Origin: Deltaproteobacteria bacterium RIFOXYD12_FULL_55_16
GTDB taxonomy: Bacteria; Desulfobacterota; Desulfobulbia; Desulfobulbales; Desulfurivibrionaceae
Assembly: GCA_001799255.1 (NCBI GenBank)
Contig: MGTC01000062.1
Coordinates: 1 to 38,319 of the forward strand
Reading direction: 5' to 3'
Length of the DNA: 38,319 nucleotides
Part shown: positions 1-38,319 of the stretch, one piece after another
Layout: every line of letters starts with the position of its first letter
Position numbering within the stretch: position 1 is the first letter of the stretch
The notes under the pieces: generated by a model
Database searches by the model: none
Told to the model about the DNA's origin: nothing
Seen by the model: only the letters and a program-made list of their open reading frames with translations
Made by a program: the position numbers and the translations under genes

Positions 1-1
1 A

Positions 2-166
2 GGCCGTCGCCGAGGGGTCACGCCTCAGATAAAGAAAGAGTTGAAGAGGCGGAGCGCCATTGAGCCGGTGATCGGCCACATGAAGACGGATGGGAAACTG
101 GGCCGGAACCACAGCTGCTCTGACACAAGGGTTCCACCATACTCCGAGTGCGTAGACAAGTATTGA
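2..166 (+). pseudogene. IS5-family transposase fragment
   Basis: An open frame enters from the left edge and stops at TGA 164-166. Its conserved part reads as the C-terminal catalytic region of IS5-type DDE transposases: K-R-R-S-A-I-E-P-V-I-G-H-M-K, then D-G-K-L-G-R-N-H, with the catalytic Glu in the I-E-P-V motif. The similarity ends at about position 112. Family members continue with roughly 50 more residues after G-R-N-x-L-K-G; here unrelated codons lead to a stop. So the 3' part of the gene was lost or replaced. The 5' part lies outside the window. It marks the left side of the accessory region. Confidence 0.75.
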
Positions 167-431
167 CGACTGACCCAATCCTGTTTAGTGTCGCTAGCAA
201 GTAACAGCTTTATTGTGAAATTGTGATGCTACGGCTATCGCTCAACAGATTATAGCTTTATTGGATCATTGATAAGGCAAAAACAAGACGACCCCACGCA
301 CACCGGTGCAAAGCCAATTGCCACCACCGACCCGTGCGGGGAACTCAGCACCCTTCTTTCTGTTTCCTATTATAAACACTTCAGGCAGGATGCACCTTGT
401 CCTCAATCCAAAAACATTCACGGTAAAATAA
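167..431. other. AT-rich intergenic leader before the dipeptidase gene
   Basis: There is no gene here. It holds a TATTAT hexamer at about 369-374 that could be a -10 box, without a convincing -35, and an imperfect inverted repeat, CCCCACGCAC near 293-302 against GTGCGGGG near 334-341. No Shine-Dalgarno sequence precedes the ATG at 432. Confidence 0.4.
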
Positions 432-1796
432 ATGGATAAAATACTGGACTATATTGCCAAGAACAGGGAACGGGTTGTCGGAGAACTGTTGGAACTCATT
501 TCAATCCCTTCTATCAGTTCTGATCCCGCCTTTAGTGATGCGGTCTTCCTGGCGGCCGAAATGGTGCGTGAGCGATTGGGGTCTGCTGGCCTTGACAGTG
601 CAGTGCTGATCAAGACGACTGGTCATCCCCTGGTTTACGCCGAAAAAATGGTGGACTCCAGCAGGCCCACGGTCCTGATCTACGGACACTACGATGTCCA
701 GCCCCCCGATCCTTTGGAACTATGGGAAACCCCCCCCTTCGAGCCGATCATTCGGGAGGGCATGATCTATGGTCGCGGCGCATCCGATGACAAAGGGCAG
801 ATGTACGCCCACATCAAGGCGGCCGAATACCTACTGGCTAGTGGAGAGCTCCATTGTAACCTGAAGTTTCTTATCGAGGGGGAGGAAGAGTCGGGCTCCG
901 TCTCCCTACCAGACTTCATTGAAACTCATAGGGAGATGTTGTTTGCCGACCTAGCCCTGATCTCCGACACCGCAATGCTGCCGGACAATATCCCGGCCAT
1001 CACAGTCGGACTTCGCGGCCTGGCTGCATTTGAGGTGACCGTCAGAGGTCCTAATCGCGACCTCCACTCAGGCATCTTCGGGGGGGCAGTTAGCAATCCG
1101 GCCGTAGTTCTGTGCCAAATGATAGCGGCTTTACATGACAAAGACCATTTAATAACGGTGCCGGGCCTATACGATAGCGTGGTCGAACTTTCTGTGGACG
1201 AAAGGGCAGAATTAGGCAAAGTGGCTATGACAGCGGACTGGTACCTAAAGGAGGTAGGGGTGTCAGATGTTGTCTGCGAGACCGGCTACACACCGTTCGA
1301 GTGCACGACCATCCGGCCGTCGCTGGATGTGAATGGCATCAACAGCGGCTACTGCGGAGAGGGGCTTAAGACCGTGCTACCGGCCGTGGCCTCGGCCAAG
1401 CTATCGATTCGTTTGGTTCCGAATCAGAAGTCGGAGTTAGTGAGCGATCAACTGGCTGTATGGCTCAAGCAACTGGCTCCGGCTGGGGTGGAGGTGACGG
1501 TAAGTAAGCTTTACGGAGGTGAACCTGTCCATGTCCCGGTTGATCTCCCAGCTTACCAGGCGGCAAGTCAGGCCATGTCCGAGGTCTTCGGACGAGAACC
1601 CCAGCCTATCCGAGGTGGCGCGAGTATCCCGGTGGTGGCCCTTTTGGAGCGCCAGCTAGGGCTGAAAACCATTCTCCTCGGTTTTGGGCAAGATAGTGAC
1701 GCTATCCACTCGCCAAACGAGCACTTCGGGGTTGAAAACTTCTTGAAAGGGATCATGACCTCAATCCGCTTCCTCCAAAAAATAATGGCCTCGTAA
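432..1796 (+). CDS. M20-family metallo-dipeptidase
   Basis: A 454-residue zinc peptidase of the M20 family, in the PepV/carnosinase-like dipeptidase branch. Such enzymes hydrolyse dipeptides or N-acyl amino acids in the cytoplasm with two metal ions. Expected ligands are visible: H86 and D88 (GHYDVQ), bridging D119 (GASDDKG), the catalytic and ligand glutamates at about 151-152 (EGEEESGS), D179 (ISDT) and the late His in D-A-I-H-S-P-N-E-H. The dimerisation lid sits between, around R-D-L-H-S-G. Length is normal for the family and no signal peptide is seen. The gene converges on the LivMGF gene, with only 8 bp between the stop codons. The adjacency suggests it may process what the transporter imports, but that is inference. 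Exact substrate unknown. Confidence 0.88.
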   Translation: MDKILDYIAKNRERVVGELLELISIPSISSDPAFSDAVFLAAEMVRERLGSAGLDSAVLIKTTGHPLVYAEKMVDSSRPTVLIYGHYDVQPPDPLELWETPPFEPIIREGMIYGRGASDDKGQMYAHIKAAEYLLASGELHCNLKFLIEGEEESGSVSLPDFIETHREMLFADLALISDTAMLPDNIPAITVGLRGLAAFEVTVRGPNRDLHSGIFGGAVSNPAVVLCQMIAALHDKDHLITVPGLYDSVVELSVDERAELGKVAMTADWYLKEVGVSDVVCETGYTPFECTTIRPSLDVNGINSGYCGEGLKTVLPAVASAKLSIRLVPNQKSELVSDQLAVWLKQLAPAGVEVTVSKLYGGEPVHVPVDLPAYQAASQAMSEVFGREPQPIRGGASIPVVALLERQLGLKTILLGFGQDSDAIHSPNEHFGVENFLKGIMTSIRFLQKIMAS

Positions 1797-1804
1797 AAAA
1801 TCCA

Positions 1805-4600
1805 TTATCGCAGCCCTGGTGAACGCCTGCCTGAGCCAAGACCTATCCGCACGGAGGTCTCTTTCGCTGCGGGGTTATCCCCCTCAATAATTCTCCCGTT
1901 TTCTATCAAGATCACACAGTCCGCAAAGTCTTTGAGCGCATCTCTTTGTTCAGCAACCAAAAAGGTAATGCCATGTTGCTCTTTGAGCACTTGGATTGTT
2001 TTTAAGACCAGCCGACATAACGATGGCTGGAGACCAGCCATTGGCTCATCCAGCAAGAAAATATATCCATTACCGTTACTCTGCCTGAAACCAGGAAATA
2101 CACCGCACATAAGCAAGGCTCGACCCAGTGCAAGTATTTGCTGCTGGCCACCACTGAGCTCAGTTGCGTTACGCGATAGTAGCTTCTTTTTGTCACAAGC
2201 TGCAGAGAAAGCTGAGGCAAAAAGATTTTCCAGGAACCAGTTGACAGCATCCTGATCATTACACTGATCTCTCTTGCGTTTGCGTACCGATAGTGCAAAT
2301 TCCAAATTCTCTTTTACTGTCATGGACTCAAAAAGCTTGTTTTCTTGACGGAGGAATATCACGCCGGCTTCAGCAATAGCATGCGTCGGCATAGACAGAT
2401 TTCGCTTGTAATCTACGAGAGTTTTTGTGCCACCATTAACGCATAAGTTGATTATTGCATCCAAACTCAAAATTTCTGGGCTGTTCATAATAGACTTGAG
2501 CAAGGTAGATTTCCCAGCACCGTTGGCACCTATCAGTGCAGTGATGGCGCCTCGGGGAACAATAATTTCAATATCCCGTAAGATTGGCGCGCCACTTGAG
2601 TAGCACACAGACTTAATGCTTACCTCAAGTGCAGGCGGCGTATTCACTGTCGCAACATGAGGCCTTGACTCAATGAGCGTTTCGCCCAGATATGACTGTC
2701 TTACTACCTCACGAGACATAACGTCATCATAGTTCCCAACGATGTCACCTATTTTGTCCTTGCCAACCTGGCCCTCATCCATGAACAGGACGACATCTGC
2801 GAGCTCTTGGAGCAGTCTGTAGTTGTGTTCAATCATAATTATTATTCTTTCTTTGGATAACTGCTTGATTTTAGCTGACAATTGCAGCTGCTCCTCTTCA
2901 TCAAGGCCAGCTGTTGGTTCATCAAGAAGAACTATGGGCCGATTTGTGGCAAACGCCTTGGCAACCTCAATAATCCTCCTTTTGGCAAACGACAGTTCAG
3001 CTACAGATCGTTCAAGATCCTCCACAGGAAAATCAAATGAATCTATCAGGAAGTTTTTTGCTTTATCCTTTAGCATAATACGTTTTGCTCTACCGCTTAT
3101 TGAAATTGTGTCCACCAATTCGCGCATTGCATCACAAGGTCCCGTAATCGGCTTTAGCGCAAGATAGACATTTTTCCATGCAGGTAAATCTTCAAGAGTT
3201 GAGCAAGTTTGGAATGTTGAAGCAATGTATCTGGCATTGCGAAATGCAAGTTTTCTGACGGTATGCGGCTGGAAAAATCGGGCCAACCGAGTTGCCAGGC
3301 TATTTATATCGGAACTCATTTCCTGATAGATGCTAACCTTATCAAGGGTGATCGTACCACCATCGGGAATGACGAACCCACGAATGCAATTGAAAAGTGT
3401 CGTTTTCCCGGCACCATTCAAACCGATGATCCCATAGATTTGGTTTCTCTTGAAGGTGAACGTGAATCCAGCATTGTTCGAGCCATTCACTCCAAGAGCG
3501 CGAATACCCCCGTAAGTTTTCTTCAGCGAGACAATTCTGAGTTCATTGAAGTTCTGTGTCGCCCTGTCGCTTTGTGGCGATTCTGCTTTCGACTTGTTAA
3601 CACTCCAAAAGAGTGATGAATCTGCCCGTAGTTCCCACGATTCTGAAAATATACCCCGGGGTCTGATCACTGCAATCGCTGTCATCCCAGCACCTACAAC
3701 GAGCATGCGGTATTCTTGAACTTCTCTGGACCACTCAGGCAGTAAAGCCAAGATGAATGCGCCAAGAAAAACCCCGGCCAGATTGCCGTTCGTGCCTGAT
3801 CCGAGGATGACCATGCAGAGCACAAAAATAGATTCGAAGAATGTAAAGCTTTCTGGGGCCACGAAAGTCTGCCATGCGGCGAAGAATGTCCCTCCTATTC
3901 CTGCGAACACAGCCCCAACGATACAAGCTGAACTACGAATCGTTAGTGTGTTGTAACCAGTGCTGAGGAGCCAATTTTCATTCTGCCGTACCGCAGCCCA
4001 AGCTGCGCCAAGCCGGGAAAGTAGTGTTTTATGGATCACAAAGAGAAGGCTGATTAACAACGCAAGAGCGAAGTAGTAGAATTGCCGTGGAGTTTCAATA
4101 CTGATAAAAAATCGCGGCCTTGTTATACCCATAATTCCCTGAGGTCCATTTGTAAGGGCATCAGAATTTCGAATGAAAAGACGAATGATCTCTCCAAAAG
4201 CGAGAGTGAGCAGAGCGAAGTAGTCACTTCGACTCTGGAGCGAAATAAAAGAAAGTACTAAACCTGAAAAGAACGAAATTAATATAGTAATTGGGATAAC
4301 AGCCCAGAATGATAATCCATACCAAGTGTTCAGTATCGCATATATGTAGGCTCCTATCGCAAAAAAAGCGATATAACCCAGATCCAAAAGCCCGCATGAA
4401 ATGATGGCATTCAAACCAAGGGCAAGCATCGTATACACCATTGCTTGAACCGCTATGTAGAGCCAGTATTGATTGTTTAGAACAAGGGGAACCAATAGGC
4501 CCATTACTAACAAAAGCAGGAGGCAACGTTGTGACGAGAAATAGCTAAACATATGCGGAGGTAATTTATTTGCCAAGGCAGCCATCTTCCTTCTGGACAT
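1805..4600 (-). CDS. LivM-LivG-LivF fusion: ABC permease joined to two ATPase domains
   Basis: One 931-residue chain carries three parts of a branched-chain-amino-acid/amide (HAAT) ABC importer. Residues 1-340 are a LivM-type permease with about nine hydrophobic segments. Residues 354-640 are a LivG-like ATPase: Walker A G-L-N-G-A-G-K-T at 393-400, Walker B V-L-L-D-E-P near 557-562, H-loop M-I-E-H near 589-592. Residues 657-920 are a LivF-like ATPase: Walker A G-A-N-G-A-G-K-S at 691-698, signature LSGGQ at 815-819, Walker B F-L-L-D-E-P near 848-853, and V-A-E-Q-R at the LivF switch position. The first ATPase has a degenerate signature, LSFAK, at 536-540. LivM-LivG fusions are well known; joining LivF too is uncommon. 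The start ATG directly follows the LivH stop (TAGATG), so translation is probably coupled. Substrate unknown. Confidence 0.9.
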   Translation of the reverse strand: MSRRKMAALANKLPPHMFSYFSSQRCLLLLLVMGLLVPLVLNNQYWLYIAVQAMVYTMLALGLNAIISCGLLDLGYIAFFAIGAYIYAILNTWYGLSFWAVIPITILISFFSGLVLSFISLQSRSDYFALLTLAFGEIIRLFIRNSDALTNGPQGIMGITRPRFFISIETPRQFYYFALALLISLLFVIHKTLLSRLGAAWAAVRQNENWLLSTGYNTLTIRSSACIVGAVFAGIGGTFFAAWQTFVAPESFTFFESIFVLCMVILGSGTNGNLAGVFLGAFILALLPEWSREVQEYRMLVVGAGMTAIAVIRPRGIFSESWELRADSSLFWSVNKSKAESPQSDRATQNFNELRIVSLKKTYGGIRALGVNGSNNAGFTFTFKRNQIYGIIGLNGAGKTTLFNCIRGFVIPDGGTITLDKVSIYQEMSSDINSLATRLARFFQPHTVRKLAFRNARYIASTFQTCSTLEDLPAWKNVYLALKPITGPCDAMRELVDTISISGRAKRIMLKDKAKNFLIDSFDFPVEDLERSVAELSFAKRRIIEVAKAFATNRPIVLLDEPTAGLDEEEQLQLSAKIKQLSKERIIIMIEHNYRLLQELADVVLFMDEGQVGKDKIGDIVGNYDDVMSREVVRQSYLGETLIESRPHVATVNTPPALEVSIKSVCYSSGAPILRDIEIIVPRGAITALIGANGAGKSTLLKSIMNSPEILSLDAIINLCVNGGTKTLVDYKRNLSMPTHAIAEAGVIFLRQENKLFESMTVKENLEFALSVRKRKRDQCNDQDAVNWFLENLFASAFSAACDKKKLLSRNATELSGGQQQILALGRALLMCGVFPGFRQSNGNGYIFLLDEPMAGLQPSLCRLVLKTIQVLKEQHGITFLVAEQRDALKDFADCVILIENGRIIEGDNPAAKETSVRIGLGSGRRSPGLR

Positions 4601-5512
4601 CTATTTCTGCACTCCTCTATCAAGAATCCCTCTTGGTCGGAAGAGAAGGACAAAAATCAGGACTGAAAACACGAGTACATCCTTGTATGCTGCGGAAATG
4701 TAACCTGCGCCGAAGGTTTCGATGAGTCCAATCATAATACCGCCGACAACTCCGCCTGGTACATCGCCTATGCCTCCAAGTATGGCTGCAGAAAACGCCT
4801 TTATCCCCGGAGTAAACCCCATATTGTAACGTGCAACTCCGTAATACATGCCAATCGATAGACCAGCAAAGCCTGCAAGCACACCACTTAGAGCAAATGT
4901 CATCACGATGACCTGTCTAGAATTAGTGCCATACTCAGTTGCCAGATCTCTGTTGTCACGCACAGCACGGATCTTACACCCCAAGTTTGTTTGGTAAACT
5001 ATGTATGAAACTGCCGTCACAAGGGCTAATGAGCCCACCATGATCAGAATATGAACCCCCGTTAGTCGCGCACCAGCAAATTCTACCACTGACGTCCTGA
5101 CAACAACTGGGAAGATGATATTCCCGGAGTCTACGAAATTTAGCACTAAATTCTGAGCAAAGATCGATACACCGAGCGAGGAGATCAGTGCCAGTAAGAT
5201 CGGCGTATCCCTGTGTCGTGTCAAAGGGCGGAACGCAATCAATTCTGTTAGAAGTGAGAACAACAGGCTGGCGGCCGTGCTGGCCCCCAGAGCTATGGAA
5301 AATATTAGCCAACCAGGATCAGTTGGTAAGCCGATATATGCGGCATATCTGACCGCCCATATTGCGGCAAATACTCCGAACATCATGGCCTCACCGATGG
5401 CGAAATTGATGGCCCGCAATACACCGAAAATCAGGGTGTAGCTCAGGGCAAGAAGTCCATAAATACATCCCAGAGTTACCCCGTTTAGGAGTTGCTGTGC
5501 GAATTGGTTCAT
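4601..5512 (-). CDS. livH: LivH-type ABC transporter permease
   Basis: A 303-residue inner-membrane permease of the branched-chain amino acid/amide importer family. The N-terminal stretch, with N-G-V-T-L-G-C-I-Y-G-L-L-A-L-S-Y and the F-G-V-L-R-A-I-N-F-A-I-G-E motif, is characteristic of LivH, as is the late A-A-I-L-G-G-I-G-D-V-P-G-G segment that contacts the ATPase. It lies 3 bp after the binding-protein gene and directly abuts the LivMGF fusion, so the three genes encode a complete importer. The fused partner would supply the second permease half and both ATPases. There is no strong Shine-Dalgarno sequence, consistent with coupled translation. Confidence 0.92.
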   Translation of the reverse strand: MNQFAQQLLNGVTLGCIYGLLALSYTLIFGVLRAINFAIGEAMMFGVFAAIWAVRYAAYIGLPTDPGWLIFSIALGASTAASLLFSLLTELIAFRPLTRHRDTPILLALISSLGVSIFAQNLVLNFVDSGNIIFPVVVRTSVVEFAGARLTGVHILIMVGSLALVTAVSYIVYQTNLGCKIRAVRDNRDLATEYGTNSRQVIVMTFALSGVLAGFAGLSIGMYYGVARYNMGFTPGIKAFSAAILGGIGDVPGGVVGGIMIGLIETFGAGYISAAYKDVLVFSVLIFVLLFRPRGILDRGVQK

Positions 5513-5515
5513 TTC

Positions 5516-6673
5516 TTACTTATCAAGTGTTGCCGTTTTTGTGTTCATAAGCACAAATTTTCCCTTTTCCACACGATAGAAAAAGGGGATCTTATTCAGA
5601 GTATCTCCTTTCTCATCAAACCGTGTTGTGCCAATAACTCCGGTGTGGCTAAAACCTGGCAAATGCATTTGCTGTACAACCTTGGATCGCTCTGTTGAGC
5701 CAGCCTCTTTAATCGCCTGTGCAATGATCATTACGGAATCATAGGAAAGAGGCGCATAGACTTTTACTTCTTCTTTAAAGCTTCGGCGAAACGCTTCGAA
5801 GAAAGCCTTTGTCTTCTCGTCTTTCGACTCAAGTGGGGCGATATGCGTCACGATGCTTCCCTCTATCGCATCGCCGCCGATTTCAATGAGTTTCTGAGAA
5901 TACATACCGTCCCCACTTAAAAATGGAACGGAAATACCAAGCTCTCTTGCTTGTTTTAATAATAAGGCTCCCTCGGGGTACATCCCGCCGAAGTAAATGA
6001 AGTCAATTTCCTTTCCTTTCAAAGTGGTCAAGACTGCCATGAAGTCTGTTTCTCCCTCGGTGATTGATGCGCGTCCAACAATCGTACCGTTCAATTCCTT
6101 GGCAGCCTTTTCAAACTCGTCTGATATACCTGCACCATAGGCACTTTTATCGTCAATGATATAAAATCGTTTTTTCACCAGCGTATTAATAGCAAAGTAT
6201 GCCGCAGCGGGACCTTGATCAGAATTGCGAATGCATACTCGAAAAACGTTTCTGTAACCCTGCTGAGTAAGTTTGTCGCTGGTTGATACCGGAGTAATCA
6301 TTGCCAGTCCATTGTCGTTGTACACTTTCGATGCAGGAATGGAACAACCGCTGTTTAAATGGCCAACCACTGCCACCACGCTCTGGTCTGCCGACAATCG
6401 ATGGGCAACACTGGTAGCCTCTTTTGGATCTGCTTTGTCGTCAAGTGCAAGCAGTTCGACAGTGCGCCCAAGGATGCCGCCGTTTCGATTAATTTCCTCC
6501 ACGGCAAGTTGAGCTCCGCGCATTTGGTCTATACCTGTTTCGGCTTGGTTCCCTGACAATGGTGATGCGTGTCCAATCCGTATTGGTACAGCCTTGTGGT
6601 CACAACCCACGAGCATAACCATAAGCAGTAGTGCGGGAATACATTTACCGAAACAATTCCACGACCTGTTCAT
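5516..6673 (-). CDS. Substrate-binding lipoprotein of the Liv-type importer
   Basis: A 385-residue type I periplasmic binding protein of the LivJ/LivK/AmiC-like family. I place the start at ATG 6673 rather than 15 codons upstream, because AAGGAGG sits 6-7 bp before it and a signal peptide follows at once. That signal has a lipobox, M-L-V-G-C, with the acylated Cys at 24. The mature protein begins with the family pattern I-R-I-G-H-A-S-P-L-S-G, then Q-M-R-G-A-Q-L-A-V-E-E-I-N and G-G-I-L-G-R. It would be anchored to a membrane leaflet and deliver ligand to the LivH/LivM pore. The ligand cannot be read from sequence; this family binds amino acids, amides, urea or aromatic acids. Confidence 0.9.
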   Translation of the reverse strand: MNRSWNCFGKCIPALLLMVMLVGCDHKAVPIRIGHASPLSGNQAETGIDQMRGAQLAVEEINRNGGILGRTVELLALDDKADPKEATSVAHRLSADQSVVAVVGHLNSGCSIPASKVYNDNGLAMITPVSTSDKLTQQGYRNVFRVCIRNSDQGPAAAYFAINTLVKKRFYIIDDKSAYGAGISDEFEKAAKELNGTIVGRASITEGETDFMAVLTTLKGKEIDFIYFGGMYPEGALLLKQARELGISVPFLSGDGMYSQKLIEIGGDAIEGSIVTHIAPLESKDEKTKAFFEAFRRSFKEEVKVYAPLSYDSVMIIAQAIKEAGSTERSKVVQQMHLPGFSHTGVIGTTRFDEKGDTLNKIPFFYRVEKGKFVLMNTKTATLDK

Positions 6674-6807
6674 GTTAGTACCTCCTTGATCTGTTTGATT
6701 AGGTTTTTCCTCTCCCACTGTGAGCTTATTTCTGAAATGTGTTAGTGCAGTATTTCAGGAGGAAGCAAGCCAGCTAGACCCTTTTATGTCGTACTGGCAG
6801 TATATTA
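6674..6807 (-). other. Intra-operon spacer with small hairpins
   Basis: This is the longest gap between the aminotransferase and transporter genes. It contains a 7-bp stem, CTGAAAT at 6732-6738 with ATTTCAG at 6752-6758, and the palindrome TACTGGCAGTA at 6792-6802. Neither is followed by a T run, so they are not intrinsic terminators. It may hold a processing site or a secondary promoter for the transporter genes. I found no convincing sigma-70 or sigma-54 promoter. Confidence 0.35.
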
Positions 6808-7977
6808 TCAGCCAAACATCTTCCAATCCTTCAATAATGCATCAAACAGATACTCTACTTCAGTTCGAGTATTCCAGTTGTCCGAGCATGAAATACGGAC
6901 AAAGCCCCCAGTTGGTACTCTTCGCTGAAGCTGAGGTGGTATGGAAGGCCAATGCTCGGCGACATGAATTCCATCTTTGTCGAGCAATCTTTTTCTAATT
7001 CCTCTCTGTTTCTCGCTCAGAGGAAGAGTGACAATTGAGGTAGCAATGGATTCTGGGAGTATGTACTTCAATACGGTCCTGAACGTTCCATTTTCTCGAA
7101 TCATAGTTCTGAGTTCGCTTGCCAATGTAAAGCTCTCTTGAGTTAGAACACCTGAAAGAAAACCATCAATTGCCGCCGGAAGTGCTGCACACGAACCGGG
7201 AAGTGGCCCGTATTTTGAACAAAGAGTGGCTTCAATATCGAAGGAACGGTCAAACGCCATCGGATGTGTAGCATGTTTAACCATTAGGAGTGTGGTTGCC
7301 TCGTCACGACAGTGAATTGCACCGGTGAAATTTGGCCCCTGGATCCACTTGTGGAAATCAAAAAGATAGAAATCCGGCTCGAATTTTTGAATATTCACAC
7401 GTACATTGCCAACGGCTTGGGCTCCGTCCACAATGATCTTGATGTCAGGAAAATGCTCTCGAATAGCTGGGATAAGAGTTTCCACAGGTAGCTTCCGTCC
7501 ATCGCAATATGCTACATGTGACAGGAAAAACGCTTTGATCGGGCGCTCTGCATGGCGTATTTCTTGAATAACTATTTGCGCCATCTCATCTTCGTTTGTT
7601 CCTTCGCTGATTTTGGCCACGCAAAGATTGAAGGTTGGATAGAGTTGTCGGTATGTTGCCGATATTTCCATGTCCGTCGTTGCGATGGCGTCACCAGGCG
7701 CCAGAAACCTCTGGGAATCAAACAGAAGCACATTGAACACTCGCATCATGCCTTCCATCGTGCCTTGAGTCAAAACTACTCTGCTTGCCGTTTTTGCATT
7801 GATAAGTTTGGCAATTGATTGTCTTGCCTCGGCCATAAACTTCCACATCAATTCCCAGTTGTAATATGGGCGACTTGTGAAAGATGCCTGCACAGAAAGC
7901 CCTTCTTCCTCAGCAGAATAAAACCTCTCAGCTTGAGCAACGTTCAAATCACTACCCCAATCAAAATAAGCTGTCAT
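6808..7977 (-). CDS. Class V aminotransferase-fold PLP enzyme
   Basis: A 389-residue pyridoxal-phosphate enzyme of the class V fold, which includes isopenicillin-N epimerase-like proteins, cysteine desulfurases and kynureninases. Visible active-site features are the cofactor Asp in I-I-V-D-G-A-Q-A-V-G (D184, Q187), the Schiff-base Lys in F-D-F-H-K-W (K210) and a glycine-rich phosphate-binding turn, T-Q-G-T-M-E-G (70-76). The C-terminal catalytic Cys loop of cysteine desulfurases is not apparent; epimerase, lyase or transaminase chemistry is more likely. I chose ATG 7977 because it overlaps the receiver gene's TAA by one base (TAATG), implying translational coupling; an upstream in-frame ATG would add 11 residues. 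Its place between regulators and transporter suggests it acts on the imported compound. Reaction unknown. Confidence 0.8.
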   Translation of the reverse strand: MTAYFDWGSDLNVAQAERFYSAEEEGLSVQASFTSRPYYNWELMWKFMAEARQSIAKLINAKTASRVVLTQGTMEGMMRVFNVLLFDSQRFLAPGDAIATTDMEISATYRQLYPTFNLCVAKISEGTNEDEMAQIVIQEIRHAERPIKAFFLSHVAYCDGRKLPVETLIPAIREHFPDIKIIVDGAQAVGNVRVNIQKFEPDFYLFDFHKWIQGPNFTGAIHCRDEATTLLMVKHATHPMAFDRSFDIEATLCSKYGPLPGSCAALPAAIDGFLSGVLTQESFTLASELRTMIRENGTFRTVLKYILPESIATSIVTLPLSEKQRGIRKRLLDKDGIHVAEHWPSIPPQLQRRVPTGGFVRISCSDNWNTRTEVEYLFDALLKDWKMFG

Positions 7978-8408
7978 TAAATTTCCCTTTTCTGTGATAT
8001 CGCGGCACACATCGCTTCATGTATCTCAATTGATGTTGCAGGTTTTCTGACATATCCGTCCACTGTTCCATCCGTCAGAGCAGCCTTAATAGTCCTCCCA
8101 ATCTCTGTCGTCTCTGATGAATCGATCACAGTTAATAAAACAATCGCTACAACCCCTTTATTTCTCCATATGGCACCTTTTGTTCTAGCAAGTTCAACCC
8201 CTCTCTTCTGATCAATTTTTTCCATATCGTACATATCCAAGAGTATGATATCTGGTTTCATCTTCTCAATGCAGTCGTTTATTTCTTTTTCGTCAAACCC
8301 GCAACACCAGACAGATTTGATAGAAGCGGCACTCTTCAGCCTTTCAGCCAAGCGCCTTGCCATAACCTGATTGTCGTCAATTATCATCACTGACTGCATT
8401 TCTTTCAT
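7977..8408 (-). CDS. Stand-alone response regulator receiver
   Basis: A 143-residue protein made only of a CheY-like receiver domain. The acidic pair D11-D12, phospho-acceptor D58 (I-I-L-L-D-M-Y-D), switch T93 (L-L-T-V) and K122 (V-R-K-P-A) are all present. No output domain follows, so it must act by protein contact, plausibly with the neighbouring AAA+ ATPase. The start at 8408 is set by GGAGG six bases upstream; it lies inside the end of the kinase gene, overlapping it by 32 bp. Kinase and receiver are very probably cognate partners. Confidence 0.87.
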   Translation of the reverse strand: MKEMQSVMIIDDNQVMARRLAERLKSAASIKSVWCCGFDEKEINDCIEKMKPDIILLDMYDMEKIDQKRGVELARTKGAIWRNKGVVAIVLLTVIDSSETTEIGRTIKAALTDGTVDGYVRKPATSIEIHEAMCAAISQKREI

Positions 8409-9768
8409 CTGGAACCTCCATTTGTGTGAACACAATACTGATAAGTGACCCCCCACTGGGCTTGCTTTTAATCTGTAACTCACCCCAATTCTTCGCCGCT
8501 AGTTGCATAACCAATTGAAGCCCCATCCCTGCGCCAGCACGACCTATGGCTGTAAAGTTTGCCCCAGATCCAGATCCAGCCCAGATTCTTTCGATTTGGA
8601 TCTCGTCCATTCCACATCCGTTATCCCTAACTTCAAGAGTAATCTCATCTCCGGTTTGTCTGGCGTTAATCGCAATGAGTCGCGGGGGATTAGACGCCTT
8701 AATGGCGTTGTCAATGAGGTTTTCAATAATTCCTCTCAAGTGTTCAGGCACAATGTATAATGAAAGGTTTTTGTCGGTTTCGGTGCTTATTATGTCGTCA
8801 TCCTGGTTCAGCCTGTATTTGTAGCTGTTGACCACAGAGTCAAGGAGGGGACGTACCTCCACACTTTTCTTACCTGCGGACGAAAGCCACAGAGTCGATA
8901 AAGTTTGGTCTGGGGTAACACACGACCTCAGGCGTGCATCGCATACGCGGATTAGTCCGAGCGCACGGCATTTTTCTGGCAGATCGGTAATAGTTTCCGC
9001 GATATATGTTAATTCTGACAGCGGAGTGAGAATGTGATGAAGCCGCATTTGTTGAAGATGCTCTGCAAGTATCTGAGCTCTTTCAAGAAGCAGCCTGTAA
9101 AGACGACGGACTATGCGATGCGCGAGACGTCTGCTGTCTTCGTCAGGCAATGTCTCAATTTCAGCCTCAATCCGGTCAAAGTATGTATCAAAATTAGCTT
9201 CAGTGAGTTGATCGCTGATTACATCACTGATGACTTGAGCCAAAAAGGAGGTTACCTTTTTCAGTGCTTCAACCTGAGATCGACAAACAAGCTTGATCCG
9301 CGGCCCTGAAACTTCTGCTTTTATTTGACGATAATCAACGTTTAGATTACGGCAAGATCTCCAGAACTCTCTTGACAATTCAGAGTTATCCTCTGTGAGG
9401 AATTCCCCTACAGAGATTGCACCGACCGGCGTGTCGGCAACCATTATTGGGACCATGAAACATGTAAAGTTAGCCCAACATCTGTAATCATGAGGCTTTC
9501 CTGTTTCCAAAACGGACTGCACAGCAGGAACATCATCTTGCTGACATTTTTCGAGGATAAATTTATTCTCGCAAAGCCAATCACAGACTTTATGGGGTTT
9601 ATGGCGATCCGTGATATGATTGCCGTTAACGTCCCATAACTGAAACGAGCATCCGGTCAGAGCACAGACATCTTCGCAGACAGTGTTTGCGAATTGGCGA
9701 AATTGCTTCAGGTTCATCCGTGAACGAACGCATTGAGCTATCCTTTCAGCCCTTGAAAAAACTCTCAT
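8377..9768 (-). CDS. PocR-domain sensor histidine kinase
   Basis: A 463-residue soluble kinase with no membrane segments. Residues about 20-180 match the PocR ligand-binding domain pattern: L-T-G-C-S-F-Q-L-W-D-V-N-G, conserved Cys in C-D-W-L-C and E-K-C, then Y-R-C-W-A-N and V-P-I-M-V-A-D-T-P-V-G-A-I-S-V-G-E-F. Known PocR domains sense small molecules such as diols or hydrocarbon derivatives. After a helical linker comes a degenerate H-box, H-H-I-L-T-P-L (H244/H245), then an ATPase domain with the N-box at about 350-354, D-N-G-C-G-M (382-387) and G-R-A-G-A-G-M-G-L (409-417). The start lies within the end of the upstream ATPase gene, behind AGAGGAAG. A cytoplasmic sensor suggests the signal is an internal metabolite, perhaps the imported compound. 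Confidence 0.85.
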   Translation of the reverse strand: MRVFSRAERIAQCVRSRMNLKQFRQFANTVCEDVCALTGCSFQLWDVNGNHITDRHKPHKVCDWLCENKFILEKCQQDDVPAVQSVLETGKPHDYRCWANFTCFMVPIMVADTPVGAISVGEFLTEDNSELSREFWRSCRNLNVDYRQIKAEVSGPRIKLVCRSQVEALKKVTSFLAQVISDVISDQLTEANFDTYFDRIEAEIETLPDEDSRRLAHRIVRRLYRLLLERAQILAEHLQQMRLHHILTPLSELTYIAETITDLPEKCRALGLIRVCDARLRSCVTPDQTLSTLWLSSAGKKSVEVRPLLDSVVNSYKYRLNQDDDIISTETDKNLSLYIVPEHLRGIIENLIDNAIKASNPPRLIAINARQTGDEITLEVRDNGCGMDEIQIERIWAGSGSGANFTAIGRAGAGMGLQLVMQLAAKNWGELQIKSKPSGGSLISIVFTQMEVPDERNAVSDDN

Positions 9769-11209
9769 GGTCTTCCTCTTCTTGGTTTACCCATTCTGTA
9801 TCGATTCGAGGTGCCCAGATTTGCGCCTGCCTTGCATTCTCTACTGCAACAACAAAATCGCCGTCAGTGATTTCTTTTTTCTGGCCACTGAAGGCCAAGG
9901 CAAATGCGAGTTTGACATATTTTTCCAGCAAGTGAATATTGGCGCAGCCGAAACGTACTCTGGCTAGTTTCATGATTGCATTGGGTGCAAATTCAATCGT
10001 CACACCATGGTCACGGTTGCACCTGTCAAGAAAAGAGCGTGCAAGCGTTTCAATGTCTTTTGCCCCCCTTTCATCTAGAGGTGGCAATACAATTGACAGG
10101 TGAACGATTCTGTCTAAGAAGTCTCGCCGTACACGAGGCCTTCCTCCTGGAGATAACGGCTGAATCAACTCATGCAGGGACTCGTTCGTGGCAAAAATAA
10201 GTCGCGCATTAGACCTTCTAGGATATGTATCACCGTATCGAGTAAACACGCCGGTCTGCAGAAAATGGAGTAGCTTTTCTTGTGTAGAAGGGCTAGTACT
10301 GCCGATTTCGTCTAAGAATACAGTGCCGTTGTCGTATGCCTCAAACACACCAATTTGATCTTGTTTGGCATCAGTATATGCCCCCTCTTTGCAACCGAAG
10401 AATACGACTTCAAGAACGTCCGAACTGTAGGATGAACATGGAATGGCCCAAAAAAGACCTTGAGGCCTACCGGATTGGCGGTGAATCTCGCTGGCTAACG
10501 CAGTCTTCCCCGTCCCACGTTCACCGAGGAGGAATACATGGAAGTTTGTCCGAGCGAATTTTTTCACTTTTTCTTCCACTGGCAACATCTTATCGGACTG
10601 AGTCCATACAAATTGACGAAGCATCAGGTTCCCTGGGATTTTCAGGTAGAGACGAGCATAGTCAGGAAGCATCTGAGTGATCTGGATGGCAGTAACGACG
10701 TCCTTACTGGAGAGATCCCAAAGGGCGATTACAGCACCTATAGATTGAGATACACCCCCAGGTACAGCGGCTGGTCGGATGGGGGCTCCTGCCCCGCTCC
10801 CATACATTCGGCCAAGTGATTTGTATTCAGTTGCCGCAAGTTGGTTAAATGTCACCCAAGGGCTCTCTTGTGTTAAAATGCAAATTTGTTCAGCCATGCG
10901 GACCAAGTCATGACCTGCGTTACTGTTACGTGGGTTGCGCATACCTCCAGCTACTAAAAGCTGTGAGTTCTCAGAAAAAGCCCCGGTTGTTGGGTCAACA
11001 AGCACGATTGCTATGACTTTGCACCCCAGCAAGGATTGCATTGTCTCAAAGGTCGCCTTTTTGAACTCATCATACGTCGAGGCACCTTGAACAAGTTCTA
11101 CGACGTGCAACCAAGGCTGGAGCTTGTCGTCCTCATAATTAAGGGGGGCAGACTTCTGCTCAGGGATTTGTCTGTTTTTCACTCCGGTGTATCCACTTTT
11201 ACTTGTCAT
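9746..11209 (-). CDS. GAF-like/AAA+ ATPase resembling sigma-54 activators, no DNA-binding domain
   Basis: A 487-residue protein. Residues about 30-190 look like a GAF sensor domain. Residues about 195-430 are an enhancer-binding-protein-type AAA+ ATPase: Walker A G-E-R-G-T-G-K-T (229-236), Walker B V-F-L-D-E-I (297-302), sensor I A-T-N-E (340-343), and arginines R-R-D-F-L-D-R-I. The sigma-54-contacting loop, normally GAFTGA, reads GAYTDA (276-281): the aromatic and Thr remain but the second Gly is Asp. There is no C-terminal Fis-type helix-turn-helix; the chain ends in an acidic tail. It could contact sigma-54 holoenzyme from solution, or have become a signalling ATPase that no longer activates transcription. 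GGGGAGGGG precedes the ATG. The kinase gene starts 23 bp before its end. Confidence 0.82.
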   Translation of the reverse strand: MTSKSGYTGVKNRQIPEQKSAPLNYEDDKLQPWLHVVELVQGASTYDEFKKATFETMQSLLGCKVIAIVLVDPTTGAFSENSQLLVAGGMRNPRNSNAGHDLVRMAEQICILTQESPWVTFNQLAATEYKSLGRMYGSGAGAPIRPAAVPGGVSQSIGAVIALWDLSSKDVVTAIQITQMLPDYARLYLKIPGNLMLRQFVWTQSDKMLPVEEKVKKFARTNFHVFLLGERGTGKTALASEIHRQSGRPQGLFWAIPCSSYSSDVLEVVFFGCKEGAYTDAKQDQIGVFEAYDNGTVFLDEIGSTSPSTQEKLLHFLQTGVFTRYGDTYPRRSNARLIFATNESLHELIQPLSPGGRPRVRRDFLDRIVHLSIVLPPLDERGAKDIETLARSFLDRCNRDHGVTIEFAPNAIMKLARVRFGCANIHLLEKYVKLAFALAFSGQKKEITDGDFVVAVENARQAQIWAPRIDTEWVNQEEEDHESFFKG

Positions 11210-11274
11210 AAATCCCCTCCCCTATAGCCTTCATTGATCCCATGTTCATAAGTTACTAGTCAGCTCGAAAAATT

Positions 11275-12096
11275 TTAGGGTTTCTTGGGCTCACTCATGA
11301 CTCCTTGGTGAGATTTTGCAACAACAGCTTTACCAAGATTCGTGAGCGAAAGTGCTGTCGAGTATATTGCCAGACACTCATGCAGCCTTAGTTTGTCGAG
11401 CATTTTCCGGAGCATTGTTTCGCTGAGATTTTTTCGCGTTACATACCGTTCAAACAGGTCATGACTGAGCACGGACTCGTTCGCCTCAGCGAAAATATGC
11501 AAAACCGTGAGTTCCTCAAATGACAACTGGGAAAGCACCTTAGCAGCTTGTGACGCGAGGTGTTCAACTCCATTTCGCTCATCCAGTTTGTTGTTTTTGT
11601 CCTTCGCAACCAGTACCTCTGTTGACAGGTCCGAACGCTGAGACATGCTTTTCAACATTTTTTCAAACTCTGTTGATCGGTTCAGCTCAATAACAACTTC
11701 CCGAAGATCCTGGATTTCAGATCTGATCCCAGCGAGTAAGCCTTGTTGCGTTAGCGTATTGCCAGATTCGATTTTCTCAACAGAAGAGCGAAAAATTTCG
11801 CTGAGGTGTTCAGCATTCCTTTGCTCTGAGGTGACTAATTCTTGAATACGTTCTCGTGCCTGGCGAATGTCAGTTGAAAGTCGCGAAAAAACGATGGTGG
11901 CAAGTATGGCAATGATTCCTAAAATTAGAGAAAATATGTCACTAAAAGTGGCAGAAATTTTCCCCTGCAAAACCAGAAAGCCCAGTCCCGCAATGAAAAT
12001 CAGGACAATAGTAGTTGATGCTACGGTAACTGATAAAAATAACACGCATAAGTTCCGTTCAGACAACTTTTCAAGGAGGCGTTTCTCGTCAGACAT
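11275..12096 (-). CDS. Membrane protein with coiled coil and winged-helix-like C-terminus
   Basis: A 273-residue protein that I do not recognise as a named family. It has two hydrophobic segments near the N-terminus (about 15-40 and 50-70), a long charged helical region with coiled-coil character (about 75-170), and a compact C-terminal domain (about 190-260). That domain has the helix pattern and the closing L-T-N-L-G-K-A-V strand-turn typical of MarR-like winged helices. AGGAG lies six bases before the ATG. It is the first gene of the leftward row, 65 bp before the AAA+ gene, and may be co-transcribed. A membrane-tethered regulator would fit the context; this is inference. Confidence 0.6.
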   Translation of the reverse strand: MSDEKRLLEKLSERNLCVLFLSVTVASTTIVLIFIAGLGFLVLQGKISATFSDIFSLILGIIAILATIVFSRLSTDIRQARERIQELVTSEQRNAEHLSEIFRSSVEKIESGNTLTQQGLLAGIRSEIQDLREVVIELNRSTEFEKMLKSMSQRSDLSTEVLVAKDKNNKLDERNGVEHLASQAAKVLSQLSFEELTVLHIFAEANESVLSHDLFERYVTRKNLSETMLRKMLDKLRLHECLAIYSTALSLTNLGKAVVAKSHQGVMSEPKKP

Positions 12097-12982
12097 TTTC
12101 TTCTCCTTTTGGCCGAGGGAAAAGTAACGGTCATACTTCGAATCAACGTTAATTTGTTATCGATGAAGAAAGCAAATTCCTTGCCGTTATACTGAATCTT
12201 GTCGAATAATTTAATCAATATGCACTCTTTTCTGTGCCAGGCGAAACTCTAGTCTATGCTTTAAATGCTAAAGACAGTTAACAGAACGGGGTAACGGGGC
12301 GAAAGCGCCGGTGAAAGCCGGCAAAGAAAAGAAGTAACTAAAATTTCACGCGGAAAAGGATAGCGACCAGCCATGGCTAGTGTCATGCATCGTCCAACCG
12401 CAATGATGGCGGCGAAGCATTGCCAGGTTGCGTGCAGGCCGAGCGATTGAGCTCCCAAATCACCTCAAACTGGTTGCCTACCTTGAGACATCGTAGTGAA
12501 GCCAATAACTGATATTTTCGTTGGTCATGTGGCCAAATTTTCAGAGTATTACTGTGCAAATGCTCAGATTGAAAACGTCATCGTTGTCCTCCCCGAAATA
12601 TTTCCAGAAATTTATAGCGCCAGGCACCATAGAGCATCGTAGGCCCCATATTCCTTTTACTTTAATTATAGGGTCGGTGGGTACCTATCAGCCCATGGCC
12701 GCCCGCCTTCCCAATATCACCACTCGGGGCACCGATTCAAATATGTAAAACTTCTCTTCCGCTCCCTGCGGTGCCGGTGCCTTTTCCTATCGACACCTCC
12801 ACTGAAATTCCGCTGGTTACAGGTCAGCCACCACAATCACGGCTGTATCCCTTGCTGTGCCTGTGCCTACAGACCATCACTCTATAAATTTACCCTATAA
12901 GTAAAAGCGAGGCGAGGCTTTACACCGACAGGGTAGTGGTATAGCATATGGTGGTATAGCATAAGATAGTTAGACCATACTG
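12097..12982. other. Gene-poor region between the island and the IS fragments
   Basis: I see no supportable gene in these 886 bp. The left part (to about 12,290) is AT-rich and probably carries the promoter of the leftward row. TGGCAC near 12,237, read leftward, resembles the -24 half of a sigma-54 promoter, but the following GC lies three bases too far away. The rest has only short open frames with no recognisable product and resembles decayed mobile-element DNA. A 13-bp direct repeat, GTGGTATAGCATA, lies at 12936-12948 and 12951-12963, just upstream of the IS3 fragment. Confidence 0.5.
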
Positions 12983-13408
12983 ATGTTGGAGGCAGATCAC
13001 TCGTTAACCGGGCAGCGGGTTGCAAGAGTGCTTGATCGTATTGCCCTGACGCATGACCTGCCGGAGGTGATAACGGTGGACAATGGCCCGGAGTTTATCA
13101 GCAAGGCTCTTGATCTTTGGGGATTTGAAAACAACGTCAAGTTCAGGTTCATCCAGCCGGGAAAACCGACACAGAATGCGTACATCGAGAGCTTTAACGG
13201 CAAATTCCGGGACGAATGCCTCAATGAACATGTATTCGTCAGCCTGGATGGCGCCCGGAAAACAATAGAAGCCTGGCGTCAAGATTACAATACAAACCGA
13301 CCACACAGCTCATTGGGTAAAATGACGCCGGAAGAATTTTCAGCAGCTTTTAAACAGGCAGAAAAAACCGAAATCGCTAATCGCAGGGTGGAACAATCAA
13401 AGGGGTAA
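12983..13408 (+). pseudogene. IS3-family transposase OrfB, C-terminal fragment
   Basis: A 141-codon remnant of the integrase-core domain of an IS3-type transposase. It includes the second catalytic Asp in V-D-N-G-P-E-F and the catalytic Glu region E-S-F-N-G-K-F-R-D-E-C-L-N-E, followed by the typical N-x-x-R-P-H-S-S-L end. The N-terminal half of OrfB, with the first catalytic Asp, and the whole of OrfA are missing; in-frame stops lie just upstream of the ATG. It is therefore not functional. An IS256-type copy begins about 60 bp downstream, so this is a nested or serial insertion hot spot. Confidence 0.85.
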
Positions 13409-13468
13409 GGTCATATCCTGTGTTAATTGATCACCACGACGATCACAATCAACACAGGAGAATACGCC

Positions 13469-14709
13469 ATGACCAAGTCTACCCCAACAGCTCTTTTACA
13501 ACAAGGAGACAATGTCGTTGACCCGCTCACGAAAATGTTGCGCCGTGGAGCTCGAAAGCTGATCGCCCAGGCCGTGGATGCCGAGTTGCGAGTCTTTCCA
13601 CTTTGCAGCTCGAAGACGGGCGCAAAGCCGTGGTTCGTAACGGTTATCTTCCCACCCGTGTGGTGCAGACCGGCATTGGCGATGTGGAAATTAAGGTGCC
13701 CAAGGTGCGTGATCGCAGTGGCCGGGGAAACAGATTCAACAGCGCTTTGCTGCCGCCCTACCTAAAGCGGGCGCGCAGTGTGGAAGAGTTGCTGCCCTGG
13801 CTGTATCTCAAGGGGATTTTCACTGGAGACTACCAGGAGGCGCTTGCCGCCTTGCTCGGAGATCAGGCCAAAGGGTTATCGGCCAATACCATTTCACGCC
13901 TCAAGTCCGGTTGGCTGAATGAACACACCACTTGGCGCCGTCGAAATCTCTCCGGCGCACGCTATGTCTATTGGTGGGTGGACGGCATCTATAGCAACGT
14001 GCGCATGGATGACCGGTTTTGCCTGCTGGTAATCGATAGGGTCACCGAGCAGGGATGCAAAGAACTCGTGGCTGTCGAAGATGGTTATCGGGAGTCAAGC
14101 GACAGCGGGTATGAGTTGCTCAGTGACTTGCGTAGCCGTGGCCTTGAGATAGGCCCCGAGTTGGCGACAGGAGACGGAGCACTGGGTTTTTGGAAGGCGC
14201 TGACCAAAGTCTATCCGAAAACCCGTCACCAGCGCTGCTGGGTGCATAAGACCGGCAATGTACTGAACAAGCTTCCCAAGGCTGTCCAGCCCAAGGCCAA
14301 AGCCGCCCTGCACGACATCTGGATGGCAGAAACCAGAGAGAATGCTCACCGAGCCTTCGACGGCATGCTTGATCGTTTCAAGAGCAAATACCCAAAGGCC
14401 ATGGAATGTCTGGCTAAAGATCGGGATGAACTGCTGGTCTTCTATGATTTTCCGGCAGAGCATTGGGTGCATATACGAACTACTAACCCGATTGAGTCGG
14501 CTTTTTCCATAGTCAGGTTGCGCACCAAAAGAACACGCGGCTGCGGTTCCCGGGATACGACCCTGGCAATGGTTTACAAATTGTTGCAAAGCGCGCAAAA
14601 ACGCTGGAAGCGAATCAAGGGATTCCGCCTGTTGGCCGAGATCGTCACAGGCGTAAAATTCAGAAACGGAGAAAGAGTGTCTGGTCAATCAGACAGGAAG
14701 GCCGCCTGA
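13469..14709 (+). pseudogene. IS256-family transposase with frameshift
   Basis: This is a Mutator-type (IS256 family) transposase split into two frames. The first frame begins at ATG 13469, behind ACAGGAG, and reads normally to D-A-E-L-R-V-F near 13596. The family sequence then continues in another frame as Q-L-E-D-G-R-K-A-V-V-R-N-G-Y-L-P and runs to TGA at 14709. Compared with relatives, several codons appear deleted at about 13591-13605. The catalytic residues survive: Asp in W-W-V-D-G-I-Y, Asp in A-T-G-D-G-A-L, and Glu in N-P-I-E-S-A-F. Without programmed frameshifting it should be inactive. Possible ends share CCTGT: TCCTGTGTTAATT near 13416 and, inverted, CTCCTGTAGAAGA near 14743; no clear target duplication is seen. 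Confidence 0.85.
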
Positions 14710-14767
14710 TGAAGCCATACACCAGATTTGACTATAACTCTTCTACAGGAGAGTCTTTTGCTTAATT

Positions 14768-14800
14768 CCACTCCCCCCCATTTAAGTGGGGGGAGAGTGG
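14768..14800. repeat. GC-rich palindrome downstream of the IS256 copy
   Basis: CCACTC followed by a C run pairs with a G run followed by AGAGTGG across a short AT-rich loop. It resembles widespread repetitive extragenic palindromes. No T run follows, so it is not a typical intrinsic terminator. Confidence 0.5.
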
Positions 14801-14921
14801 GCCGGGGAGATAAGGCAAACGGCGGACAAGCTCAGCAGGTGGGTGAAATCTTCTACAGGCCGCAGCGTGTTTTTGAAACGGAGAAGTCTGTATGAACCCA
14901 AAGGTTGGATATATGGTTGGA

Positions 14922-14961
14922 TAAAAGAAAAGGGGTTACAGGAAATATCCTGTAACCCCTT
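14922..14961 (-). terminator. Intrinsic terminator of tRNA-Arg
   Basis: A perfect 14-bp stem (14930-14943 with 14948-14961, four-base loop) lies 8 bp beyond the tRNA 3' end. On the minus strand it is followed by a T-rich stretch, TTCTTTTAT. It has the position and form expected of a strong Rho-independent terminator. Confidence 0.85.
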
Positions 14962-14969
14962 GATTTTAT

Positions 14970-15046
14970 TGGTGCGCCCGGAGGGATTCGAACCCCCGAC
15001 TCCCGGCTTCGAAGGCCGATGCTCTATCCAGCTGAGCTACAGGCGC
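14970..15046 (-). tRNA. tRNA-Arg (anticodon UCG)
   Basis: A 77-nt gene including an encoded CCA end. The acceptor stem GCGCCUG pairs with CGGGCGC, with one G-U pair. The D arm is GCUC/GAGC, and the anticodon stem UCGGC/GCCGG encloses the loop C-U-U-C-G-A-A, giving anticodon UCG. The T arm contains the canonical G-G-U-U-C-G-A-A-U-C loop. Its 3' end points toward the accessory region, so it could have served as an integration site. I found no second copy of its 3' end and no integrase gene in the window. Confidence 0.97.
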
Positions 15047-15049
15047 ATA

Positions 15050-15158
15050 GTAAGCGATCACAGGGTACGACATCTGCTTTGTTATCGGCCTGTTCGCATA
15101 CTATTTGTATGGCTCTCAGACCTCTGCCTCGCATCTGCCGCACCCTGTGATCGCTTAC
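15050..15158. repeat. Structured repeat element, copy 1
   Basis: A perfect 17-bp inverted repeat (15050-15066 and 15142-15158, beginning GTAA and ending TTAC) encloses a core of about 75 bp. The core holds ACATCTGCTTTGT (15070-15082), ATCGGCCTG, an inner hairpin CATAC/GTATG (15097-15101 and 15107-15111), CAGACCTC (15117-15124) and GCATCTGC (15131-15138). The same core recurs, inverted, at 31704-31809 with different but still complementary stems. It lies between the tRNA-Arg gene and the end of bioA. The function is unknown: it could be a structured RNA or a non-autonomous mobile element. Confidence 0.75.
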
Positions 15159-15198
15159 AGTTAGGACACACAAACACTATGTTTACAAAAAAGCCAGC

Positions 15199-16551
15199 TT
15201 ACCAGCCCGCGATATTGCGCGGATTGGAAAGCACCTGCCAGGCCCGTTCCGTAATCTCGTCTATCTCAGCCAGGGTCACGGAAAGCGGCAGCCAGAGATA
15301 GATGACATTGCCAAGGGGCCGCAGCAAGAGCCCCAGCTCAAGTCCGGCCAGATAGATCGGCCAACCAACCCGTTCGTGAAAATCGTAAGGGGCCTTGGTT
15401 TCTTTATCCTTCACCAGCTCCATGGCGCTGATCATCCCGAGCTGGCGCAGATCTCCGACCCAGGGCAGGTCGGCAAAACGGCGCATCCGCGCCTGGAGAT
15501 GGCTGATCTTGGCTGGCAACCCGGCCAGAGTCTGCTCTTCGTTAAAGACCTGCAACGAGCCAAGGGCGGCGGCGGCAGCCAAGGGGTTGCCGCTGAAGGT
15601 GTGCCCGTGGAAAAAGGTTTTTCCCGCAGCATAATCAGCATAAAAGGCCTGAAAAACCTCCTCGCTGGTCAACGTTACGGCCATAGGCAACATACCAGCA
15701 GTCAGCCCCTTTGACAAACAAAGAAAATCAGGGGCAACCCCGGCCTGCTCCAGAGCAAACATGGTGCCGGTTCGGCCAAAGCCGGTGGCTACCTCGTCAA
15801 AAATCAGATGCACCCCGTATTCCCTGGTCAAGGCGGCCAGCTTTTGCAGATGCCTGGCAGGATAGACGATCATGCCCCCTGCGGCCTGAATCAGCGGCTC
15901 GATGATCAGGGCGGCAATCTGCCCCCCCTGCCCGGCCAGAAGTTCCGCCAGCGTTTGCAGGCACTGGCAATCGCAGGCCTCCTGTTCCAGGCCGACCGGG
16001 CAGCGGTAACAGTAAGGGGATGGCAGCCGGTGGGAGGGGAAAAGCAGCCGGGCGAAGGGGCCATGAAATTCCGGCACCCCGCCCAGGCTCATGGCGCCGA
16101 TGGTGTCGCCATGGTAGCCGCGCTCTATCCCCACCAGCTGGCAGCGGTCAGGCTGGCCAACCTGCCGCCAGTACTGAAGCGACATCTTGATCGCGATCTC
16201 GCAGGCCGTGGAGCCATTGTCAGAATAAAACACCCGGCTAAGATTGGCCGGCGCAAGGCGCACCAGTTGTTCCGCCAGGAGAATCGCCCCCTCATGGCTG
16301 GTGCCAGCCAGCAGCACCTGATCGAGCCGGGTCAGCTGAGCGCGGATTTTCTCGGTTATGGTCGGATGGCTATGCCCATGGACAATGCACCACCAGGAAG
16401 AGATGGTGTCAAAATAGCGCTTCCCCTGCTGGTCAAACAGCAAAATGCCTTCAGCCCTGTCGATCAGGAGCAGGTCGCGCTGGGCATAATCCTGCATCTG
16501 GGTGTAGGGATGCCAGAGAAAGCGTCTGTCTTTTTCCTGAAGGGTAGCCAC
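15199..16551 (-). CDS. bioA: Adenosylmethionine-8-amino-7-oxononanoate aminotransferase
   Basis: A 450-residue PLP enzyme of biotin synthesis, converting 8-amino-7-oxononanoate to 7,8-diaminononanoate with S-adenosylmethionine as amino donor. Family signatures are the N-terminal L-W-H-P-Y-T-Q-M, S-S-W-W-C-I-V-H-G-H-S-H-P, D-N-G-S-T-A-C-E-I-A, the cofactor Asp in I-F-D-E-V-A-T-G-F-G-R (D252), and the Schiff-base Lys in L-S-K-G-L-T-A-G (K281). A C-Y-R-C-P/C-D-C-Q-C cysteine insert near 181-197 occurs in related sequences too. The start is GTG, five bases after the hpt stop, with no clear ribosome site, so it is probably translated by coupling. No other biotin genes are nearby. Confidence 0.95.
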   Translation of the reverse strand: MATLQEKDRRFLWHPYTQMQDYAQRDLLLIDRAEGILLFDQQGKRYFDTISSWWCIVHGHSHPTITEKIRAQLTRLDQVLLAGTSHEGAILLAEQLVRLAPANLSRVFYSDNGSTACEIAIKMSLQYWRQVGQPDRCQLVGIERGYHGDTIGAMSLGGVPEFHGPFARLLFPSHRLPSPYCYRCPVGLEQEACDCQCLQTLAELLAGQGGQIAALIIEPLIQAAGGMIVYPARHLQKLAALTREYGVHLIFDEVATGFGRTGTMFALEQAGVAPDFLCLSKGLTAGMLPMAVTLTSEEVFQAFYADYAAGKTFFHGHTFSGNPLAAAAALGSLQVFNEEQTLAGLPAKISHLQARMRRFADLPWVGDLRQLGMISAMELVKDKETKAPYDFHERVGWPIYLAGLELGLLLRPLGNVIYLWLPLSVTLAEIDEITERAWQVLSNPRNIAGW

Positions 16552-16556
16552 GGAAT

Positions 16557-17081
16557 TTATACGCCGCTGACAATCCGGTGGATTGCCGGGTACTGGCGGT
16601 GCTGCTGGGCATAGTCAAGGCCATAGCCGACTAAAAAGCCCTCCGCGATCACAAACCCGGCATAATCCACCGCCACCTCGACCTCACGCCTTTCCTGCTT
16701 GTCGATCAGGGCGCAGATCCGCACGGAGGCAGCCTTTCGGTCAGCCAGAAGTTCCTGGAGGCAGGCAAGGGTTCTGCCGGTGTCGACAATATCCTCCACC
16801 AGCAGGATATCCTTGCCAGCCAGAGCAAGCTCGGTATCCTTGACCAGGCGGATGGCCCCGGAGGAACAGGTGCCGGAGCCGTAGCTCGCCACCCGGATAA
16901 AGTCTATCTCCATGGGCAGCTCAATCTCACGAACCAGATCAGCCAGAAAAATGAAGGCCCCGTTTAGAATGCCGATCATCACCAGCTGGCGCCCCGCATA
17001 ATCACGGGTAATGGCCTGAGCAATCTCCTTGACCCTGCTGGCGATAGCGTCTCTGGAGACAACCTCTTCTTTGGTAATCAT
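16557..17081 (-). CDS. hpt: Hypoxanthine phosphoribosyltransferase
   Basis: A 174-residue purine-salvage enzyme that joins hypoxanthine or guanine to PRPP. The PRPP-binding loop I-L-L-V-E-D-I-V-D-T-G-R-T-L is intact, as is the flexible-loop region around F-I-R-V-A-S-Y-G-S-G and the C-terminal V-G-Y-G-L-D-Y-A-Q signature of Hpt. I place the start at ATG 17081, which has GAGAGGG five bases upstream and gives the usual family length; an in-frame ATG 24 codons earlier has no ribosome site. It forms a two-gene unit with bioA and is divergent from the rubredoxin gene. Confidence 0.94.
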   Translation of the reverse strand: MITKEEVVSRDAIASRVKEIAQAITRDYAGRQLVMIGILNGAFIFLADLVREIELPMEIDFIRVASYGSGTCSSGAIRLVKDTELALAGKDILLVEDIVDTGRTLACLQELLADRKAASVRICALIDKQERREVEVAVDYAGFVIAEGFLVGYGLDYAQQHRQYPAIHRIVSGV

Positions 17082-17206
17082 TTTTCCCTCTCTTTCTGCT
17101 TGGGCAAGAAGCCTTATCCATAAATAATCATTGACCTTGAGCCTGGCCCGCATCTATAAAATACTGAAGAGCCTCAGCGTCTGTCAAAATAAAAAGGAGC
17201 CCTGCC

Positions 17207-17368
17207 ATGAAACGCTATGAATGTTCGGTCTGTGGTTACATCTACGATCCGGCGGATGGAGACCCGGATTCAGGCGTCGCCCCAGGCACCCCTTTTGAGG
17301 AGCTGCCGGACAACTGGACCTGTCCCGTCTGCGGCGCCAGCAAGGATCAGTTCTCCCCCCTCGACTGA
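17207..17368 (+). CDS. Rubredoxin
   Basis: A 53-residue electron carrier with one Fe(Cys)4 site. The two ligand motifs are C-S-V-C-G-Y (C6, C9) and C-P-V-C-G-A (C39, C42). The conserved Y-E/Y-I-Y-D-P core, [11 protein letters not shown] and the aromatic L-P-D-N-W are present. AAAAAGGAG precedes the ATG at good spacing. In anaerobes rubredoxin typically donates electrons to oxygen- or superoxide-reducing enzymes. Its stop lies nine bases from the convergent mnmE stop. The gene is short but unmistakable. Confidence 0.97.
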
Positions 17369-17377
17369 AACAGGCCG

Positions 17378-18778
17378 CTATTTCCCGAGACAAAAATCTG
17401 CAAAAATTATATCCAGCACATCGTCCGTGGTTGTTTCCCCGATGATCTCCCCAAGAAAAGACAGGGCTGCCTGGAGATCAATGGCCAGGAGATCCGGCGC
17501 CAGATCTGCGGCCAGCCCCGCGCCAACCTGTTGCACTGCGGCAAGGGTGCGTTGCAGGGCTGCGGCATGCCGCACATTCGGCGCAGCCAGCCCCGGCTCC
17601 TGCAGGCCCTGGCCGCCGGTAGCCGCCTCGTACACCGCCTCTTCCAGGTGGTGGATGCCCGCGCCGCTTGTGGCGGAAATGGCGACCACCGGCACTCCGG
17701 GGAAGGCCTCCTGATACAGGCCGAGGTTCAGATCCGGGGCCCGGTCGATCTTGTTGACCACCACCACGACCTTCTTGCACTCTGCCACCGCAAACAGGGC
17801 GCGGTCTTCGGCTTGCAGGCCTTCCGCCCCATCCATCACCAGCAGTACCAGATCCGCCTCCTCCAGCTTCTGCCTGGCGCGGCGGATGCCGATTTCCTCC
17901 ACCGCTTCGACGGTTTCCCGGATGCCCGCCGTATCGATAATCCGCACCGGCACCCCCTTGATATCCAGACACTCCTCAATGGTGTCCCTGGTTGTTCCGG
18001 GAAGCTCCGTGACAATGGCCCGCTCTTCCCGGAGAAGGCAGTTGAGCAGGCTGGACTTACCGACATTGGGCCTGCCGAGGATAACCACGGAGACCCCTTC
18101 CCTGATTATTTTCCCCCCCTCCGCTCTGGCCAGCAACCGGAGCAGAGGCTCCTGCGCCTCCCGCGTCAGTCTGGCCGTGAGCGCCTGGGCATCGAGGATC
18201 TCCAGCTCTTCATCGGGGAAATCGATGGCCACCTCCATGACAGCCCGCACCGCCAGCAGCGCGTCGCGAATTCCCCAAATCTCCTCATGCAGCCCACCCC
18301 GGAGCTGATTCACCGCGAGGCTGGCGCCTTCCTTGGTCTTGGCGCCCAGCAATTCGGCAACCGCCTCCGCCTGGGTCAGATCGATCCGGCCATTAAGAAA
18401 GGCCCGCTTGGTGAATTCCCCCGGTTCAGCCAGCCGGGTGCCCGGAAAGGTGACGATCAGGGCAAGGATTTCCTGCAGCAGCAGGTAGCTGCCGTGGCCG
18501 TGGATTTCCACCACCTCTTCCCTGGTGTAGGTCTGCGGCGCCCGCATGTAAACGGCGAGAACCTCGTCAATGACCTGCCTGGTTTCAGGATGGATAATGG
18601 CGCCGAAATAGAGCTTGTGACTGACAAACCTGGAGGGGGGATTTTTTGCCCGGAAAAACTGCTGGAGGATAGCGTAGGACTGGGGGCCGCTTACCCGGAT
18701 AATGCCGATGCCGCCAACGCCGGGCGGCGTAGCGATGGCGGCAATGGTCGCCTCGTGGAATTCCGAGAAATCACGCAT
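17378..18778 (-). CDS. mnmE: tRNA modification GTPase MnmE
   Basis: A 466-residue GTPase that, with MnmG, installs the carboxymethylaminomethyl group on U34 of certain tRNAs. The N-terminal folate-binding domain starts with the usual I-A-A-I-A-T-P-P-G-V-G-G-I-G-I-I-R-V-S-G. The G domain, inserted in a helical domain, has G-R-P-N-V-G-K-S, the K-loop P-G-T-T-R-D-T, D-T-A-G-I-R and N-K-I-D. The C-terminus ends in the family's conserved Cys motif, F-C-L-G-K. It is followed upstream by jag in the conserved order seen near many bacterial origins; no MnmG partner is in the window. Confidence 0.97.
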   Translation of the reverse strand: MRDFSEFHEATIAAIATPPGVGGIGIIRVSGPQSYAILQQFFRAKNPPSRFVSHKLYFGAIIHPETRQVIDEVLAVYMRAPQTYTREEVVEIHGHGSYLLLQEILALIVTFPGTRLAEPGEFTKRAFLNGRIDLTQAEAVAELLGAKTKEGASLAVNQLRGGLHEEIWGIRDALLAVRAVMEVAIDFPDEELEILDAQALTARLTREAQEPLLRLLARAEGGKIIREGVSVVILGRPNVGKSSLLNCLLREERAIVTELPGTTRDTIEECLDIKGVPVRIIDTAGIRETVEAVEEIGIRRARQKLEEADLVLLVMDGAEGLQAEDRALFAVAECKKVVVVVNKIDRAPDLNLGLYQEAFPGVPVVAISATSGAGIHHLEEAVYEAATGGQGLQEPGLAAPNVRHAAALQRTLAAVQQVGAGLAADLAPDLLAIDLQAALSFLGEIIGETTTDDVLDIIFADFCLGK

Positions 18779-18831
18779 GCCACAGGGATCCTTAGCTTAT
18801 GAAATCCGGCGGCAAAAAATTTGCTCTCGCC

Positions 18832-19662
18832 TCATTCTTTCTTTTTTCTGGGCGAACGCCGCCGCCCTTTCCCTGGCAGATAGATGAGTACTTTTTTAAA
18901 CAGGCCTTCGCCAACGCTGCGGCTTCTGATCCCGGTGTCGTCCTGCAGGGCCATGTGCACCATGCGTCTTTCTGCGGGATTGATGGCGGGAATGGTTCTG
19001 GACTTGCCGGTTTCCTTGACTTCCTGAGCCAGATGCAGGGCGCGCGCCTGAAGCTCCGCCAGCCGGTTTTCCCGAAAGCCCCCGGCGTCAAGGGCGAAAA
19101 GAACCTTCTGGGGGAATTTTCTTATAATCATCTTGCGCAGCACATACTGCAAACCATCAAGGGTCTGTCCCTCCGGCCCAACAAGGATATCGACAAACTC
19201 CCCGGTGATCCTGGCCTGCACCTTGTTGTTTTGATCCTGCTCCATGCTGACTTCAGACGGGCAGCCCATGAGCTCCAGAATCCTGGCGACATCCGCGCGG
19301 ATCATCTCCATCTCTTCAAGGGTGACAGGATCTCCCGCCACCTCCTCCGGCTCCTCGCGCTCGCCAGAGTGTTCAACCCTGACCTTTGGCTCCGCCGGTT
19401 TCCGTTCCGCAGCAGGGCGTTCTGTTCTTACCTTGGGCGGGTTCACCTTTTTTTCCAAAGCAGGGCGCGGTTGCCCATGCCCACCGCTTTTTTTGAGAGA
19501 GACCTGAATCGCCGCCTTTTTTCGCCCCAGGCCGAAAATGCCGGTGGAGCCGGTAGAGATTATACGGATCTCAAGCTCTTCCCTGGCCACATTAAGAGCG
19601 GCGCAGGCATTGCCGATCGCCTCTTCAACATCTGTTCCCTTATATTCCATCCTGGCAGACAT
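18832..19662 (-). CDS. jag: RNA-binding protein Jag/EloR
   Basis: A 276-residue protein with the Jag architecture. The N-terminal Jag_N domain (about 1-52) includes the I-F-G-L-G-R-K-K-A motif. A variable linker rich in Pro, Glu, Lys and Arg follows. Next comes a KH-type domain with V-G-P-E-G-Q-T-L-D-G-L-Q-Y-V, and an R3H domain with N-P-A-E-R-R-M-V-H-M-A-L. The C-terminus is basic. Relatives bind RNA and affect cell-envelope growth. I chose ATG 19662, nine bases after GGAGG and matching the family N-terminus, instead of a start inside the yidC end. Confidence 0.94.
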   Translation of the reverse strand: MSARMEYKGTDVEEAIGNACAALNVAREELEIRIISTGSTGIFGLGRKKAAIQVSLKKSGGHGQPRPALEKKVNPPKVRTERPAAERKPAEPKVRVEHSGEREEPEEVAGDPVTLEEMEMIRADVARILELMGCPSEVSMEQDQNNKVQARITGEFVDILVGPEGQTLDGLQYVLRKMIIRKFPQKVLFALDAGGFRENRLAELQARALHLAQEVKETGKSRTIPAINPAERRMVHMALQDDTGIRSRSVGEGLFKKVLIYLPGKGRRRSPRKKKE

Positions 19663-19738
19663 TTTGTGCTTCCTCCATCTCAAGGCATTGTGATTGTCTC
19701 TTCTCCTGGCAACTATGACCAGGGCTGCCCTTTTCCGC

Positions 19739-21376
19739 TTACGCGCGCTGATCCCGGTTAACGAGATATTGCTGGCCAATGGACAGCAGGTTGTTTACAA
19801 ACCAGTACAAAACCAGCCCTGAAGCAAAATTCAGGAACATGAAGGTGAAGATCACCGGCATGAACATCATGACCTTCTGCTGGGTGGGATCCCCAGTGGC
19901 CGGGGTCATTTTCTGCTGGAGAAACATGGTTGCCCCCATCAGCAGGGTCAGCACTGGAATCCCGCCGAGAAAGGGGAGGGCAAAACCGACAAACAACCGG
20001 TCCGGCGCGGACAGATCCGTAATCCAGAGAAAGAAAGGCGCGTGCCGCAGCTCGATGGTCTGAAGCAGCACCTTGTACAAGGCAAAAAATACCGGGATCT
20101 GGATGATCATGGGCAGACAGCCGCCCACCGGATTTACCTTGTAGGTCTGGTACAGCTTGATCATTTCCTGTTGCTGCAACTGCTTGTCATCCTTGTATTT
20201 CTCGCGCACCTTGGCCATCTTGGGTTGCAGCTTCTGCATGGTCTTCATGGATTGCATACCCTTCTGGGAGATTGGCCAGAAGAGAAGCTTGATGAGTACT
20301 GTTACCAGAATGATGGCCAGCCCGTAGTTGCCTACATAGCGATGAAGAAAATTGAGCAGATAAAGGGTCGGCTTGGCCATTACGTCAAACCAGCCAAAGT
20401 TGATGCTGCGTTCCAGTTCGTGCCCGGCAGCCTTGAGCGCTCCCATGGTTTTGGGGCCAAAGTAAACCGAGTAAGCGTACTTCTGCCGCTGGCCAGGCTC
20501 AATGACCTCATTGGCCCCGGCCAGCACTGTACTCACCCTGTTTTCATCCTGCAGGGAAAAATGGGCCGTGTGCTGTTCGCCGGTCTGCGGAACAATACCG
20601 CAGAAAAAATAATTATCTTCATAGGCAGCCCAGCCGATCTTGCCGGTAAAACTTCTGACCCCCTTTTTCAGATCACCTGCCTTGATCTCCTCCAGCACGC
20701 CGTTATGCAAGATGGCAGGGCCGACAGAGACCATCCCGTTTTCTTTGGAAAATGGCCGGTTGTCAAGGGTCAGATACGGGGCGCCCTGCAGGGGGGTGGC
20801 CGTGGCATTAATCACCTCAATGGTCAGCTCCAGCAGATACTGCTGGTCAAGAAAGCGCATGGTGCGGATAATTTCAAGACCCGAAGGCAACCTGCCCCGC
20901 AGGGTCAGAATCGTGTCGCCTTGCTCATTCTTGAGCGGAGCAGCCTCATACACCAGCGGCGGGATGCTGCCCGGTTCAACCCCCCAGGAAAAATTCAGGG
21001 GCAAACTGTCGCCGGCCTTTGGCAGAAGAAGCTCTTTATTGCCGGAATCCTTGGCCAGGGCCTCCCGATAATCCTTTAATTGAAAACTCTTCACCATGCC
21101 GCCTGATTCGGTTACCACCGCCGAGTACAGGCTGGTGGTCAGCGGAATCTCGCGTCCCTGCCGGACGGTTGCGCCGACAGGCTGAGCCGCCAGCAGGCTT
21201 GCCGCAGCAACAGGAGCCTGGGTTGCGACGTTTTCTTTCTCAGTTTTGCCATTTTCGGGGGAGGTGGCGACAATGGTTTCCGTGACCGGAGATGGAGAGG
21301 GAACAAAAAAATACTGATAGCCAAGCAAAATGGCCAGCGAAAGAAAAATGGCCAGGAAAATCCTCTGTGTTTCCAT
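19739..21376 (-). CDS. yidC: Membrane protein insertase YidC
   Basis: A 545-residue inner-membrane insertase of the Gram-negative type: an N-terminal membrane anchor (about 5-25), a large periplasmic domain (about 50-340) and a five-helix conserved core. Family hallmarks include K-L-L-F-W-P-I-S-Q-K-G-M-Q-S-M in the second helix region, the coiled-coil Q-K-L-Q-P-K-M loop, G-G-C-L-P-M-I-I-Q-I-P-V-F-F-A-L-Y-K-V, and F-V-N-N-L-L-S-I-G-Q-Q near the end. AAGGAT precedes the ATG. It inserts membrane proteins with or without SecYEG. Confidence 0.97.
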   Translation of the reverse strand: METQRIFLAIFLSLAILLGYQYFFVPSPSPVTETIVATSPENGKTEKENVATQAPVAAASLLAAQPVGATVRQGREIPLTTSLYSAVVTESGGMVKSFQLKDYREALAKDSGNKELLLPKAGDSLPLNFSWGVEPGSIPPLVYEAAPLKNEQGDTILTLRGRLPSGLEIIRTMRFLDQQYLLELTIEVINATATPLQGAPYLTLDNRPFSKENGMVSVGPAILHNGVLEEIKAGDLKKGVRSFTGKIGWAAYEDNYFFCGIVPQTGEQHTAHFSLQDENRVSTVLAGANEVIEPGQRQKYAYSVYFGPKTMGALKAAGHELERSINFGWFDVMAKPTLYLLNFLHRYVGNYGLAIILVTVLIKLLFWPISQKGMQSMKTMQKLQPKMAKVREKYKDDKQLQQQEMIKLYQTYKVNPVGGCLPMIIQIPVFFALYKVLLQTIELRHAPFFLWITDLSAPDRLFVGFALPFLGGIPVLTLLMGATMFLQQKMTPATGDPTQQKVMMFMPVIFTFMFLNFASGLVLYWFVNNLLSIGQQYLVNRDQRA

Positions 21377-21450
21377 GAAATCGATCCTTATCAGGCTCTA
21401 TTAATGTTGGGCAGGCCTGAAGCACCCAGAGAACGCCGTCTGCTGTCGCC

Positions 21451-21669
21451 TTAAGAAGGTCTGTCCACCGGATCAAGTCCGCCGGGATGAAAGGGATGGC
21501 AGCGGAGAAGACGGCGGGCGGCGAGATATAACCCGCGCCCACACCCGTGCAGGGCAAGAGCCTCAATGGCATACTGTGAACAGGTGGGGGAAAAACGGCA
21601 GCTTGGCGCAAAAAAAGGGGAGATATACCTCTGGTAACAGCGTATCAGGGCAATGAAAATTCTTTTCAC
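21451..21669 (-). CDS. yidD: Membrane protein insertion efficiency factor YidD
   Basis: A 72-residue YidD protein with the signature [18 protein letters not shown] and the late C-H-P-F-H-P-G-G-x-D-P-V. It is thought to assist YidC-dependent insertion at the membrane surface. The start codon is GTG at 21669, nine bases after the rnpA stop, with AAGGA in between. Its place between rnpA and yidC is the standard arrangement. Confidence 0.95.
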
Positions 21670-21677
21670 GGCAATCC

Positions 21678-22019
21678 TTATGCCTTGCGCCGGGCAAGAA
21701 GCGCGGCAACCGCTGCCGCTACCTCCCCGGGGGAATCCGGGATAAAACCAGGCCGCACGGCAAAGACCACATCAGAAAAAGGCTCAATAAACTTTTGATT
21801 ATGGCGGAAAAATTCCCGGATAATCCTTTTAAGCCGGTTACGCTGAACCGCCTGCCTTACCCCGTGAATACTTATCCCCAGCCTGTTGCCCGCGGTGTGG
21901 TTTGGCAGGCAGATCAGACTGAAGTTCTTGCCGCGCACCCTTTTCCCCTGGTCGTAAACCAGGCGGTACTGCCAGGACTTGACCAGCAAACTGGTCTTGA
22001 GAAGGGCATTAGCTCGCAT
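21678..22019 (-). CDS. rnpA: Ribonuclease P protein component
   Basis: A 113-residue basic protein that helps the RNase P RNA mature tRNA 5' ends. The family core [34 protein letters not shown] and D-V-V-F-A-V-R-P-G are present. The ATG at 22019 lacks a clear Shine-Dalgarno sequence but lies 36 bp after the rpmH stop, so coupled translation or a nearby alternative start is possible. Confidence 0.93.
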
Positions 22020-22055
22020 ACGGTGCGATGAGTGCTTCTCTACCGGATTGAAAAA

Positions 22056-22193
22056 TTAGACGGTCAGCCGTTTACGACCTTTGGCCCGACGACGGTTGAT
22101 AACCGCCCGCCCGTTCTTTGTCTGCATTCTGGCCCTGAAACCATGGGTACGGTGCCTTTTGAGGTTGCTGGGTTGAAAAGTTCTCTTGCTCAT
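22056..22193 (-). CDS. rpmH: 50S ribosomal protein L34
   Basis: A 45-residue, very basic ribosomal protein matching the L34 consensus: [20 protein letters not shown], the T-K-N-G-R-A-V-I motif, [11 protein letters not shown]. The first four codons read M-S-K-R. It is the promoter-proximal gene of the rpmH-rnpA-yidD-yidC-jag-mnmE row. In many bacteria dnaA lies on the other side; here a SpmAB gene does, so this is not next to a visible replication origin. Confidence 0.97.
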
Positions 22194-22342
22194 GATCGTT
22201 TTCCTTTTACTCTTCTGTTACGGCCTTTGCTTGGGCCTTCCTTCAGTTTTTACGGTCTTGCCGCCGCTGGGGCTTGCCTTACCCACCCTTACGGAAACCA
22301 TCCCGACAGGGCAAAAAAATCCTCACAGCAATAAAGCAGGCT

Positions 22343-22371
22343 ATACTACTCAGAGCCAGGCGACATGTCAA
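22343..22371 (-). promoter_or_regulatory. Sigma-70-type promoter of the rpmH operon
   Basis: On the minus strand a perfect -35 box, TTGACA (22366-22371), is separated by 17 bp from TAGTAT (22343-22348). Transcription would start near 22336, leaving a leader of about 140 nt before rpmH. Confidence 0.75.
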
Positions 22372-22463
22372 ACATTTTCCCGCGTCCTGAATCTGGCTGC
22401 CCGCCACCAGCCAGAAAATCAGAGCCAGAACCCTTTGTGAACCTTAAAAAACACGTCATGCTC

Positions 22464-22512
22464 GCGAAGGCGGGCAGCCAGTTCGTTAATTTTGCTGGGC
22501 TCCCGCCTTCGC
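22464..22512. repeat. Dispersed palindromic repeat
   Basis: A perfect 11-bp stem, GCGAAGGCGGG (22464-22474) with CCCGCCTTCGC (22502-22512), lies after CACGTCATG. Read on the minus strand it encodes W-L-P-A-F-A-S-M-T, a close variant of the well-known W-I-P-A-F-A-G-M-T translation of a repeat scattered in many proteobacterial genomes. It is not a gene. It lies upstream of the rpmH promoter and ahead of spmAB. Confidence 0.7.
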
Positions 22513-22640
22513 AGAAGCGACAGAGATTTGATTTTTCACGGTTCCCATTTGCGCAAGAGGCACACCGGCTGATTAAAAAAAGCCTGGCTTTTGGGCCGGG
22601 ATCTTGAGTACCTTGTTTTTTTATGCAGAGAGGGGGAGAC

Positions 22641-23942
22641 ATGCGACAGAAAGCTTCGGTTATCAATATCATCTGGTTGTCCATGGTCGTGTTGGCCACG
22701 GTGACCGCCGCCTATACCAACCGGATGGACGCCCTGACCAAGGCCTCGTTTGAGTCGGCCAAGGACGCAGTCGTCCTGGCCATCGGCCTGATCGGGCCCA
22801 TGGCCCTCTGGCTGGGGATCATGAAGGTGGCTGAGACCGGAGGGCTGATGCGGATCGTGGCCCGGCGGGTGCGGCCCCTGATGGTGCGCCTCTTTCCCGA
22901 CGTGCCTCCGGAGCATCCGGCCATGAGCGCCATGATCATGAACATGGCGGCCAATGCTCTGGGCCTGGGCAACGCGGCCACACCCATGGGGATCAAGGCC
23001 ATGCAGGAGCTGGAGAAGCTCGCCCCGGAAAAAGGCACCGCCACCAACGCCATGTGTCTCTTTCTGGCGATCAACACCTCCAGCGTCACCCTGCTGCCCC
23101 TGGGGGTAATCACCATCCGGGCCGCCGCCGGCGCAACAAGCCCGGCCTCCATCTTTATCCCCTCGCTCATCGCCACAACCTGCTCCACCGTGGTCGCCAT
23201 CGTGGCCGCCAAGATGCTGGCCGGAAGAAACATGGCGCCGGAACCGGTCGCAGGGCAGGCAAGCTATGAACCGGTGGTCGAGGCAGAGATCGGTGGCGAA
23301 GCGGAGCTTTTCCCGCCCAGCATCGCGGGAAAAAGGTTCATCTGGCTGCTGGTCGCCGCCTTTGTGGGAGGGGCAATATATCAGCTGGCCAACGCGCCTG
23401 AGCCGTGGGCCTTTTCCGCAGCCAGTCTCAACAGCCTGTCCAGCTGGCTGATCCCGGCCCTGATTTCCGGCCTGCTCATCTTTGGTTATCTGCGGGGGGT
23501 GAGGATCTACGAAACCCTGACCGACGGGGCCAAGGAGGGGTTCACCACCGCCATGCGGATCATTCCCTTCATGGTGGCCATCTTTGTCGCCATCGGCATG
23601 TTCCGGGCCAGCGGGGCCATGGATCTTCTGGTCGCCGTCCTCTCCCCCCTGACCTCGGCGGTGGGCATGCCGGCTGAGGCCCTGGCCATGGGCCTGCTCC
23701 GGCCCCTGTCTGGCAGCGGCTCCTTCGCCTTCATGAGCGAGATCATCCAGCAAGCGCCGGACAGCCTGCTTTCCGCCATGGTTTCAGTGATCCAGGGCTC
23801 CAGCGAAACCACCCTCTATGTGCTGGCCGTCTATTTTGGCGCCATCGGCATCCGGCGCACCAGGCACGCTCTGCCCGCCGCCCTCTGCGGCGAAACCGCC
23901 GGACTTATTGCTGCGGTAACGGTCTGTAATCTCTGGTTTTAG
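22641..23942 (+). CDS. SpmA-SpmB fusion, Gate-domain membrane protein
   Basis: A 433-residue integral membrane protein joining the two spore-maturation proteins SpmA (about 1-215) and SpmB (about 235-430). Each half has a nucleoside-recognition (Gate) domain. Typical segments are N-M-A-A-N-A-L-G-L-G-N-A-A-T-P in the SpmA half, and G-L-L-R-P-L-S-G-S-G-S-F-A with I-Q-G-S-S-E-T-T-L-Y-V-L in the SpmB half. The names come from Bacillus, where loss affects spore core dehydration; in Gram-negatives these fused proteins are presumed transporters of unknown substrate. I prefer ATG 22641, preceded by GGGGGAG, over the ATG six codons earlier. Confidence 0.85.
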   Translation: MRQKASVINIIWLSMVVLATVTAAYTNRMDALTKASFESAKDAVVLAIGLIGPMALWLGIMKVAETGGLMRIVARRVRPLMVRLFPDVPPEHPAMSAMIMNMAANALGLGNAATPMGIKAMQELEKLAPEKGTATNAMCLFLAINTSSVTLLPLGVITIRAAAGATSPASIFIPSLIATTCSTVVAIVAAKMLAGRNMAPEPVAGQASYEPVVEAEIGGEAELFPPSIAGKRFIWLLVAAFVGGAIYQLANAPEPWAFSAASLNSLSSWLIPALISGLLIFGYLRGVRIYETLTDGAKEGFTTAMRIIPFMVAIFVAIGMFRASGAMDLLVAVLSPLTSAVGMPAEALAMGLLRPLSGSGSFAFMSEIIQQAPDSLLSAMVSVIQGSSETTLYVLAVYFGAIGIRRTRHALPAALCGETAGLIAAVTVCNLWF

Positions 23943-23944
23943 CC

Positions 23945-24487
23945 TTACCACCAGAAAAGAGGATACTTCCTGCTTTGCGGGATATTGTTCACCGCCAGAG
24001 CAATGCACAGCATGATCAACGCCCCGCTTGCCGCAGGGATCAGGGCGTAAAGATAGCCCAGATTGTGGATCTCGGCTCCGCCGATCACAGCAATGAGCGC
24101 GGTGGCGCCGCCGGGCGGATGCAGGGTTTTGCTGAGATGCATGACGGCTATGGCCGTGGCCACGGCAACAGCGGCGGCCAGCCACAGATCCGGGATCAAC
24201 TGGTAGCTGGCCACCCCGATAATCCCGGAGAGAAAATGCCCTCCCAGCAGATTGCGCGGCTGGGCCAGCGGACTGCTGACAGCCCCGTAAATCAGGACGG
24301 CGGAAGCCCCGAAGGAACCAATCAGCATGAGCAGCCCGCTGCCGGAGAGAAGGCGGTAGTGAAACAGGGCCACGGCGGCGATGCCACAAAAGGCTCCAAG
24401 CCAGGACCAGAGGATCTCCGTCAGGCTGACTCGTGGAGGACTGGCCCCGCCGCCGCGCATTTTCTTGAAATAATCCCTGCTGTTCAT
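23945..24487 (-). CDS. HPP-family membrane protein
   Basis: A 180-residue protein with four or five hydrophobic segments and the family-defining motif L-H-P-P-G-G-A-T-A-L, together with S-F-G-A-S-A-V-L-I-Y-G and the S-P-L-A-Q-P-R-N-L-L-G-G-H motif. A plant chloroplast member has been described as a nitrite transporter; bacterial members are largely uncharacterised. The stop lies two bases from the convergent spmAB stop. A symmetric TTGACC/GGTCAA dyad lies about 85 bp upstream of its start. Confidence 0.85.
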   Translation of the reverse strand: MNSRDYFKKMRGGGASPPRVSLTEILWSWLGAFCGIAAVALFHYRLLSGSGLLMLIGSFGASAVLIYGAVSSPLAQPRNLLGGHFLSGIIGVASYQLIPDLWLAAAVAVATAIAVMHLSKTLHPPGGATALIAVIGGAEIHNLGYLYALIPAASGALIMLCIALAVNNIPQSRKYPLFWW

Positions 24488-24571
24488 AACTGACTCCCAA
24501 GGTTGAGGTTTGCAGAGGTGGTAATCAAGTGGTTTCCTAATTATTTTACCCGACTGGCAGCAGGAGTTCCT

Positions 24572-24585
24572 TGACCTGGGTCAAA
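24572..24585. promoter_or_regulatory. CRP/FNR-type dyad between HPP and rdgB
   Basis: A perfect palindrome, TTGACC-TG-GGTCAA, lies in the divergent region between the HPP gene and rdgB. The half-site spacing fits binding sites of CRP/FNR-family regulators; HcpR sites described in sulfate-reducing deltaproteobacteria have a similar TTGAC-N4-GTCAA form. No regulator gene is in the window. Confidence 0.4.
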
Positions 24586-24675
24586 AAACCGGCCCGTCTT
24601 GACTTTCAGCGGGGTTAAAGGTAAAGGAGCATGGTGTCGTAGCAACCCGGCACGAACCGAAAAGGAGAGAAAATC

Positions 24676-25377
24676 ATGTTCAATATCTTGGTGCTGGCTA
24701 CCCGCAACAAGGGAAAGCTCAAGGAGTTCAAGGAGCTGCTCAAGGATTTCCCGGTGGAGATCAGGAGCCTGGCCGATTTCGGCCCCATCCCCGAGGTGAT
24801 TGAGGACGGCGCGACCTTTGACGACAATGCCTACAAAAAGGCGCTGTTCACCGCCAAGGTTCTGGGCCTGCCCGCCATTGCCGATGATTCCGGCCTGGCG
24901 GTCGAAGCCCTGGGTGGGGCGCCTGGCGTATATTCTGCCCGCTATGCCGGGGAAAAGGCCAGCGATACCGAGAATACCGCCAAGCTGCTCAAGGACATGG
25001 AAGGCATCGCCAACCGCAAGGCCACCTTTCATTGCCTCATCTCCATCGCGGTGCCCAGCGGCCCGGCCCTCACCTACGAGGGGACTTGCGAAGGCGAGCT
25101 GCTCACCGCGCCCAGGGGCGACGACGGCTTTGGCTATGATCCGGTGTTCTTCTCTCCAGAACTGGGCAAAACCTTTGCCGAATTGTCCATGGCGGAGAAA
25201 AACCAGGTCAGCCACCGGGGCCGGGCCATGGCTGAGATGGCCGCCGAGTTCGAACAGGTACTCAAGTGGCTCAGACAGCGGCTGAGCGAGGAAAAACCGG
25301 CCAAGCCTGACCACGAACAGTTTGCCCACAACGACTGGTCTGAAGGGATCATGGTGCGGGAGGTAAAGCTGAGTTGA
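24676..25377 (+). CDS. rdgB: XTP/dITP pyrophosphatase (RdgB/HAM1)
   Basis: A 233-residue house-cleaning enzyme that hydrolyses dITP and XTP to monophosphates, keeping deaminated purines out of nucleic acids. Family motifs: L-A-T-R-N-K-G-K-L-K-E-F, T-F-D-D-N-A, A-D-D-S-G-L-A-V-E-A-L, S-A-R-Y-A-G, F-G-Y-D-P-V-F and S-H-R-G-R-A. The usual protein ends shortly after S-H-R-x-x-A; here about 35 more residues follow. The last codons, K-L-S-stop, lie inside the 66-bp dispersed repeat. AAAGGAGAG precedes the ATG. The gene overlaps the convergent YkgJ-type gene by 29 bp. Confidence 0.95.
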   Translation: MFNILVLATRNKGKLKEFKELLKDFPVEIRSLADFGPIPEVIEDGATFDDNAYKKALFTAKVLGLPAIADDSGLAVEALGGAPGVYSARYAGEKASDTENTAKLLKDMEGIANRKATFHCLISIAVPSGPALTYEGTCEGELLTAPRGDDGFGYDPVFFSPELGKTFAELSMAEKNQVSHRGRAMAEMAAEFEQVLKWLRQRLSEEKPAKPDHEQFAHNDWSEGIMVREVKLS

Positions 25378-26098
25378 GCAGCTCGCCGGATTTTATGCCC
25401 TTCAGGGTGCAAACGAAACTTATACCCTCTGGGTGCAAAGTAAGGCTTACCTTTCCCCCTGCTCCCTCAACCCACTCTATGCCAGACCCGGCCAGCTGCT
25501 TGAACAGCGGCCTGCCAAAGAGAAAACCCTCCATTGCCAGCGAAAGCCCAAACCTTTGGGCAACCTCGGCCCTGATGGCAAGATCGGCGCGCACCAGCGC
25601 GGTGAGCCGGGAAAGATCCCCGGTTCTTCCTGTGTCAGCAAGCAGTTCGGTGAGGTTGCCCGGACAGGCCTGCTCATGCCGGTTGATCTCGGCCAGGATC
25701 GGGTCGCGGGGATTAAGCAGGTCGAGGCGGCGCAGGGTGTTCTGGTAAATGGTGGCCAGGAGCGCCTCTGGCTGCCAGCACTGAAGAATCCTGCAGGTTG
25801 CGGGCCGGTGCGCATAGATGGTGCAGGCGTTTTCTTCTTCGGCAAAAAAGAGGCAGGTCCAGCCGCCTCCCTGCCCGCAGATCTTGAGCAGCTCCACCGG
25901 CACCGGCTCAAGCCTGCCGGTGGCCGGATTATAGCCCAGCTCCCCTTGCCGGATGGTGACCAGCTGATCGTGCCGGATATGGCCCTGGCGAACAAGGTTG
26001 AGATCTTCCCGGTTCAGGATCGGCCCGCCTTTCCGGCAGCAGGCCCCGCATTGTTTGCATTGTCTGCATTGTCTGGAGTTGGTCATGGTTTCAGGCAT
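25349..26098 (-). CDS. YkgJ-family cysteine-cluster protein
   Basis: A 249-residue protein with the N-terminal C-R-Q-C-K-Q-C-G-A-C-C cluster and later C-T-I-Y-A-H-R-P-A-T-C-R, the metal-binding pattern of the YkgJ/zinc- or iron-chelating CxxCxxCC family. Function unknown; a metal site is likely. The C-terminal 25 or so residues (from L-H-P-E-G-I-S-F onward) are encoded by the 66-bp dispersed repeat and its flank, so the native end has probably been replaced or extended. No partner is obvious in the surroundings. Confidence 0.8.
   Translation of the reverse strand: MPETMTNSRQCRQCKQCGACCRKGGPILNREDLNLVRQGHIRHDQLVTIRQGELGYNPATGRLEPVPVELLKICGQGGGWTCLFFAEEENACTIYAHRPATCRILQCWQPEALLATIYQNTLRRLDLLNPRDPILAEINRHEQACPGNLTELLADTGRTGDLSRLTALVRADLAIRAEVAQRFGLSLAMEGFLFGRPLFKQLAGSGIEWVEGAGGKVSLTLHPEGISFVCTLKGIKSGELLNSALPPAP
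25366..25431 (+). repeat. 66-bp dispersed repeat, copy A
   Basis: This copy begins AAGCTGAGTTGAGCAGCTCG and ends AACTTATACCCTCTG. It is identical over 66 nt to the complement of 30168-30233. It provides the last codons of rdgB and the C-terminal codons of the convergent YkgJ-type gene. Internal short stems AGCTG/CAGCT and AGGGT/ACCCT are possible. Confidence 0.9.
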
Positions 26099-26125
26099 AA
26101 GAAGTCAGAGGGAATAAAGAGCAGG

Positions 26126-26168
26126 GGGTATAAGTTTCGTTTGAGCAGGCAAGCTGCTCAACTCAGCT
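26126..26168 (-). repeat. 66-bp dispersed repeat, shortened copy B
   Basis: Read on the plus strand, GGGTATAAGTTTCGTTT and AAGCTGCTCAACTCAGCT match the two ends of the repeat, but the middle is replaced by a few bases. It lies between the YkgJ-type gene and acnB, in the same orientation as copy C. Confidence 0.8.
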
Positions 26169-26243
26169 ATAGCCGAAATCTGCCGTTTTGTCAGCTCCTT
26201 TGGCCTCTCGCTTTTTCTCCGCCCCCCCGGCTTCAGGTTCTTC

Positions 26244-26273
26244 TTGACAGGTCGCCTCCGGCAAGGGTAGGAC
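26244..26273 (+). promoter_or_regulatory. Probable acnB promoter
   Basis: TTGACA (26244-26249) is separated by 18 bp from TAGGAC (26268-26273), a weak -10 box. The implied leader before the acnB ATG is about 55 nt. Confidence 0.5.
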
Positions 26274-26334
26274 TCTGCTTTGTAAAAATTTGCCGGGCTG
26301 CCCCGGTTTCTTATGGTGTAAGGAGGTATTTTCC

Positions 26335-28869
26335 ATGCTTGAGGCCTATCAAAAACATCTTGCCGAGCGGGCCGCCTTAGGTCTGCCTCCCCTTCCCCTT
26401 TCCGCCGGGCAGACCACCTCCTTGGTTGAGTTGCTGCAAAAACCGCCCGCTGGCACGGAAGCAATTCTGCTCGATCTTCTCAGCAACCAGGTGCCGCCAG
26501 GCGTGGATGAGGCTGCCAAGGTCAAGGCCGAATTTCTTGCCGGGATAGCCCAGGGCAAGCTCGCTTCGCCGTTCCTTGATAAGGCAGCGGCGGTGCATTT
26601 GTTGGGCACCATGCTGGGCGGCTATAACGTGCAGCCGCTCATCGGGCTGCTGGATGATGCAGCCTTGGCCACGGCGGCGGTGGCGGCTCTTTCGGATACC
26701 CTGCTGGTTTATGATGCCTTTCAGGAGGTGGTGAGCAAGGCCAAGACCAATCCTCACGCCCAGCAGGTGCTGGTCAACTGGGCCGAGGCGACCTGGTTTA
26801 CCTCCCGGCCCCCCATGCCCGAAGAGCTTACCGTCACCGTGTTCAAGGTGGCGGGCGAGACCAATACCGATGATCTTTCTCCGGCCTCCGAGGCCTGGAG
26901 CCGCCCGGATATTCCCCTGCATGCCCAGTCCATGTTGAGCAACCGGCTGCCCGGCGCGCTGGCCGTAATCGAAGAGCTGAAGAAAAAGGGGCATCCTGTG
27001 GCCTATGTCGGCGACGTGGTGGGCACCGGCTCCTCCCGCAAGTCCGGGGTCAACTCCATGCTCTGGCATCTGGGCCGCGATATCCCCCAGGTGCCGGGCA
27101 AACGCACCGGCGGGGTGGTCATGGGCGCCACCATCGCGCCGATCTATTTCAACACTGCCGAAGATTCGGGGATGCTGCCCATCCAGTGCGAGGTGAGCGG
27201 TCTGGAGACCGGCGAGATCATCACCATCAACACCCAAACCGGCACGATCAGCCGGGCCGGGCAGATCGTGGCCAGCTTTACTCTCACTCCGGCCACCCTG
27301 CCCGACGAGGTTCAGGCCGGGGGCCGGGTTAACCTTATTATTGGCCGGGGCCTTACGGCCAAGGCCCGCGAGGCCTTGGGCCTGCCGCCTTCTCTCCTGT
27401 TCCGGGATCCGGAGGTGCCAGGAGAAACCGGCAAGGGCTACACCCTGGCCCAGAAGATGGTGGGCAAGGCCTGCAATCTGCCAGGGGTGCGCCCCGGCAG
27501 GTACTGCGAGCCGAAGATGACCTCGGTAGGCTCCCAGGACACCACCGGCCCCATGACCCGCGATGAGATCAAGGAGCTGGCCTGTCTGAAATTCTCGGCC
27601 CCTCTGGTCATGCAGTCTTTCTGCCATACCGCCGCCTACCCCAAACCGGTGGATGTCAAGACCCACCAGACCCTGCCCGGTTTTATCAGTGAGCGGGGCG
27701 GGATCAGCCTGCGCCCGGGCGACGGGGTGGTGCATTCCTGGCTCAACCGCATGATCCTCCCCGATACCGTAGGCACTGGGGGCGATTCCCACACCCGTTT
27801 TCCCCTTGGCATCTCCTTCCCGGCTGGCTCCGGCCTGGTGGCCTTTGCCGCAGCTACCGGCGCCATGCCCCTGGTCATGCCGGAATCGGTTCTGATCCGC
27901 TTTACGGGCCGGATGCAGCCCGGCATCACCCTGCGGGATCTGGTCAACGCCATCCCCTATGCGGCCATCCAGCAGGGCTTGCTCACCGTGGAGAAAAAGG
28001 GCAAGAAGAACCTCTTTGCCGGAACGGTGCTGGAGATCGAGGGGTTGCCAAATCTGGCGGTGGAACAGGCCTTCGAGCTGGCCGATGCCTCAGCGGAGCG
28101 CTCCGCCGCCGCCTGTACGGTGCGGCTCAACCAGGCGCCGGTGGTCGAGTTTCTGCGCTCCAACGTGACGCTTCTGAAAAATCTGCTGACCCGAGGCTAT
28201 CAGGACGCGGCGGCCATCCGCAACCGGATCATCGCCATGGAGGCGTGGCTGGCCGCGCCCGCATTGCTGGAGCCGGACGCTGACGCCGAATACAAGGCGG
28301 TGCTTGAGATCAATCTTGACACCATCACCGAGCCGATCCTGGCCTGCCCCAACGACCCGGACGATGTAAGGCTGTTGTCTGAGGTGGCGGGCGCCGCCAT
28401 CGACGAGGTCTTTGTCGGCTCCTGCATGACCAACATCGGCCATTTCCGGGCCCTGGCCAGAATTCTCGACCACGGCCCCCAGGCGGCAGTCCGCCTCTGG
28501 GTAGCGCCGCCCACCCGCATGGACGAAGAACAGCTTAAAGCAGAGGGGTTGTACAGCATCCTGGCCAAGGCCGGAGCGCGGACGGAGATTCCCGGTTGTT
28601 CGCTCTGCATGGGCAACCAGGCCCGAACCCGCGACCAGGCCGTGGTCTTTTCCACCTCCACCCGCAACTTCGACAACCGGATTGGCACCGGCACCAGGGT
28701 ATATCTGGGCTCCGCCGAACTGGCCGCAGTCTGCGCCGTGCTGGGACGCATCCCCACCGTGACGGAATACAAGAGCATCCTGGCCGAGCGGGTGACTCCC
28801 AAGGCTGACGAGGTCTATCGCTACCTCAATTTTGACCGGATCGCGGGGTACGCGGAGAAAGGCTGGTAG
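26335..28869 (+). CDS. acnB: Aconitate hydratase B
   Basis: An 844-residue aconitase of the AcnB type, which interconverts citrate and isocitrate in the TCA cycle. It has the AcnB order: an N-terminal HEAT-like domain, a swivel domain, then the catalytic domains. The 4Fe-4S ligands are visible: C697 in V-G-S-C-M-T-N, and C755 and C758 in [10 protein letters not shown], close to the E. coli positions. [21 protein letters not shown] and T-S-T-R-N-F-D-N-R are also intact. I chose ATG 26335, preceded by AAGGAGG at eight bases, over an upstream in-frame ATG without ribosome site. Some AcnB proteins also bind mRNA as iron sensors. Confidence 0.97.
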
Positions 28870-28896
28870 GGGGGAAACTACTCGGGATTCAGGAGT

Positions 28897-29073
28897 CAGA
28901 ATTCAGGATTCAGAATACTGCGTGAATACGTCTCCAGTAAGTAGAGCTCTGTCCTGGAAAGGTCTGGGTTGATCAATAAACCGCAAGCATAAACAGCTGG
29001 CCTTTTACCACTCCAACAAGTCTTGAAATGCTGTCGCTGTTTTTTTATGCTGGCTTCTGAATCCTGAATTCTG
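28897..29073. repeat. Inverted-repeat element between convergent acnB and cyclase genes
   Basis: A perfect 19-bp inverted repeat (28897-28915 and 29055-29073) encloses about 140 bp. Inside is a second pair, AGCATAAACAGC (28986-28997) with GCTGTTTTTTTATGCT (29036-29051), which matches with a two-base bulge. The outer arms are built of CAGAATTC and AGGATTC words, a common intergenic repeat type. The T run could end transcription from acnB. No coding capacity is supported. Confidence 0.6.
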
Positions 29074-29119
29074 AATTCCTGAGCAGTTACAGAGTCAACC
29101 TCTGCTCCCCCAGGCATCC

Positions 29120-30151
29120 TTACGGTTCGGAGCTGGCGACGCAATCGCGGTCTTCCTCAAAGGGAACCGCGACACAGCGGTTCTTGCCCTCTTTCTTGGC
29201 TATGTACAGGGCCTTATCGGCGGTGCAAACCAGATTAAGATCCACCAGTTCGACAGACGGCTTTACCGCCGTCACCCCGAAACTCATGGTGACCAGACCA
29301 CCGGTATCTGAACCGGCATGAGTAATGGCCAGATTTTCCACATCCCGGCGGATCGCCTCGGCGATAAAGGCGCCGCCTTCCAGATCGGTGCCAGGCAGGA
29401 GAATGACGAACTCCTCGCCGCCGAAACGGGCCGCCAGATCGGAAGCCCGCATCAACGGGCTGTGCAGGGCCAAGGCGATCTTTTGCAGACACTCGTCGCC
29501 AACCAGATGGCCGTAGGTGTCATTGAACGACTTGAAGGCGTCAATATCGGCCATGATCAGGGCCAGGGAATGGTTGTTCCGCAGGGCGCGCCGCCATTCC
29601 GAAGCCAGCACCTCCTTGAACTGCCGCCGGTTGGCCAGTCCGGTAAGGGAGTCAGTACGGGAGAGTTCCTCCAGCTGCTGATTGACTTCCTCCATCTGGG
29701 ACTTCAAAATCAGCAATTCTTCCACCTTCTGATCGAGTTCCGCCGTCTTTTTTTCCAGCAGCCTTTGCTGGCGGTTGATTTTTAGAAAAATTTCGACCTT
29801 GCTGCGCAAAATGACAGGATTGACCGGCTTGAACAGATAGTCGATGGCCCCGGCGTCGTAGCCCCGGAAGATATGCTCGTCATCCTTGCTGATCGCGGTG
29901 ACAAAGATGATTGGCAGATGCCGGGTCTGTTTTATCCCCCGCATCAAGGCGGCGGTCTCGAAGCCGTCCATATCCGGCATCTGCACATCAAGAAGCACCA
30001 GGGCAAACTCATGCTTCAGCATCAAGGCCAGGGCCTCGTGGCCGGAAGCGGCAGTGACCAGCTCGGCGTTTACCTCTTCCAGCAGGCCCTTCATCACCAG
30101 CAGGTTGGCGGGCTGGTCGTCTACAATCAGGATTTTGGGAGTGCCAGGCAT
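29120..30151 (-). CDS. Response-regulator diguanylate cyclase (REC-GGDEF)
   Basis: A 343-residue protein that should make cyclic di-GMP when phosphorylated. The receiver (about 5-120) has D11-D12, phospho-acceptor D55 and the K-P switch (K108). A coiled coil (about 125-165) leads to a GGDEF domain with the active sequence G-G-E-E-F (244-248). An inhibitory I-site, R-A-S-D (235-238), lies five residues before it, so product feedback is likely. AAGGAG overlaps the end of cheB just before the ATG. It is the last gene of the hybrid kinase-cheR-cheB row and is probably phosphorylated by that kinase. Confidence 0.93.
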   Translation of the reverse strand: MPGTPKILIVDDQPANLLVMKGLLEEVNAELVTAASGHEALALMLKHEFALVLLDVQMPDMDGFETAALMRGIKQTRHLPIIFVTAISKDDEHIFRGYDAGAIDYLFKPVNPVILRSKVEIFLKINRQQRLLEKKTAELDQKVEELLILKSQMEEVNQQLEELSRTDSLTGLANRRQFKEVLASEWRRALRNNHSLALIMADIDAFKSFNDTYGHLVGDECLQKIALALHSPLMRASDLAARFGGEEFVILLPGTDLEGGAFIAEAIRRDVENLAITHAGSDTGGLVTMSFGVTAVKPSVELVDLNLVCTADKALYIAKKEGKNRCVAVPFEEDRDCVASSEP

Positions 30152-30153
30152 GG

Positions 30154-30813
30154 TTACTCCTTGTACTCAGAGGGTATAAGTTTCGTTTGCACCCTGAAGG
30201 GCATAAAATCCGGCGAGCTGCTCAACTCAGCTTGATAAAGATTGGCTAAAAATGGGCCAATGGCGGCCAGGGGCAGCACAAAATCAACCTCCGCCGCCTG
30301 GAGCGCGGCCTTGGGCATGGTATCCACCTCGGCGGTGGCCGGATCCTGGACCACGGCCAGGCCGCCCCGCTTTTTGATCGCAACCAGACCACGACTGCCA
30401 TCATCATTGGCCCCGGTCAGCACAATGCCGATCAGCCCGGCACCGTACACATCCGCAGCGCTTTCAAACAGCACGTCGATGGAAGGCCGGGCGAAGCGCA
30501 CCCGGCTTTCCAGAGTCAGGGAAAAGGTTCGATCGTCCTCCAGCAGCAGGTGATAATTGGCCGGGGCCAGGTAAACCGTGCCCGGCGCCGCAGCCTCCTT
30601 TTCTTCCGCCTCCTTGACCTGCACCGCGCAGCGCTGGGCCAGATACTGGGCAAAAAAATCATCACTCTCCGCCCCCCGATGCTGAACCACTACCACCGGC
30701 ACCGGGAACTTTTCTGGCAGATGGGGCAGAATGGTGCGCAGGGCGTTCATCCCGCCGGCCGAGACCCCGATTACCACGGCTTCGTAGGGAGCCCGCTTCA
30801 CTTGCCCGGTCAT
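30154..30813 (-). CDS. CheB-type methylesterase without receiver domain
   Basis: A 219-residue protein consisting only of the CheB catalytic domain, which removes methyl groups from (or deamidates) chemoreceptor glutamates. The triad is visible: S18 in G-V-S-A-G-G, H45 in V-Q-H-R-G and D137 in G-A-N-D-D-G-S-R-G. The usual N-terminal receiver is absent, as in CheB copies tied to non-chemotaxis kinase clusters. The last 22 or so residues (S-S-S-P-D-F-M-P-F onward) are encoded by the 66-bp dispersed repeat. Its ATG overlaps the cheR stop (ATGA), so the two are translationally coupled. No chemoreceptor gene is in the window. Confidence 0.92.
   Translation of the reverse strand: MTGQVKRAPYEAVVIGVSAGGMNALRTILPHLPEKFPVPVVVVQHRGAESDDFFAQYLAQRCAVQVKEAEEKEAAAPGTVYLAPANYHLLLEDDRTFSLTLESRVRFARPSIDVLFESAADVYGAGLIGIVLTGANDDGSRGLVAIKKRGGLAVVQDPATAEVDTMPKAALQAAEVDFVLPLAAIGPFLANLYQAELSSSPDFMPFRVQTKLIPSEYKE
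30168..30233 (-). repeat. 66-bp dispersed repeat, copy C
   Basis: This copy is the exact complement of 25366-25431 over 66 nt. It forms the 3' end of the cheB reading frame, stopping 14 bp before the cheB stop codon, just ahead of the cyclase start. Confidence 0.9.
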
Positions 30814-31652
30814 TGCAGATCCCTTTTGTAGATCTTTTCGGTCGAAAACAGCGTTTCAAAGTGCTCTCCCATGGCCGAGGGCCGCAGGGACTCCTTGGAG
30901 CCAAGCCAGAGAAAGCCGCCGGGGCACAGACTTTCATAAAATGTCTGAAAAATTCGCTCCTGAAGTTCCCGGTTGAAATAGATCAGGACATTGCGGCAGA
31001 CCACCAGTTGCACCTCGCTGAAGACGCTGTCGGTGACCAGATTATGATCGGCAAAAACGATTCTGGTTTTCAGCCAGTTTTTGAGGATCACCGCATCGTT
31101 GTCCGCCGTGTAGTAGTCGGAAAATGATTCCCTGCCCCCGCTTTTCTGGTAATTGGCGGTAAACTGCCGCACCTGATCCAGGGAGTAAATGCCCTCCTTG
31201 GCTTTTTTAAGGGCTATTTGGTTGAAATCGGTGGCGTAAATCTGGCACCGTCCCAGCAGGCCTTCCTCGTGCAGGAGAATGGCCATGGAATAGACCTCCT
31301 CACCGGTGGCGCAGCCCGCGTGCCAGATCTTGACAAAGGGCCAGGTCTTGAGTCGGGAAACCACCTCGGTTCTGATCTGCAGATAGATGTCCGGATCGCG
31401 GAACATCTCGGTAACGTTAATCGACAGATCCCGCAGCAGCAATTCAAAAAAACTCCGGTCGTGAAGAACCCGATGCAGCATGGCCCCCATATCCGGCAGC
31501 GCGGAAGAATTCAGCCGGTGGCGCAGACGGCGGCGCAGATGGGCCAGGGAATAGTCGCGGAAATCATAGCCGTAGCGTTTGAACATCCCTTCCAGCAGCA
31601 AGGTGATCTCCAGGTTTTCAACTTCCTTGTCGTCATCGGTCGTGTTTGTCAT
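30810..31652 (-). CDS. CheR-type protein methyltransferase
   Basis: A 280-residue S-adenosylmethionine-dependent glutamate O-methyltransferase. The N-terminal helical domain is followed by N-V-T-E-M-F-R-D, the typical CheR entry motif, and the cofactor loop H-A-G-C-A-T-G-E-E-V-Y-S. Late conserved features include C-R-N-V-L-I-Y-F and F-L-W-L-G-S-K-E-S-L. It is coupled to the receiver-less CheB by a 4-bp overlap and lies downstream of a large hybrid kinase; such sets often modify signalling proteins other than chemoreceptors. The ATG at 31652 lacks a clear ribosome site; a later start is possible. Confidence 0.92.
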   Translation of the reverse strand: MTNTTDDDKEVENLEITLLLEGMFKRYGYDFRDYSLAHLRRRLRHRLNSSALPDMGAMLHRVLHDRSFFELLLRDLSINVTEMFRDPDIYLQIRTEVVSRLKTWPFVKIWHAGCATGEEVYSMAILLHEEGLLGRCQIYATDFNQIALKKAKEGIYSLDQVRQFTANYQKSGGRESFSDYYTADNDAVILKNWLKTRIVFADHNLVTDSVFSEVQLVVCRNVLIYFNRELQERIFQTFYESLCPGGFLWLGSKESLRPSAMGEHFETLFSTEKIYKRDLQ

Positions 31653-31703
31653 TGGCTAACTATACCATACTAAAGACGGAAAATAGGCTGAAACCCCCAA
31701 ACT

Positions 31704-31809
31704 GTAACTGTTCAGCAGTGCCGCAGATGCTAGGAAGAGGTCTGCGAAGTGTGCTATTGCACATGAGCAGGCCGATGACAAAGCAGATGTGGTGCTGCTG
31801 GACAGTTAC
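31704..31809. repeat. Structured repeat element, copy 2
   Basis: Arms at 31704-31718 and 31795-31809 pair over 15 positions with a single G-U-type mismatch on the plus strand. The core, read on the minus strand, repeats that of copy 1: ACATCTGCTTTGT, ATCGGCCTG, CAGACCTC, GCATCTGC. The inner hairpin is TGTGC/GCACA (31750-31754 and 31759-31763) where copy 1 has CATAC/GTATG. It begins just beyond the hybrid kinase stop codon and fills the gap to cheR. Confidence 0.75.
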
Positions 31810-31810
31810 T

Positions 31811-34800
31811 TCATTTGTAAAGCCAGACCCGCAGCAGAGAGACAAGTTTTTCCGCATCAATCGGCTTGGCCAGGTAATCGCTGGCTCCGGCCTGCAGGCA
31901 TTTGTCCCGGTCGCCCCGCATGGCCTTGGCGGTGAGGGCGATGATCGGCAGGCTATGCAGCCGGGGATCGCTTCTGATCCGGCGCGTCGCTTCGTAGCCG
32001 TCCATTTCCGGCATCATGATATCCATCAGCACCAGGTCGATCTCGGGGTGAGAGGCAAGTTTTTCCAGAGACTCCAGGCCATTTTTGGCCACCACGATGG
32101 CCAGGCCCTGTTCCTCCAGAACACTGGAGAGGGCGAAGACGTTGCGCATATCATCATCCACCACCAGGATGGTTCGGCCATGGAAGGATGATTCCCGATC
32201 GTGAAGGGTATTCAGAATCGCCTGTTGCTCCTTGGGCAGGTTTTTCTCCACCCGGTGGAGAAAGAGGGTGGTTTCATCAAGGAGCCGCTCTGGAGATCGG
32301 GCGCCCTTGATAATGATGGAGTCGGCGTACTGCTGGAGCCGCTCTTCCTCATCATGATCGAGTTCCTTGCCCGTGTAAATAACCACCGGAATCCGGGCGA
32401 TTTCCGGATTTTCCTTGATTCTGGCCAAGAGGTCAAAACCGGACATATCCCCCAGGCCCAGATCCAGGATGATGCAGTCAAAATGTTCGGCCAGCAGCAG
32501 CCGGTAAGCGTCCTCGCCGGTGGCCGCCTCCTGGGCGATGACGTCGCCGTTGCCAATCAGAGCCTTGATCGCCTGACGCTGAACCAGATCGTCTTCCACG
32601 ATCAGCAGCTTTTTTACCGGCCTTTCCACCAGTTTTTCGATTCGGCCAAAAACCTGGTCAAGTTTTTCCACGCTGACCGGCTTGGTCAGGTAGCCGATCG
32701 CGCCCAGTTGCATGATATCGGCGGACTGGTCGCTGGCCGAAATGAACTGAACCGGGATATGGCGGGTTTCCGGGTTGTTCTTGAGCCGCTCCAGCACCTC
32801 CCGGCCATTAATGCCGGGCAGGCCCATGTCAAGCAGCACCGCGCTGGGCCGGTAATAGTCAGCCAGATGGAGGCCGGTTTCTCCGTCTTCGGCAACCAGG
32901 CCCTTGTAGCCCTTTTCTCTGGCCAGATTAAGCAGCAGGGAAGCAAAGACTGGATCATCCTCGATAATGAGCAGGCTCTTATTGTCGCGCTTAAGCAGGC
33001 GGCGGTCATCGCGAACCAGATGACCGGGGGCCTCATCCGGTGGCGGCCCGTCCTGCTCCGGCCTGGCAGCCGGGGCAGGCTGTTCCTTAACCTTGTCCGA
33101 TGCTACCCGCCGAATTTTTTTCGGGGCCAGGGGAACAGACACGGCGGTGCCTCCCACCCTGGCCCCCTTGAAGCGCTCCGGCAGCCAGAGGGTAAAGGCG
33201 CTGCCCATGCCTTCCTCGCTTTCCACGGTCAGGACGCCGCCCAGGAACCGGGCCAGTTCGCGGGAGATGGAAAGCCCCAGGCCGGTGCCGCCGAATTTGC
33301 GGCTGGTAGTTCCGTCCGCCTGCTTGAAGGCCTCGAAAACAATCTCCAGCTTGTCGGCGGGAATGCCGATCCCGCTGTCGCTTACCCGGAAAAAAATGGT
33401 CTCTTCCGGATTGGCGGCCGCCAATTCCGGAGGCATGGCCTCGGCGGCGGGCCGCCCGACGGTGAAATCAACCGCGCCCTGCTCGGTAAACTTGAAGGCG
33501 TTGGAAAGCAGATTTTTCAACACCTGGCGCAGGCGGGCCTCATCGGTGAAAATCATCGCCGGGGCGTTCTCCTCCCGCACCAGGGCCAGGCCGATCTTTT
33601 TCTCTTCAGCCAGGTGCCGGAAAGGCGCAAGCAACGAAGCAAGCATGTTGTCCAGGGGAATTTCTTCCGGATTGATCTCCATCCGGCCCGCCTCGATCTT
33701 GGAGAGATCCAGCACCTCGTTAATCAGGTTAAGCAGATCGGAACCGGAATGGTGGATGGTGGAGGCGAACTCAATCTGTCTGGGCAGCAGGTTGGTCTCC
33801 TTGTTGGCGGCCAGCAACTGGGAGAGGATGAGGATGCTGTTCAAGGGGGTGCGGAGTTCGTGGCTCATGTTGGCCAGAAATTCCGACTTGTAACGGCCAG
33901 AGACCTCCAGAGCCAGGGCCTTCTCTTCCAGCTCCCGCCGCACTCTGACCAGGCCCCGGTTAGCGGTCTCGATCTCCTCATTTTTGGCGAACAGCGCCTT
34001 GGAGCGTTCTTCCAGTTCTTCGTTGGAGACCCGCAATTCCTCCTGCTGGGTCTGCAATTGCTCCTCTGAAGCAGAAAGGGTGCGGGCCTGCTCCTGTAAC
34101 TCCTCGTTGGTCTGCTGCAACTCCTCCTGCTGAACCTGAAGTCTTTCTGATTGTTCCTGGGTGGTTTCCAGGAGCCGGGCCAGTTCCAGGCGGGCTGCGG
34201 TGGTATGAATCGCCACCCCGATATTCTCCATCACCAGGTCAAGCAGTTGCTCCTCTCTGGGGGTGAAGGGCCGGTGCCGACCCAGTTCAATCACGGCCAG
34301 GAGCTGGTTTTCAAAATAAACCGGGGCGACCACCACCCCGGCGGCGGCAGTCTCTCCCAGGCCGGAGGAGATTTTCAGGTAGCCGGGTGGCAGATCGTTG
34401 ATCACCAGGGCCTTGCCCTGATGCAGCGCCCGACCGATTATGCCATGGTCATGGCCGATCAGCGGACGGGCCGTCACCGCTTCGTCCGCTCCGTAAGCCT
34501 TGAGCAGTCGCAGGGCGTTATGGCTTTCAGCCAGATAAAAGGCCGCAGCCTGGGCGTCAATCACCTCGACCAGCACCTCCAGGATATTGTGGGCCAGGGT
34601 GAGCAGGTCATGCTGGCCGTGGAGCCGGTCGCTCACTGCGGCCGCACCCTCGGCCAGCCAGCGGTCTACCTCCTGTTTGCCGCCCAGATCGCGAAGGGTG
34701 GCGGCCATCCGGTTCAAGGCGTGACTCAATCGGTCATCCTCGGAGCGGGGCGGGATGATGATTTCATAGTTGCCCTGGGAAACAGCCTCGGCCATCTCCA

Positions 34801-35410
34801 CGACCTTCATTTCGTCGCGGATATCCACGATGTATTCCACCGCTCCGATGATTCGGCCATCATCATCCTTGAGCGGGGCGGCGGTATAGCGAAAATTGGT
34901 TTCGCCCTTAGGGGTGACGATGATGTTTTCGCCGGTGAGCACCTTGTTCTGGATCATGGCCCGGGCCACCATGCACCTGTTGGAATTGCAATCTCTGGTG
35001 CGGAGCAGCTCGTGGCATTTCTTGCCGATGCACTGGCCTACGGCCAGGCGGGCGGCCCGCGCCCCGGCCTGGTTGATGAAGCGAAGGATGAGATCGCAAT
35101 CCACCACCAGGATCGGGGTGGGAATAGCGTGAAGATAACGAACCAGCTCAGCGGCCTGAAGATTGGCCTGACGCAGGTCATTGTTCAGGGTTTGCTGCCA
35201 GGCCGCCTGTTGCGCGGCCTCCACCCGGAGCCTCTGGAGCAGCCTGCGGACTATCAGCATCGTTGCCCCAGAGGCGGCCAGAGCGGTACCCGGCCAGATC
35301 AGCCAGGGCGAGCCGACCGCTGCCGAGGCCGCCAGTCCAGCCAGGAGCAGGGTAATTGCCATTGAGGCAAAGATCGCCAGCAACAGCCGGCGTTCCAGAG
35401 AAATATCCAT
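31811..35410 (-). CDS. Hybrid sensor histidine kinase with PAS, GAF and three receivers
   Basis: A 1199-residue signalling protein. Two N-terminal membrane segments (about 8-55) enclose little periplasmic sequence. Then come a PAS domain (about 90-200, with several Cys near 127-146), a HAMP-like stretch (about 200-250), a GAF domain (about 265-400) and a long Gln/Glu-rich coiled coil (about 405-500). The kinase core has H517 in S-H-E-L-R-T-P, the N-box at about 634-640, D-S-G-I-G-I-P and G-G-T-G-L-G-L. After a Pro-rich linker there are three receivers with acceptors D861, D983 and D1130. Receiver 2 lacks the usual K-P switch, having I-K-G-A instead. It leads the row with cheR, cheB and the cyclase. 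The ligand is unknown. Confidence 0.93.
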   Translation of the reverse strand: MDISLERRLLLAIFASMAITLLLAGLAASAAVGSPWLIWPGTALAASGATMLIVRRLLQRLRVEAAQQAAWQQTLNNDLRQANLQAAELVRYLHAIPTPILVVDCDLILRFINQAGARAARLAVGQCIGKKCHELLRTRDCNSNRCMVARAMIQNKVLTGENIIVTPKGETNFRYTAAPLKDDDGRIIGAVEYIVDIRDEMKVVEMAEAVSQGNYEIIIPPRSEDDRLSHALNRMAATLRDLGGKQEVDRWLAEGAAAVSDRLHGQHDLLTLAHNILEVLVEVIDAQAAAFYLAESHNALRLLKAYGADEAVTARPLIGHDHGIIGRALHQGKALVINDLPPGYLKISSGLGETAAAGVVVAPVYFENQLLAVIELGRHRPFTPREEQLLDLVMENIGVAIHTTAARLELARLLETTQEQSERLQVQQEELQQTNEELQEQARTLSASEEQLQTQQEELRVSNEELEERSKALFAKNEEIETANRGLVRVRRELEEKALALEVSGRYKSEFLANMSHELRTPLNSILILSQLLAANKETNLLPRQIEFASTIHHSGSDLLNLINEVLDLSKIEAGRMEINPEEIPLDNMLASLLAPFRHLAEEKKIGLALVREENAPAMIFTDEARLRQVLKNLLSNAFKFTEQGAVDFTVGRPAAEAMPPELAAANPEETIFFRVSDSGIGIPADKLEIVFEAFKQADGTTSRKFGGTGLGLSISRELARFLGGVLTVESEEGMGSAFTLWLPERFKGARVGGTAVSVPLAPKKIRRVASDKVKEQPAPAARPEQDGPPPDEAPGHLVRDDRRLLKRDNKSLLIIEDDPVFASLLLNLAREKGYKGLVAEDGETGLHLADYYRPSAVLLDMGLPGINGREVLERLKNNPETRHIPVQFISASDQSADIMQLGAIGYLTKPVSVEKLDQVFGRIEKLVERPVKKLLIVEDDLVQRQAIKALIGNGDVIAQEAATGEDAYRLLLAEHFDCIILDLGLGDMSGFDLLARIKENPEIARIPVVIYTGKELDHDEEERLQQYADSIIIKGARSPERLLDETTLFLHRVEKNLPKEQQAILNTLHDRESSFHGRTILVVDDDMRNVFALSSVLEEQGLAIVVAKNGLESLEKLASHPEIDLVLMDIMMPEMDGYEATRRIRSDPRLHSLPIIALTAKAMRGDRDKCLQAGASDYLAKPIDAEKLVSLLRVWLYK

Positions 35411-35527
35411 GGGTGACCTCTTTGTTGATAGGCGGACAATTCCGTCAACCCGCGAAACACGGCCCGGGTCAAGCCTCGTAAAACCATCTCACAGGTCTGA
35501 CAGATTGTCAATCTCTTGCTGGTTTTG

Positions 35528-35968
35528 TCACCGGGCAGGCTGCAGAGGCAGGCCTGCCGCTTTCCAGGCGCTGATCCCGCCTGCCAGATTGTAGATTTCC
35601 CCATAGTCCTTGCCGGAAAAATACCGGCCCACCGCAAAGCTGCGCCCGCCAACGGCGCAGATCAGCAACAGAGGCTTGCCAGCGGGCAGGGTCATCCTGC
35701 CCTTGGTCAGTTCGGTGAAGGGGATGAGCTGCGAGCCGGAGATGGAACCCTCGCGCAGCTCTTCCGGCGAGCGAACATCCACCAGCGCCAGATCCTTGCG
35801 GGCCTCGATGAGGGCTTTCGCCTCCTGGGGCGACAGGGAACGAAAGATCGGCGACTTCTGACCGGTGACAGGCAAGGCCTGGCTGTTTTTCGCCATGTTT
35901 TCAGCGCCGAAGACCATTGAGGCACACAACGGCAGCAAGAAGAGACAGACCTGGAGATACTTTTTCAT
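35528..35968 (-). CDS. Secreted rhodanese-domain protein
   Basis: A 146-residue protein with an N-terminal signal peptide (about 1-22, probable cut after F-G-A) and one rhodanese domain. The domain carries L-V-D-V-R-S-P-E-E and the active-site Cys104 in L-L-I-C-A-V-G-G-R-S, so sulfur transfer or binding is possible, in the periplasm. Cysteines in the signal region do not form a good lipobox. It lies 27 bp downstream of the cysteine-desulfurase-like gene and is likely co-transcribed, although the two products would be in different compartments. Confidence 0.88.
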   Translation of the reverse strand: MKKYLQVCLFLLPLCASMVFGAENMAKNSQALPVTGQKSPIFRSLSPQEAKALIEARKDLALVDVRSPEELREGSISGSQLIPFTELTKGRMTLPAGKPLLLICAVGGRSFAVGRYFSGKDYGEIYNLAGGISAWKAAGLPLQPAR

Positions 35969-35995
35969 CTAAAACCTCGTTTGTTTTTTATGGAT

Positions 35996-37150
35996 TCACT
36001 TCCCGATACCAATCTGCTCCAAGGCGGCGAGAACAAACTGGATCTCGGCTTCGGTGTTGAAAAAACCCGGAGAAAGACGCAGCGCCCCCTGGGGAAAGGT
36101 GCCCACGCTGCGATGGGCTGCGGGCGCGCAGTGCAGTCCGGCCCTGGCCATGACCCCGTACTGGCGGTCGAGAAGAAAGGCGAGGTCGGCGGTACTTCTG
36201 CCTGCCATGGTCAGAGAAACAACCGCGCCTCGCTCGGCGCCAGCCGGGGGGCCATGCACGGTGAGGCCCGGGATCTGGCTTGCGCCCTCCAGGAGCAGGC
36301 GGGTGAGGTGTTCTTCCTTGAGCCTGATTGTTTCCCTGCCTGTCCGCCGGATAAACTCCAGGCCCGCGGCCAGGCCGCCAATCCCCAGGGTGTTGGGCGT
36401 TCCCGACTCATAACAGTCCGGCATGAGCTGCGGCTGTTCCTCCTGTTCCGAATTGCTGCCCGTACCGCCCATCTTGAGCGGCGGAAGCTTGAGCCCTGGC
36501 CGGAGAAGAAAACCGCCGGTGCCAGTGGGGCCAAACAGCCCCTTATGACCGGTAAAGGCAAGAAAATCGATCTCAGCAGCCTCCATCTCCAGAGGAAAAA
36601 CCCCGGCGGACTGAGCCGCGTCCACCATCAGCAGCGCCCCGCCCTTGCGTTTGCCGATGGCGGCAAGATCGGCCAGGCTCCCGGTAACATTGGAGAGATG
36701 ATTGATAATGATGAGCCGGGTCTTGCTGTTTAGCCGTTTAGGAATATCGTCCGGGTCGATGGCGCCGGTGGCGGAGGTGGGCAGAATCGCAAGACTAATC
36801 CCCCTGGTTTTTTCCAGATAGCGCAGAGGACGCATCACCGAGTTGTGTTCCATGCCCGTGGTCAGCACCTGGTCGCCGGGAGCGAGCAGTCCGAAAAGGC
36901 CCACATTGAGCGCCTCGGTGACATTACTGGTAAACACCACCCGGCTTGAATCCGGACAGCCGAAAAAATCGGCGGTCAGCTCGCGGGCTGCAAAGATCAC
37001 CCGGCTGGCGGCCAGGGAAAAGCGATGCGCCGAGCGGCCAGGGCTTAAGGAGATTTCCTTGACCAGTCGGCAGATGGCCTCTACCACCTCCGGGGGCTTG
37101 GGAAAGGAGGTGGCGGCGTTGTCAAGATAGATGGGGGGGGACTTGGGCAT
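35996..37150 (-). CDS. Cysteine desulfurase-like class V PLP enzyme
   Basis: A 384-residue PLP enzyme close to the cysteine desulfurase family (the branch typified by Enterococcus EF2568). It begins with I-Y-L-D-N-A-A-T-S-F-P-K-P. Cofactor contacts are H102 (M-E-H-N-S-V), D177 with Q180 (V-D-A-A-Q-S-A-G) and Schiff-base K203 (G-H-K-G-L-F-G-P). The sulfur-accepting Cys is probably C341 in A-G-L-H-C-A-P. It would release sulfur or selenium from cysteine or selenocysteine. No IscU, SelD or ThiI partner is present; the only sulfur-linked neighbour is the rhodanese. Confidence 0.88.
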   Translation of the reverse strand: MPKSPPIYLDNAATSFPKPPEVVEAICRLVKEISLSPGRSAHRFSLAASRVIFAARELTADFFGCPDSSRVVFTSNVTEALNVGLFGLLAPGDQVLTTGMEHNSVMRPLRYLEKTRGISLAILPTSATGAIDPDDIPKRLNSKTRLIIINHLSNVTGSLADLAAIGKRKGGALLMVDAAQSAGVFPLEMEAAEIDFLAFTGHKGLFGPTGTGGFLLRPGLKLPPLKMGGTGSNSEQEEQPQLMPDCYESGTPNTLGIGGLAAGLEFIRRTGRETIRLKEEHLTRLLLEGASQIPGLTVHGPPAGAERGAVVSLTMAGRSTADLAFLLDRQYGVMARAGLHCAPAAHRSVGTFPQGALRLSPGFFNTEAEIQFVLAALEQIGIGK

Positions 37151-37442
37151 ATTCAGGGGCCGTTATGAAATAACCATTGTCTTTGAGGCAATCGCTGCCA
37201 ATCATCGGCAGCAGTGCCGATGATTTGTGTCACGATCCTGTTAACTTTTTTTTGCGAGGGCCTTGTCTTTGAACCTCTTGCAAAATAACCAATCGGGATA
37301 TATACAAAACAATACTAGGAAATGTCATGAAATTAAATTGTTTGATTAATTATTGTTCCTGCCTGGAAGGGTTACCCCCATCTTTCAGGGTGCGGATTGA
37401 AAAACGCGCCGGGGTCACGATATTTTACAAAGGAGTTCAGAA
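37151..37442. other. Divergent intergenic region with hairpin
   Basis: This gap separates the leftward desulfurase-like gene from eda. It holds a perfect 11-bp hairpin, AATCATCGGCA (37200-37210) with TGCCGATGATT (37215-37225), not followed by a T run, and the eda promoter. The rest is AT-rich, with no gene seen. Confidence 0.5.
37278..37306 (+). promoter_or_regulatory. Probable eda promoter
   Basis: TTGCAA (37278-37283) and TATACA (37301-37306) are separated by 17 bp, a good sigma-70-type match. Transcription would start near 37313, giving an untranslated leader of about 130 nt. Confidence 0.6.
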
Positions 37443-38114
37443 ATGATCCGGACAGGAAACTGGAAGATGGAGCCAGCCGAGGTTTTTGCCCAGAGCCCGG
37501 TGGTGCCGGTCATGGTGATCAAGGATCTTGAGCGGGCGGTGCCCCTGGCCCGCGCTTTGGTGGCAGGCGGCATCAGGGTGCTGGAGATTACCCTGCGGAC
37601 CCCGGTGGCGGTTGCGGCTATCCGGGAGATTGCCCGGGCGGTGCCGGAGGCGGTGGTGGGGGCCGGAACGGTGACTACGGCCGAGGATCTTGCCGCCGTG
37701 AGTGAGGCCGGGGCGGTTTTTGCCATCAGCCCAGGGCTGACCCCGGAGCTGCTGGATGCCGCCAATCAGGGGGAGATTGCCCTGATCCCTGGCATTGCCA
37801 CGATCTCCGAGCTGATGACCGGCCTGCGCCGGGGCTACAGCCATTTCAAGTTTTTCCCGGCGGAGGCAGCCGGCGGCATCCCGATGCTCAAGGCCATTGC
37901 CGGGCCGTTTCCCAAGGTGATCTTCTGCCCGACTGGCGGGATTGGCTTAGGAAATTACCGCGACTATCTGGCCTTGGGCAATGTGGCCTGTGTGGGTGGT
38001 TCCTGGGTGGCGCCGCCCGAGGCGGTGGCCCAAGGGGATTGGGCTCGCATCACCCAGTTGGCCCGGGAGGCGGTTGCAGGAGCTACAGACTCAACGCCAC
38101 CTCGCCATTGCTGA
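37443..38114 (+). CDS. eda: KDPG/KHG aldolase
   Basis: A 223-residue class I aldolase that splits 2-keto-3-deoxy-6-phosphogluconate to pyruvate and glyceraldehyde 3-phosphate (Entner-Doudoroff pathway), and may act on 4-hydroxy-2-oxoglutarate. The general base E48 and phosphate-binding R52 lie in L-E-I-T-L-R-T, and the Schiff-base K136 in F-K-F-F-P-A-E, close to the E. coli positions. G-A-G-T-V and F-C-P-T-G-G-I are also conserved. AAAGGAG precedes the ATG. No edd gene is adjacent, so its physiological role here is open. Its 3' end overlaps the convergent ABC-F gene by 32 bp. Confidence 0.95.
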
Positions 38115-38319
38115 GCGATTCCCGTAATTCCATCACCTCCGCGCTCTCCAGATAATCATCAAAATCCATCCGCTTGTCGATGATCCCGCCGGGCAGGATC
38201 TCGATGATCCGGTTGGCGGTGGAGGCCACCATCTGGTGATCGTGGGAGGCGAGGAGGATCACCTCCGGATAGGCGATCAGCCCGTTGTTCAAGGCGGTGA
38301 TCGATTCCAGATCCAGATG
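38083..38319 (-). CDS. ABC-F family ATPase, C-terminal part (cut by window edge)
   Basis: This is the last 78 codons of a gene that continues beyond the right edge. The first residues, [10 protein letters not shown], are the D-loop that follows Walker B in ABC-F proteins. The H-loop comes next in [10 protein letters not shown], then the D-F-D-D-Y-L-E-S segment typical of the YbiT/Uup-like second ATPase domain. Such proteins act on the ribosome as translation factors. The subfamily cannot be fixed from this fragment. Confidence 0.85.

Follow-up and report, generated by a model that had tools for sequence, protein, structure and literature searches.

A short structured element that occurs twice in the 38,319-nucleotide stretch of DNA analysed here (the window) belongs to a dispersed family of short non-autonomous transposons (MITEs), and we consider it likely that this family, which has IS66-like ends, encodes on one of its strands a structured RNA maintained by selection. 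Descriptions of MITEs usually centre on their DNA ends. In this family a single element offers both DNA-constrained ends and RNA-constrained arms, and the reason why a transposon keeps an RNA fold becomes directly testable. Because the family is large and has no match in Rfam, a single experiment could account for many intergenic regions.

Copies and distribution of the element

The two copies in the window lie at 15050-15158 and 31704-31809, where the first-pass annotation had placed them. The core words said to be common to both are present, and their arms are indeed unlike except for GTAA and TTAC at the tips. Counting by eye, we also find the outer-stem pairs as reported, 17 of 17 in copy 1 and, in copy 2, 14 with an additional wobble. 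The inner hairpin, too, is altered yet still paired (CATAC/GTATG versus TGTGC/GCACA). The description as a two-copy element, however, was an understatement. In the genome from which the window derives, BLAST with copy 1 returns 42 matches and with copy 2 returns 41 (40 candidate places were scored for each), and R1, a covariance model built from 42 copies, finds at least 65 matches (66 candidates scored).

A covariance-model search of the host and its relatives had been proposed beforehand as a check, and it yielded many further copies with covarying stems and the core. Matches to R1 occur in 52 of 58 relatives, with a total of at least about 1,640 over 58 genomes, and each of the 17 genomes of the host genus carries from 12 to at least 66. 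Across the order, 156 of 257 genomes, representing 55 of 69 genera, contain matches, as do 36 of 395 genomes sampled across the phylum, a count that includes the host genome and eight others of the order. The exact 22-nt core is present in at least 108 stretches of named contigs; among the 80 listed, the titles are mostly Desulfobulbaceae or Deltaproteobacteria MAG, with a few Proteobacteria and one Kiritimatiellae. This last contig (L135, core at 958-979) reflects either transfer from phylum to phylum or a binning error. Searches of phage and plasmid collections with copy 1, of plasmids with a 151-bp copy and of viral contigs with the exact core gave no matches. Some of the distant hits lack the usual tips: 17 of the 29 matched stretches have neither GTAA nor TTAC, and 15 of these 17 fall in genomes listed merely as belonging to the same phylum. 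Hairpins with the same core and tipless arms are seen in L276, L277, L279, L282-L284 and L286-L289, all from same-phylum genomes, where they begin at about position 1501 (in L279 at 1414 and 47), and these hairpins are perhaps carried on other transposon ends.

The statement that the element matches no known family also holds for Rfam 15, whose covariance models detect only a tRNA in the window and give no match at gathering score there or in 10 element loci, so that membership of an Rfam 15 family was rejected. Those 10 loci produced six matches with E values from 0.13 to 3.7, every one under the gathering score. Two of the six, both to mir-15, cover the element in L092 and score 19.4 and 18.5 bits where 57.3 would be needed. 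We found no published description of this family in a literature search of main-text passages. The multicopy nucleotide sequences of Geobacter and Pelobacter are similarly intergenic, some are palindromic and some are called predicted RNAs in the passages that describe them (PMC2700814, PMC2996986, PMC3543383). For one of these families, similar sequences are said to occur in Desulfotalea psychrophila (PMC2700814), but the central palindrome quoted in that description is missing, by eye, from both window copies. Overlap with the Geobacter multicopy sequences, or earlier cataloguing among them, is possible, the comparison being one of descriptions.

Transposon ends and target duplications

The unit reported at first often extends by about 45 nt to a second terminus, which repeats the left one imperfectly in inverted orientation, and the whole extended unit is bounded by 8-bp direct repeats. 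The intact layout runs from the left terminus through the hairpin, an inner inverted copy of the left terminus and about 45 nt to the right terminus, and most intact copies measure about 150-165 nt. The original span thus stands as a hairpin unit, but the mobile unit is mostly longer. An outer right terminus is recognisable in 61 of 152 distinct copies. The 8-mers flanking these 61 copies are identical at 8/8 positions in 26, at 7/8 in 14, at 6/8 in 7 and at fewer in 14, compared with expectations of 0.40, 0.36 and 0.89 copies for the first three classes when flanks are re-dealt. The 91 copies without a recognisable outer terminus, together with the 14 of 61 that match at fewer than 6/8 positions, count against the explanation that we favour.

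The remaining features are also those of a MITE. Copies are numerous and dispersed, as both BLAST and the covariance model indicate, and the 48 copies with 7/8 or 8/8 duplications are 106-286 nt long, too small to hold a transposase gene: 32 measure 151-164 nt, 12 measure 179-286 nt and contain internal inserts, and 4 measure 106-110 nt. The termini are inverted repeats, with 564 of 676 cells matching over the first 13 positions of the left and right ends in 52 copies picked by their duplications and TTAC ends. In L045, L047, L048, L049, L050, L052 and L054, the region of the inner hairpin or its loop contains extra inserted sequence; these copies retain their ends and in most cases 7/8 or 8/8 duplications. 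Four copies consist of the hairpin only and have duplications of their own (L039, L068 and L194 at 7/8, L258 at 8/8), where about 0.08 would be expected. This count leaves out L103 (6/8), L201 and L273 (8/8), longer units in which the outer end had been mistaken for the inner arm, as well as L125, L248 and L259, which are hairpin-only copies at 6/8. Because hairpin-only copies carry their own duplications, it is probable that the inner arm is usable as an alternative transposon end.

Copy 2 retains traces of this organisation. Its extension (31656-31703, plus strand) has, as judged by eye, a decayed outer terminus, reading CTAACTATACCATACTA where intact relatives have GTAACTATCCAGCTTA and no longer beginning with G. 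On its two sides are a probable left target duplication, GTCATTGG (31648-31655), and a probable right one, TTCATTTG (31810-31817), which by eye are identical at 6/8 positions. The first-pass annotation had named, as an outcome that would count against it, arms that are merely host palindromes entered by the core. This proved not to be the case, since arms and core move together between the 8-bp target duplications.

Both the GTAA...TTAC tips and the 8-bp duplications fit the IS66 family. Insertion sequences of this family have termini that start with GTAA and generate 8-bp duplications, and their published ends, GTAAGCGTCCGGCG... and GTAACCGTCCGGGCA, beginning GTAAGCG or GTAACCG in the relevant passages of PMC12888890, resemble the arms of the element. 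Among the loci that we scanned, four with an IS66 transposase (L210, L215, L226 and L227) have GTAA ends and 8/8 duplications, which are the termini and duplication expected of elements mobilised by IS66. An end of the MITE type, GTAACTATCCAGCT, was found in the IS66 loci L215 and L223, and variants one and two letters off in L220 and L225; L220, L223 and L225 hold IS66 fragments only. An IS66 locus with a matching end shares a genome with the family in two instances, L215 in a genome with 22 matches (G048) and L223 in one with 51 (G052). Unlike these insertion sequences, our element is too small for a transposase gene, and a loose core pattern gave only chance-like matches in the IS66 loci, where the RNA core was not seen.

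The distribution of IS66 is less straightforward. The transposase domain (PF03050) was detected in 18 of 58 relatives, and these 18 genomes span from 0 to at least 66 R1 matches, four of them having none, so the presence of IS66 does not track copy number. Within the host genus it was found in 0 of 17 genomes, the host included, and an IS66 element that was lost, transient or plasmid-borne, or else another transposase, has to be assumed there, which weighs against the explanation that we favour. Of the other transposases considered as mobilisers, DDE_Tnp_1 (10 of 17 genomes of the genus) and DDE_Tnp_1_2 (4 of 17) were rejected because their loci showed no GTAA ends accompanied by an 8-bp duplication. 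Mutator-type transposases (PF00872) are present in 5 of the 17.

These ends also bear on the suggestion that the element is either a non-coding RNA or a recombination site folded as a single strand. The second part of that suggestion, in the form of an attC-like site or a REP/IS200-type substrate, now seems very improbable. A long imperfect hairpin would suit it, a G.T bias would likewise favour one strand of single-stranded DNA, and the host genome has two Y1 transposase genes. However, a DDE transposase that works on double-stranded DNA would fit the 8-bp duplications and the GTAA termini, and HUH/Y1 elements are not known to leave a duplication. REP sequences of the REP/RAYT (REPIN) system are tipped with GTAG, depend on a Y1 (RAYT) transposase and are not known to duplicate their targets; the GTAA tips and the duplications of our element led us to reject membership of that group, and the duplications to set aside an attC/integron site. 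The RNA reading is the one that fits better.

RNA fold and strand asymmetry

Judged from the aligned sequences, the fold is RNA-like, strand-specific and maintained as RNA. The RNA-sense strand is the one opposite to the CATCTGCTTTGT strand, that is, minus for copy 1 and plus for copy 2. Its hairpin has an outer stem, some 19-20 pairs long, that includes a tandem U.G/G.U. Inside this lies a helix with tandem G.A mismatches (AGAU/AGAU); further inward come a second step, of tandem G.A or of Watson-Crick pairs, then a stem and a hairpin that varies. In copy 1 (hairpin unit 15050-15158, minus strand), anchored parsing places the 5′ arm of the outer stem, which is the inner arm of the DNA element, at 15139-15158 and the 3′ arm, which is the left terminus of the DNA element, at 15050-15070, the two forming inverted repeat I1; the tandem G.A helix, supported also by the pair tally, has GCAGAUGC (15131-15138) as its 5′ side and GCAGAUG (15071-15077) as its 3′ side. 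The corresponding parts of copy 2 (hairpin unit 31704-31809, plus strand), obtained in the same way, are a 5′ arm at 31704-31722, GCAGAUGC at 31723-31730, GCAGAUG at 31783-31789 and a 3′ arm, again the left terminus, at 31790-31809. R1 scores copy 1 at 115.9 bits on the minus strand versus 44.9 on the plus strand, and copy 2 at 106.7 bits on the plus strand. The respective folds, at -63.9 kcal/mol (z = -10.78) and -68.5 kcal/mol (z = -10.87), were equalled in stability by none of 200 dinucleotide shuffles in either case.

Selection for structure, proposed from two copies, is supported by the covarying stems of many. In alignment A1 (42 sequences, 44 pairs), 85.9% of cells are paired versus 72.8% in shuffles, 30 pairs change on both sides versus 17.1, and the covariation score is 0.423 versus 0.174 when shuffled and at most 0.121 when slid; none of 500 shuffles attained any of the observed values. 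Each of columns 5 to 14 contains between three and five types of standard pair. The last three pairs proposed below the inner stem are weak; of the 42 sequences, 12 are paired at columns 45-68 and 14 at columns 46-67. A second alignment, A2, was made by fitting 35 matches to the model, of which 29 are distant hits, two are the window copies, two are on the opposite strand and the others are L255 and L257. It is 95.3% paired with a score of 0.705, versus 68.3% and 0.219 in controls. Covariation beyond controls is thus found here as in structured non-coding RNAs.

The core, rightly reported as shared and fixed, had seemed unpaired, but it pairs with itself through tandem G.A mismatches. In A1, CAGAUGC/GCAGAUG forms a helix in which columns 24-90 and 25-89 have normal pairing in 0 and 1 of 42 sequences and the remaining core pairs do so in 41 or 42. 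The second tandem G.A step (columns 35-36), AGAGG/CCGAU, is swapped for AUCGG/CCGAU in 3 of 42 sequences and for AGCGG/CCGCU in 2. Both sides of the core contain AGAT in 107 of the 129 near copies and in 25 of the 29 distant hits.

The two strands differ in a manner expected of RNA. When copies are folded singly, the RNA-sense strand gives the lower energy in 128 of 129, and RNAalifold yields -59.3 for it versus -23.9 for the opposite strand, from an alignment whose arms are partly out of register. Over the outer stems of 125 copies (the 129 found, less 2 that were not parsed and 2 of odd arm length), 2008 cells are Watson-Crick, 332 G.U, 25 A.C and 57 other; leaving aside the two tandem U.G positions, these numbers become 1973, 121, 25 and 53. 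The 129 copies were selected by an arm-complementarity filter, one that treats G.U and A.C equally. We also assembled 111 copies by the core only, of which 102 could be scored and 9 had no second anchor or lay too close to an end. In this set, 91.4% of 20 arm positions are paired versus 73.0% when arms are swapped between copies, the cells that are not Watson-Crick comprise 310 G.U, 38 A.C and 138 other, and at least 18 positions are paired in 86 of 102 copies, with 60 distinct left-arm 13-mers. The excess of G.U over A.C bears out the earlier hint, taken from a single wobble, that the plus strand is the RNA sense at copy 2.

Pairing of the outer arms is by itself weak evidence for RNA, because the arms double as transposon ends, and their complementarity alone could be explained by transposase binding. 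We therefore took 52 copies whose duplications match at 6/8 or better and compared two pairs of ends in them, using 13 positions common to both comparisons. The left arm against the inner arm gives 628 Watson-Crick, 37 G.U, 7 A.C and 4 other cells; the left arm against the outer right end gives 564, 24, 27 and 61. The contrast in the ratio of G.U to A.C has a Fisher p of 2e-4, calculated on cells that are not independent. A strand preference in the inner pair, and none in ends that are alike as DNA, points to an RNA constraint on the inner pair.

Two further explanations can be weighed against these results. The first is that the family is an ordinary MITE with no RNA function, the arms being ends for transposase binding and the remainder a conserved DNA core. 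The GTAA/TTAC tips on inner and outer arms alike, the 8-bp duplications and the apparent ability of hairpin-only units to move alone would all agree with this. Nevertheless, we regard it as improbable, given that the G.U skew of the inner pair is absent from the outer pair of ends, that tandem U.G and G.A mismatches are retained, that the inner stems, which are not termini, covary, and that the RNA-sense fold is the lower one in almost every copy. The second is that mutation itself produces near-perfect arms, by template switching at a quasi-palindrome that rewrites one arm from the other. Such correction is known in bacterial palindromes, and the compensating changes would come free. However, it would erase the tandem U.G/G.U and the tandem G.A, both of which most copies keep, and no preference for G.U over A.C would be expected. 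Passive correction of this kind is disfavoured by the retained mismatches, and we give it only a very small chance. A MITE that encodes a selected RNA remains the reading that we prefer.

Genomic setting and possible roles

At the DNA level, the element moves between its GTAA...TTAC termini and creates an 8-bp target duplication, with a transposase of the IS66 (DDE) type presumably provided in trans. Whenever an end sequence changed, the inner arm would be expected to change along with it, since the transcript would still have to fold. It is possible, although we propose it tentatively from sequence features, that the RNA-sense strand gives rise to a small RNA whose tandem-G.A core is bound by a protein that favours the element and not the neighbouring genes. 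This is the least certain step of our explanation; the benefit of such binding might lie in stability, copy control or transposition. Equally tentative is a wider possibility, namely that the element is a mobile RNA gene. It would then belong to a family of small RNAs that has its own binding protein and spreads in Desulfobacterota on the ends of different transposons. The outer stem would then be remade at each change of carrier, and the tipless-arm hairpins with the same core would be the same RNA on other vehicles.

The closest analogues are MITEs with hairpin transcripts. Correia, ERIC, BOX and QMITE1/2 elements are likewise short, non-autonomous, multi-copy and intergenic, their transcripts can form stable hairpins, and QMITEs are reported to yield small RNAs (PMC10969869). 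In contrast to these, our family has varied arms that covary around one fixed RNA core, strand-specific G.U pairs and tandem G.A mismatches, features that go unmentioned in the sections of PMC10969869 on those elements. The Chunjie MITE of Geobacter uraniireducens is also present between genes in many copies, including one within an operon, but it is 235 bp at full length according to the account in PMC10969869, the description on which our comparison is based.

An alternative to a small RNA that serves the element is that the RNA-sense hairpin, transcribed together with adjacent genes, acts in cis as an element for RNase III or for stability and, from its place between cistrons, alters mRNA processing. 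Cutting of Correia transcripts by RNase III and an effect of ERIC involving RNase E have been reported (in the passages of PMC10969869 on these elements), none of 113 copies lies inside a called ORF, and 58 of 100 copies are within 15 nt of a stop codon compared with 8.5% of 2160 random intergenic points, a figure that is inflated because GTAA supplies a TAA and the gene caller was simple. The location of copy 2 at an operon-like junction would also suit a cis-acting role. However, where both neighbours are co-directional, their mRNA would carry the CATCTG strand, which folds more weakly, for 43 copies and the RNA-sense strand for 21 (p = 0.008), whereas selection on mRNA would be expected to concern whichever strand is transcribed in most cases. 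We therefore consider a cis-acting element unlikely and prefer the element-serving small RNA, itself a tentative choice. The same orientation bias, which places the RNA-sense strand antisense to co-directional neighbours in most cases, also counts against our own explanation.

Copy 2 is bordered by a sensor kinase gene (31811-35410), at its stop codon, and by cheR, at its start codon. Its left duplication overlaps the start codon of the CheR gene (31650-31652), its right duplication overlaps the stop codon of the sensor kinase (31811-31813), and ATGA is present on the minus strand in both of the flanking 8-mers (by eye, 6/8 alike). Hence the insertion appears to have split an ATGA stop-start overlap of the kinase and cheR genes, which suggests that each gene was left with its own copy of the ATGA and neither was broken. 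Elsewhere, 23 of 48 insertion sites have an open frame that extends more than 60 nt past both sides, these frames being counted from stop to stop and not as genes, and some insertions may interrupt genes.

In RNA sense, copy 1 is followed after 3 nt by a tRNA-Arg gene on the same strand (14970-15158, minus strand); if the two are co-transcribed, the hairpin would fall in the 5′ leader of the tRNA. A search of the surroundings of copy 1 revealed no sigma-70-like promoter, another point against our explanation. Closeness to tRNA genes is not general, because ARAGORN detects a tRNA gene in only 4 of 60 sources (the window, L116, L131 and L160) and few are near copies: besides the window, the gene in L116 is within about 200 nt of a copy and that in L160 about 240 nt from one. 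A gene for a Mutator-type (PF00872) transposase (13603-14709, plus strand) is located near the tRNA-Arg gene and copy 1, and a terminator-like hairpin, present on both strands, lies between the transposase gene and the tRNA gene (14930-14961). Among 50 diverse copies, two features recur in the RNA-sense flank that precedes the hairpin (for example 31694-31703 in the window): a leader with a weak consensus resembling CCCNAACT and, about 21-24 nt upstream, a stretch rich in A.
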